Shown piece after piece: positions 1-64,000 of a stretch of DNA of 64,000 nucleotides. The notes below the pieces were generated by a model, which worked only from the letters and a program-made list of their open reading frames with translations, did no database searches and had not been told where the DNA came from. Source of the DNA: Polytrichum commune (Eukaryota > Streptophyta > Polytrichopsida > Polytrichales > Polytrichaceae); NCBI GenBank assembly GCA_950295325.1, contig OX485807.1, positions 21,735,666 through 21,799,665 of the forward strand. Reading direction: 5' to 3'. A program made the translations under genes and the position numbers. Each line of letters starts with the position of its first letter. The stretch's first letter is position 1.

Positions 1-1026
1 TGAAGACGTCGAAGTGATCAGCGGTGGCTGCGTCTGGTCCTGGAATTAATAGACTGAGCATGATGAAGAATTTTTTAATTGTCAGCCACGGGGGTATGTT
101 GTAGTTCAATAATATGACTGGACACAAGGAATTTGTCGATCTTTTTTGTGAATATGGATTTAGGCCATCTGTACACATGCCTAAATGTATATTTCTACTA
201 TCGGCCTCAAACTCCCCATACCTATCTCGTACATGTTCCCATTGCAGGGAGTCATATGGCCCCCGCATTTTACCATCTCTCGAAATATTCTCTCCATGCC
301 ATGTCATTAATGATGCAAGTTGGGGAGTGAAGAACATCCTTCGGAGACGTGGCACAAGCGGAAAATGTCTCAATACCTTAATGGGGACTCTGGACACGCC
401 AACTTAAATCTACAAGCATCGCATATTGGACATGTTTCCCTTTCTGCGTGCTCACGCCTAAACAGAATACAACCATTCCTACATGCATGTATGGCTTCAT
501 GCCTCAATCCAAGTCGGTTCAGCATAGCCGTGGCCACCCCTTCGCTAGTGGGTAGCGAGTTCGGCAAAGGTAGTATCACCTTCGATAACAAGTGTAGTAA
601 TTCACTTATACAAGCATTGGTCACTTTGTGTGTGCGACAAACATTCATGAACATCAACGTCGTGTCTAGTCTAGAAACATTGGAGCCACAAAAGAGGGGG
701 GTTCTTGACTCATCATTAAGAGCCAAAACGCCCTCAAACATGGGAGGTCCGTTGTCCCCCTGTTCTTCTGAATTGCCCTCCCACTCCGCAATGTCTTCAG
801 CGTCGTCCTCGTCCACAACGCTTGTGCTATCCGACTTAGACGTGAACTCTGCAGAACCATCTGTACTCCAAACCCACAGCACTGCACATAAATGTCTCCA
901 CCTTCTGCCTCCCAGAGGCAGTAGTCTTAACACAAAACGAACATTTCCATAGTAGCCCAGCTGTGTCTCACTTCTGAACCTCACATTTAATTTGAAATTT
1001 TCTTTGCAGAGGTTCAAAACCAACAC
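1..1026 (-). pseudogene. CACTA (En/Spm) TNP2-type transposase fragment, broken, runs off left edge
   Basis: Read on the minus strand, 1026 down to 370 encodes a stretch typical of the N-terminal half of TNP2 transposases: an acidic segment, then the block 'NSLPTSEGVA...GLRHEAIHAC', the phrase 'CILFRREH', and a CPxC zinc-knuckle-like motif followed by CRFK. A one-base indel near 385-395 then shifts the frame. The next frame continues with 'KVLRHFPLVPRLRRMF', a segment resembling 'MTWH...MRGPYDSLQW', the DG motif (CTDGLNP) and 'YNIPPWL', and ends at the window edge in 'LSLLIPGPDA', all in the order known for transposase_21 (TNP2) proteins. The catalytic core would lie further left, outside the window. 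The frameshift makes it a pseudogene. Family assignment rests on recognised motif order, not on a database search. Confidence 0.8.
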
Positions 1027-1161
1027 TGAACTTCGTGGTCGTTGTCCAAACTCTCCCCCGTGTCCAAACTATTCTCTGTGGGGGGGGGGGGACACATTGC
1101 CTGTTGTATTGGCATCCATATGCCCAGCACAAACATCCCCAGTATGCGAACTCCCACCTAT

Positions 1162-1852
1162 CTATGACATTGCTTCTGAATGCAGCATGTCGGCAACCAC
1201 AAACACATCTGCCACCAGCTCAACGGCAGACCCTTCGACCACTCCCTGCATGTTTCCCCAACCTAGTTGCAAAATTGGGTCCATTGCCGCGTAATCATTC
1301 TCCCACTCCTCGTCTGAGTTGTCCCGCTCTTCGCCCTGCAAAGAATGTTCCCATGTTATATATAATCGGACATTGTTGTTCAACAAAATAGGGCATCATC
1401 CACTATTAGAGATGTTGCACATGTTTCAAGCAACCCTCATCCTATGTCCGCCTGTGTGCTTTATGATGGGGGCTATGTGGTGCAGCCATGAGCTGCATGC
1501 CACCACAACCATTAACAACATCAGCAACTGACGCCCAAGTGAATGAGGAAAATGTTCCATCAACGACACGCAGGGGGTTTACCTCTAGCGGCAACCTCTT
1601 CTTGGGGTGCCGGCCATAGTCTCGAAGATGCTTTGCATGTGTTGTCCGCAACAGAGGTCTGCCAAAAAGGCAGAGCGTGCATGGACACCTACTCGTCCTG
1701 TTGCCCATCCTCCGTTGTTGTTCACTTTCTCTATGCCACATTTTGGCATCCCTCAAAGCGATTCTACGTGGGTGTGTTGTTGGAAGTCTGTCATTGCGGC
1801 TGCCACGTTCCATGTTGCCGCTGAGTGCTTCTGGTATTTCACGGATTTGCAA
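1162..1852 (-). pseudogene. Probable N-terminal part of the same CACTA transposase
   Basis: Minus-strand frames upstream of the TNP2 block contain a Cys-rich segment ('RCPCTLCLFGRPLLRTTHAKHL', about 1690-1745) that resembles the transposase-associated N-terminal zinc-binding domain of CACTA elements (CPCxxC followed by a spaced His). A second acidic stretch lies at 1162-1386 ('EERDNSDEEWENDYAAMD'). Order and spacing fit a 5' part of the TNP2 gene with decayed frames or introns between the pieces. The exact structure cannot be settled from sequence alone. Confidence 0.5.
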
Positions 1853-3170
1853 TATTGTTCTCCCTCTCTGCTCGCATTCGTGTGTGCAATATCACCAACC
1901 TCCGTCACATGTTTCTTGCTTTGGTTTTCTTCGATTGTACCTAATACAACATAATTATGGATTGCCAATGCAAAGCATGCAGTGACCCAGGGCATTCCCT
2001 ACAGTAGCCTATGCGGAAGTACAAACAACATTGGCCAATTCAGAAGACAACCGCAACAGTACAGAATGCCCTTTTCAATTGCCACACACTCTGTGTCCAA
2101 TTCTGCGATGTCTATACAGTGAAACCAGAGCACACACTCCATGTCAGATGAACAAAAAGAACAACATTGTCTAGGGCTTTGAAAACGCTCAACACTACGG
2201 AACGGATGTGTGGCCGACAATCTCCCCATGTCGCATGCAGGGTCGTCCCTGATGCCACACACACTGTGCCACAAGACAAGAAACCATATATACAGTCGAC
2301 AACGACCAGGATGGACATAAGCCGCAAGGCAAAGATGCCGCCATATAACCATGCCCTTCCGATTCCAGCGCCCTCATGGAAGTGCGAGAAACCGAGCTTG
2401 TATTTGAAATACAGTCACATTCCACAATTTCATTTCCACAAATATGCGAAGACCAAGATCTATGTTGGTTTCCCAAAGTGATCCACCCCGAGTAATGACA
2501 TGGCACAAACATACAAGGTGTTTGTGGATCGGACGCACGTACCTTCCCCGATGAGGGTTTAGGGTGTTGAACAGTGGATGCAAGATCTTGGAGGATGTGT
2601 ATATCCGCGCTTGCGAGTGGGGGATGTGCACCACTCCATAAGGTACGCTAGCAGACGCCACCCACAAATACTGCTTTGCCTCCAAACACATGTGGTTCTA
2701 GTACAAGACTCTCCATCTCCACAAAGCACACACCATCCAAGAAAAAACCCTAAACCCCAAACCCAAGCAACATAGCAACATAGATGGAATCGCTGCAAAA
2801 CTCCCAATTCCAGCGCCAATCCATCAGTGGCAGCCGAACATGCCGCTGAAAAGGGGTGATCCTCTACGGACAAGCACGTATTGTTGCAGTGACGTCTGAA
2901 GCGATGTTGGCTTCTGCAATGCTCGAAACCCGTCGTGTTTGGTGTGGCTGCTATACATAATTGATGGCGATGCATACCGGTCTGCCGCATGTCTGGTGCT
3001 CTTGAGATTTAGGGCAAAGATGTCTTCTGCCTAGAATAGGGGCCCACCCACGTGACGGGCCACATCAGTCCTTGCCACCAGGTCAAAACACCGTGCACAA
3101 TGCAAATCTACAACAAAGTGGGCCTTGCGTGTCAGGCCACCGTGTCATAGGGACCCCCGCATTCTTATAG
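1853..3170. other. No gene recognised; probable 5' flank of the CACTA remnant
   Basis: Open frames on both strands here overlap each other and show no family motif. A short telomere-like stretch (ACCCTAAACCCCAAACCC) lies near 2748-2765; it is too short to be an interstitial telomere array and contains the plant telo-box AAACCCTA-like core. Nothing else is supported. Confidence 0.4.
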
Positions 3171-3242
3171 TGGGCAACTATACCAAAAATTATCATAAAC
3201 TTAAGCCTCAAGGTGTGAGAGTCGTGCAAGATTTTATAATGT

Positions 3243-4674
3243 TGTGACTAATGTGACTAATACCTCGCCAAAATATTAGTCACATTAGTCACATCATTAT
3301 ACAATCGTCTATAATTTCATTTTATTGTATATGAATTTGCATGTGAAACATTCCAATCATTACCATGCCAAAAGCAACACACTCCAACATGTACAAGACC
3401 ATTTCAACGATTTCTCAATTTCAAATTGAATTCAAAGCGAATAAAAAATAAAAAATAAAATCAATATGTCACAATATCTATTGACCGTAAAAACTTCCAA
3501 AATTCAAACTTCCTTGATGTAGCAACTGTACCAAAAATTATCATAAACTTAAGCCTCAAGGTGTGAGAGTCGTGCAAGATTTTATAATGTTGTGACTAAT
3601 GTGACTAATACCTTGGCAAGGTATTAGTCACATTAGTCACATCCTTATACAATCGTCTATAATTTCATTTTATTGTATATAAATTTGCATGTAAAACATT
3701 CCTATCATAACCATGACCAAAACCAACACACTCCAACATGTACTAGACCATTTTAATGATTTCTCAATTTCAAATTCAATTTAAAGAGAATAAAAAAAAA
3801 TCAAAACAACATGTCACAATATCAATTGACCGTAAAAACTTCCAAAATCCAAACTTCCTTGATGTAGCAACTGTACCAAAAATATCATAAACTTAAGCCT
3901 CAAGGTGTGAGAGTCGTGCAAGATTTTATAATGTTGTGACTAATGTGACTAATACCTTGGCAAGGTATTAGTCACATTAGTCACATCCTTATACAATCGT
4001 CTATAATTTCATTTTATTGTATATAAATTTGCATGTAAAACATTCCTATCATAACCATGACCAAAACCAACACACTCCAACATGTACTAGACCATTTTAA
4101 CGATTTCTCAATTTCAAATTCAATTTAAAGAGAATAAAAAAAATCAAAACAACATGTCACAATATCAATTGACCGTAAAAACTTCCAAAATCCAAACTTC
4201 CTTGATGTAGCAACTGTACCAAAAATATCATAAACTTAAGCCTCAAGGTGTGAGAGTCGTGCAAGATTTTATAATGTTGTGACTAATGTGACTAATACCT
4301 TGGCAAGGTATTAGTCACATTAGTCACATCCTTATATAATCGTCTATAATTTCATTTTATTGTATATGAATTTGCATGAAATTCCTATCATAACCATGAC
4401 CAAAACCAACACACTCCAACATGTACTTGACCATTCTAACGATTTTTCAAATTCTAATTGAATTTAAAGCAAATAAAAAATAAAAAATTCATTACAATAT
4501 GTCACAATATCAAATGACCGTAAAAATTTGCACAATTGAACCTTCTCTAATGTGGCAACTATACCAAAAATTATAACAAAGTTAAGCCTCACGGTGTGAG
4601 AGTTGTGCAAGATTGTATAACGTTGTGACTAATGTGACTAATACCTTGGTAGGGTATTGGTTACATTAGTCACA
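3243..4674. repeat. Five 51-bp palindromes, one per ~344-bp tandem unit (left array)
   Basis: Copies lie at 3243-3293, 3591-3641, 3935-3985, 4278-4328 and 4624-4674, spaced 343-348 bp. In the second, third and fourth copies the two 25-base arms, beginning TGTGACTAATGTGACTAATA, are perfectly complementary around one central base; the first and fifth have a few mismatches. Each arm contains the direct repeat GTGACTAAT twice. Such sites could be transposase-binding or cruciform-forming sequences; that is inference. Confidence 0.9.
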
Positions 4675-5002
4675 TCATTATATAATCTTATAAAATATTA
4701 TTTTATTATGTATAAAATTGCACGCAAACCATTCTTATCTTGACAATGACAAAAACCAACACATATTTATAGGTGTTTGGCCATTTTATTATTCTCTTAA
4801 TTTAAGCTAAATTTGAGGTTATTTAAAAACTACCATGATAGTATTCAATTAATTAGTAATTGAAATCATTTAAAATATAAAATTAAATAAATATGAGTTA
4901 CGTTATACTTAACATTTGTATATATGATGTTTTTACTTTATGCTCTTTAACTTTAATATATTTCTTTTATATTTAATATACATTTTGATTGGACCTTAAA
5001 AT

Positions 5003-5347
5003 TTGAGCCATTTTATAGATCCTAAACCGTTTTCTTACATCCTTTCGTCAAGAAATATATTCATTTATCTTAATTATATTATTGAATTTTTGTGCACAAT
5101 GGCATCCTCGTCAAACCATAAACCACGCAAATATGCTTTACTAGTAGATCATAAACTTTTGGAGGACGAAAACCTATATGAGCTAACATTCAATGAAATT
5201 GGATCTGTTGGATGCTCATATTTTGCACATCAGAAACGACAACGCGTGCGACAACGTCATTCAACAATGTATGTTATTCCTTGTGAATACACATTGAAAA
5301 ATGACATTTTCATAAAGTTGTTCAACGGTGAAAATGCAGATCTCTGA
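5003..5347 (+). pseudogene. Partial second copy of the foldback-core protein in the opposite arm
   Basis: This plus-strand frame is close to identical in protein to the first third of the 6451-to-5456 frame (MSHFIDPKPFSYILSSRN versus MSPFIDPKPFSYILSSRN), with a small in-frame length difference in an Arg-rich segment (KRQRVRQRHS versus KRQRHS). It ends at the same TGA codon. Similarity continues past the stop to about 5506, after which the palindrome arm ends. Confidence 0.6.
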
Positions 5348-5455
5348 AAAGGTACAATTATTCATCATTGTCATAAAGTATGTGATAATTGTCTTGAAAA
5401 AGTTCAGAGAGGAGGGGAAAACATGTAAACTATGTTCGAATATTTGGGACGTAGA

Positions 5456-6451
5456 TTACACATTGCATTGTAAGCCTATGTTGAATTTATGGAACTGTCG
5501 ATAATAAACATTAGGCAATCTCAATGTGGATGTATATGTGCCTTCGTCCAACATCTTTGGAATGTATATCAATATAACATGATCTAACCCCAAAGTCTTG
5601 GTATTAGAAGTTATTTTCACACCATCAAAGATGACGAGAGGTGAAGATATGGTAGGCACCAAATGTTCATCTTGGAAAACATCATCCCACTTGTAATCAT
5701 CATTGTTGTATTCTTCCATATTCCAATATGGTTTTGTGTTGGAGACAATCTTATGCTGATTCGATATATTAGAATGAGCAATATGCATTGTTATTCCCGT
5801 TGGCAAATTCAAAGCTTCAACAGTAGACTTGTACAATGCAGATGTATGTCTCACCTCACATTGAACAATCAACCCCAATAACAATTTATTTTTCTTGTTG
5901 TTAATAAATTTCTTGCAATCTTCAACAATTGCCTCATAATCTGAAAGAGTTTGAATTATGAAACCTCGACAGTTCCATAAATTCAACATAGGTTTACAAT
6001 GCAATGCGTAATTTACGTCCCAAAGATTCGAACATAGTTTACATGTTTTCCCCTCATCTCTGAACTTTTCAAGAAAATTATCACATACTTTATGACAATG
6101 ATGAATAATTGTACCTTTTCAGATATCTGCATTTTTACTGTTGAACAATTTACTGAAAATGTCATTTTTCAATGTGTATTCACAAGGAATAACATACATT
6201 GTTGAATGACGTTGTCGTTTCCGATGTGCAAAATATGAGCATCCGACAGATCCAATTTCATTGAATGTCAGCTCATATAGGTTTTCGTCCTTCAAAATTT
6301 TTTGATCTACTAGTGAAGCATACTTGCGTGGTTTATGGTTTGACGAGGATACCATTGTGCACAAAAGCTCAATAATGCAACTGAGATAAATGAATATATT
6401 TCTTGACGAAAGGATGTAAGAAAACGGTTTAGGATCTATAAAAGGGCTCAA
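5456..6451 (-). pseudogene. Foldback-core protein of unknown family, interrupted by one in-frame TGA
   Basis: A single minus-strand frame runs from the ATG at 6451 to the stop at 5456 (about 331 codons) with only one internal stop, TGA at 6121-6119. Before the stop the protein reads MSPFIDPKPF...; immediately after it comes a Cys/His-rich stretch (HHCHKVC, CKLCSNLW, ALHC) that could bind zinc, then an acidic and hydrophobic region ending in GLQCNV. I do not recognise the family. An opposite-strand copy of the first part lies in the other arm. The frame is AT-rich like the rest of the element. The TGA could be a nonsense mutation or mark an exon boundary; no clear splice sites were found. Confidence 0.5.
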
Positions 6452-6573
6452 ATTTTAAGGTCCAATAAAAATGTATATTAAATATAAAAGCAATATATAA
6501 AAGTAAAAGGGCATAAAGTAAAAACATCATATATACAAATTCATAAAAAATAAAAAATTCATTCCAATAATGA

Positions 6574-7316
6574 TGTGACTAATGTGACTAATACTTTGCC
6601 GAGGTATTAGTCACATTAGTCACCACATTATGAAATCTTCCACAACTCTCACACCTTGAGGCCTAAGTTTCTAATATTTTTATTCCATAGTTAGTATATC
6701 AAGGAAGTTTGAATTCTGGAAGTTTTTACGGTCAATTGATATTGTGACATTTTTTATTTTTTTATTGTTTTATTCTCCTTAAATTGAATTTGAAATTGAG
6801 AAATCGTTAAAATGGTCTAGTACATGTTGGAGTGTGTTGGTTTTGGTCATGGTTATGATAGGAATTTCTTCACATGCAAATTTATATACAATAAAATGAA
6901 ATTATAGACGATTGTATAAGGATGTGACTAATGTGACTAATACCTTGGCAAGGTATTAGTCACATTAGTCACATCATTATAAAATCTTGCACGACTCTCA
7001 CCTCGAGGCTTAAGTTTATGATAATTTTTGGTACAGTTGCTACATCAAGGAAGTTTGGATTTTGGAAGTTTTTACGGTCAATTGATATTGTGACATATTG
7101 TTTTGATTTTTTTGATTTTTATTCTCTTTAAATTGAATTTGAAATTGAGAAATCGTTAAAATGGTCTAGTACATGTTGGAGTGTGTTGGTTTTGGTCATG
7201 GTTATGATAGGAATTTCATGCAAATTCATATACAATAAAATGAAATTATAGACGATTGTATAAGGATGTGACTAATGTGACTAATACCTTGCCAAGGTAT
7301 TAGTCACATTAGTCAC
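6574..7316. repeat. Three further copies of the 51-bp palindrome (right array, inverted)
   Basis: Copies at about 6574-6622, 6923-6973 and 7267-7316, spaced 344-349 bp. The middle copy is a perfect 25+1+25 palindrome. Surrounding unit sequence is the reverse complement of the left array (for instance 'GTACATGTTGGAGTGTGTTGG' versus its complement on the left). Confidence 0.9.
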
Positions 7317-7533
7317 CACATTATAAAATCTTGCACGACTCTCACACCTCGAGGCCTAAGTTTGTGATAATTTTTTGTATAGTTGCTACATCAAGGAAGT
7401 TTGGATTTTGGAAGTTTTTATGGTCAATAGATATTGTGACATATTGATTTTATTTTTTTGATTTTTATTCGCTTTAAATTCAATTTGAAATTGAGAAATC
7501 GTTAAAATGGTCTTGTACATGTTGGAGTGTGTT

Positions 7534-8100
7534 GGTTTTGGTGACAGTGTGATGAAAAAAAACAGCACAAGAAGGAATCTGACGAGGAATATGAACAAGA
7601 AGGCAAACACAGAGTTTGCGAGGGAGATGAAGGAGTCATTGGCCAATGGCCGACCAACAACAATCAAAATTCAGGAGGAGAGTACAAATTTGAAGGCCAA
7701 GTGGCATGCAGCCGCCAAAGAGGTGGCGTACAAGCTCTTTGACCCGGGCAAAGAGATCTGGAAGGATTACAACATCTTTGAAAAGACTTTGGTTCACAGG
7801 GAGCTAGATGCACGGTACAAGTTTGACCCACCGCTGGACACCAGACGTGTTGACAAATATTTGAGTGGGCATTTGCGCACTCAAAGAGCAATATGGAAAC
7901 CACACTAGCAAAAATATGGCGACACACAAAGACACCACAACTGTCCCGAGGAGGCATGGGCAAAGCTAACGAAATGGTGGCCCACCCAAGCCTGCAAAGA
8001 GGAAGCTGCTGAGATGGCTAGCCGCAGGTCCAGGGTGCAGACGACCAGCAAGAACGGACGGAATTCGCTAATAGATAGAATGGATGGGGCGGTGAGTCAC
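7534..8100 (+). pseudogene. CACTA second-ORF-like (Ptta/En/Spm plant transposase) fragment
   Basis: The plus-strand frame 7546-7908, continued past one in-frame TAG, reads '...KEIWKDYNIFEKTLVHRELDARYKF...VDKYLSGHLRTQRAIWK' and then 'CPEEAWAKLTKWWPTQACKE' and 'SRRSRVQTTSKNGRNS'. The sequence of a W/F-rich block, an 'AWxxLxxWW' motif and a basic 'K/R-x-NR-like' tail is typical of the plant transposase (Ptta/En/Spm, transposase_24) domain of the second CACTA ORF. It directly abuts the right end of the foldback element. Motif-based call of moderate strength. Confidence 0.5.
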
Positions 8101-11100
8101 AGTCTTTAGTTTGCCATCCCAAAATATGTTCCATTTTTGTGCTCTTCCTCGCATTTCTGTAAGGGATGCAACATGTTGTAGGGAGTACATGTGGGCATGG
8201 AGTGTTTGTTTGGACATGTCCTAGCAATCAGACACATGCGCGTGTGGTTGCCCATATTACTGTCAATATCATGCAAGTGCTCTAGGTCATAGCGCAAACC
8301 TCAGGTTTAGTCCAACAATGCAATGTTTGTGTTTATTTGTGCAATTTGTGTAGCAGAAGAGGATCATGTGTTGTACACGTGTGGTCCCAGTCATTGCATG
8401 TGGGGGTCTAGTCTTAGAGAGCACCACGCATGGCAAGCAATAGCATTTCAATGCAATTTAGTATTGGAGAATGCATTTAGCATACACAAAGGTGGTCGCA
8501 AACTACAGAAAACGAGAAGGTCTTGTCAGTGGAGGACGACGACGAATGCTCGTCATATGCGACCGGATACTCCAATGAGGGGGATATGGAGCCCTTAGAA
8601 ATCGCAGAGACAGAAAACAAGGGAGAGGGGTTGACAACAGTGATTGCTGCAATTGAGGCCATTGGAGCAACACAAGCAACTGTGATCGAGAAGCTGAATG
8701 TCTTGGAGAGAGCATTGGCTACAGTGCAGTTTGATATGACATGGGTGCGCGATGACATCAAAGGGGTACATAATGTCATGGAGAACATTGCGGACCAAGT
8801 ATGTGGTCTGAAAGATGCAAGCGCCAAGGTGGACAGACTTTGTGAGCAAGTTTCGGTGGATGCCAATCCCAAGCAAACATGGAGAGGGGATACAGAAGTG
8901 GAGGATTGTCTGAAAGCCCCGAGTGCGAGCCCCCCCGCGCAGCGAGGCAGTATGCCTTGAAGACAAGGAGCTTTGCTTCAATTACAATGGACACGATGTT
9001 GTCAATTACATTGAAGAAACACAGACATTTAACGACAATGTCAATTTGGACATAGACATTGTGGGCACATCAGGGGGGAGGAAGGGAGTGCGTGGGGGCG
9101 TGGACGTGACGCATCACCCGCATTGTTCTCACCCCAATGCCAGCAAAAAAGGGCAAGCAATGATGCAGAAACTCTGGAAAAGGAGTCACAACAAATTGAA
9201 TTATCATGTCCGACCACTCAACTGCGAACACCGGTATCCGGTGCATCAATGTGGAAGGATTTCACTGTAGCTATTTGGGATTGGACAACACCTTCTGATC
9301 CTGGGAAAGGCAGAGATGAGGGTTGGGTGAGCACCAAAAAAACATGGTGGAACTCGCTCGATAGCACACAAGACAGGGTTAATAGAATGAGGGGACCATA
9401 GGGGGGAAGAACATGCCGCACTAAATTTGAATTTACCCCCGGAGAAACATGGGCCAACAGCAACAGCAGAGGAGAGAGGGGGCAATGCTGGAAGCAAAGG
9501 ACCAACTGGCGCAACAACAAAGGGGGGAAATGGAAGAGGGAGAGGCACGGCTCGTGCTCGACAGCCTCCTACGATGCAGCCTCGATATCACTCTGTGGTG
9601 AATCTTGCCAACCTGCAGGCTTTGCAAGCTATGATGGCATGTTTGTTTTTTCTTCATGTGGAAGGTGGGGAGGGAAAACGGGTGTGTTGTTGTACAATGG
9701 AACTGACTCACCAATTAACAATGGGTTCGGGGTTTGCACCCAGTGGGCACGGAGTGTTGGATTCTGTACCCAAGAAATGGAATAAAACCTGTTGGCGAAG
9801 GAATTGCAGGAGGCGCCCCCCCTCGCACAACACCGAGACGGGAAACAACCGGAGTTTCTTGATGTTGTTGTGTGAGAATGGGCAACAATATGTGAAGGTC
9901 ATAAAGGTGTTCAAAAAAAACGTGGAGTTGATGTTCATGCAGTCGGTCCCCAATATCCGTTACTTGGACAAGGCAGTGACACCACCTGCTCCCCGCGACA
10001 CCATGGCGAGGTGGTCTGTCAGATTTCTTGTGGACAAGAAGCAGGCTCCAGAAATGGTGGGGTGATTTTTGGGACGTTGTTGCACGCTGCTAGGAGGAGT
10101 GTCTGCAGTCCACTGCCAGGATGGCTGCAAAGAAAACTGGCATTTTTGTTCAACTGTAAATGCACAGAGTCATAATCATGGTGTATATGAAATGTAGATA
10201 TTTTTTGCAATTTTCACGGGAAGAAATCACATGTTGGTTTATGGTCAACATATGCCATTTTGAAGTGTACACAAAAACTATCCAAAGTAGACCATGTGCT
10301 TTAAAAAAATCAAAACAATGAAACTCCAGTTTATAGCTCCACAAAGGGGCATTTTGGCAGAATTGTTGTTGTAATTCATGATGTACAGTTCTTTGTTACT
10401 TTCCATGCATGAGGGACGGGATGCCGCATCCGTTTTGTGAATTGCAACTAGTAAGATATCCAAGGAAAGGAATCTTCTTAATTTTGATCTGAGTTATTAG
10501 AGTTCTATCCAGGTTAAGCCTAAGCTCAAGCCGCACTTCAATAAAAATGTAACCGAGTCAGAATGCAGCTTGGTACCATTGTGCTTCGGGAGAGCGGGCG
10601 AGGACGCTGACTACATGCTCGAGGGGGGGGGGGGTGGAGTGATGGATGCATGTGTGCGACTGAAGGGTTCCACGGAAGCCCACTATGTAGAAATTCCGAG
10701 TGTCATTTGCATTTGTTGGTTGTCGACAACAACTTTAAGAATGATGTGTTCATATGTGCAATGGAGGTGATGTGCAAGGAATGTGTGCAGGGAGGAAGGA
10801 ATGCAAGCGGGTAAAATATTATATGGCGGGAGGAAGCCCACCATGCCCTAGCGACATGTGGAGCGATACGCAAGTGGCAAATGCAGCACAGGGATGCACG
10901 ATGTGCACATGATACCGACAATACATCCCAATTTGTAAATATTTAATGTCAAATGGGAGATTTATGGTGGGGACCCCTTTGCATGTTGCCGCGACTAATT
11001 CCCTGTCTGTATGCATGCAACCATGGGGAGTCATGTTTTTGGAATGCTTTATGTGACATGCAGAGCTAAAGGCCTTTGAATACACGGCTGCAGCGGCAAT

Positions 11101-11290
11101 TGGAATCCGACACAGGCTAACCAATTGGAAAGGCATCTGTTTCAAGAATCGGATACATGGAGTGGGCGCTCTGATATGCAGGAGGAGGAGGAGGAGGGAG
11201 GCACACGGCTTGGAACCAGGCAATGCGGCGGAACGTATTATGGGCAATGTGGAGTGCCATTCATGTAGCAGTATAGACACAAATACGACC
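8101..11290. other. Decayed, TE-like region with short open frames
   Basis: Plus-strand open frames at 8523-8960 (acidic start, then a heptad-like helical stretch around 'IEAIGATQATVIEKLNVLERAL' that could form a coiled coil), 9123-9401 (Trp-rich end 'WDWTTPSDPGKG...WWNSLDSTQDRV') and 9427-10065 ('QQYVKVIKVFKKNVELMF') have no family I recognise. They lie downstream of the CACTA second-ORF fragment, so they may be its remaining exons; this is inference. The segment 10570-11290 also looks coding-derived but is broken in all frames. A run of G lies at about 10622-10634. Confidence 0.35.
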
Positions 11291-13591
11291 AGGGTGGTGT
11301 TTGTCTTAATACAATCAATTTAAGGAATTTGTATTCTTTTATAATGATAATAAAGTGTGTGGCCTATACTTGCGGAAAATACAAATACCACGTCCTTTGA
11401 TTTGTGAACACGAACATACCACTGGATACGTATATACATCGATGACAGAGTACATAATAAAGACAAAAACATATTGGGCAAAACGAAAGCATGAATTATT
11501 TGGACTTTTGTATTATTTTGGTACCACAAAAATACAAGGAAGATGCCCTGCACCAAATACCCATGCAGGCTGCGGTACAAGATACACGTAGACCCCTAAA
11601 TTGAGGCACAATTAAGGCACCTAAATGCGGGTTTGCGACAGTCCCCTAATTATGGCCATTAAATGAGAGCGGCTACAAAAGTTGGTGACGTCTCCCACTC
11701 ATTTTTTACACACAACACCAATAATTACCATATCCTGGTTTCTAGCGGATGCGGCCTAAAAAATAGGACAAGTCCAGGATGACAGCTGCTCCACAGTGGC
11801 TGCAACCTGGAAACCACTCGGCGACACGTGTGGGGGACATTCACATGTGTTGGTTCCCTGTGTTTATCGTGTGGGAAAAGCCCTGCATCCCTTCTAGTGA
11901 CTTGAACTCACATTTTAACCAACTCGCCTGGAAGTTGACCCAATTTTTTCTAATGAACTAATCTAATCAAGAGTTAAGGTCACACGCCTTCACATGTGCA
12001 TATCTTTGTTCGAACATGATCGGGAGAAAAAGAAAACGGGCTTATATTCACATCCTCGTAAGAACATTAACCTTTTTCAAAAAAGTTTAAAAAAAGTATT
12101 ATTATTATATACAACTCCTGCATAACTTTGTGTGAACATGGTTACCACTTTCCTCCCATTAAACAATATATGTTTACACGTAAGTTGCACTGGAATTTGC
12201 GAGGCCTCGGTCTCATCAACAAGCAATTATTTGCACGTGATTTTAGGTGCAATGCAGGTCACATGGTCATATCATTCATATAACTTAGCTTAGGGTCCCT
12301 TATCACCGCAACCTCTAACTTAGGGCCACTTCACACTATGGCCAAAGGTCGAGAGGCCATCGATTTACACCAATTAGATTGCAAGAGACCAAGAATTCAG
12401 CCTCTCGACTTTTTTAAAGTCCAAAGGCCGTCACTCTCTAAAATGCTTACCTGGCAATAGATTTTGACCAAGGCGACAAACTCTCGAATGCGTGTGACAT
12501 CTAGTGATGTTAGGGTATTCAAGTTGTTAACTTTGGCCTCAATTCAAAACACACCAAAATTCCTACTATTTTTATATATTTTTAATGAAAATAATTCCTT
12601 CCATTTAGGCCATCCGACTCATTAATTTTCCAACAAATTAGACTTTGTGTTTTAAAATAATTTTCCGCTCATCTTGCTACTAGCCTACAATATAACCAAT
12701 CTACACATCAGAATTCCAAAGTGACCATAGCACTATGGCATGTTCAACACCTCATAAGGGTTTTTTACGTTAATTGTTTTGTGACACATGATAGTTTTTG
12801 TTCCAAAATTAATGCTATAGTTGCAATGGCACTATCATGAAAACAATAGCATATTATATAGTATTCCTACCAAATGATCAGTTTATTTTTAGTTTTAACA
12901 CATGCGATTAGTTTGAGATGGATAACAAATCCTTATCAAGGTCTCAACTGATTGAATATGTTCTTTTGCCATCTCACTATTGCATACCATTACTCAACTA
13001 ATGAGTTGTGTTCATCTGCCTTGTCTTCAAATTTACTCCAAAGTGTTGGGATTCTAACATCTGGAGGCTTTATTCTTGAATCTATTGCGGGGCCCATGAA
13101 CACAACTCATCAGCTGAGTAACGTTATGAGGAGCTACCCTGCAATTGGTTTTCCCTATACATTATCTTGCATCTACACTGATGTGTGCAATTTGGTTGCC
13201 TTGGAAAATAGATTACTTTGTTAACCACGCAAATTGTCTCAAGTCAGAAACCATGCCACAAAAGCTTATCACTTTATTTTTTCACCCGTCTACAATGATT
13301 ATCCCAATTAGTGCGTGTTACTATTCAAAGTTACACAATGCTATAATTATTTAATGAGAATGCAATATTTTACCAAGCAAGGTCATTCGTGTTCTATAAT
13401 GTCCGAACAACCTATTGAACTTTCATTAGTAGAAATGAAATTGAACTCTTGAGCAAGACATTATTGCAATGCATAACTCTGAACACATACTAATTGGGAA
13501 TATAGAGCTTTAGAAGTCCACGTGGACAAGACTCTTGTATATTTTCCTGGAACGCTTGGGCTGAAATAAAGTCACCATGAGTCCTACTAAG
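11291..13591. other. No gene or element recognised
   Basis: AT-rich sequence with only short, unsupported open frames on either strand. I see no tRNA, no clear inverted ends and no coding similarity. Confidence 0.4.
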
Positions 13592-14258
13592 CAGGGCTGA
13601 TTTTTCACAAAGTTTTTGCCCGTCCACGTCCAAAAACCTTGAATTGAAAGGCAAAAAAAATTGCAACCCATCCCAAAACCAGTAATTTCTAAACCAACAT
13701 GTCCATGGAAAGGTTAAAGAAAAAACAACCCGTCCCAAAACCGGTTTGAAAATGAAAATACTTGTCCCGCAAGAGGTATAAATAAGTCTCTTACAATGTT
13801 GGTAAAAAATTAGAAAAAAAAAAAAAAAAACCGAAAGATGTCAACATGTGATTGGTTGCACTTGGAAACAATAGGATCTCGACAAAATATGCCTTTAATG
13901 TTCTTCAATTATTTGTCTTTTGTTGTCGATTCTTATCTTTCCAGTACACCCCATTTTAAATTCGTGGTTGATGAATTAATGTATGTAGATGAATCAAGCA
14001 CTTCAAGATTGATATATTGATTGGGTATTAATGGTTTGATTGCATTATGCTTATATTCACATGTCATATATGACATAATGTAACTGATATTTGTACCATT
14101 TATTTTTTTGGAAAAAATTATCAATTTTTTTTTAGTTTTTAAAACCCATCCAAAGTAAATTTAACACGTCCAAAAACCGGTTCATTTCCTAAGAACCCGT
14201 ACATTGGAAATGTTTTTTTTATGAACATGCCCCTGGACCTTGTGAAAAATCACCACTG
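13592..14258. mobile_element. hAT-like non-autonomous element (probable)
   Basis: The stretch begins CAGGGCTGATTTTTCACAA and ends with the complement of CAGTGGTGATTTTTCACAA, giving imperfect terminal inverted repeats with two mismatches, of the CAG-start type common in hAT elements. Subterminal phrases such as CCCGTCC(C)AAAACCGG recur inside both ends, as expected of transposase-binding sites. A clean 8-bp target duplication is not visible: TACTAAG occurs next to the left end and four bases beyond the right end. No transposase is encoded. A poly(A) run lies inside, near 13812-13830. Confidence 0.5.
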
Positions 14259-16080
14259 TTAATACTAAGTTACTAACTGAGCTTGGTCGGTCCCATCAGG
14301 GGGTCAAGGTCCTTTGAACCGACGGACAATGAGGGCGACCGGTCCACGTTGGACACGCGCTACCGCTGGGTTAAAGCCCACTCCTCCAACCGGCTCCAAC
14401 CAGTCTCTTTCTTGTTTACCTGCTTGTGCAGTAAATTTCCTACACAAGGTCGTCTCTCAAGACCGGATACACCAGCGATGTATACTTACTACCGGAGTTT
14501 TGGCCACATTGTTCACGCTGGCGACTCTAGGAAGACTGCATATAGCCGGTCTCTTTCTGGTGGAGACCTTATACACCGGTAACTTTTGGCTATGGCGCCC
14601 GTGAAGCTGAAAGCAAAGCCAAGGAGACAGAAGCAGATTTTTTGGAGCAAAAGCGACGCGCAGATTCTACGTCTCCCCATCGTCACGAATCAGGTAGAGT
14701 TTCCGCATGTCGCACATTGCGTCGATCTGTCTTCTGATTCCGTTTCTGGCATGTTTTATCGCCATATGTGCGTCAAGAACTCGAGAAATTAGTCGAACCC
14801 CAGAGTTCGCCGTAGTGAGCTGGTGTTTCTCGCCGCATTGCAACGCTCTGCAAGGGTTCGGTGTTGTAGGAGCCAATTTCTGACGCTCAGAGCAGTTAAG
14901 CGCCTGGAGCTCCAACAGATTTGGAACGCTCATTGCCGTGTCGGTAGCATTGGCCAGCTTGCTTGATTGATTGATTCGAGGGTTTGTTTGCAGTGGATTG
15001 CATTGCCCCAAGGCCCCAAGACTTGTCGATCTAGCTGCTTATCTTTCCCTTTATCCAGAGGAGAAGCAAGCTCTCTTGATATGTAGTCGTTCTTTGAGGT
15101 GGAGCTTTGGAGGCTTTTTGTCGGGAAGATTTGAGGCGTGGAGGGATTGTTCCTTCTTGAGGTAACACCTTGGTTCAGCAGGCTATTAGGTTGCGCAATC
15201 AGCTGGGAGAATATTTTTGTTGTTTTCTCACTCTCTTCTGTGTCTCCTTTTACTTTTAAACATCATCTGTTAGGGTTGTAAGGGAGAGTATACTATTAAG
15301 AGTAGGTTAGATCTGGTATAAGTTATAGTCTCTGTCTTGGCATCGAGTAATGATCCAAAGAGTGCCTACTCAGTCTCGGTGTTAAGGTTCACATGCCAAA
15401 AGTGCTGAAGTCAGATGCGGGATGTATCTTGGTCATGTACTCGTCATTAAAACATGCATATATCATGTGCATGTGATTGAACTGGTTTGTTGTTTCTTTA
15501 TCTGTATCTTCTGAACATAAAGATTTTAGGCAAACATGATAACAGTAATGTTGCATTACAGACAAGAAAACTTGGACAGCAATTTCCCCACTCTGAGTGC
15601 TATTTCCTGGTTACGATGTTAGCGGAGGTTCCTTTGAAGAGTTGTGATAATTTCATCTTTGGAAGCACTATTTCCTTCAGACGAGAGTGAATTTTCAAAC
15701 AGCCCGGACAATACGGTTGAGTCCCATTGCAGTACCAGGTGTTTTCATTTTAGTGTTGACATATGGAGAGAGCGTAGGCTGGGTGTTTTAAATCCTCAAG
15801 CTCAGAAGTTGTAGTTGCAATGTACCATTTTGCAGTGAGACAGGGGAGGTGGGAGGAGGTAAAGATGATGGATAGCAATCAAGTGCGACAAAGAAATGGT
15901 GTGAGATGGGCGCAGGAGAGGTTGTGGGCATGTTGTAATTATCTTGCTTGTAATAATTCTTGGCTCTCATCACCAATGAGGAGGATACATGGGTGCCTCC
16001 TTGTGAGCTCCAGATGTGTATGAAGAAAGAGTGACTTTTTTGTCACCATGATGCAGCAGGTCCTATAACATCAGGAGACA
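14259..16080 (+). promoter_or_regulatory. Upstream region and likely 5' leader of the P4-ATPase gene
   Basis: The part from about 14.3 to 15.2 kb is richer in G+C than its surroundings and has no persuasive coding frame. A donor-like site (GAG|GTAACA near 15162) and an acceptor-like site (GCAGCAG|GTCC near 16055) would allow a leader exon and 5'-UTR intron; this is inference only. An in-frame TAA lies 15 bases before the coding ATG, which supports the chosen start. Confidence 0.35.
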
Positions 16081-19000
16081 ATGACTACTGCAAAGCCACT
16101 TCTAATACCTCCTCATCAACATTCTGTCGATTCTCAAGCTACGGACAGTCCCACATCGCCAGTGCGAACTCCGAGAAACAGCTGTCTACCATGTCTTCCA
16201 CATGACAAAGACGCCTTTCTTAATAAAAGTCCCTCTCAATCCTTCCTCAATGGTTCATTCCCTTCACATTTGTCAAAACCCTCCTTCCAATCAGCGCACC
16301 CTTCGTTTGGACCGGAGCGCAGCTTTTCAAATCAATCTCTTGAGAATCTTCCAAGAGAAAGTTTCTCCACTAATGCACCCGACAAGTCCGAGCCACATGT
16401 GTCCATGCCAGACTTACAGTCCTTCTCCCAGAAACCGTTGAAGAATTTAGCATCAGGTAGTGCAGGAGAACTCATAGACAGTAATAATAGGGTGAAAGGG
16501 AAATGGAAGCCATCTGCATTTGATTTCACAAAACTCAGGGGTTTTCGGACCAGTCGAGATGATGAAATTTCAGCTCCTCCAGCACCCCCAAGTGGATCAG
16601 GTTCACCAAGAGAACCAGGAGGAGATCCTGATGAGTTCCTTGAGGGTGTTCCAGGCTCCAAGTCCAAGAAAGAGGATCCTCCTGCAAGGGTTGTGTACAT
16701 CAACAATCCAGTGCGTACAAATGAGAAGTATGAAATGTCTGGGAATCAAGTGCGCACGAGCAAATACACACTGCTCACTTTCCTTCCGCGAAATTTGTTT
16801 GAGCAATTCCATCGCTTTGCATATATTTATTTTCTCCTCATTGTGATACTAAATCAAATTCCAGCTTTAGCAGTGTTTGGGAGAACAGCGTCACTTTTTC
16901 CTCTTGTGTTTGTTTTAGTTTTAACTGCAATTAAAGATGGATATGAGGATTGGGGCCGACATCGCTCAGACAAAGTGGAGAACAATCGAACTTCTCTTGT
17001 ACTTCAGGATGGTCACTATCGTCCGAAGAGGTGGAGGCGAATTCAGGTTGGGGAAATGGTCAAAGTTCATGCAAATGAGGCTGTCCCGTGTGATATGGTT
17101 CTGCTTGGATCCAGTGACGCATCAGGTGTGGCTTATGTTGAAACCCTCAATCTTGATGGTGAATCCAATTTGAAGAGCAGATATGCAAGGCAAGAAACCT
17201 CTGATAAACATCCAGAGCTTGGTCCAATTACAGGAGCCATCATATGCGAGCTCCCTAACAGAAATATTTACGAGTTTACTGCCTACATGGACCTAAATGG
17301 TGTACGTGTAGCTATTGGTGTAAACAACATTGTTTTGAGGGGTTGTGAAGTGAAGAACACAGCTTGGGTGGTTGGAGTTGTTGTGTATGCGGGTAAGGAG
17401 ACCAAGGCAATGTTGAATAGTTCAGGGGCCCAGTCCAAGAGGAGCAGGTTGGAACAATACATGAACAGGGAAACAGGATGGCTGGTTGTCTTTCTCATAG
17501 CTATATGCTTTGCAGGTGGATTAGGAATGGGGTTGTGGGTCCAGGAGCACTTATCCATGCTTCCCATCATTCAGTACTACAAACTGACTGGCGACTACAT
17601 GTTTTCGGGTGCAGCAGGTGAAGGGATCATTGGATTCTTGAGTTTCATAATTATATTCCAAATCATGATCCCTATCTCTCTCTATATTTCTATGGAAGTT
17701 GTTCGCCTGGGGCAATCTTATTTCATGATACGGGACATGGAGATGTATCATCCTGATTCTAATACACGATTTCAGTGTCGAGCTTTAAACATCAATGAGG
17801 ATCTTGGACAGATTAAGTACCTATTTTCTGACAAGACGGGTACTTTGACTGAAAATAAAATGGAGTTTCACACAGCAAGCATAGATGGCATAGATTATAG
17901 CGACGCTTCATCAGATATGCCTACTATCAAAGCTGAAATTTCTATTGGTCCTGAGGACACTATCCTTGATGAAGGTTTGTTTCAACAATCTATTTTGATG
18001 GTTTTTGCACTAATTATGTGATTCATATGTAGCTCAATAAAAATATTCCCCAGAAAATTTATTAGTCCATGCAAATTCTAGAATATGTTTTGTGATGCTT
18101 TTGTAGTCTTCTGGGTTTCAATACGATTCTGCTTTTTGAAAGTATTATCTTTTCTTGAGTAATGTCGTTGTATCTAGTTAGACACTCACAATGCAAGTTC
18201 GAGCTTCTGTGGATACCCCTTGATGGACAATGCTGCATAACATGGTCATCCTTTGTATTTTGAGTATTCTTTGTGATGTATGATTTGCTCCACTGACACT
18301 GGCAGATCTATGGATCCATTTTGACAGATCTTCCCAGCAGATGGAAACCTAAATCAGGGGCTAAGGTTGACTCAAAGCTGGTAAGGCTTCTTCAAAGTCC
18401 TCTGCACACTCGGGAGAAGAAGATGGTTCATGAATATATGCTTGTTCTGGCAGCTTGCAATACAATTGTTCCAACCAGGGTGAAGATGTCAGCTACGGGG
18501 CAGATTGAAATGCAGGCTGCCAACGGGGAAGAAGATGGTGGCATTTTAGAGTATCAGGGGGAGTCTCCAGATGAACAAGCGCTTGTGTCAGCTGCAGCAG
18601 CCTATGGCTATACTCTTGTGGAGCGGAACTCAGCCAAAATTGTCATTGATGTTTTGGGCGAAACACAGACGTATGCATGACTTCTTTCACTCCACTTGTT
18701 GTCTTACTACATGTCCTTCCATAAGTATCCAGAAATTGAGTTCTGGGCTTTCTGGTCACTCCTGCTCTTGTGTCCTTGGTTAACAGAGACTGGCTACAAC
18801 AGCCTAAGAAGTTGTAGACATGACCTTAATGTTTACCTGTGTATTGTATGAGGTCTCTTCAACCTCTTGGTTATCAACAAAGGGGATTGGATTGCTTAGT
18901 GCTTTGTGTTGTTTGGGGGCATTGGTTGAGGAAAGTTACCTATTACTGATGTAATTCTCATGCTGGGCAGGTATGAAGTGTTGGGAATGCACGAATTTGA

Positions 19001-22000
19001 CAGTGTTCGAAAGCGCATGTCAGTGATGGTCGAGTGTCCTGATAAAACTATCAAGTTGCTAGTAAAAGGGGCTGATACCACAGTCATGGAGATTATTGGC
19101 AACCCAGTTGATGTTGTTGAGTTCGGCAGACCAGCTGTAAAGGGAGATAATCTTGTTGAAGAGAAGCATCGTGCAGAAGTTCTTCTGCGGACTCTAGGAC
19201 ACCTTGACAATTATTCAAGGGAAGGTTTGCGGACACTGGTGGTTGCTTCCAAGGAACTCACGCAAAGAGAAGTACTTTTCCTACCATCCTCTCAATGTAT
19301 CTGAAAAGCAGAATAATTTCGGCTTGCTGGTTCAAAATGTCAACGTCAATGATACTGTGAATTACTATTTCTGGGAACCAAATAAAACACAGATATAAGG
19401 TGGGGTATGATCCTCAAACCGGCTGTTGATGATTCATTCAAGGATACATAATTAGTGCATTATCTTGTTGTCCTTAGTAGATGTTGTTTTCTTCTTGCAA
19501 AAAGTCAATTGCTTGAGTGGGTGGGACTCATGTCCACCTTGCAAGTGGTATGGGTTCTATTCATCACTATAACAGGGGTCATGAGGTGAATCTGCCATTA
19601 AATAAATATTGGGAATGTAGGGGCAATGATGGCTACTGGGGTAGGACAAATTCAATATAGGTGCCCCATTTACAGCTGTTAGAAGATTTCCACCTCTGAA
19701 ATGAGGCAAATGCTCCGAATTGGTGAAATGCCTTTGCAAAGATAGCAGCTTCTCTTTATTTGGTTCCTGGGTTAATTCTATTTTGGTGCTATGGATTTTC
19801 TAATTAAATTAGTCATACCCTTGTATATGCAGGTTGAAGATTGGCATTTCCACTATGCGAAGGCAAGTACAGCTCTCACAGATCGAGTAGGGATGCTTCG
19901 GAATGCAGCAGCTCTTGTGGAAAACAATCTTACCTTGCTTGGAGCTACTGGGATTGAGGACAAATTACAGGTAGATCTGAATGACATTCAATAATTATTA
20001 TCATGTCAAATTAAAACCTGTGGCATCCCTTATCTAATCTTGGAAGGACGACTCCTTCCTACTCATCCTTCTTGAATTAGGTCCTTTCGGAGTTTATTGT
20101 TTGTTTGTCAGTATGAGTATTAGATGTGGTTGCTTTGAGTCCTTCTCAGCGGAGACATGGTCTTTTCTAGACTCCATAGTTTTCGTTGTTCCAATATAGG
20201 GCAGAGGCTGCAAACATTTTTATTTGTATAGACTCTTACCTAAGTTTGGTTATTGAGTTAGGTAAGGGGTTGCTCATTTGTGGAGGAATTTTTTTAGAAG
20301 GCTACAATTGATACTGGTATGTGGATTTTGACTATGTATCCTGTTTCACATGACAGAAAGGGGTCCCTGAGACAATAGGATTGCTTAGAGAAGCAGGGAT
20401 CAAGGTGTGGGTGCTAACGGGAGATAAGCAGGAGACGGCAATCAGCATCGGCTTCTCTTGTCTGCTTCTTACTCGAGATATGCAGCAGATTATTATCAAC
20501 GAGGTTACTCAAGAAGGGTGCCGTGAGGCAATAAGAAATGCAAAAGTCACATATGGAGTCTTGTCAGCTTCAAAGAGTAGGAGGTTTTCCTTTGGAAGGC
20601 AGAACAATGCAGAACTTAGTGGTCGAAGTAGTAGTGAAAGGGCTCTTGGAAGTTCTATGGTCACAGCTGGGTCAGTCTTCATGTCTGCACGCAGTGAGAT
20701 CAGTTCAGGCGCAGCTTCTCGAAGGGCCAAGGGAGACCAGTCCTTAGCTCTCATCATAGATGGAAACAGCCTTGTGCATGCTTTGTCTCCTGACCTGGAA
20801 CAAGAGGTTAGTATTTTAACTCCACTTTACTGTCATGCAAGTTCCAAATGGTTTTATGACCCTGCTTACAGGCAATGACAGTAGTATGTCAAAGCGTTAT
20901 CTCTCAGGTATATACGTCTTTTTGTCATTAGTTCAAATTTTTGGAGCAAGGCTCATTAGATGGTCTTTTGAAGACAATGCACAGCTTACTTGGAGATATT
21001 AGTCTCAACAGTTATAATGGTCTTATCCATGTTTGTCATTCTGATGGTTGTGTGTGGGATGAGATAGCTCTTTGAGCTGGCTACAGCGTGCAGTGTGGTT
21101 GTATGCTGCCGTGTTGCTCCTCTTCAAAAGGCGGGTATTGTGTCACTTGTCAAACGGAAAGGAAAAGAGATGACTTTAGCAGTTGGTGATGGTAAGCAAA
21201 CAATTTTGTCATTCAGTTATGTATGCTTGAGATTGTGGAGAAAGTGAAACCTTGAGTGTGATGAAGAGCTTCCTGTGTCTTTTCAGTAGGATATCGATCC
21301 TAGCACAGTTCCTGAACTGGAGATATCGGAAGGAGTTCACAACTTTGATGATTCATCATGAATTTGAGGCATTCCGTTTGTACATTGCCATCTTTAATTT
21401 CCCATTTTAAGTTTAGGAGGCTCACACTTTTCCTTTTACTCATGAGAAAGATCATCAATGTATGTCAAATTCGTATTGCTTTCAGGACTTGCTGTGAGGC
21501 ATTAAAGAGCCATTCAAATACTCTCATCAGTATATATCATATGTGATATCGTATTTCAAGTTCTTTATTTTGATGTGCCAATCCATGTGCCACTGATGCA
21601 GGGGCAAATGATGTATCGATGATACAAATGGCTGATGTTGGTGTTGGCATCAGTGGCCAGGAAGGTCGACAGGCAGTTATGGCCTCTGATTTTGCAATGG
21701 GGCAGTTTCGATTTTTGAAGCGCTTGCTTCTGGTGCATGGTCACTGGAACTACCAGCGCCTGGGATACATGGTTCTCTACAATTTCTATCGCAATGCAGT
21801 TTTTGTTATGATGCTTTTCTGGTGAGTTTACCAATTGGTATTTGTGAGTGCTTAAAGATCTAGTATTTGTCAAGATCCACACATTCTACAGTTTCATCTT
21901 TTAGGGAGCATGCCCAGTCATCAGTGGATTACATATGACTCTCCATTGTGTTGTATCCGTTGTAATTTCCTCTATGAGAACATAGACTATGTCACCTAAT

Positions 22001-23051
22001 CCCAGCTGTTGTTCATGCATGCAGGTTCATCTTCTATACTGCATATTCACCTCAATCTGCACTAACAGACTGGAACTTAGTTTTCTACTCTCTTCTTTAT
22101 ACCTCCTTGCCAACAATAGTGGTTGGGGTCTTAGATAAGAACTTGAGCCACAAGACATTATTAAATTATCCACCACTATATGGGTCTGGCCAACGGGAGG
22201 AAGCCTACAACCAAACCCTCTTCTGGGGAACTATGCTCGACACACTTTGGCAAAGTTTAGTTTTATTTTACGTTCCTTTCTTTGTGTACAATAGAACCGA
22301 TGTTGACCTTTTTGGCCTTGGCTGCCTATGGGTAATAGCAGTTGTAGTGTTGGTCAATGTCCACTTATCAATGGATGTTCTACGTTGGAATTGGTTTACC
22401 CATGCAGCTGTTTGGGGATCTGTAGTCATCACCTTCCTCTGCCAGGTTTTCATGGACGTTTTTCAACTGGCTGACCTCTTACCTCACTATTGGTATGTCC
22501 CCTTTTCTGAAAGAGTTTAAACTAAATGACTTTATATGGCAGATATGTGTTAGTTCTATTGTTGCAATTGAAACATGGTTCTCAATGTCCCTTCGCATGG
22601 TCAAGTGTCTCGAATGTCTTATGGTTCTTCTTTAGTTTTTTACAATGCTGTGCGTCAGTAGAGACCCAGAAAGCTGCCTTCGCTTTTGGTGTTCCTTCGT
22701 ATATCTGTGAATTTTATCTCTACACACGAAAATTTTAAATAGCAGGCACATTCCTCTGTTATTTTCTTTGTCTATATAAAATTGCCCTCTTCCAGTTGAC
22801 AATAGTTTGTGGACTGTGGTGGATGCAGGGTGGTATTCCATGTGGCAGCTGACATCCGTGCTTGGTTCAGTCTCCTCCTCACTGTAATTTTAGCATTAAT
22901 TCCTCGATTCTGTGTGAAGGTCATACTGCAAAGGATATGGCCTTCAGATATTCAAATTGCACGAGAGGCGGAGATTGAAGGACATGCTGATGGACAGTCT
23001 GGACCATCCATGGAACTCAACGATGTTCCTCTCTCTGGAGACTCTCCATAG
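16081..23051 (+). CDS. ALA1: P4-type ATPase, ALA1-like phospholipid flippase (9 exons)
   Basis: Family role: ATP-driven transport of aminophospholipids from the outer to the inner membrane leaflet, usually with an ALIS/Cdc50 partner. Exons by my splicing: 16081-17974, 18328-18670, 18971-19271, 19833-19970, 20357-20806, 21068-21191, 21602-21821, 22025-22492, 22829-23051; phases agree throughout and give 1386 residues. Landmarks: N-terminal Ser/Pro-rich extension to about residue 203; core starting VVYINNP; actuator DGES (359-362); PISL in the fourth membrane helix (531-534); phosphorylation motif DKTGTLT (Asp584); nucleotide-binding [10 protein letters not shown] and KGAD (778-781); hinge GDGAND (1082-1087); C-terminal membrane helices. 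All catalytic motifs are intact. It resembles Arabidopsis ALA1 more than the ALA2 or ALA3-12 type in the N-terminal core; the gene symbol is by similarity. The extension makes it longer than ALA1 (about 1158 residues). Confidence 0.93.
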
Positions 23052-24691
23052 CCATCAATTCTTTCAAATTTCACCTTTAGGTCCACAGAGCAAAGCTTGC
23101 CCTCTTTACCTGTGCCCATTTAAAACACACATATTTGAGTACCTTGCCAGATTCATTCTCTCAATCAAGTTCAAATAGTTTTAATTGTATTACAATTTTG
23201 ATTCGGTATCAGGATTCCTCCTCCCAATCCTCTCTGACATCCCAATCCCTGACAATAATGTTTCTGTAGTGAGATGTGGCATGCAGCGTGCTTACCAAGA
23301 AATGGCTGCTGCTGCTGCTGTACTAGGTTCTACATATTTATGAATATTACTCAGCAGGACTTCTAGCTTCAGAGTTGTAGATGTTACCTCCCTCTTGGGG
23401 TCTACCTCCCTTGAGAGGAGTGTCCTGCAGATGAAAAATCCAGGTAGTTTATTGTACAAGTTATTTAGACCTACCACACATTGTGGAAGAAAGTGGAGGG
23501 TGCACCAATATTGATCAAAGACCAGGCGCATGAAGAACTGTTCGAGCATTTTCATTTCTACTGCTTTAGGACCAGGTTGTTATTATCAGTCCTGGTTCTC
23601 ATTTTGGTAAAACATCTTGTTTTCAATCTGGTTCTGGTCTCTACTTTCACATCATCCAGAGCATCCCTTGCTTGTTGTCACCATACTTCCTCTTCTGATG
23701 GATGTTGTTATTTACATGACTTGCGAGCTCTTCAATCATCAACTCAATAAACAGAGTATTTTTTGACCATCCTCATTAGGTAGGTGGGAATGTTAAAACA
23801 TGCATGGTTTAGGGTTCCATACTCGCACCTACACAAGTTTTACAAAGAATATCAGTGCCGATTTTCCAAGTTAGTAGGTGTCTTATTCATTCCTTCAACG
23901 CTTGAATTTGACATTTCTCACCAGAATTTGTGATTTCTGCAGTGCAATCCTGTGTCCGGCAGGGAGCATGAGTATCGACGGAGCATGATGAGCATTATAC
24001 ACATTGTCAAATGTGCCTAAGGCAATAATAATGCCAAGTTTCAACCTCTAAATCTCAACCCAAATCCAGAGATTTCAGTTTGCAAAATTGGCTTGAAAGA
24101 GTCAATAACTGGATATAAAAAAATCTTGTTTTAATTTTATTTAAATCTGGAGAGCATTATTGGTCCAGGTCACAGGGTACACGTCAGCTGATATACCAAC
24201 AGCAAGAGAAACAGGTAGTAAGACTCTTTAGTGTACAGGACTTTTTGCTCAAAGTTCTGTATAGGACTGTAGCTGTCGTGATGACTGAGTGCTTGATGAA
24301 CAGGAAGAAAATGATAAAAAATAACTCTTCCAATTGCCCTTGCATTGAATTTCCGTTACTTTGCCAGCTGACTACTGGGAAAGTTTTTATTTCAAAAAAT
24401 AGAAATAAAAAACTTCGGGCTGCATCCGATGGCACCAACGGCGATGAGTTTGCCATGTATCATCAACTCTGTATGACTTCTGTCTTCTCCTGACCGACCC
24501 GACTTGTCCTCTTGCACCATTTCCTTATCAGGGACATACATAACTCATGCGTTTTGCTTCTCCGAGAGTCTTTTCTGTCGTTGTTGCATAATTCATCTTG
24601 GGTTTGGTGGCTTTCGTTGGGTCGGGTCGCATCAGGCGGTGGATAGTAGAGAAAGTTTTGGTTTTTTGTCGTTGGGTTGTGGGTGAGTCCA
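23052..24691. other. Intergenic: 3' UTR of P4-ATPase gene and promoter of the TTC38-type gene
   Basis: No coding frame with family similarity. The first several hundred bases are probably 3' UTR of the upstream gene; the last several hundred are the promoter and leader of the next gene on the same strand. A short CTG-type triplet run (GCTGCTGCTGCTG) occurs near 23307. Confidence 0.4.
23746..23751 (+). terminator. Candidate poly(A) signal of the P4-ATPase gene
   Basis: AATAAA lies about 695 bases after the TAG stop. Plant poly(A) signals are loose and this distance is long for a 3' UTR, so an earlier, non-canonical site is equally possible. Confidence 0.2.
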
Positions 24692-27600
24692 ATGGCAGGG
24701 GTGGAGGTCGACATGTTTACCGGAACCTCAACTTCCTTGTCATTGTTGGAGCAAGAAAACCGAACTCATGAGTACCGGAACGATCTGTGGGGCTATGCGG
24801 TGCACACGCAATCGGACACTTGCATTTCCTTCATCAACACTTTCTATCATCAGGTGGAGTTAGAACCTTTCTTGGGTTCCGAATGGTCAATTCAGTTAAC
24901 CTTTTGAGACATCTCAAACTCCCACAATCACCAGCTCACTTGGCTGAGATTGGAAGAAATCAATTTCTTAGCAGCTTGGATAGAAATGACGGGGTCCAAA
25001 TTTTGAGCTACTAAAGCTCACTTCATTTCTTCTGAGTGTTCGAGAAATTTTCTCTTTTCATCTAATCTTGTACGATCGAGCGTCAATTTCCCTACTTTCT
25101 GTCATCGAGAATGGTCGAGCCCTAGTCTTGGGAGTCGGAATTCTAGTGGGGTTGAGGCAGTTTTGGAACAGATTAGACGCTTTGTGACATTGAATTGCTA
25201 CTTGCGCAAACCTCTTTTGGACTCTGCATTTATAAATCCTCATGGCGTCCTTGCATGCGGTCGTTAGAAAGAGAGACATTTATTCAACCTGAATCTTTCA
25301 GGGCCACATAGACATCTCAGGTCGGACCGAACTCTCTGTTTCGTAGTAAGATATGCGGATGTTATTCGGTTACTTTTCTTAATCGGACCCCTGTAATTGA
25401 TTGGTGTGTGGTTACGCGAGGATCAAAGAACAAACGCCATAAAGACACATGTTTTAAGGAGATTGAACTATGGCTTCAAATTTTATTAACTACTCCACAC
25501 TCAATAGCGTACACAATTGAGAGGACCTTTGTATTCAGATAAAGAATCAACAAACATGCACTTTCGATAACCATAAGGAAACCAGGGGAGGTCCGATTCT
25601 CAATCCAAGTTTTGCTGATGCTTCATCGTAGATTAGCTAATGCAACACAAGTTCCGTTTTGTAAATCTAATCAATAGAAGTTGGAGAACATGAAAAACGA
25701 ACCGAATAACGCTCACATACCTTACACAGCTATATGATCATGAATGTATCTGAGATTGGCATGTGTAAGCTTGAATTGAGCAGTGAGTGCAGATTTATGG
25801 TAAATAGCGATCTCAAGAATGTGTGTGGGTATTTCTGCTCAAACTCTTTTGGACTCTTACAGTTATGAATCCTCATGGCGCCCTTCAATGTGGTCGTCAG
25901 GAAGAGAGGCTACGACTCGGATTTTAGTGGTCCATAAACATATCCAACCAGACCTAAATCTCTGTTTCATCATTACACAGCTATATGATCATGAATATAT
26001 CTGAGATTGGCATGTCTAAGCTTGAATTGAGCAGTGGGTGCACACTTATGGTAGATAGCAATCTCAGGGATGTGTGTGGACATTTCTGTTAAAACTCTAC
26101 TGATTTGAGGTGTTCACAAATATTCCTGTTCTGCTTCTTGACACTGGAAAATTATGGTGTTACAGGTGCTAAGGTATGGTGCAGAAAGACGAATCATTCT
26201 CCAGGCGGCCAACGCAGATGCAAACTGTGTGCTGGCATGTGCATTAGCAGCTGCTTACATGCTGACTCAGCAGGATGGAAAGCAGAAGGATCACAGTGCA
26301 GATTTTTACCTAAATGCTGCAAATTGTAACCTGGTAATTAGCAAAGCTGTTCAGTGGCTTTTGGGTCTGATTATTTGGGTTTTTCAACAGAGATTCTCAT
26401 CTTCAAGTTGTTTCAGCTTTTAATGAAGCTCCTATTAGCCCCCAAAGGTTGCAATTTGCACAAATATCTATTTGAGCCATGGCGGCATCTGTATTTTTGC
26501 AGGATAGGGCTACTAGGTATGAAAGGTTGGTGCTAGCCGCGGTAACTGCCTGGGTAAAAGGTCACACTAGAGAGGTGCTGGATTTTCATTTTCAGGTGTT
26601 CTTTTACTCCTTTCATCTGCGTTTTCATTGTTCATCAAGGTCTTTGGGGTTCTTCAATTGTGTGTAGATGCATGGGGCTGAAGAAACTGTACAAGTGTCC
26701 CTTAAGAACTGTTAAAATCTTCTGTTATTTTCTATTTTAAGCATCAGACGAGATCACTGCAATTTTAGTTGTCCTTTATTTTTTAACATACACTGAGTTC
26801 CAACAGCCCTGTATTTCATAAGGAACTTCTAGATGGGTAAAAAGTGTCTGGCCTATTTCACAAAGGATAGGAATCAACAAAATGCTGTCACTAAATATGC
26901 ATTTTTCCAGATTGTGGCTGAATTTCCAAGGGATTTGGTGTCTTTAAAACGGGGGCAAGTTCTTTGCTTCTACATGGGGAAACAAGAGGAAATGTTACAA
27001 CTTGCTTTGCAAGTAAGTCACGTGTCTTTTCAAAAGACATACTGGAAGCCAGGTGAAACTTTCTCTTGTTAGGAGAAGGATTCACATGTTTCACCTTGAT
27101 AATTCCATTGTACTTAATATTTTGCTTTCACGATGTTGGAATAGAAATTTCCAGTTATCTGTTTCCATTTGCATTGATGGCTTTTTTCTGATCCCAACAA
27201 TGTTTTTTTGGCATGTGAACGCTTAGTCAGCTGTTAATGGTGAGTCCTGGTCATCCTAGGTCTGAATGCAGGCTAACACATTCAATGGGGATTTATCTGA
27301 ATTAGGCACTTCCAGCAAACAAAGAGAGCCCATTCATCTATGGAATGCTGGCATTTGCTTTGATAGAAGCGGGAGGCAGGATGAGAGAAGCAGAGGTAGC
27401 AGCAAGACGTGGTTTAACAATTGACTCCGACGACGTGTGGTCTCAGCATGCGGTGCGGGCCATGCTGTCGTGATTGGCATGCACTATGTGCACGCCATCA
27501 CTTTGCCTTCTGCCATTTCTTAACATGACACTGGAGTACTTTTCCTGAGTCAAAGTTCTCTACAAGATTTTCTTTTCAGAAGGTTGTGTTGAGTCAGCAG

Positions 27601-30600
27601 ATACATATATGCTTTGGTGTTTGTAAACTTATCATCTTGTGATGATCTTGTGCAGCTATGCCATGTCCTGCAACATGAGTGCCGGTATAAGGAAGCTTTA
27701 GCACTCATGGCTGGTTGTAGTCATACTTGGAACTCCTGCTGCTCATTCCTGTAATTTCACATGCTCCCTTTTGCCTTCTATTCATCTATAAGCGCTCATG
27801 CAATGGCTGCTTGTATGAGGATTACGTTTTTACAAGTTGCTCTGTTAGTGATCCAAGAGCACTCTCAGTTCTCTTCAGGTTGTGTGTTATCTGATGACAT
27901 TTTAGAGATTTTATTGAAATGCTCTCAGAGCAAGCTTGAATGAGGGGTGCTGTAAGAGGCTAGGATGTCATCTAACTTCAATCTCTACAACATTGTTTGG
28001 GCTAATGCACTGGTCGTCCGCTCAGCTGACTTTATGACAGAATAGTTGGTAGTGAATTGGAATCCAATGCCAACGTTGACCCAAATTGGGTGTGTAAACA
28101 AGAAGTCTAGATGCTTATTAGAATCTCATGTAAACAATTACAGTGGTTGACTTCACACTTGTGGTTTCTGCAGGTACACCCACAACTGGTGGCATACAGC
28201 GTTGTGTGAATTGGAACAGGGTGAAAAAGGTTTCTTGGGAAGGGTTCTTGAAATATATGATAATCACATCTGGGTTTGCAATGATCAGGCTGATTGTTCT
28301 CAGGTTTTTTTCCTTTCAGAATCTTGATTTCTTCATATGGAAGCTTATTGCATTGCTTTCTCTGAATCAATTTCCATTGTATGTTTGTGTGCATGGAGAG
28401 CTTTGCAAGACCTTAAATCACCTGCTTGTGGATGCCGAAGTGATCTCAGTTTGAATGGTTGATAACTGGCATTGATAATGTGTGATGGGTTTGTTAGCAG
28501 GATTGTTTAAATGCTCTCGGCCTCCTGCTCCGGCTTGATGTCCAAGGACATCACAATGTTGTGGATGCACGGATAGCCAGCATGGAGATATGCCTCCTTA
28601 ATGAGGTATAATGAGGTCATCAGTGCAAAACAACTAGTTCTTCTCAGTGGGACTTTTTCTATCTTTTATTTAATGATTTGTTCATTTCTAATAACCTCTC
28701 TAGGAGCCTATTATGCATATCTCAAGTTTGTATCTGGACAACTTGCAGGTGACATGGCATCAGGAGTGGTTGCAAGACCTTTTACTGGTTTGGGGGCTGG
28801 CCCGTGGTGGCCATGCGCCACATGCCAACAGGCTGCTCCAAAGTTTGAATGCTAGGCAAGTCTTGCTGGTTTGTAGTTTCCTGGAAATAAACGTTTCTTA
28901 AAAATTCTGAACGTCTAGGGTGATGGTTTTGACAAGATGGTTCTCCGGAATGAGCAATTTATGCCTTGTCATCATCTATGTATTGTTTGTGTTGTTTTAG
29001 CAACTTCTAGTGTTTTGTGGATCTTTCGTTTCTACAGGTTACCACATCTGTCATATTATTTGTCATGCATATTATTTGATAGGGATGATATTCTTCTGAC
29101 CTGATCTTTTATGTATTGTTGCAGAGTGGAAGAAATGGATTCTGATCAGCAAAAGCCTTTGCAGCCTGCACTTACAGTATGCATTATCTCTTCCTTCTTA
29201 TGTCTAAATTTGGTACCTCGTTCATATTACTATCACCCATAAGGTATGCGGGTGTTATTTAATTACTCTTCTTAATCCGACATCTATGTGTGATTGGTGT
29301 GTGGTTAGGTGAGGATCAAAGAACAAACACCATAAAGACACAACTTTTAAAGAAATTGGACTACGGGTTCAAATTTTATCAACTAATCCACACTCAATAG
29401 TGAGCACAACTAGGAGGCCCTATGTATTTAGTTAGGAAATCAACAAACATGCACTTCTGATAATGATAACTAAATTAGGGAAGGTTCAATTTTCAATCCT
29501 ATTTTTTCTAATACTTTATCATAGATTTGCTAATAAAGCACAAATTTCGTTGTGTACATCTTATTGGTAGAAGTTGGAGATCATGAAAACCAAACTGAAT
29601 AACACTCGCATACCTCCAACCTTCTACCTGAATAAATTATTTGTCCAGTATGAAGAGGATTTTGGTAATCAGTGTGTTAATTGTTCGTGGTGACAGCTGG
29701 CGAAGGCGTTGTATGAGTATGGAGTGGGAAACTTTGATACTGTCTGCCACTTGTTGGGCCATGATTCTAGAAGTGACAAATACAAGGTAATCACAAATTT
29801 CTTGACTCGGAAGCAACATTTTATTTTGTGGGTTTACGGGAGCTGTCTTGATCATTCCAATATCGCAGAGGGTGCTCCAATACTAGTGCCAGCATGTAGT
29901 TTCCACATGGCATTTAAGTTCAACCAATGTTGGACTGGTATATAGGTGAGTGCATGGGTATCAATAATCAACATTAATAATAGTATCAAAGAACCTACCC
30001 GTGGGTATCCAAATTGTAATACCAGTCAAATATTGATATTTAGTGGGTATGTTAAGGTGAGAAAATCTTTGTATATGTCCGAGTTATTATTTTGGGTCCA
30101 TACCATATTAAACCATACTGATACTCCAACGATTTTACCTACTGTAGGTATGAAGATTCTTGCATGGTGTATAGACCTGAATGGTATCAGAAACACAAAT
30201 ATAGTCAAATACCCATATGCTATTGGTATCAAAAAATGTGAAATCCTCATTATAGATACCTGAATGGTTCCAAAAAAAGATGATACCAGTGTATGGATGA
30301 CGTGTGGCAGGATGAAGGGAAAAGTAACATGTTTGGTCTGAACAGAGAGCCCTCTATGGTATCTTTCTTGGTTTGAGACCATTCTAACTTAATGTGCTGC
30401 CATGGTATTGACCTTGTTATCTTTCTATTGTGACATCCAGGCGATTGGGGCATCAGAAGAGCAGGTGGATGTTTTTGTAGACTTGTGGTGTGATGTTTTT
30501 CTTCGCACTGGCAAGCCTCTGCTGGGTATGTCAATGTCTAAAGCTTTCAAATCCAAGTTCCAGTAATTGCAATCACGTAATCATAAGTTGATGTTTCTGA

Positions 30601-31518
30601 TGGTGATAGTGTGATGCATTCATCCTCTAACTGCTACTAAGGTAAAAATTAGATGCATCATACTTTGATGTGGTGACTATATATTCCAGCCTCCGGATGT
30701 TTCATTATTATGCTGGACATGGTTGTTCCACCTTATTTAAGAATTACATAAAACCTTTTCGGGGTGTATGCAGTGGTGGAAGTTGCGGAGCGTTGTGCAT
30801 CGGAAAGGAGCGGAGTACCTTTCAACTGGCATATTCTGGTAAGTTGGAGTTTTACTCACATACCTGACTATTTCAGGAACGAAGTATTGTACAATAACAG
30901 CAACTAGAATACTGAAGGCTGATATTATCCATCTTAAGGCATACGTGGGTTCTTCGGATGCTTTTCTCTCTGTACCCACTTCTTGTAGGATTTGAAACAC
31001 ACAATTTGTGCAATATAATTAGCAAATCCAAAATTGTGCATCCAGTCATGTGCCTCATATTTCTCAGAGTTCATATGAATGAGATATTCATTTTCAAAAC
31101 GAAAATTCTTGTGCTTATTGAATTGTCATACAGACAACACCCACCCCCCCCCAAAAAATAAAATAAAAATAAAATGTTGACGATTGAGCCGAGTATGGTT
31201 AGCATAGTTTGAGTACGTTGCCCAATCTCGTACGAATATATGTCTTTTTGGTGTTCGTTCTTAGGTCCACACCTAATCACATACATTCAAAAATAGGTGT
31301 ATAAATCATTGCTGTCTGGATTTAGGCACATCTACCTTATAGCCCGCTTCAGTCAAGAATCAGCTGTGCATGAAAGTGTTTTGTTCATTGGGGAAGGACA
31401 ATGTGCTTAATTTCTTTCTGTGGGACGGTTGTAACAGGCAAAAGCTTATGCAGCAGCAGGAGAATCAGAGAAAGCAGCAATTGCAGCCTCAAGGGCAAGT
31501 GTTCTGAACACTGCTTAA
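24692..31518 (+). CDS. TTC38-type tetratricopeptide repeat protein (14 exons)
   Basis: Exons: 24692-24853, 26166-26333, 26503-26595, 26911-27012, 27306-27452, 27656-27750, 28174-28303, 28501-28605, 28749-28855, 29125-29176, 29697-29786, 30441-30525, 30774-30838, 31438-31518. Phases agree and give 493 residues, close to human TTC38 and its plant relatives (about 470). Recognised family blocks in order: NDLWGYAVHTQS, FINTFYHQ, YERLVLAAVTAWVKG, FPRDLVSLKRGQVLCFYMG, YGMLAFALIEAG, DVWSQHALCHVLQHECRY, THNWWHTALCELE, LNALGLLLRLDV, LAKALYEYGVGN and ASEEQVDVFVDLW. The protein is built of helical TPR-like repeats with no signal peptide or membrane helix; its biochemical role is not established in plants. 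Intron 9 uses a GC donor. Introns 1 and 10 each contain a 374-bp MITE. Confidence 0.9.
25207..26105. repeat. Tandem duplication in intron 1, first copy split by a MITE
   Basis: Unit A is 25207-25348 plus 25723-25850; unit B is about 25847-26105. Both contain CTCTTTTGGACTCT, AATCCTCATGGCG, CTCTGTTTC and then ACAGCTATATGATCATGAAT, ATCTGAGATTGGCATGT and AAGCTTGAATTGAGCAGTG in the same order. Unit B lacks the 374-bp insertion, so it preserves an approximate empty site. Confidence 0.8.
25349..25722. mobile_element. 374-bp MITE copy 1, in intron 1 of the TTC38-type gene
   Basis: Begins AGATATGCGGATGTTATTCGG-type sequence and ends in its imperfect inverse (CCGAATAACGCTCACATACC). The body matches the second copy at 29242-29615 over its whole length, sharing phrases such as GAGGATCAAAGAACAAAC, CCATAAAGACACA and AGAAGTTGGAGA. 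It is flanked by TA on both sides. No ORF. It interrupts one of two tandem copies of an intronic duplication. Confidence 0.8.
29242..29615. mobile_element. 374-bp MITE copy 2, in intron 10 of the TTC38-type gene
   Basis: Same length as copy 1 and in the same orientation. The terminal inverted repeats are AGGTATGCGGGTGTTATT and the inverse of AGGTATGCGAGTGTTATT, better conserved between its two ends than in copy 1. The left flank ends in TA; the right flank does not start with TA, so the target duplication is unclear or decayed. Confidence 0.8.
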
Positions 31519-32164
31519 AAGTGGCTGGATCACCAGTTCAAGTTTAACAACCTGCTATGCTCAAACCCAAGACTACATCAAGAAATTATGAACATGAAGA
31601 CAGGAAGGATTTTTAGATACACAAGATTGAACAGAAATCCTCAAGGTCAAAATACCGAAGTTCCTCCACAACATCAACTTGAAGCTGGATAAGAGTTCTT
31701 GTGTAACAGCTGTGCATCATGTTGTCAATGGTTGTTACTCATCTGCAGATTTGTGAGCATGCTGTCAGTCCAAAGAACTTGAGCGTTTTGGAGAACGCAC
31801 ACACCAATATCTAGTCACATAGTACCAATTGTCTCTTCTTTGAGGTGAAATCCATAGGGTAGCGAGGTGGGGAAATGACACCCAAGTAGGTTAGTCACTG
31901 CAACCTTGAATGTTTGAGAAATGAAAGTAGGTGGCAAGAGAGCAACCTTCTTCAACAGGACTGGTCCTTAACATGTGATCATTCACAAGTTTGCAATTGA
32001 GCAATGTGGTTGGGGAATACATCACTATAATCCCTTATCTTAATTTTATTTATTTATTCATTATAACTTTTCGTTTAGCTATATCTTTTTGGCATGGGAA
32101 AGTGGTATTTTTTTGAGATCTTCATTTCACTCACTCTGCGACAACCATCTTCCAGCAAACGATA
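31519..32164. other. 3' flank of the TTC38-type gene; nothing else recognised
   Basis: The first few hundred bases after the TAA at 31516-31518 are probably 3' UTR. No open frame of note and no terminal-repeat structure was seen. Confidence 0.35.
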
Positions 32165-32600
32165 TCTCCTAGCAACTAACCGAGTGTCGATGACGCTTAA
32201 GAGCTTATACCAGTATAATAAGTAGAGGAATATAATAATTGAAATCACCACTTTCGTACAATCTGAAGTACTCGCAATGCCAAAATACTCCACTTTTGTA
32301 TACCCGCTCTTCGAGCAAATTTTGCAAAAGCTCCCGAGTACACGTTTCTTTGTGATGTGGAAGAGTGTCTGGAATCAATCAAATGTTATATTGGTACTGA
32401 GTGCGGAGATATCCCATATGCCTTGCGGAGCAGGTGCGGCGTGGATAGTAGTTAAGCCAGGCCAGGAGAAATGAAGAGTATGTCTTTGAATAAACCCAAA
32501 GACTGCAGCAAAGTAAAGATATACTATTCCACGGGGGATGACACTTGGACCCAACCGGCATCCCATATGCCGGATTCACAACCCTACAGTCTGACGTGGA
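32165..32600 (+). repeat. Dispersed repeat, left arm of an inverted pair
   Basis: This stretch matches the reverse complement of 35902-36352 almost throughout, sharing GCTTAAGAGCTTATACCAGT, ATACCCGCTCTTCGAG, TTTGAATAAACCCAAAGACT and ACCCTACAGTCTGACGTGG or their inverses. The matching open frames in the two arms are shadows of this nucleotide similarity. Origin unknown; no coding family recognised. Confidence 0.8.
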
Positions 32601-34079
32601 AAATCTCTTAAACCCTAACATGAAATCCTCTTATCAATTACACCAAGCCACAACATTGAATCACTTCCTACCACCATGAGGTAGAGGCAGCTGATTCAGA
32701 CTCCTCCCTCAATCTGTACCCTAGGTCACTCTCTCATTCCAAACCCCTTTATGCAATCTACATCTATCCCACTGTAAGTGTGTAGCTTGAGGGTCGGCGT
32801 TGATTGTGTTGATTGCAAGAAATGTTGTGTGTAGTGAAATATGATATTTGTATGTTATTGTGGCAATTATTTTAATGACACATCTTATGAAGAAGTGTAC
32901 AAATACTGTCATTTCAACTTACTTTTAATACATGCTCTGCCGAAAACCTTACTTGTTTTGATGTGTAGTTGCGTGCCTACTCTTGTTCGCCCACTCTTCT
33001 GTGGTATCATGCATGAAGTCCATGCCAATTATTGAAACAAAGTTTGGTATAGTTTGCTTCCTTACAATTTTGTAATGAAATGTTGTCATGGATGGTTGAA
33101 ATTCGGATGACAAAGCACTTGGTAAGTGATAGTAATTGCAACATTGTAAATCTATAATGCTAAAAAAGTTATACAGAATGACGAATTCTTTTAGGTATGA
33201 AATGAAGTGTTGGTGGCACTACACGGGCGAGTTAGCATTAGTATAGAGCAAGACAATGTCCAAAGAGGGTCAAGGGGAGTTTTAAGATTGGTGGCGGGCA
33301 AGCCCTTGCCAATATTGGATTGGATTTTTATGGAATTGAGGTGTGGATACCGCCGTGCTCGTGAACATGTTAAACACGAGCACATTATTAAACATGATGG
33401 CGGAACATAGTTGGATGTTGGGTGATCACAAGCTGGACGATTCCAATGGGGTATTTAAACATCCTAGTTAAATGACAATGCATTCAAATGTGGAATTGGC
33501 CAATTCTATGGGGTTGGAAACAAACATGACCCCCTGCTCCAAAAGGTAGCGTGCCCGTTTGTTCAATTGTTAATGCCCACTTGTGCGGGCAAGGAGAAAC
33601 TTCAGAGGCCTTGAAATCATTCACTAAGCGGGAAGCCAGGGGTGAAAATTTTGGAAGCTATAACAAAACAAAATCCACGATGCCATCATAGATTGTTATG
33701 TGCACAACGATGAGTACATCATCAAATGGAAATTTATTTGGCAAATGCAAAAAAAACGAGTGGCCAGTGGAATGAAGAAGTCGATTGAGGAAGCCATTCA
33801 CTATGTAATGGATAAACCTGAATTCAATGAGGATTAAAATCTCATATATTTTGACTCTTGGGTGAAGAATAAGGTTCAAATTAAGTTTTCAACCTCAAGA
33901 AATTGATTAAGAATGTTTTCCTAGTCCCCGAAGCAAGTGAAGTAGTAACCCTTTAAGCGGGAAAAATGTGGGCTATGCTTGCATGGTGGGAACCCCAAGC
34001 CAAAAGGTATTCAAAGACAACCAACAAAGCGATTCCTTGGAATGAACATAAGTTGAAGAACTAGTCAAGGACATCATGT
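32601..34079. other. Spacer between inverted repeats, coding-like but broken
   Basis: Short plus-strand frames (33207-33410, and about 33665-33835 reading 'DAIIDCYVHNDEYIIKWKF' then 'EAIHYVMDKPEFNED') look derived from a protein gene in the same direction as the kinase-like remnant, perhaps its N-terminal part. No motif identifies them. Confidence 0.3.
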
Positions 34080-34980
34080 ACATACCAATTATTGTGGATT
34101 TTCAATATAATAAAGGTGGTCATCTTGGAGAGAAAGAAAAATATAAGGGGATATGGGAAGATTAGCAAGGTGAAGATTGAGGGTGACAAATGTTTGTCTC
34201 CGTGTGTTACATGGGCCCAAAAAACTCCAAAGATCAACAATTTGCATAAAGCTTGGATCCAAACCAATGTCATGCATGTGGTTTAAACCCATCTTGGCTT
34301 CATCAAGTTTTGGTTGATCAGCAATGAGAACAACGTAGGCTACACAATATGGTAGAACGGAGGAACTCTACAAGAAATGCATATCCGAGATAGAGCGCAT
34401 CGACCAAATGACAATGTTATGTTCATGGGTCCAATTGAATGGCAATGATGGGATCATAATGAAAGGTTCCAAAAGAAAAGGGTAAAGTTTTCATGGACTT
34501 TGGTATGGTTCATGTCGTAATTGCAATGGATAACAACGACATCTCCATAAATAACATTATGTTCCATTGGAAGTCAAAAGGAGGCCTAAAGATTGGAGTG
34601 TGCGATCGGGGGTGCGCATCGCACATGAGTGAGAATGTTGGATCACTATGGCATGCGGAATCGAAGATGTCAAGGAAAATTTGAAGAAAAAGAAATTGTG
34701 GGTGACACCAAAGTTATTTAGGGTCTACAACAGGAGACATTGGGATCTAATCAAATATTACACCAAGGATGCTGAGAGTTTTACAATCAGCCATGATCCA
34801 ATGCTCTATGCCAAGGAGGGTCGTGATCCTAGACGTTTTGTGCAAAGATTCCTTGGAGAGACGCATTGGCTTGGCTTCCATGAGACGTCGGATACATATG
34901 GACCATGTGAAGTGGTATCTTTTCATTACCTTTGTTATGATAAAAACACTTTTCTTTCTCGAATACAACAATTGTAGAAT
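34080..34980 (+). pseudogene. Decayed protein-kinase-like sequence
   Basis: Plus-strand frames pieced together show the order of a kinase C-lobe: a hinge-like 'NNVGYTIW.NGGTLQEM' (about 34330-34380); a catalytic-loop-like block 'NDISINNIMFHWK' (34533-34571) comparable to the HRDxxxxN[IV][LM] loop; 'LKIGVCDRGCAS' (34588-34623) at the position of the DFG segment; and 'KLWVTPKLFRVY' (about 34690-34730) resembling the APE segment ([VA]APELF). Stops and frameshifts between the pieces rule out a normal kinase. Upstream to 33.2 kb the sequence is also coding-like but unreadable. No family closer than 'kinase-like' is claimed. Confidence 0.4.
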
Positions 34981-35901
34981 CTTCTCCCTTTCCCCATTTC
35001 ATGTTCCCCAAATTCATATGTGGAGCCTACTGCTCAGATGATGAATTAGCAAAGCAATCGATTGCTAACGGAAGTAGTTGACTAAAGAGCTGACTAATTA
35101 CGTGCAGACACCTGAAGAAGATTGATTGCTAATGTGGGAATCGATCGCTAATATTGAAAATGGATGTTAGTGAGTAGATCCTAAAATGGCAGTAGGAAGT
35201 CGGTGATAGTTGGCTAGTAGCTAGCAATGACGAGACAATTTTCAGCTAAAAGCTAAAATCAAGATTCAAGTTGACATTAGTAGTAGTCATTCCAATAGTA
35301 TTCACTTGCGCACTTGTAAGATATGTATATACATAGCATGGACTAGAAGAGAAACTATGGTATGGTAGGTTGTCTTGATCAAGGGTAAGCACATTGGGAG
35401 ACAAAGGGGAGCCATCATCCAAGGTCTGGCTAGGAAATGAGTATTTCTAGACAATTTGACTCCAATAATAGAGTTAGGCACCCCCAATTAGTGTAATGGT
35501 GTCAAATTAGAATGAATTAGCCCTCAAACATGTGGAGAAGTTATTTTACTGGAACCCCTTCATCCACGATGGATGAGTTTACGTAGACACCACAAATCCC
35601 AAGCCCAGTATGAGCCTCTTAAACGCTTAGTGCTTGAGGGCAATAAGGTAGGAACACCTTGAACCAAGACAACACCCAAAACCAACACCCTCGAAATGTT
35701 GGAAAATAAATACACGTTGATTTTGAGAATGTTCATCACGTGGACATCAAGCCCCCTAAACGGTTTTGAGTGCCAACACAGTTTCACTTCAAAAGAAAAG
35801 AAACATTTGCAGTAAATACCTTAACTTCTCGGTTCAAGATGCTCCTTCCTGAAAGAGTTATTTTAAGAGAAATTTATTCCTGGATGGAGAAAGTATGAAT
35901 G
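34981..35901. other. Spacer between the kinase-like remnant and the right repeat arm; nothing recognised
   Basis: Short repeats of the words GATTGCTAA and TCGATTGCTAA occur near 35050-35150; otherwise no open frame, terminal repeat or RNA gene is supported. Confidence 0.35.
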
Positions 35902-36352
35902 TCCACGTCAGACTGTAGGGTTGTGAATCCGGCATGTGGGATGCCGGTTGGGTCCAAGTGTCATTCCCCGTGGAATAGTATATCTTTACTTTGCTGCAGT
36001 CTTTGGGTTTATTCAAAGACATACTCTTCACTTCCCCTGGCCTGGCTTAACTACTATCCACACCGCACCTACTCCGCAAGGCGTATGGGATATCTCCACA
36101 CTCAGTACCCATATAGCATTTGATTGATTCCAGACGCTCTTCCACATTACAAAGAAACGTGTACTATGGAGCTTTTGCAAATTTTCTCGAAGAGCGGGTA
36201 TAGAAAAGTGGAGCATTTTATCATTGCGAGTATTTCAGACTGTACGAAAGGATGTCTTGAAGTGGTGATGATTTGAAGATTATAATGGTCCTCTAGTTAG
36301 TATACTGGTATAAGCTCTTAAGCATGCTCAACACTCGCTAAGGTGCTAGGAG
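35902..36352 (-). repeat. Dispersed repeat, right arm of the inverted pair
   Basis: Inverse partner of 32165-32600, differing by scattered substitutions and small indels. The arms enclose about 3.3 kb. The presence of a small inner hairpin (CCGGCAT...ATGCCGG) in each arm is shared. The 3' end of the chitinase gene begins about 290 bp further on. Confidence 0.8.
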
Positions 36353-36641
36353 AAATCCTTGGCTAGAATCTCACTTTATCAAAGATTACGTGGTCCTAAG
36401 TCTAGAATACTTGTAAGCTACACAAAATGAGTTTAGATTCAGCTCATCTCTGAAAGGAGACACAGTCGAATGCTTTCCTTTCATCCATATCACTAACCTC
36501 AGATCATGACCTCGGCAACCTGCTAGATTTAAAATTTCCACCTTGCAGATTCCAACATGAGTTCTACATTCTTCACCCTCTTTTGCATATCGACACTAAA
36601 CCCTAACCCCTCGGGTTTGGAAACTCCAACGTTGTTGCAAT

Positions 36642-38617
36642 TCAAGTGAAGGGCTTCATGTTTGCGCAGTCCAGGTTCTGGCCTGGATCCACACCCAACG
36701 TGGATGCGAACTGCTTGAAGTATTGGACTCGATTGGACGCACTCGGGGTGGACCCACTCCCGCACTCAACATTGCCATTGATGATGTCGATGGTCACCCC
36801 AAACCCCACAGTCCTTCCTGCACTTTTGTCTGCGGCTGAGGGGGTCCATTTCCCTACCAACACATTGTGAATGGAAGGAATGGAACCTGAGGGTGTGGTC
36901 CAGAACCACAGGGAGGTCTTGAATGCAAGGGTGGGGTCATTGGCAACTTGGTCTGGATTCGCAAGAATGTTGTACCCTACTGAGCTGCTGGCTGCTCCAT
37001 AGTTGTAGTTCCTGCACAATTATAGGTATTCCATTGAGCGAGCGAAGTGTAGATGTTAATTAAATGTTGCCATACCATTCATTGGATTCCTTAGCATGTG
37101 TAGGACGATCTCTTTCTAATATTCTAGTAATTCAAGTATAAAATCAAGGATCCAGGTCCATGAATGCCAAGCTCTCATGTAGTTGACACCTCATCCTTCG
37201 GACAAAGCGTTCTCCTTGGCAAAATAAATGTCGCCGGGTGTATGCTCTCCAAGATGCCTATCTAGAGTGAACACCCACTACACCACTTAAGTTACTTAGA
37301 CTGCCAGGGTTACACTAGCATCTCATTCTCAAAGCCTTCTATTAAGGACACTCCCACTCGACAGTCATAGTAGTCCCACCTATCTTCGCCCATGTGGGAC
37401 TACTATAACAAGCTCTTGATCAATCGGTCATTTCTGACAAGCCAAGGTTGGTTAAACATTCTAGCGACCTTATGGAGGTCGCTTAGGAGTGTCAAGAGCG
37501 GCTCGATCGAGCTGATCTCATCATTTTGTGGACCCCTGAGCATTCGTTGGCTTGAAATTATCCTAGCAATACCATGCTACTGATACTCTGTGTATCAGTA
37601 GCATTGCTCTTCTGTGCTACCGTATTGGAGATCCATTTGCCCTGAACTTGGAAAATTGTCAATGCCACCATGTCCTTACCACGAGATTTGAAGAGGACCC
37701 CGACCGTAATACTTTTTCCCCGAAGCACAAGGGTACTGAGTGTTGGTGGAGTCACAGTAGGAATTGCTGTGACTGATCTCAGTGATGTAATACAATCCTG
37801 TTCCAAATCATTCCCCACACCAGAATTTAATTGATGCAAATATGCAGGGTAACGCTTGCTTTAGACAAATTGATTCTAAACAGTTCTAGAAACGGGATTT
37901 GAATGTGTAAACCTTCTCTAACTCAGACGCACAATTGGTATCGATAAACTCCTGTCATTGCTCTCCTCCCAAGCATGTTGCCGTTTCTTTGTGAAATAAC
38001 AAATTATCATTTCACTAGAAAGCACTATAGAGGATTCATTTTGTTTGATCCAAGGGGATCAAGAGGATATAAACTCATACTTCAAGGGCTTTAACCGGCC
38101 ATGTACACGTTCATACTTACTGCTGGACCAGACAAAACTCTCAAGACTGATCCTGTACGTCTTCATGTGATTCAATGGAAGGGATATTGAATTGATAATC
38201 ACCAGCTGTTTCCTGTTGCACATGAGCAGCGAAGGCAGCGATCTCCCTGAGCTTCTGAGCAGCGGTTCCCTCGGTCCCGAAATTAGGGTAGCTCTTGGCA
38301 GCATCGATGAAGGAGCTGTACGTGTAAAATGAGTTGCGGTTGGGCCACAGCTTCTCGAACACCGCCTGGGTAACGATGGCTCCCACTCCTGATCCACCAC
38401 CACTAGTCGAAGGGCAGTTGCTCTGACATCCCGTTCCACAATACGGATCGGTGGTACCGCAGTAACCGTATTGGCTGCAACACAGACCGTTGGCACACTT
38501 CACCCCGCCTTTCTGTGTCCCACATTGCTGGGCCACCGATACGTGTGCTAGACTTGCACACATGAGCACCACCAGAGCAAAGTTCACCATCATCAGATTC
38601 AGCTTCAAATTCCCCAT
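36642..38617 (-). CDS. Class IV chitinase: hevein domain plus GH19 catalytic domain (3 exons)
   Basis: Hydrolyses beta-1,4 bonds in chitin; secreted. Exons on the minus strand: 38617-38203, 37797-37680, 37011-36642, phases 1 and 2 agreeing, 300 residues. Residues 1-30 form a signal peptide; 31-69 a chitin-binding type-1 (hevein) domain with eight Cys; a short Gly/Ser linker follows; then the GH19 domain. Catalytic acid Glu136 (QQETAG) and base Glu145 (YITEIS) are nine residues apart, the class IV spacing that reflects a deleted loop. Other family signatures: [24 protein letters not shown] in exon 2, NYNYGAA, LWFWTTP, and [16 protein letters not shown] in exon 3. The usual His before the first Glu (HET) is Gln here. 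Exon 2 is overlapped by a longer open frame in another phase that is not coding. Confidence 0.93.
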
Positions 38618-38778
38618 CGGAATATATTGTAAATTTCAGTCGACAAGCTAACTTGCAGTGTTGAATATGATGAATGCTTGCTGTTCCTGACTCGGGGTCT
38701 GGTGAGTGCGACGGCAGGACTCGATGGGGAGCGTGGGCAGATCGAATGATCGATGAAGAACCTGAAATGCAGGTCATG

Positions 38779-38787
38779 TATTTATTA
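38779..38787 (-). promoter_or_regulatory. TATA-like box of the chitinase gene
   Basis: On the minus strand the sequence TAATAAATA lies about 160 bases before the ATG at 38617, which would give a leader of roughly 130 bases. It is the only A/T-rich box in a rather G+C-rich upstream stretch; not confirmed by any second element. Confidence 0.3.
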
Positions 38788-39120
38788 GGTCACCAAACCC
38801 GATCGATCGAGGCTTGTTTAGGTCTGGGAGAGAAATCGTCGGTTGTGAAGGCTTACCGATTTGTCAACCTAGCCGCAGTCAAACTTAGTGGGTAGAGTTT
38901 GGCCCGGCGCGGCTGTGGATTCGAGTGCCCGCTACCTCACTCATTCCTCCAGACGTCGAAGTAAGGTATGTAACGTACCGACGTGTTTGTATGTCGTTGA
39001 CAAAAGCCCAATCCCATGATTCTATTTTATTATTTTCTGTTTCCGGCACCTGCGATGCTTTGAAGTTTTATCTCCTCCGAATCGGTAAGTAGGGTCACGT
39101 CACACACAAAGACTGAGGAC
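38788..39120. other. Chitinase promoter region; nothing further recognised
   Basis: A tRNA-like phrase (GTGGGTAGAG ... GTGGATTCGAGTGCCC, about 38889-38926) was examined and rejected. No coding frame is supported. Confidence 0.3.
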
Positions 39121-39460
39121 CCGAGACCATTGCACTTCAAGCACTATCGTTGGCGGAAAAGGCGGAGCCGGTTCAAGTTCGCTTCACACTACGCTTGAGG
39201 ACGCAATGGAGTAAGTGAATGCAAGAAGGATGTAAAGTCTACATGGATTCATTCCTACATGGCATCAAAATGGATCATGTTTCATGGTCACTTGGATTAG
39301 GGTTAATCAAAAACCACCTCTTGAGGGTAGGCCTAACCCAAAACCGGGAGACCATGGCACTCCAAAATCTCACAATTGTTGATTTATTATATTTTATCTT
39401 TTTTGAGGACCCAACATGAATAGAAATTCATTGACATAGTGTGAAGTGGCCCTTAGGTCC
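39121..39460 (+). repeat. Dispersed repeat family, copy 1
   Basis: Closely matches 59835-60185 in direct orientation: shared phrases include GGAAAAGGCGGAGCC, AAGTTCGCTTCACACTACGC, GGATGTAAAGT, ACATGGCATCAAA, ATGGATCATGTTTCATGGTC, GGTAGGCCTAAC and AAAACCGGGAGACC. A shorter relative lies at 52195-52350. Type of element unknown. Confidence 0.8.
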
Positions 39461-41056
39461 GCTTTACATGAGGATGGGTCCAATGAATGGGATGAACCCA
39501 CCGTTGGTTACATGTGAACCGGTTGAGTTTGAGAAACAACCAGTTGAAGTTCAAGGCTTCAGGAAAATTACCATCATTTTTAAGGAATCTAGATAATTTG
39601 TCTCACATTATTAAAGAAAAACCAAGAGATGTCAATGTAATCTGTTGGACTTGGAAACACTAGGATCTCGACCAATTATTCCAATAATCTCCATGAACAT
39701 TGGCCAGGTCAAGGCCTTCAAAATTTGAAGCCAATTCACACAAAATATTGACTTCAGCCAAGAAGCAAGGAAGTTTTGACACGGTCCCAAAAAGCAAATT
39801 GGGTTTCCATTTTGGTCATTCAACCCAATTCTCTTCCCTTGGGTCATCGAGAAGAAGTCTATGGGCGATGAAAGCAGCTTCTGGATTCTAATGAGGCCAT
39901 GTTGCCTGTGCTTTCTCGACCGTCGGATTTGACTGATGTAACCCTCCTCCCCTAATCTCCTCCGTTCCTGCCACCACTCATCCACCATGTTTTGGCTTTA
40001 GTGCATTAAAATATGAATACACCTCATTAGAATATGAATTTCAAGGAATGGTGGAGGGCTTGGTTTCATCCATAATTAGGGGTTTTGACAAGAAAATTAT
40101 CACATGCTGGAAATGTGCTTAGTGAGGGGGTTTTTATTGGCTTTGATAAAATTTTACTTGCAATTCAAATTATTTATGTCATTTGTCCATGTATTCTTTG
40201 TGCCAACATGTCAAGTTATGGTGATGGAATTGGCCCTACATTATTACCATCACTATTCCCTAATTTAGTGTTCTTACCTTTATAATTGTGACGAAACATC
40301 CAAGATACCATGCTTTCACTTTGAATGTGTCCATATATCCTTCCTTCTACCATCCCACTTGCATCTATCCCTCCTTACACTAACCCATCTTTCTTCTACC
40401 CTTATTTCTACCTCACCCCTTGGACCTACCCCACTTCCCACCCCTATTTCCATCACCCCCTAGGGTTTGAGCCTTTTTTTCTTTTCATCTTTGTATATTT
40501 ACTTGACCCCTTCCCCTACCACACCCATTGGATCCACCTTCATGGGTGCTTTGTTGTCCATGAGCCATTTGCCATCCCCAAGCACCACCTCCTCACAATG
40601 TACGGTTATTTCCAAGTTTTCCAGCTGAGCAACATACGGAGGATGATCCTCTATCCCTCCATTGTTTGTAACCCCCCCCCCCCCCCCAACACACACAGAA
40701 ACACACACACACACACAACTCAAGTTTTTCCCTTCTCTCACGAGTGTTTAGATTTCCCATGATCCCAACCATCTATTCCTCCTTGTCCCACCCAAGGCGA
40801 AGACAAGGTGGGTCGGAGGATGTTGTTGAGTCAATGAGGTATCTAGGTGCATGCCAAAGTACTAGTCAACAGCTAGGATTGGAGTGTGCCATCCGTTCGT
40901 GGAGTTTATGGGATGACTTGGAGACCAAGGTAGAGAACAAGTTGTTATCTAGGAACGGAGAATGTTTTACTTCTCAAATTTATTTTTCTTTTTGTTGTAG
41001 ATAGCGGTATTACTCGATATGCCATCCAAGCCATCAAATCAATGGATAGATTTGGA
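39461..41056. other. No gene recognised; simple repeats
   Basis: A stretch near 39627-39680 resembles 13836-13890 inside the hAT-like element (shared 'ACTTGGAAACA.TAGGATCTCGAC'), so part of this region may be a decayed relative of that element. A C run (about 40672-40687) followed by a CA repeat (about 40690-40718) forms a compound microsatellite. The open frames around it are low-complexity. Confidence 0.4.
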
Positions 41057-41065
41057 ATCCTCAAC

Positions 41066-41476
41066 TCGGGGAGTGCACTTAAAGTTAAGACTAGGAATCA
41101 CGTGAGTGCGTACTTTTGACCGCCCTATGTATGTACTAAAACATCATCTAAAAATTGTAAAAAAATACGAAGTTGTTAAACACATTCTAAAGTTCTTGTT
41201 GTATAAATTTCAAAGAATAATAAATTGTAAATATTTTAAAATTTATTTTTGAACAAAAAACATGCATTTTAGTTCAAACTTCTATCATTTTTTTAAAAAA
41301 AAATTTAAAAACTTTTCATCCTGAAATTTATACCAAGTGATAGATATATACGTAATGATTTGGTACTTAAAAAGTATTAATTTAAAAACTATTTTAAGGC
41401 CAAGTATTGTAGGGGGTATGCCATTAAAACGCACTCATGTGTATTCCTAATCTTAACTTTAAGTGCACTCCCCGGG
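41066..41476. mobile_element. MULE-like MITE with 9-bp target duplication
   Basis: Terminal inverted repeats of about 45 bases begin CGGGGAGTGCACTTAAAGTT on both ends, with few mismatches. The element is about 411 bp, very A+T-rich inside, with no ORF. ATCCTCAAC occurs immediately outside both ends (41057-41065 and 41477-41485), a 9-bp direct repeat as expected for Mutator-like transposition. One base of offset at the outermost ends leaves the exact border uncertain (8 or 9 bp). Confidence 0.85.
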
Positions 41477-41485
41477 ATCCTCAAC

Positions 41486-42900
41486 GGTGTTATGAGTGCG
41501 AATGTTTGTGCATCTATGCAAGTATGTCACCCTCTCCCCCTTACTTAGAGTGGGCCGCACTTCTTTTCTAGTGAAGGTGGAATTATCATGGTCCAAGACC
41601 CCGAGTCTTTCCCTAAGTCCTCACAAAGACTTATGACCTACAATATTCTATATAAAATATAGGACATGTGTAGCACAAAATCAAATAATCACCCACATCA
41701 ATGTTCTAAAGAAAAAATTGGCATGGCCCACCAGAATTGTAACTAAATGTTTTTTGTGGGGTTGAAAGTAACATGACCCACATTAATTCTCATTCTAGAA
41801 AAAAATTATGGTCCACAATAAATTTTCTATATAATCTAGTATTGAGGGCCGGTATTAAGTGTTCTTCTATCATGGAGCATAATGGTGTAAAAATATGGGC
41901 AAAGTATATGGTCACAGTACACAAACATCATTCGAGCAATAAACTCCAACACGCCGTCTACTTTAAGCTAGTGATTGACGCCACTAGAACCAAGGCAACC
42001 TAGTTTTGAACCTTTGCATGTTTAGGTGTTACAAATTGTTTTGCTAATGACCATTTTATGGTATTATATTATTGGGTTATTGGGTTATTTTTTCTAACAT
42101 TGTAAGTGAGGTTTAGCTTATGTGTTAATATAATTCAATGTTTAAGGTTAAGGTCATGGAGAGGTCATGTGTTTATATTGGGTGTAGGGTTAAGCATGCA
42201 CATGAACATTATATGTAAAGTTGACAAAAAGTGTTGACATTATAGGTTTAAGGACTTACAATTATGTGTCAGTAATTACATTTTTTGTTTATTCATTTTT
42301 GGGGGTACGGGGGTTGTTATAGGTGTTTTAGGTATGCAAGGTGGTTATGGAGTTATTGTATGACATGGGCTTGTTATTATGTATATTGTTGGCAAATTTT
42401 GAGAGAAGGACTCGGAGTCCGAGGTATTGGCGCACGTAGCCAATGCTGATAAGTGGGACAACAATAGTTTGTGTATTTGCCATACAATTTCGTTGTGTGT
42501 AGTTGTTCAGATGTTATTGAGGGTGGTGTGCATGCACATGGAGAGTAGGTCGAGACATGTGTCGGTTTCTTGTAGTGGACATACACTACAAAAGGGGGAG
42601 GGAAATTGAGTGGGCTAGATTGTGTGTTTTCTTTGATTGCCCATGTATTGACCGTATCATAGTTTGAGGGTTTGTGTGATTTGGGCATCCATGCATTGGG
42701 GTGAGGGAAATCCATAGTTTTGTATGCTAAGAGTGACAATATTTGGAAACAACAAGGGAGGAAAACCGCTAAGGGTCCTAGTCATGGGGTCCATATGGGG
42801 AAGAAGCACATGGATTAGAACTTCACCCATCAAGAAAATAAGAGACTCTTCAAGCCATCCCCACACATAGTATTGTGGCCCAAGTGACAAAGAACACAAT
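41486..42900. other. No gene recognised; possible CACTA termini near 42.58 kb
   Basis: At about 42570-42600 the sequence TTCTTGTAGTG, a few bases, then CACTACAAAAG appears, i.e. two CACTA-type ends back to back. Matching opposite ends were not found in the window. The rest is non-coding A+T-rich sequence. Confidence 0.3.
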
Positions 42901-42959
42901 TAGAGCAAGGAAGATGAAACGGATATAATTTTTAACCTTCTTACACTTGCTCTAGAGGT

Positions 42960-44640
42960 AAACATATAATGGACTATGAGCAAATCTATGTATTGTTTCA
43001 AAATTTGAAATTAAAGAACAATCCACACCACCATTGGAATGATGATAATGGGTGGGCGATGGCAGAGTCGATAAAACGTGTTGTATTGAAGAAAACAAAG
43101 GAGGTTATGCAAGGTGCCAACCTCTTTAGTTTATCTTGTGATGATGTTACTTTCGTAGATTGTCAGTCATTGATTACTGTCCATAGCACGGGTAGGTCAC
43201 TTAGTGCATTTTAAAAACGACTTGCAGCATAATATAGAGAGGATTAAAATCATTTGAAATAAAAATTATGAAGGAATTCCAAATAACGAAGGGCCCATTA
43301 AATGTAGACAATCCCATTATAAGTAAGTTAGATGGACATAAAATGTGGGCCATTATTTTTTTGTAAAATTAACATAGGGGCTGAAGATAAGGATCCTAGA
43401 AGGTATGTTTAGTATATTTGCTATGGTCTCCTATGTGTTTTCTTCATAACTTTGTTTGCAATGATACTTCTTTGTTTCCATGGTTTCCCTTAACACTCGT
43501 CAATGCATTAGGAAGTAGATTAGCTTTTATTACTTAAAAAGAATATAGAATACAAAAAATTGCAGTGACTTGGACAATATAAGTAATGGAAGGGTGCAAA
43601 CAAATGGGCCATTTTTGAAATTTAAGTAATTATAGGGAGGCTTTAATTCAGCACTTGAAGGTAAATAACCCCAAAACAAAAAACCCCCAGCCGCACGTGG
43701 TGCACAAAAATGCCTTAGAGTGACCTACCCGTGGTCCATAGTTATGTTGTGATAAATTGGAAGCCCAATCTTGTACTCCTTACCCGAGACATAGTTATTG
43801 AGAGAGGGCCAACAAATAATCTCATTGTTGTCATTGTGATAGCGGCTTTGTAGGTTTATCTGAGCATAAGATTAGGAAATGCTTGATCAAATGCAAGGCA
43901 GATGGGGTTTCTACATTTCATTGGGCTAAATCAAGTGTTATTGTACAACTTACTAGCCTACGCGCTTATTTTATGGTAGGTGTCCATTGCATGGCACACC
44001 GCACAAACCTTGATGTCCGAACCCTCTTCGAGTATGATGTGGTGAAACACACAGAAGATCTTTTTACTTCAACTCCTTTGCCAAGTGCACATTTGAATTC
44101 CAAGAGCTAGTAACTTCCTTGGAATCAAAAGGCAACCAAGTACATAGTAATGTTAACTAAGACTCATTAAATATTCGTGTTTTGACCTACAAGGAGAGTG
44201 TTTGAGGAATACAAGCCCTTGGTGATGAAGATGGCACTACATACGCCCAAAGAGCCTACCCAAACAAAAAAACAAAAAAAAAAAAAAAAAAAAAAAAACT
44301 TTTCATGCTCCTAAATTGGCAAAACATGCTCATCCTACCTTGTTTGATGTCCATGTTGCATTTTGTAAATTACCTCATCAAGTTTGCACAAAATCCAAGA
44401 TATTACATTGTCGGTTTCATATTCATGGTAAAGATATGCCAAGGTCGTCTATACCAACTCTATGTAGATCCAATCTTTATTTTTTGTGGAGAGGATTTAA
44501 TCACATTTTGGTCACTAATATATGACAAATCCATGGTCATTGAACAAGATTGGTTGTTTTGTTATAATCGTGAGGAGGACCACATGGCTTTCAAGGTGCA
44601 GATGTATCCCACATAGCAACCATGACATTAGTGGTTTTCC
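42960..44640 (+). pseudogene. hAT-superfamily transposase remnant
   Basis: Pieces in order on the plus strand: 'NLFSLSCDDVTFVDCQSLITVH' (43119-43184); after a gap of broken frames, 'HCMAHRTNLDVRTL' (43987-44027), matching the GVHCMAHRTNL motif of hAT/zf-MYM-type transposases; then 'LIKFAQNPRYYIVGFIFMVKICQGRLYQLYVDP' (about 44374-44472) and 'FWSLIYDKS...HMAFKVQMYP', matching the block that follows in the same family. Multiple stops and indels separate them; an A-run of about 30 lies at 44270-44300. No terminal repeats assigned. Confidence 0.65.
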
Positions 44641-45585
44641 TAGGACAGTGGGAAGATGTGAACAAGGTTGACCGTGAGGTCATCCTTGGTGACGTGCAAT
44701 GGCAACTAACTAGCACAACAAACATCTTACAAAGAAGTTAGAGAAACAATCCCTCACCAAGAGGTGATGTGCTTTGGGCATATGCTACCTCTAGTATTGG
44801 CTAGTTGATACATTCAAGGCTACATATCTTGGGCATATGGCAATATTGATATCATTCTATGGGACAATGAAGAAGATGTGGGTTCCTATGGATGCTAAGA
44901 CCAAGGATGCTAAGGAAATGGGTGTCTCCACCCCTTGACATCCTGCAACCCGGAGCGCCAAAGCTCATTTAGAATTTGAAAATTTGAGAAGCATGTCTCC
45001 TTAGATTGTTTGTGAAAGGTGCACTAGCTATATTTGGATGGAGCCAATGGAGGAATATGTTGATGGGTTGCATGTAAGGCGATTAGTTTACTAAATTTGT
45101 TTGGGTGGTGGATGGGTTGTGCTAATATGTGGGTTTGTAGGCCATTCCACGTTGCAATGGGTGGGTTGAAAGATAGGGCTCAATTCCGTGATGGAACAAT
45201 TTAATTTTGTACATTGAATCTTAGACGTAGCCAAAACCGTACTTTGGGTTGCATTAGTCAACTTTACATGAATAACTTAGGAAGTGGGGGCCACAATTCA
45301 ACTATGCACTAGCAAAACGTAGCACATACACTAGCCACATAACTTAAACTTCTTGGGACCTCCAATTGCATTCGCCATATGTTAAGTCATCCCACATGGC
45401 CAGTTGGAGCTCCCTCAAACCCACTTAAAGTGCCAAAAAAGCTAGCCAATGAATGGACGAAGATCCAATGAAGAGACCCAATTCTTTGGGCCCGCGCGGG
45501 GGGGGGGGCACCAATTATTTTATTGAAAAAGAAGAAGAAAAGAAACACTGAAACTACCATTGCCTTGGAAGTTGAGTGAAACACC
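44641..45585. other. No gene recognised
   Basis: Decayed sequence between two DNA transposon remnants, possibly including the 3' part of the hAT remnant. A G run (about 45498-45508) is present just before the Tigger-like element. Confidence 0.35.
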
Positions 45586-45587
45586 TA

Positions 45588-47022
45588 CAGTCTAACCTTG
45601 ATAATGTCACACCATCCGTTTCACCAAAAAGAGTGATATAAACAAGGTGTGACATATTTGATAATGTCACATTTTGAAGATTTGTGCATAATGTGATATT
45701 ATCAAAAAAATAGGTAGAAAATCAAAATAAAATTACAATGTAAAAAAGAAAATAACAAATACGAGACTTCAATGTTTTTGAATGTAAAATCTAATTCAAA
45801 ATTGTGAATAACAACAAGAGCACATCATAATGTGTCATTGAGATCAGGTAAAGACCTCTCACTAGAGACAAAGAAGCTTCTAATGTCACATTGTTTTGTT
45901 GATGTTAAATGTGCAACACCAATTCTAATGAGTTTGTCATGGATTTTTTCCATTCCTAACAACTCCAGAGTGTTGAAAATCTGAGAACCTTGGCTAGCCA
46001 TAAAATTCAAAACATCTTTAGCATATTTTTGTGCATCGCTTAGCTTCACTACTTTAGACTCATCATCACTGCTATCAACAATCAATGGGTCTACTTCCAT
46101 GGAATCAAGAACATGTTCGCCATCTTGCACTAATTGCACAAGCTCCTCAGTAGAATATTCCACCTCAAAATCATCTTCACCTTTCATGTTTAAGTACTCC
46201 AAAGGACAAAGCTTTTCTATAGGCTTGCCTTCGACATCCAAACCCAAATTCAATGCGGCGATGAGATTGCCCAATTCCAAAGCTGCTTCCTCCATTTTGG
46301 ACTTCATACGTTCATCAAAATTGTTGATATTTGCATTCCACTCTGTAGGCAATATGGCGGACTTTCTCCAACAATTTCTAATGGTTTGATCATCTAATTC
46401 ATGCCATGCCACCACACACCATAGCATAGCTTGAAATAGATCAACATTCAGTTTCCCCAAATCTTCATTTGAGTGGTTATCAATTTGTTGCAAAGTCCAG
46501 GCATCAAGTTTGCCCTTATGGCACATTTTGAATGTTGCAATCACTCCTTGATCCAAAGGCTGAAGAACTAAAGTCACATTTGGTGGAAGGAACAAGATAG
46601 TGATATGGGAGAGTACAAAAGCATTAAACCCATCTATAACTTTCTTGACCTCACCATGAATATCATGGCTTCCTGCATTATCCATAATAATGCAAATCTT
46701 TCTATCTTTCAATGCCATTCTTCGGTTCTCACTCTTCACCCAATGTGTAAAAACATCACCATTCATCCAGGCTGAATTGTTAGAATAATAGTGTACTGTA
46801 CTATTCGGCTACTACAATATGTCCATCCAACCATCACATGCAATCCATCCATACTTGGTATTATCACATTTACACTACAAATTTTGAAAAAAATAGTGAC
46901 ATTACCAAGGGTGATAGGGATAATAATGAGGGAGTTTTACACTATGAAAATCGGTTTCAAACTTTTAGGTGACAATATCAAGGTGTTCTATTAACAAGGG
47001 TGACATTATCAAGGTTAGACTG
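45588..47022 (-). mobile_element. Short Tigger/pogo-type element with complete ends and TA duplication
   Basis: The outer 23 bases at 45588-45610 (CAGTCTAACCTTGATAATGT...) and at 47000-47022 are perfect inverted copies. TA lies directly outside both ends (45586-45587 and 47023-47024), the Tc1/mariner target duplication. Further GATAATGTCAC-like words lie just inside both ends. The element is about 1.44 kb, shorter than full pogo/Tigger elements, and encodes the C-terminal part of the transposase on the minus strand, so it looks internally deleted. Confidence 0.92.
45825..46766 (-). pseudogene. Tigger/pogo DDE transposase, N-terminally truncated
   Basis: 313 residues in one open frame. The second catalytic Asp is in CIIMDNAGSH (Asp29 of this frame) and the third in LPPNVTLVLQPLDQGVI (Asp72), both in the form typical of the DDE_1 superfamily (Tigger, pogo, jerky). 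The frame is open upstream to about 46800 with '...NNSAWMNGDVFTHWV', which also fits the family, but the part carrying the first catalytic Asp and the CENP-B-like helix-turn-helix DNA-binding domain is missing, so it should not be an active enzyme. The rest is an acidic C-terminal tail. Confidence 0.85.
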
Positions 47023-47024
47023 TA

Positions 47025-48691
47025 ATGAGAGAATGTCGGCTCTCAAGTAGGTAGTACGTTTCCTTTTCAACCTCCACCTCAACTAAACAATTGCCTTTGT
47101 TGCAGCCATGGCTTGAAGGATCGAGGGATGTATCATGCATGTAACCTCCTCAACATGAAAACATTAGGAACTAATTAACGAAACAATTGTCAATAATTAA
47201 GATTCTAAGTTCTTGAATTTTACTTGATTTACTTCAATTAGCACTTACATATTTATACATTACAAAATATACTATGAAGTAAAATTATCCTCGAATTATG
47301 ATAAGATGTTTTACATGAAGTTATTAAACATACCACTATCAAGCAGTGTGCGTTCGTTCAAGTGGGCCCCACGAATATAACCATGGGATGCACAACCTTA
47401 CACAAGGAGACTGAAATTTGGACTGAGCTCCCAATATCCCATGGTTATATTTCGAGGGCCAACTTAATAAATGCATACCAATTAATTATATTATGAGCAT
47501 ACCTAGAGTTGTTAATATAGGTAATAATGGAATAAGTGATTTATATTTGTAATGTTTTTCACAAGTTCACATATCATCCTACTTGGGTGATTTCCAATCT
47601 CAAAAATTGATTAATTATTTGTTATTTCCTAAAATAGATGTTCACATACTTGAAATCGACATTCTTTTTAAAGTTTTCTTTGCTAAATTTGATTTTTCTC
47701 TAATCATTTAATTTCCATGATGTTGGTACTTTTATGAAATGCTATAATTCCCATCAAAGCCACCTTGACATGATAGTATTCGCCATATGATGCTTCACCT
47801 TTGGAAATTAGACTAGGTAGGTACTTCTTACATGGCTTTTTTTTCCTAATAAAATGAAATTGATTTTAAAGTTTGGGAAGCCAAATAGGATGATGGGACT
47901 GAAAGTACATCAGATGGTTTCAAATTAGTTAATTTTCTAGAGTGGCCGAGTGCCCTTCTCAAATACTTTCCAATGAGAGTTTTTCAAGTTGCCTCCCAAA
48001 CTTCGGTGCCATACGTGAAAGTAGGAAGCACTAAAGCCTTGAATAGGTGAGATTTAAGTTCCCAACATGTGACGCCGACTAGCGCTTCTTTCCTTAAAGA
48101 TCCCATCAACGCTTTCATACCTGCGATTCCTCACCTTTAATCAGATGACTCAAAATAACCATGTGTGAAAACTACTTAACTAAAACCTACTCGAAAATCT
48201 CCAAAGCAAGTTCTTGTAAGTGCATTAGAATAGCCGGATGCCTTCACTGCAACCGAAAGGGCTTTACCCGGTTTTTAGGAAAAACTTTGGTTAATTATTT
48301 GGTAAAGTTAGATGGTTTGGGGGCATAATTAGCTAGCTCATCCCCATTGGTCCAAGCCATGGACTTTAGATGCCTCTAAACCGATAATAAATAGAAGTAC
48401 TAATACGACCACGAGTCACCAGTATGATACTTAAGTGACAACAAGTTGCATCATGATGACCTAAGCGGCCTTTGACTATTTTGGGTGTAATTACTAAGTG
48501 AGCACTAGCATGCTAATATAAGTAGATTATAGGTGGGTGCTAGATTTTGACAACTTCACGTTTTTTTCATTTGTTTTACTTTGTACTAATACTGAGTAAG
48601 TTTTTGTCAAATCACTTTCTATAATCTAGGTTTGGGGCTGGTTTTAGAATATGGTGAAGAAGTGCATTAGTCCGTCAAGAATTTTCATTAA
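47025..48691. other. No gene; contains a miRNA-precursor-sized hairpin
   Basis: Apart from the hairpin listed separately, only short unsupported frames occur. The last 60 bases before the U6 sequence (about 48630-48690) recur in inverted orientation near 51130-51190 (shared TTAGAATATGGTGAAG and GTGCATTAGTC), so the U6-LINE chimera sits in or next to a dispersed repeat. Confidence 0.4.
47358..47465. repeat. Foldback hairpin of about 108 nt (possible MIRNA or mini-element)
   Basis: GGGCCCCACGAATATAACCATGGGAT and its near-complement downstream (ATCCCATGGTTATATTTCGA...) form a stem with 17 consecutive pairs around AATATAACCATGGGAT and more pairing towards the base, closed by a loop of about 46 bases. 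Size and structure fit a plant miRNA precursor, but small foldback elements look the same. Confidence 0.4.
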
Positions 48692-48793
48692 GTCTCTTTG
48701 GAGACATAAGATAAAATTGGAACGATACATAGAAGATTAGCATGGCCCTTGTGCAAGGATGACACACACAAATTGAGAAATGGTCCAAATTTT
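48692..48793 (+). ncRNA. U6 snRNA-derived sequence (retrocopy), 5' part of a U6-LINE chimera
   Basis: Full-length match to plant U6: 5' stem-loop GTCTCTTTGGAGAC, then GATAAAATTGGAACGATACA, the ACAGAG-box region here reading ATACATAGAAG, AGAAGATTAGCATGGCCC, GCAAGGATGACAC, GAGAAATGGTCC and the terminal AAATTTT. Roughly 11 of 102 positions differ from the plant consensus I know, mostly C-to-T or G-to-A. The ACAGAGA box carries G-to-T, which should impair splicing function. No upstream sequence element or correctly placed TATA box precedes it, so it is not a working U6 gene. LINE sequence starts directly after its last T. Confidence 0.9.
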
Positions 48794-49600
48794 ATGGGAC
48801 CCGGATCGGTGGAGGTGGATTGACGGAGAGCGTTTTCTCAATTACACCACTAAGGATGGTAGGGATTCTATCATCAACAGGAACCCGGGTATCACTCATG
48901 CAGCGGATAAATGGCAAGGCTACCTTTTGGGTAACTATAGGTTCTACTGGTCGCAAGTTTGGGACCTGCTTAGGGCCGGTGAAGAAGTTGCATTCATGTG
49001 GTTAATTTGGCACAAAGTTGTGGCGGTTAATGAGTGGAGGGCTTGCATTGCACCGGCATCAATCTCCAAGCAATGTGTTTTTTGCCTTCCCAACACGAGT
49101 GAATCGGTCAAACACAAAATTTGGGACTGCATCCAAGCGAGAAGGGCATGGAGGTGGCCCACTTTTATTATGCATGAACTATGTGGGGTTAGGACCCAAT
49201 AATTACGATAGCTTTAATTGGAAGCAAGCTCTACTTGAGGAAAGGATCCCCAAAAAATATGCCAAGATGATTCAAATATGGCACCTTCTTAGAGGCACTG
49301 GACCATCTAGATTGAGCGGAACGACAAAGTGTTCAATCATGAACAATGGCATGAATCTAAGGTCAAGTTGCGGATTTGGGATGAACTCATCATCTATGCC
49401 AAAGCGGCTTGGAACTGGGTGGTTCTGGATTTGCAGGTGAACAAATTAAGATTAGTAGGTTCTTTGCGGCAACCATGCCCCAAGGTTTTGACAAAACTTG
49501 GGACGCGAGGAACGTCCTTTGTAGAAGGCACAATCTTCATATCGAGTGGAACTGGAGAAGACAATGTAGATAAGGGGTATTTGTGCTCTCACTAGAGCGG
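48794..49600 (+). mobile_element. 5'-truncated LINE (non-LTR retrotransposon) 3' portion, joined to U6
   Basis: The frame 48780-49202 encodes the C-terminal zinc-binding domain that follows plant LINE reverse transcriptases (zf-RVT): 'YRFYWSQVWDLL..GEEVAFMWLIWHKVV' then CVFCLPNTSESVKHKIWDC (CxxC...E...H...C) and 'RRAWRW'. The protein continues after two frameshifts in other frames ('WKQALLEERIPKKYAKMIQIWHLL', then 'RNDKVFNHEQWHE..KLRIWDELI'). Only the last few hundred residues of the element are present. The 3' end was not defined; no poly(A) tail was recognised before 49.8 kb. Confidence 0.8.
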
Positions 49601-52194
49601 GTATGGTGGTTAGGGGGTTGTCCTTGGCTCAATGGGTCCGGTGGGTTGTCCTTCGTGGTGGTTGGTCTTTTTACTTTTCACGTGGCGGTGTATCGTGCTC
49701 CATTCTTCTAAACTAGCCCTTAAATACAAGTGTGGTGGATTACACTGCTTATAGTGTCACATGCATAATAGTGTTACTTACCCTATTTTGAGGCATATGC
49801 TAGGTGATATCAATTATCAACTTCATCATTATTGTCACCTTATGACACTTGGTGTTCAAGAGTGCTAAAATGTAAACATATGACACTTGCCATTAGAATG
49901 CTCAATATTATCTTTTCCTTGCATATTAAATTCCAAAACTATCATCTCAAAGTGTTCCAATGTGCTACACTTAAATGTCATAATGTAAATGAATTCTAAC
50001 TCAAAAAGGTTACTTATGTTGATGAATAGTTTCATGTTGGCAATCACATGATGTGACACTTTGAGACCTCTAGGCATCTACTTTAGTCCCTTCGCAAATA
50101 GTGTACATAACATTGAATGCCATAAACAATGTACTTCTCTTAATTGTAATGTGTCCAAACTTCAAAGTCCATGGTTTGAGCTAGTTGAAATGACCAAGTT
50201 TGAAGTACCCTCATTATGGTTATTGGTGTGGAATGGCCCACTTACTTCCAAAATACGACTTGGGAATATTATATGAATATGTAGAGAAAGACAGTGATCA
50301 CTCGTGATGTCAACCTTGGGTTGGCATGAATGAGGGATGCTTCACCTTTGATCATAGTTGCAAGCTCATATGTACATTGTGAACTTGAAATGGGTTTACT
50401 AGTCATGGCTTCTAGACAACTGTTATTGCTTCATGTTGGAGTTGGTCCCTTTTTGATAGAGGGGGTGGGGAACCAAGAAGGCCCTTTTGGTGGTCTAAAG
50501 TTTGTAAATGAACATGCATGCTAAGGATTGAAGGATGCAAAGCATTTTATCACATGAAGCAAATTAAGCACTCATAGTGATCTACTAGTAGGGACCATCA
50601 ATAACTATTATTTTACCACCCAAGGTATGTTGATTCTCTTCAAATGAAAGCTACTTTACACTACGTTGAATGGTTGTATAACATTATTCATACATGTTGG
50701 TCTATAAAGTGAGCTCATGATATAAAGGTAAACTCATTTCAACATCAACACTAGGGATCAATTCCTAGGCGAGAGGTGAGGGTTGGTTTGAACTACAATG
50801 ACGAAGTGCACTCATCAATCAAGAATTTTCGCCCAAGACAAGGTTACTTGAGGCAATGGTGGTATGGAAGACAAGATGAAAAATAAAGTATATATATAGA
50901 CATAGTTGGGGTTGTTGGGGTTCTCCGGAGGTCAAGTTGTCCAAGACTTTGATATTGCCCAAGGAACTTGACCTTTGAAGAACTCCTTATGTCATTGCAA
51001 AAAGTGTTGTCATGTTGACATCCATGACATTTTTTCATCCATGCTTGAAATTCTCCACTAGAGGAGTCTTGGCCATGGTATAAATCCCGACTGGTGAAGA
51101 ACCCATTTTATAGCCAATCATGTTGCTCCATTCTCCTAAAACTCTTGACTAATGCACATCTTCACCATATTCTAAGCTAGGCCTTAGTCTAATGTGAGTC
51201 TCTTTGCATGGGTAACTGACCAATTGTTGCCTACCTCTTTGTCCCTTACGGCAAAACATGTTCACCCTTTACAAAGCTCTTGAAAATACACATTCATTCC
51301 TTGACATTGTGAGGGTTCAACTCAAAGGAGCGGCAATTGTTAAAAAAAATTAAAAATAGAGCACAACTCAAAAGAATGTGTAGGATATGCTAGAAGCTTG
51401 CTTTGGAGTGTCACAAGTCGATGGTGTGAAGGGCAAGCTTCAAATCCAACAATTGAAAGTCGAGTGGACATCGAGCAAGAGCCCAATGTGCTCCCCATAG
51501 TTGATCACAATCCTCACAATGCCAATTCATGCGTCTCCGCAATATGGATTTTGCCTATATGGAATGGCTAAGCTCCCTCTCCAAAATGGCCATGAACTCA
51601 ACCTAGCTTTATCCGCACAACCATAACCCATGCCTTCACAATCGCACTTGGGAGTTTTCATGGACTTTCGGCAACTAGAAACGATATTTTTTTAAATGAA
51701 AATAAGATAGAAAAATCTATTTGTTTTTGTAATTGCAAACTCTTGTTGTACACCAACGATCTTTTACTTGTGTGCCCTAGGGCCTCAATGTACCCATCAC
51801 ATACGTACTTATCTTCTGTCAAATGTCGATACATGGTTCCATGTCCCAACCCCACCTTTCGGCGCCATCAACACTCGCTACTATTTGACACTAATTTTTG
51901 AGCTTTCAACCATTGTAATTTGGTTTTTACAAACGGATTACACTCCTAATGTATTTGGTTTTTTGTATTTAAAAAAATTGTCATTGATGAACAATGTTAT
52001 GTTGTGACCATTGAAATCTACAATCTCTCTTTGGTGGAAGATGTCAAGACCATCTCACCCCACTTTACACTAGAGCTCGAGGCCCAATGAGCAAAGGAAG
52101 TTCAAATGGATTTAAAACCGAGATGGAATCTTGCATGGCATGCAAGAGATAATGTCTCATAATCTGCCCAATTTTATACCAAGTCCATCCCAAA
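49601..52194. other. No gene recognised
   Basis: Long non-coding stretch. GAAGTGCACTCATC.ATCAAGAATTTTC near 50808-50830 and the inverted TTAGAATATGGTGAAG copy near 51150-51180 both resemble the sequence just before the U6 copy, so part of it belongs to the same dispersed repeat. No coding similarity. Confidence 0.4.
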
Positions 52195-52350
52195 TAGGTG
52201 GATGTAACACAAAACCAAGAGACCATGACATTTCAAGATGTCATGATCTTTGAATTTAGTATGTAGAGGGGTCCACATGAATAGGATGGTGAAGAAATAA
52301 GTAACATTTGGTTGAATGCTTAGTTGCGTCTGTCTTTGCACTACACTTAA
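52195..52350 (+). repeat. Dispersed repeat family, copy 3 (partial)
   Basis: Contains ACACAAAACCAAGAGACCATGACATTTC and the phrase order 'gaggggtccacatgaatag ... catttggttgaatgc ... cactacactt' seen in the copies at 39.1 and 59.9 kb, but is more diverged and covers only their second half. Confidence 0.55.
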
Positions 52351-55300
52351 CCGCACCAAATTTCAAGTTCTAATACAAAGTGCCTATCAAATTCACTCGA
52401 TCTTCACATTTCATGGACGGTAGCGTATTGGCATGCCATTTCCACGCAATGATTGTGAGGGAAAATTTAGTGGTGTTTAAGTAATATACCATGGATCCGA
52501 AAATCTCCAAACCTTGAAGACATCTTGTAGATCTTATCATTTCCCTCAAGTAATGTCCACTTACATTAGTTGGTCATGTCCATGTAAGAGTTGACATGAT
52601 TGAGGTGAACACAATGTAAGGGGGACATGATGTAAATTGGCATTTTTCCCTTAAATTTCACCCATGTTGGTATGTATCTATCTACTATCTACCTCTTTCT
52701 CATCCATACCGACGATTGAGGGTGATTGTTAAAGTTTAGTCCATGAGCCAATACGGGATTGGGCCTGCATTGTCCCGGCCCTCATGCAACCCTAGAAAAA
52801 TATCTCAACCCAAACCAAAATTTATGTCTCGCCCCGCCCAACCTAATAACAAAGTTGCCATTGCTTTCTTGAAGGGCCAGCTTGCCTACAAAATTCATAG
52901 TAAGTGCATCTCACCTTAACCCCTAACTTTCAAACCTTGATTTCCCTCTAATTTGCTCACAAAATGTGACCTCAATTTCAACGACATTAACTAAAGAACT
53001 AGAGGTTGTTTGACAAATCCAACTGTATAGATGTTTGCAAGTTAGGGGTGACTACTCATAATCCAAATTTAAATGTTGAAGATTTGATGTGTAGGAGAGT
53101 ATAATAGGAATGCCACTAGTGATCTTGAAGTGCTAAATTTTATAAATTAAATTGGGGTTGGTTTTTTCTTATCGGATCTCCACTCAAATCATCTCCAAAT
53201 GAAAAAATGCTACACTCATTCAAAAGAGGGACAATTTACCCACTCCAATCAACTCATAACTCTTAAAACCATTGTTTTATAGTTTTTTGGGGAAGCTTTG
53301 CAATTGGAGGCAGCGGTGTCACAATTGCGCACCTTCCATGTGTCCAACTAAAAAATTCCATTCGTAGAAGTATAAGATATGTTGTGTTTGAGTGTCATGT
53401 AAACTTTCATATCAATAAGGAATCATTACGCGTAAGGATCAACAAAACAAAACATGTTTAAGATATGTTACCCCTAAACCACAGAGGTGACAAATGTCAA
53501 GCAGGTTTCCGTGGACTGGTTCCACTGTGAACCAATTGAGAGCATATTAAAGGTTAAAGGCCCAAAATCACACACACACGGACAGATCGTGTGTGTGTCC
53601 ACTTCCATACAGAAAAGACACGATCAACCAAGAATAAACCCTCATAATGAAACCATTTAATAATGGATTATAATCTGGAAATAAAAGAAGAGAAATAACT
53701 CATAAGGTATGAGGTGGTTTTTATTTGTGCCATATTGAAAGCCTGCAACTAAGGCAACCAAGAAATGTAACTTTTTGCTGCAGTGTAGATGAATATACAC
53801 AAGTCCCCAGATTTTTCACTGATTGATCTTCACATGAGCTAACTCCTGCAAGTTGAGGGGGAAAGCTCAGTCTCTAGTCTATCTCCTTGAGTTATCACTT
53901 TCCTTTGTCATCAGCAACTTTGAGCAAATATGTAAATATTTCATGCAGAAGGCATGGGGTTACAACCTCTCCGGAATATTGAAAAAGTTGTGCATGCAGC
54001 ACTCTCTCCATAGAGATGACCTCAGCTCATCAAATAATCAATAATAATAAAATAATGAGGTATTGCAGACGTTCAGGTGATGTTTCGTAGCACCTATCAA
54101 GGGGAAGGGTGAATTGCTAACTATGTAGAGCCTATAGATTACTAATTTAAACCAAATTAACACGTAAATCAGGATCAAAGACCCCAAATTAGTCCAGTGA
54201 GGCTAAATTAGGAAGATCAGCAACAGACTTATAGGGTGCAGGTTTCACCTAGGCCCCATGGTAGGTGCTGGAAATAAAATCCCAAACATGTATGTTGACT
54301 GCGATTTGAAAAATGCCAATATTGTCATATTGAAACATTAAATTTTGGTGCAACTATCATATGCTAGAAAAAACTGACACTGACATGAAGTGAGCTTATG
54401 ATACAAAGTAGTTCAAGTATCTAACTGCCTTCAAAAAAGTTCATTGTTGTGTTTACACATTGACAGGTGGGTAAAAAAATTCAGTTTGGTACTATTTCCA
54501 AAAAAGATCTGTATGGATGAATGTGTTCCAAATTTTGGTTTTTGGTTTTTGGTTTTGGTATCCCCCCCCCCCCCCCCCAACATGGTGGGTCAATTGGACC
54601 TTTGGGCCACAGGCATTGAAAAAACTCTGAAAATACGGCCTAGGTGTGTACCTTTATATGTACGAACCTGATGTTTTCAGAGTGCATTGAACAAGTTTGC
54701 TACTTGTGACAACCTTGCTGGTGTGGCATCTGATGGACATTCAGTATCTCAAAAAGTAACAAAACAACAAACCGCTCAACTATATTTAACTAGACTTATC
54801 TTCACACTCTTATAGAAATCTCAGCCTCTCAATAACACCTATTTATCTACCTCAGAACCCACAGAAAGGACTTAACCTTAATAGATTAGAAAAGGAATGT
54901 CCATATAATGCAATCATTGTCTGTTCTGTTCCTATCATATGCCAGATGGGGTTTCCAGATCAAACACTATGAGCTGGCCTAGAAGGCACAATGTCCCAGT
55001 TGTTTGAAAACTGGATGTGGAGCCTCCTCAAAACTTGATGTGATGTTCAAGGTAAACTCTCATCGACACAATGTTTCACCTAGAACCTAGGGTTCAACAC
55101 TTTGTTGGCATTATCACCTCATACTTCTACAATCGCATTTAAAGCACTACAAAATCCAGAACAGACTTCTCTCATAGTGCGTGAAAATGAGAAACATACC
55201 TGACCTACTTAACAATGATGCCGGCTAGATTTGTAGAAGGTCAAACTGCAAGACTGATAATTTAGTCTAATTGTAACAACTGGACTAAGTGTGGATGCAT

Positions 55301-55580
55301 GCATCAACCATCATCCGCAAGTGGAAAACAAACAAGACTACTGACCAATTGGAAAAAGGTCAAAAAAACCTCATCTCATATACTTAGCAAGAATAGGTTC
55401 ATGCAATAATCATCGTCAGCATGCGGTGTCCCCCCAAACAAACAAAGAACCAGCCAGCATTTAATGGGCTGGGAAAAACTGAGAAAGACAGCCATCAGGC
55501 AAGAGTTTTAAGGCCAAAGTACTCACCGTCATCCCCAAAGGAATAATTCTAATTAGCTCCCCTGTTGACATTTCAAGATC
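52351..55580. other. No gene recognised; 3' flank of MAX2 at the right end
   Basis: Short frames only. A CA/GT hairpin (CACACACAC...GTGTGTGTG) lies near 53569-53602 and a C run at about 54562-54578. The last few hundred bases are probably MAX2 3' UTR. Confidence 0.4.
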
Positions 55581-58016
55581 TTAATCTGGAAATCCCCGCT
55601 TCGCCACTGCCGCCTCAAATCTCTGACACGAGATTGCTCGTAGCTCGGTATCCAATTCAGGTGCAGGGTAGTAATCCCCTCGCAACTGCACATCCCGCAC
55701 AGATCTACATCTCGCAAGCATCATAAGAAAGTGCTCATGTGTCGTTCCATGCACAAACAACTTGCGTAGGTTCCAACACTCAGCCAACAAGCCTGCAGCA
55801 GGGAGAGACAATCCTCGTCGATTCACTTCTTTGTCCGATGGAGGTGAGTAGTCGAGCTCTATAAGCTTCAACGCGCTTACACCTGTCAAGTAGTGGCGTT
55901 CCCACAAGCTTAGATCCATAAACCCCTTGGGCGCACTGAGTGAGAATCCGGTGACTTCACTAAGATCTAGGTTAGCTTTCTGCAGTTTCGGGTAGCGAAC
56001 AAAAGATTTTATACCCCAGTTGACATTGGGCTTCAGCAATTGCCGACTGTCGCCTTCGACTTTCACTTTCAGTTCCTGCAACATTGGGCATGACCCAAGC
56101 CCCATTGCCGGCAAGGGCGAGATCAATAATCCTACAGGTAACCATAGTGAAAGAACCTCAAGAGATTTCCATTCTCTTCCTAGAGAGTGTTGTGTTCTTG
56201 GTCCATTGTGAGATCCAACTCCTGCTGAAACTGTTGATGTGTTTGATGCATCTGTGGCACAATGTCCAGAGTGATAATTGCTTCCTTCCAAAGCGGTGCA
56301 AGATGCACTTGAAGATGCATCTGCCACACTTATTGGACCTAGACCCCAATCTCTACCATTTTCAGGTACTGCTGCATTGCGACGGCGCTTTGCGACCAGT
56401 CTGTGAGGAGGCAAGGAGCTCTCCCTTCTTTTGCCAGTCATCATCATCTCCTCCCTGCCATCCGCACCACAATACCCAAAATTGGGTTCCGACCAACTGT
56501 TCATTGCGATGTTGGTAGGGAGACCAAATCCTGAGCGATCAGGAGTTTGAGATGAAGGCGTAGATGTTCTAGCCATAGCTGCTGCCTCTTGTTCCAGAAT
56601 CCCTTTATCCCAGACACAGTCTAAGTACAGATGCTTTACAGATGTTAAAATTGGCTCAAGTCCCTGCAAAGTTGTTGCGGTTGGCAGCAACTGGCAGAAA
56701 GCAACTCCAACATCAATCAGAGTGTGAGACAAATTGCCAACACATGAACGGAGGCCCTCCTCTGTGATACATTTACAGTGTTGTAAGTGCAATGTGGAGA
56801 GCTTCGAACATCCGATTGAGATTGTCCGTAGTGCTTCATCTGTTAAGTCTGCACAACTTGTCAAGCATAGCTCCTGAATTCCAGTACAAAGTGCAATCCC
56901 GTCCAACTGGGGGCCCATGCAAACACCATGAAAATGACTTAGTTTTAAGGAGCGGAGCTTCTTGCAAAACGACGCACAGACTTCAAAGGAGGGACCCACA
57001 TCCCGTATGTTCTGTGATAGAAGGAATACCAACTCTTCAATCAGAGGCAAAGCTTTGAACATTGCCTCCAGACCCTGTCGTGAGAGGTTGGAATCTTCAC
57101 TTGCGTATCCATCTTCTTCAACATTACGCGAAACCACACCCCATTCTTTGAAATCGACCAGGTGAAGAACTTGTAGGCGTGGACAATTTGTAGCAATGGC
57201 AAGCAGAGCATCATCATCTACAGAATCCAACAAACGATGATCAAACTCGCAGAGTATGTAGAACTCCTCAAGGTTAGGGCACCCGGTTGTAATGGCACCC
57301 ACTTCCTGCGCTTTGAATCCTTCCGGCGAGAGTTTCAGCAAATTCAGAACTCGTAAATTTGCTGCGGTCATGGCGCCTACCTGTAGAGCTGGTGGAACAT
57401 CCTCTGTCCAGCAGTAGAACTTTGAAAGGTTGAGGGCCTTCAGCTTCTTGCACCCATTCAGTATAGCCTCAATTTCACAACCAAGGGCCATTGCCTCCGA
57501 GTTTTCCATCGCCCTTTGATGCCACCGCACCAAACACAATGATTCTATGTCTGGCCACAGCCAAGCCACCATTTGAATGTCCAGAGCATCTCGGACATAC
57601 ACAGTGAGGTCTGCCACATTGGGAAAACCGGTTTTCAACCACCGACCGATGTCTTCGCCATTCTGGGTGGATTGGAAGAGAGAGTATCCCCATGGCGAAC
57701 AATGCGAGAGATCAAGGGTCGTGACTTGTTTGAAGCACATCGGCAGCTCCTGCATCCCATATATGTTACCTCGAAGGGACAGTACCGTCCGTGTTTGTCT
57801 CTCTAGCCAATACCAATCCCTACAGGTAAGTGCCATGCAATTCCGCACTCTGGGGTTGAAGATTGTGCTGAAAATGTTGACGAGGATCACATTCGGTATG
57901 TCACCGATGTGCGTCTCCTGTGCACACTCCTTGGGTGACAAGTGACTCTCCATCAGGTGATTATGGTCAGGCTCTGCAGGCATATTGATAAATGGCCGCT
58001 GCGGCAATGTGCACAT
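55581..58016 (-). CDS. MAX2: MAX2/D3-type F-box leucine-rich-repeat protein
   Basis: Substrate-receptor subunit of an SCF E3 ligase in strigolactone and karrikin/KAI2-ligand signalling, nuclear. One exon, 811 residues; an in-frame TAG lies 18 bases before the ATG. An F-box spans about residues 36-80 (IGDIPNVILVNIFS...). LRRs follow with family-specific phrases: LDLSHCSPWGYSL, LVRWHQRAM, LNLSKFYCWTEDVPPAL, KLRSLKLSHFHGVC, LCLTSCADLTDEAL, then VKHLYLDCVWDKG; after a variable insert, LEVLSLWLPVG, MDLSLWERHYLTGV, LSLPAAGLLAECWNLRKLF, HGTTHEHF and DYYPAPE. It ends in Asp, as in rice D3 and Arabidopsis MAX2, where the C-terminal helix and its end residue are regulatory. The insert (about residues 476-610, Ser-rich with basic KRRR) is longer than the acidic loop of Arabidopsis MAX2 (693 residues). 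Starts at Met12 or Met22 are also possible. Confidence 0.95.
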   Translation of the reverse strand: MCTLPQRPFINMPAEPDHNHLMESHLSPKECAQETHIGDIPNVILVNIFSTIFNPRVRNCMALTCRDWYWLERQTRTVLSLRGNIYGMQELPMCFKQVTTLDLSHCSPWGYSLFQSTQNGEDIGRWLKTGFPNVADLTVYVRDALDIQMVAWLWPDIESLCLVRWHQRAMENSEAMALGCEIEAILNGCKKLKALNLSKFYCWTEDVPPALQVGAMTAANLRVLNLLKLSPEGFKAQEVGAITTGCPNLEEFYILCEFDHRLLDSVDDDALLAIATNCPRLQVLHLVDFKEWGVVSRNVEEDGYASEDSNLSRQGLEAMFKALPLIEELVFLLSQNIRDVGPSFEVCASFCKKLRSLKLSHFHGVCMGPQLDGIALCTGIQELCLTSCADLTDEALRTISIGCSKLSTLHLQHCKCITEEGLRSCVGNLSHTLIDVGVAFCQLLPTATTLQGLEPILTSVKHLYLDCVWDKGILEQEAAAMARTSTPSSQTPDRSGFGLPTNIAMNSWSEPNFGYCGADGREEMMMTGKRRESSLPPHRLVAKRRRNAAVPENGRDWGLGPISVADASSSASCTALEGSNYHSGHCATDASNTSTVSAGVGSHNGPRTQHSLGREWKSLEVLSLWLPVGLLISPLPAMGLGSCPMLQELKVKVEGDSRQLLKPNVNWGIKSFVRYPKLQKANLDLSEVTGFSLSAPKGFMDLSLWERHYLTGVSALKLIELDYSPPSDKEVNRRGLSLPAAGLLAECWNLRKLFVHGTTHEHFLMMLARCRSVRDVQLRGDYYPAPELDTELRAISCQRFEAAVAKRGFPD

Positions 58017-59834
58017 ACCTAGGCTCCTCTTCTATGTCATCATCAACACTACTTCAGTAATAATCCATCGTCTGTCGTAGAAGTAGAACTACTTGACCTC
58101 TTAAATTAAGAACGCTGTGTCCACAAGTTCCTGTACGCCATGAACAAAAGCAATTGCAATCACTCGACCAAGTGAATCGATTGTAGATGTGCACGCTCTG
58201 ATGGCACTCAATGCACCCAAAAGTGGTGCAAGGTTCATGACCTGTTGCATGTGTGATGTCTATCTGGGAATATCGAACAAAAAGCTGGCACATCTTGTGC
58301 CACAGTTACCGATAGGTCAAAATGAACATGTGCCCGATCTTCCAGTTAAGCTATATGAGGTAGGAGAGATCCAACCAGGTCATATATATACGGATGGAAA
58401 AAACAATTGAAGGCGTGGTATGAGGAAGAGAACGTCAAAAAGGCAGCCTTTCAAAATCCCCTAATCCCCAGCATACATAGATAACGAGAGAGAGAACTTA
58501 TTTATGTTACCGTATCAAGACTTTTGCATTTCAAGTTGACAGTATGAGGTACATGCCATCCTTTCCGGGGCCACAGTAATCCAAACAGAGAAGAAGATAA
58601 AAACATTCCGGAAAAACCTCTGGTGACAGTCGAAGAAGTAGCCTCTTTTTGAACGGGTAAATTAGGTGAAACTTAGCAAGAACCTCTGCCCTTGCCAGAA
58701 AACCCTAAATGGGTCTCCCCCCTTGTCAGTTCTGTAACCTCTCTTCCAAATGATGAGCTTTAGGAGGGATAAAAAGTAGTAACATGTAGGCTTCAAGATC
58801 AGGAGTGAAGTAGGAGTATTGATGAAATCACTGAGGAAAGCGGCAGACTCCTAACTTAGCATCTATGGACTCAGAGGGACCCGGAAACAAACAGAATCAC
58901 AACATCCGAGTAGACTGAACTGACATAAGGTTACATTCACAACATCCAGAGCAAGTGGTCGCCTGAAACTCTGTTTCAAGCTGCCACCGAGGTCCAGAAG
59001 ACAAACCTAGGAAGAGACATCCTCACCCTTAAGGAGGAATTGTATGCCAATGAGACGAAGTGAGAAAACAAATAGTGACGGACTCCCGCGAAAGCCGCAA
59101 CCCCCACAGACGTAATTACATCCATGTCCATCATAATTCACATGCATAACACTCAAACGTCCAGCAGATGACACAAGAACCTCACTCCTCTTACAAGAAA
59201 CTAAACTAACTCGGATGTTGTTGGAATTGACGGAATCGAGTAAACAATCGGCCGATCAATACTTCATCCAGGATGATGAACTAGCCCTAGAGTGTGGTGA
59301 GTCAGGTCAATCACTAGGAGCACACCAATCAACCAAACCTTTGTGGAAGCCTCCAAAAAACGGCAGCCTACCTACATCACAAACTTGAAGACTTGAGTAA
59401 AAGCTATGGTGGAGCCCATACCGCAAAGAGCAGGGAAAACAGATGATCAGAGAGAGGTAAGCTTAAGCTTAGCAGGAAACCGTAAAGGAATGCAAAACAA
59501 GAGCAACACTTGAGCAAACGGCGCTTAAGTCTCAACTTGGTCAGCAGCAAGCTTGAGAGAAAGCGAGAAAGAATTAGTTTGCTCTAAAGGCCAATAAGCA
59601 CATAAGTAACCAGCTTGTTGAAGCGCGCAGACATACAGGCTGAACTTGAAGCATCCGTGTAAGGTTACACCAGCTTGTGCAAACGGCTTAAGATACACCC
59701 GCGCCCATGGCCTCCGACAGCCTGCGCACGGCAGGGCAGGCAAGGTTGGGAGAGATGATGAAGACTTATTAACGCCACCCCAAGATGATTACGAAGTTTC
59801 AAATAACCTAAGGGCCACTCCACACACGAGACTG
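58017..59834 (-). promoter_or_regulatory. Upstream region of MAX2
   Basis: No coding frame with family similarity on either strand. An AAACCCTA telo-box lies near 58699-58706, about 685 bases before the MAX2 ATG; telo-boxes occur in many plant promoters, but chance occurrence is likely. No TATA box was chosen with confidence. Confidence 0.3.
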
Positions 59835-60185
59835 ACAGCCCGTGACCAATTCTCTTCAAGCACTCTCATTGGTGGAAAAGGCGGAGCCCGTCCAAGTTCG
59901 CTTCACACTACGCTTGAGGGCCCAACGGAGTATGAGAGTGCAAGATGGATGTAAAGTGTACATGGATTCCTACATGGCATCAAATGGATCATGTTTCATG
60001 GTCACTGGGACTATTTTCAAACACCATCTCTTGGAGGTAGGCCTAACACAAAACCGGGAGACCGTGGCATTTCTGAATGCTCACAACCGTTGATTTATTC
60101 TATTATATCATGGTTGAGGACCCGCACAAATGGAAATTCATTGAAATAGCATTTGGTTGAGGGCCCAGCACATATCACTTCACAC
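59835..60185 (+). repeat. Dispersed repeat family, copy 2
   Basis: Direct-orientation partner of 39121-39460 with roughly four of five bases matching by eye over about 320 bp. No terminal inverted repeat, poly(A) tail or target duplication was recognised, so its class is open. Confidence 0.8.
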
Positions 60186-60372
60186 TGCACTTGAAAGTTT
60201 GTGACCACGCTACATGATTTTGGAAGTGTCTTGGGACAGCCTTTGGACACTTTCTTTTGGGCTCTAAACAATTTCATGGTCACGGTTTTTGGGCTCGTGT
60301 GTGAAGTGACCCTAAAGGATTGGAAGAACAACGGTGCAAGAGAGCTAAACCCACAACCTCCGAAGTGCATAC

Positions 60373-61296
60373 CAGTGTTGAACGGGTATCTGTCCAGCAC
60401 ACGGGTTTGTAAAAGGGTATGTACATTGGTTTGTGATACCAGCTTGAACTACCAAGCAGTGCGCAAATACCAGGTTCATACCCGGGCCCTGGACTCACTG
60501 CCAACCCTAAACCTGGTCACTAACCCGTACCTTGCTCAACGATGAGCTTGGAAACCCTTAAACATGCACGTCTTTGTTCATTATGCCTGCTTCCGGCGAT
60601 GTACGGGTTTGTTGTGTGCACAACGTACTACAAGTAGTGGAGCTTTGTTGCTGGGGTTAAGCTAGCAACGTTGATTAATGTGGGAGAGAGGGTGTTGCAC
60701 CTTCAAGAAGAGGTAATTCCGTTTTGTCTTTGCTTGAAGCACCAACTTCATATAACAACTAGGGTTTGTGTTTGCTAAACAAGTTTAGTGAAGAGGAGTT
60801 GATTGCAGCGGGTGAGCTAGAGTGAGATTTAGCTTGAGGGCATTGTTTGATTGTTTTTTATCAATTCAATTTTGTTTGATTAAACTGATGTTGGTCGAAG
60901 TAGTCCATGTTGATCCGATTCAATACTTAGTCAAGCATGACAATTTGATAAATTCAAATCATGATTCAATTTGATCAGTTTGCTCAAGTTCATGCTTCAT
61001 CTGTTTTGGATTTTTTATTTTTTATTTTATTAAATTATTAAATAAATAAATTCTCTCTTAAAAACCTTAAAATGACATACCATACCCTTGCACTGGGCAC
61101 CCTGGAATATGAAAAAAAATCACACCATAACATGTACCCTAAAATTCAAGAAATTTTACAAGACCACATACACATACCCTGCCTTGAAAATACAAAACCT
61201 TTGTAATATCAATACCTCGATGTTCTACATTTCCAAGAAATTTTCAAAAACCAGGCCTCCCCTGTATGCACTTTACAACATACCCGTTCAACACTG
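60373..61296. mobile_element. Non-autonomous hAT element with perfect 8-bp target duplication
   Basis: The ends are perfect 17-base inverted repeats (CAGTGTTGAACGGGTAT at 60373-60389 and its inverse at 61280-61296). GTGCATAC flanks both ends directly (60365-60372 and 61297-61304), an exact 8-bp duplication as made by hAT transposases. The 924-bp interior has no transposase frame and is A+T-rich near 61010-61060. Confidence 0.93.
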
Positions 61297-61304
61297 GTGC
61301 ATAC

Positions 61305-62387
61305 CAATGAGGGAAAACCCACAAATGTACAAAAGTTATTTTAGTTGAACCCCCACCACTATTACCAATGTAAAGGGGGTCTACATTGATTATCTCAAAT
61401 TAGGTGAGGGTGGTACTAGGTAATCGGTGTCCACAAAGATTTTTGGGCATAAACGGTTATGATCCTAGCATTTCCAAGTCGAACCAATTGCATGTTGTGA
61501 TCTTTCGGTTTTTCTTTATTAATTTGAGGTATATTCCATGAATTCCTCTCAAACGATTGGTGTTCTTCATGGAGACTTAAACTTCAACTGGCCATTTCTC
61601 ATACTCAACCGGTTCATCTATAACTAGCAGTTGGTTCTCCTAGTTTGTTGGTACTAATTTCCAAAGCACACACTATTTAGCCAAATCTCAAAGTTATCGA
61701 GGGCTGAAATTTTAAATGAGTGACACTAAATTCATAAATACATGCTCATTTACCAGAGATTTCAAGAAAGTTAGCGCATGCTCTAAGGTGTTTGTGGAGT
61801 GATGAGAAAAAACCCATTTATATGGAAACCCATGTTTGTCAATAATATAGTACCAAGTGCCAATACTTTCAATGAATAGTGGCAAGTCCTTGTACTTTCA
61901 GCGAATAATGTTGTTGTGAATAGTATCGGGATGGACAATGCTTGCTAGATCTTTTGACAACACTAATTTCATAGCATAAAGAAATTTAGTATCACCTTCA
62001 CTAATTTCCCATAGCCATTATTAGCCCTCCCTCATTACCTAGGATAATTAATGTAGTAAAAACATGACTCTCATATCTTTGTGGTTTATTCATCTCAAAT
62101 AGGTCCCTCTAGACTAATTTAAGACCACATATGTTAATTTTTTTTAAAACCTTGTATGCTATAATAAAATATCTTGCATTTTCGTTAGGGATAAAGATAT
62201 TAGGGGCCCAGCTCAAAGAGATGGGCATCTACCCTTGGTCAAAAGGTAAAGGAAGGGAAGTTGAGCTACTAAGCTTAGCCCAGTTGACAATGAGACACCC
62301 AACCCATCACAATAACAGTTGCAAACAATACCAGATTCTGGCACTCAATCCCCCCACCTGACCCACTTAGGACTAGTTGACGAACAC
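61305..62387. other. No gene recognised
   Basis: A+T-rich non-coding sequence with short frames and no recognisable repeat ends. Confidence 0.4.
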
Positions 62388-62389
62388 TA

Positions 62390-62795
62390 CACTAAATATT
62401 GTATTTAGTGCCACCATTTCTATTTATCTTGCTCAATACTAATTGTAAAGTGCCCATGTAGTGCCACTAACACTAACTATAAACCTAACATCATTTGTCA
62501 GTCCTCGTTTAAATAAAAATAATAAATAAATTGGGTGTTACATACTTACAATGTTGCAAATAATGCCACTCACTAAGTGATTTTTCATCCAAATTTCAAT
62601 CGTCCATTATAATATTTCATTATCATAAGTGTCAAGATGCAAAATAATAGCAAACTTTGTTCAATAATTAGCATGTGAATGAACGACTTGTAAGTTAGAA
62701 TGACATTATTTGTAAACTTATTTATGAAAAGTGTCATTATCAAAGTTACCACAATGGCATAGGATATTGTATGAGACTAAGTACAATATTTAGTG
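62390..62795. mobile_element. MITE with TA target duplication (Tc1/mariner or Stowaway-like)
   Basis: CACTAAATATTGTA at 62390-62403 is repeated in inverted form at 62782-62795, and TA lies outside both ends (62388-62389, 62796-62797). The element is 406 bp, non-coding and A+T-rich. An internal GTGTCATTATCAAAGTT near 62728 is reminiscent of the Tigger-like terminal repeat at 45588, but the match is short. Confidence 0.7.
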
Positions 62796-62797
62796 TA

Positions 62798-64000
62798 ACA
62801 TGTCATTGACTAAGTATTGATATTCATGGGGTTTTCTTCAAAGTTTGGTCTACTTCTCCACTGGATTGGTTTGGGCATCTTGTGTAGGATTCAATCTTGG
62901 GTCTATGGCTTTTGGTGTTGTGCTTAGTTGGGTAGTATAGAAAGTTGGTGGTTAGAGAAAGAGGGGGGAGGGAGGGGAGAGAGATGTAGCGATGGAGATG
63001 GTGACATGTATATTTGTGTATGGGTCGCAATGGATATTGGGGAGGTGTACATGTTTTCAATGTATTGTAGGTCATTAGTTTGTGATTGTAGGTAGTGTTT
63101 GCAGTGTACTTTTTGGCGGTATTCATGTGTGGCGTGAGTGTAGTGATTTGTAAGGACGAGTTCGTTATGTGCCAAGTTGTAGTATGTTTGGTTGTGGAAG
63201 AGGTCTTCTTTTGATTCTTGGAAGTCTTACTTGTCATTGTATCCTATGTCATTGTGAGTGGCATAGGCACATGTGTTTGGAGTTCATGATACTAGTGGAG
63301 TTAGGTGTGTAATCAATTTGGGCATCATAGATGGCATGTATGATATAAGTTTGTGAGTTTGGGTCGTGTTGATAAATGGGGAGTGAGGGTTGGGTGGGGG
63401 TGGGTGGGTGGGTATTTAGGGAGGAGGGTGAGATTATTTGTTTATGGATACAAGGGGGTGTGCATTGTGTATTGCATCAACAATGTGTGTAGCAAAATAG
63501 TCTTCTAGCATCAGCAAAGGCCTAGCTAGGGTTTGTTTGCTTTATCATACATTTGTCATATTGTAATTTGGAGGTTTATGGAGTGAGGATGTGGGTGCAT
63601 GTGGAGTCAATTATGTTTCTAAGAGTGGTGAGCTGTTGATTGAGGAGGGCGGTATGGTGCTAGTTATTTGTTTTAGGAATTAGGTGGAAACAAGACCTCA
63701 ATTGAACTAGAAGTTTTTAATTGAGTGAGTTTGAATAAGCTATTGCCTCGAGATATTAGGAAATAGTAATGGGAAGGACTATGATTTGATAGAAAGGGAT
63801 GTGTATTTATAAATTTGCACGTGTTCATTGAAGGACATTCTTTCTCTCTCGCTTGCTCCTCGCAATATGTAATCTATGACAACACTCTCAACTTTGTAAA
63901 GTCTTACTCTTCAAATGTACACTTAGACTTCTTGTCTATAGCATTATGTGTGTTTTGGAAGTTGTGAGACTATTAACTATTTTTTCGAGAAATTAAAGTG
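62798..64000. other. No gene recognised; G-rich tract
   Basis: Open frames on the minus strand (62824-63237) are low-complexity and lack support. Purine-rich strand asymmetry is marked from about 62930 to 63660 (long runs of G and A on the plus strand). See the separate G-quadruplex entry. Confidence 0.35.
63387..63420 (+). other. G-quadruplex-prone tract
   Basis: GGGTTGGGTGGGGGTGGGTG and further GGG groups give at least six runs of three or more G separated by one to three bases, well above the four-run minimum of a quadruplex motif. It lies in non-coding sequence. Confidence 0.75.

Follow-up and report, generated by a model that had tools for sequence, protein, structure and literature searches.

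A probable U6 snRNA–LINE chimeric retrocopy in Polytrichum commune and two further fusions of U6 with a second LINE family

The window analysed here, a 64 kb stretch of the 407.8 Mb genome of Polytrichum commune (OX485807.1:21,735,666–21,799,665; feature coordinates below are those of the window), carries on its forward strand a full-length U6 snRNA sequence at 48692–48793, which ends in TTTT and is abutted on the same strand by the 3' part of a LINE at 48794–49698. The U6 part, the sole Rfam match at the gathering threshold within the window, spans the whole of the RF00026 model (positions 1–105 covered by 48692–48794 of the forward strand; 97.1 bits, E = 7.1e-24) and departs from the common sequence of the U6 genes of this genome at 8 positions. 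The last base that certainly belongs to it is T48793; A48794 may be assigned to either U6 or the LINE, and the gap between the two parts is zero. The original prediction had described a complete U6 ending in oligo-T with the 3' part of a LINE joined to it without a gap, and both descriptions hold: the model is covered in full, and similarity to other LINEs mostly sets in at 48794/48795. A complete U6 whose 3' oligo-T is joined to a LINE is the arrangement that characterizes U6/LINE chimeric retrocopies.

The LINE part amounts to about 900 nt, comprising the end of an ORF followed by 3' UTR, with similarity to other copies reaching 49698 at most, about 100 nt beyond the end at 49600 originally given. 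Its reading frame, open at 48777–49202, resembles the ORF of another LINE copy (L004), in which Pfam detects a zf-RVT match just below the curated cut-off (E = 1.9e-5); the 141 residues of the window frame matched no Pfam family, and two further copies (L097 and L098) show, by eye, segments typical of plant LINE proteins that Pfam did not confirm. We sampled this family as 20 copies fetched from among the matches listed, plus L002–L004. In 18 of the 20, upstream LINE sequence runs past the join point, as judged by eye; hence, the U6 tail marks the point at which the window LINE is 5'-truncated. The two exceptions are L055, which is similar only from about 48850, and L056, which adjoins a different repeat 4–5 nt away. 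LINE copies that begin at the join without a U6, which the original prediction had named as evidence against it, are rare (1/20, namely L056 beside its other repeat). As for a parent element, relatives do exist; those scored are about 73–82% identical over long matches, the exception being the 92% match of the L001 copy discussed below, and no recent parent is found among the matches listed.

Copies of this family carry a version of TTGGCCTTCTGTCTC at their 3' ends, with an A-rich tail behind it. The window copy falls about 85–90 nt short of this point, and both its A-tail and its 3' flank are gone. We looked for a displaced 3' end by comparing 11 family ends, via BLAST, with both strands of 49400–64000 and found none: beyond 49698 the sole match is one of 20 nt on the minus strand (56725–56744), obtained from two of the 11 ends. 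An insertion pushing the LINE end downstream is accordingly rejected. Close to where LINE similarity ceases, 49752–50133 belongs to a highly abundant repeat (3970 candidates at first look). Elsewhere in the genome, L024 (C4:35940492) and L056 have one repeat end, ...GTTGCGTACCCGGG, in common: in L024 it directly precedes a U6 that is 5'-truncated, and in L056 it abuts the LINE near the point corresponding to the window's junction.

On the 5' side, U6 starts where one end (end A) of a MITE-like inverted-repeat element breaks off (48635–48691, forward strand), so that about 55 nt of the MITE end directly precede it. All five MITE copies compared match the flank within 48632–48685 (81–90%), a 29-nt motif of the element has 119 matches in the genome at up to 3 mismatches (control, 0), and both arms are visible at 11 of 15 fetched loci. 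The remainder of the interrupted MITE was not found after the LINE, and the interruption is therefore visible on one side only. A further MITE at 50777–51183 shares repeats with 48633–48686 and was considered as this remainder; it is a complete, different copy, matching all five compared copies at 70–75% over about 400 nt, and was rejected. A scan of 48794–51500 against the 5' flank for a target-site duplication gave one 12-nt match, at 50819, which was discarded, as it sits in this other MITE; the best repeat on the 3' side, at 49691–49760, is trivial, the LINE 3' end and flank being lost both here and in L001. Among the best 40 of 1095 candidates scored for an empty site, L001 alone matches the whole flank, the others matching only its first ~105 nt, which are a repeat. 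We propose that U6 entered the MITE; the LINE tail, the 3' duplication and the rest of the MITE could then all have been removed by one subsequent deletion. Further upstream, 45825–46808 of the minus strand holds a transposase fragment in which a DDE_1 domain is recognized (E = 1.4e-23), pogo/Tigger-like by eye.

The window block recurs, inverted, 3.27 Mb away on the same contig (L001), where 48251–48870, i.e., the 5' flank, U6 and the first 76 nt of the LINE, is matched at 93.2% over 621 columns with the same zero-gap, same-strand join. L001 cannot be counted as an independent insertion, since it has 440 nt of 5' flank in common with the window. The flank, U6 and LINE parts are about equally diverged between the two (94.2, 94.2 and 92.1% identity, respectively), which implies that the join is older than the duplication.

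Truly separate cases emerged from a genome search for other U6–LINE junctions, as the original prediction had suggested, and there are two of them, L016 and L033, both with a second LINE family. In each, a promoterless U6 is followed by about 100–115 nt of the 3' end of this other LINE and a T-rich tail; the LINE 3' tail is thus present here and absent at the window and L001, where we read it as lost later. The tail is linked to its LINE through L079, in which tail and protein occur together, and L080. Among the larger copies found with the L080 protein, L101 has an RVT_1 domain (E = 4.2e-31) as well as one for RNase H (E = 2.6e-14), and L100 has an endonuclease domain (E = 3.1e-9). By BLAST the tail matches L101 at 73.6%, and its match to L100 is by eye only. 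Between the reverse transcriptase and RNase H, both ORFs tested (L100:1604–6292, plus strand; L101:820–5883, minus strand) also have a segment resembling PCIF1_WW (E = 3.4e-7 and 3.5e-7; 30.4 bits, where the cut-off is 31.1). PCIF1 itself methylates the cap adenosine.

A single duplication bracketing U6 and LINE together, which had been put forward as the mark of one insertion, is seen with one mismatch each at both of these loci: AGATTCACAA/AGATTCATAA at L016 (9/10 bases) and TGGGTCACATAG/TGGGCCACATAG at L033 (11/12 bases). Random pairs scored as well in 91/20000 and 47/20000 draws, respectively (0.2–0.5%). For L016 there is also an empty site, its flanks matching one continuous stretch in L027 and L002 with an overlap of AGATT; none was found for L033.

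The junctions of these two fusions fall at a recurrent point of the second LINE. Of the 20 tail copies fetched, nine have their start within -7 to +2 of the anchor GGAGGCATAAC (or a variant of it), and the LINE similarity of the U6 fusions starts at +1 (L016) and -3 (L033) of the same anchor; since the 20 were chosen from at least 40 listed by similarity to the L033 tail, 9/20 is not a genome-wide rate. In the larger copies, a CCTCC/GGAGG hairpin is predicted within a larger fold, and the anchor region makes up its loop and 3' arm. The simplest reading would be that the enzyme stalls at this hairpin and then either ends or jumps to U6. At the junction of the window family, no such truncation hotspot is seen in the 20 fetched copies, nor is a common hairpin obvious by eye in the folds of four copies.

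Whether these U6 sequences are genes or retrocopies is indicated by their upstream regions. Genuine U6 genes in this genome carry CCCATA near -63 and, in many cases, a TATA-like box near -30, with a spacing of 23–25 nt, a layout resembling the plant USE and TATA arrangement. We scored promoters with a weight table built on the 13 top-scoring copies; for shuffled upstream sequences, the 99% level is -1.5. Among 43 U6 loci, including 2 below the Rfam cut-off, 29 score above 0 (13 of which trained the score) and 14 do not. The window (-14.3), L001 (-12.4), L016 (-31.4) and L033 (-19.6, with a USE-like string misplaced at -58 and a spacing of 7) all belong to the latter. As the window U6 has no promoter of the kind found at real U6 genes and begins inside a MITE end, we take it to be a retrocopy. 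A LINE of either compared family directly follows U6 (~0–6 nt, same strand) at 4 of the 14 low scorers, representing three events, the L016 tail having been identified by separate comparisons outside the 43-locus run; this is true of none of the 29 promoter-bearing loci. At four loci (L036, L013, L018 and L010), matches to the comparison set lie further off, at 71–207 nt. The remaining 10 low scorers have no LINE at the tail, and several of them (e.g., L008, L012 and L013) are more reminiscent of decayed genes than of retrocopies. In the search for U6, the best 48 of 37556 candidates were scored, such that diverged copies may be missed; a pattern search gave 34 places (control, 0). As a check on specificity, 0/20 U1 and U5 copies have either LINE family at the 3' end, the nearest LINE match beginning 59 nt downstream; this control is weak, as the copies, drawn from the lower-scoring part of the matches listed for each RNA (10 of at least 47 U5 and 10 of at least 42 U1), still come from among the best candidates, and many of them look like genes. 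Three U5 copies recur as a set, in unchanged order and with identical scores, at C4:5.21 Mb, C4:5.26 Mb and C50, perhaps through a recent duplication or an assembly duplicate.

At the level of U6 sequence, six copies (the window at 48692–48793, L001, L006, L012, L016 and L019), two of which represent one duplicated event, have T or C in place of the G that follows ACA in the ACAGAGA box. This G adjoins the m6A site of U6.

Taking these observations together, we consider it likely that the window holds a U6–LINE chimeric retrocopy formed in a single insertion, by template switching during target-primed reverse transcription. Briefly, the LINE enzyme would have nicked its target inside the MITE end and started copying LINE RNA from the LINE 3' end. 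Copying would have stopped about 1 kb into that RNA, whereupon the enzyme would have jumped to the 3' oligo-U end of U6 snRNA and copied it to its 5' end. Copying the LINE and then U6 in this manner would place both parts in one insertion with the same orientation. For the window itself, we infer a single event and a join made by a template switch rather than through a ligated RNA. The resulting copy is very probably dead, with neither a promoter nor a LINE 3' end.

The original prediction had left room for both a template switch and a ligated RNA. Its interpretation is supported by the joined structure, the lack of a U6 promoter and the duplications at L016 and L033. In the second of these routes, U6 RNA would first have been ligated to a broken LINE RNA, the joined molecule then being reverse transcribed as one template. 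This route, which is a stated alternative for the mammalian U6/L1 chimeras (PMC13174262), is expected to yield the same product, namely full-length U6 on the same strand within one duplication, and the stop point could be imitated if the RNA were cut at the hairpin of the second LINE. However, the junctions of L016 and L033 lie at a common 5'-truncation point, where 9 of the 20 fetched tails of the second LINE stop without any U6; a stalled enzyme explains this directly. Hence, template switching is favoured, and we regard prior ligation as unlikely.

For L016 and L033 alone, one may ask whether they are members of a low-copy U6-headed SINE with one founder rather than two captures, given that they are alike in their U6 end and in nearly the same LINE position. 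SINEs derived from snRNAs do have an snRNA head and a LINE-like tail; in contrast to these, no amplified U6-headed family is seen among the matches listed here. A search with the U6–tail junction retrieved both parts in only 2 of the best 40 of 402 candidates, these being L016 and L033 themselves. Moreover, against the common U6 gene sequence their U6 parts have no identical change in common, and the shared junction is the common truncation point of the second LINE tail. Accordingly, we hold a shared founder to be quite improbable. Each does share changes with the window U6, namely C8T, C58T, C61T and C83T for L033 (three of them at CpG) and G75A for L016, which could have arisen in parallel through decay or stem from one variant source gene. 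Finally, that the window arose through two events, i.e., a U6 retrocopy and a LINE landing side by side or brought together by rearrangement, would accord with the lack of a common duplication at this locus, whose LINE 3' end and flank are gone, and with a block that has undergone at least two rearrangements (one removing the LINE 3' end, the other giving the partial copy at L001), but is very improbable in view of the zero-gap, same-strand join at the U6 tail and the like arrangement at L016 and L033 within one duplication around both parts.

These findings may be set beside known systems. In mammals, U6/L1 chimeras consist of full-length sense U6 placed ahead of an L1 that is either truncated or full-length, in many cases with duplications, and both template switching and RNA ligation are proposed for them in two accounts (PMC13174262; PMC4476161), the former of which gives U6 as the commonest L1 chimera partner and the latter several features of U6 and L1 as reasons for the preference. 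Our fusions resemble them in having a full-length U6 on the 5' side with its U-tail joined to a 5'-truncated, same-strand LINE, and, at L016 and L033, in the single duplication. They differ in occurring in a plant genome, in involving two LINE families, of which one encodes RNase H and ends in a T-rich tail, and in the hairpin-side junction hotspot of the second family. A further parallel is the MINE element of Magnaporthe (WEIRD-MGL), for which a host RNA fused to a 5'-truncated LINE is described, along with independent insertions sharing switch sites beside strong predicted hairpins (PMC2104539). WEIRD is not related to U6 in that paper; its switch motif is GCC*A/U. The word "plant" is absent from the main text of both mammalian papers, and a literature search, mostly outside subscription journals, returned no report of a plant U6–LINE fusion.

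What is new here is thus a known kind of U6–LINE chimera in a plant and with two LINE families. The three separate fusions with two unrelated LINE families suggest that plants make the same type of copying accident as mammals. Given the common stop point of the second family, one enzyme and two RNAs would suffice for a direct test of the template-switch model. A plant in which U6 is fused to two LINE families offers an independent test of the reasons proposed for the U6 preference. Two unrelated plant LINE families having used the U6 3' end, one of them at a hairpin stop, we give even chances to the broader proposition that LINE enzymes in general land preferentially at this end. If this is true, the preference known from mammalian L1 would belong to U6 and target-primed copying rather than to one LINE lineage.
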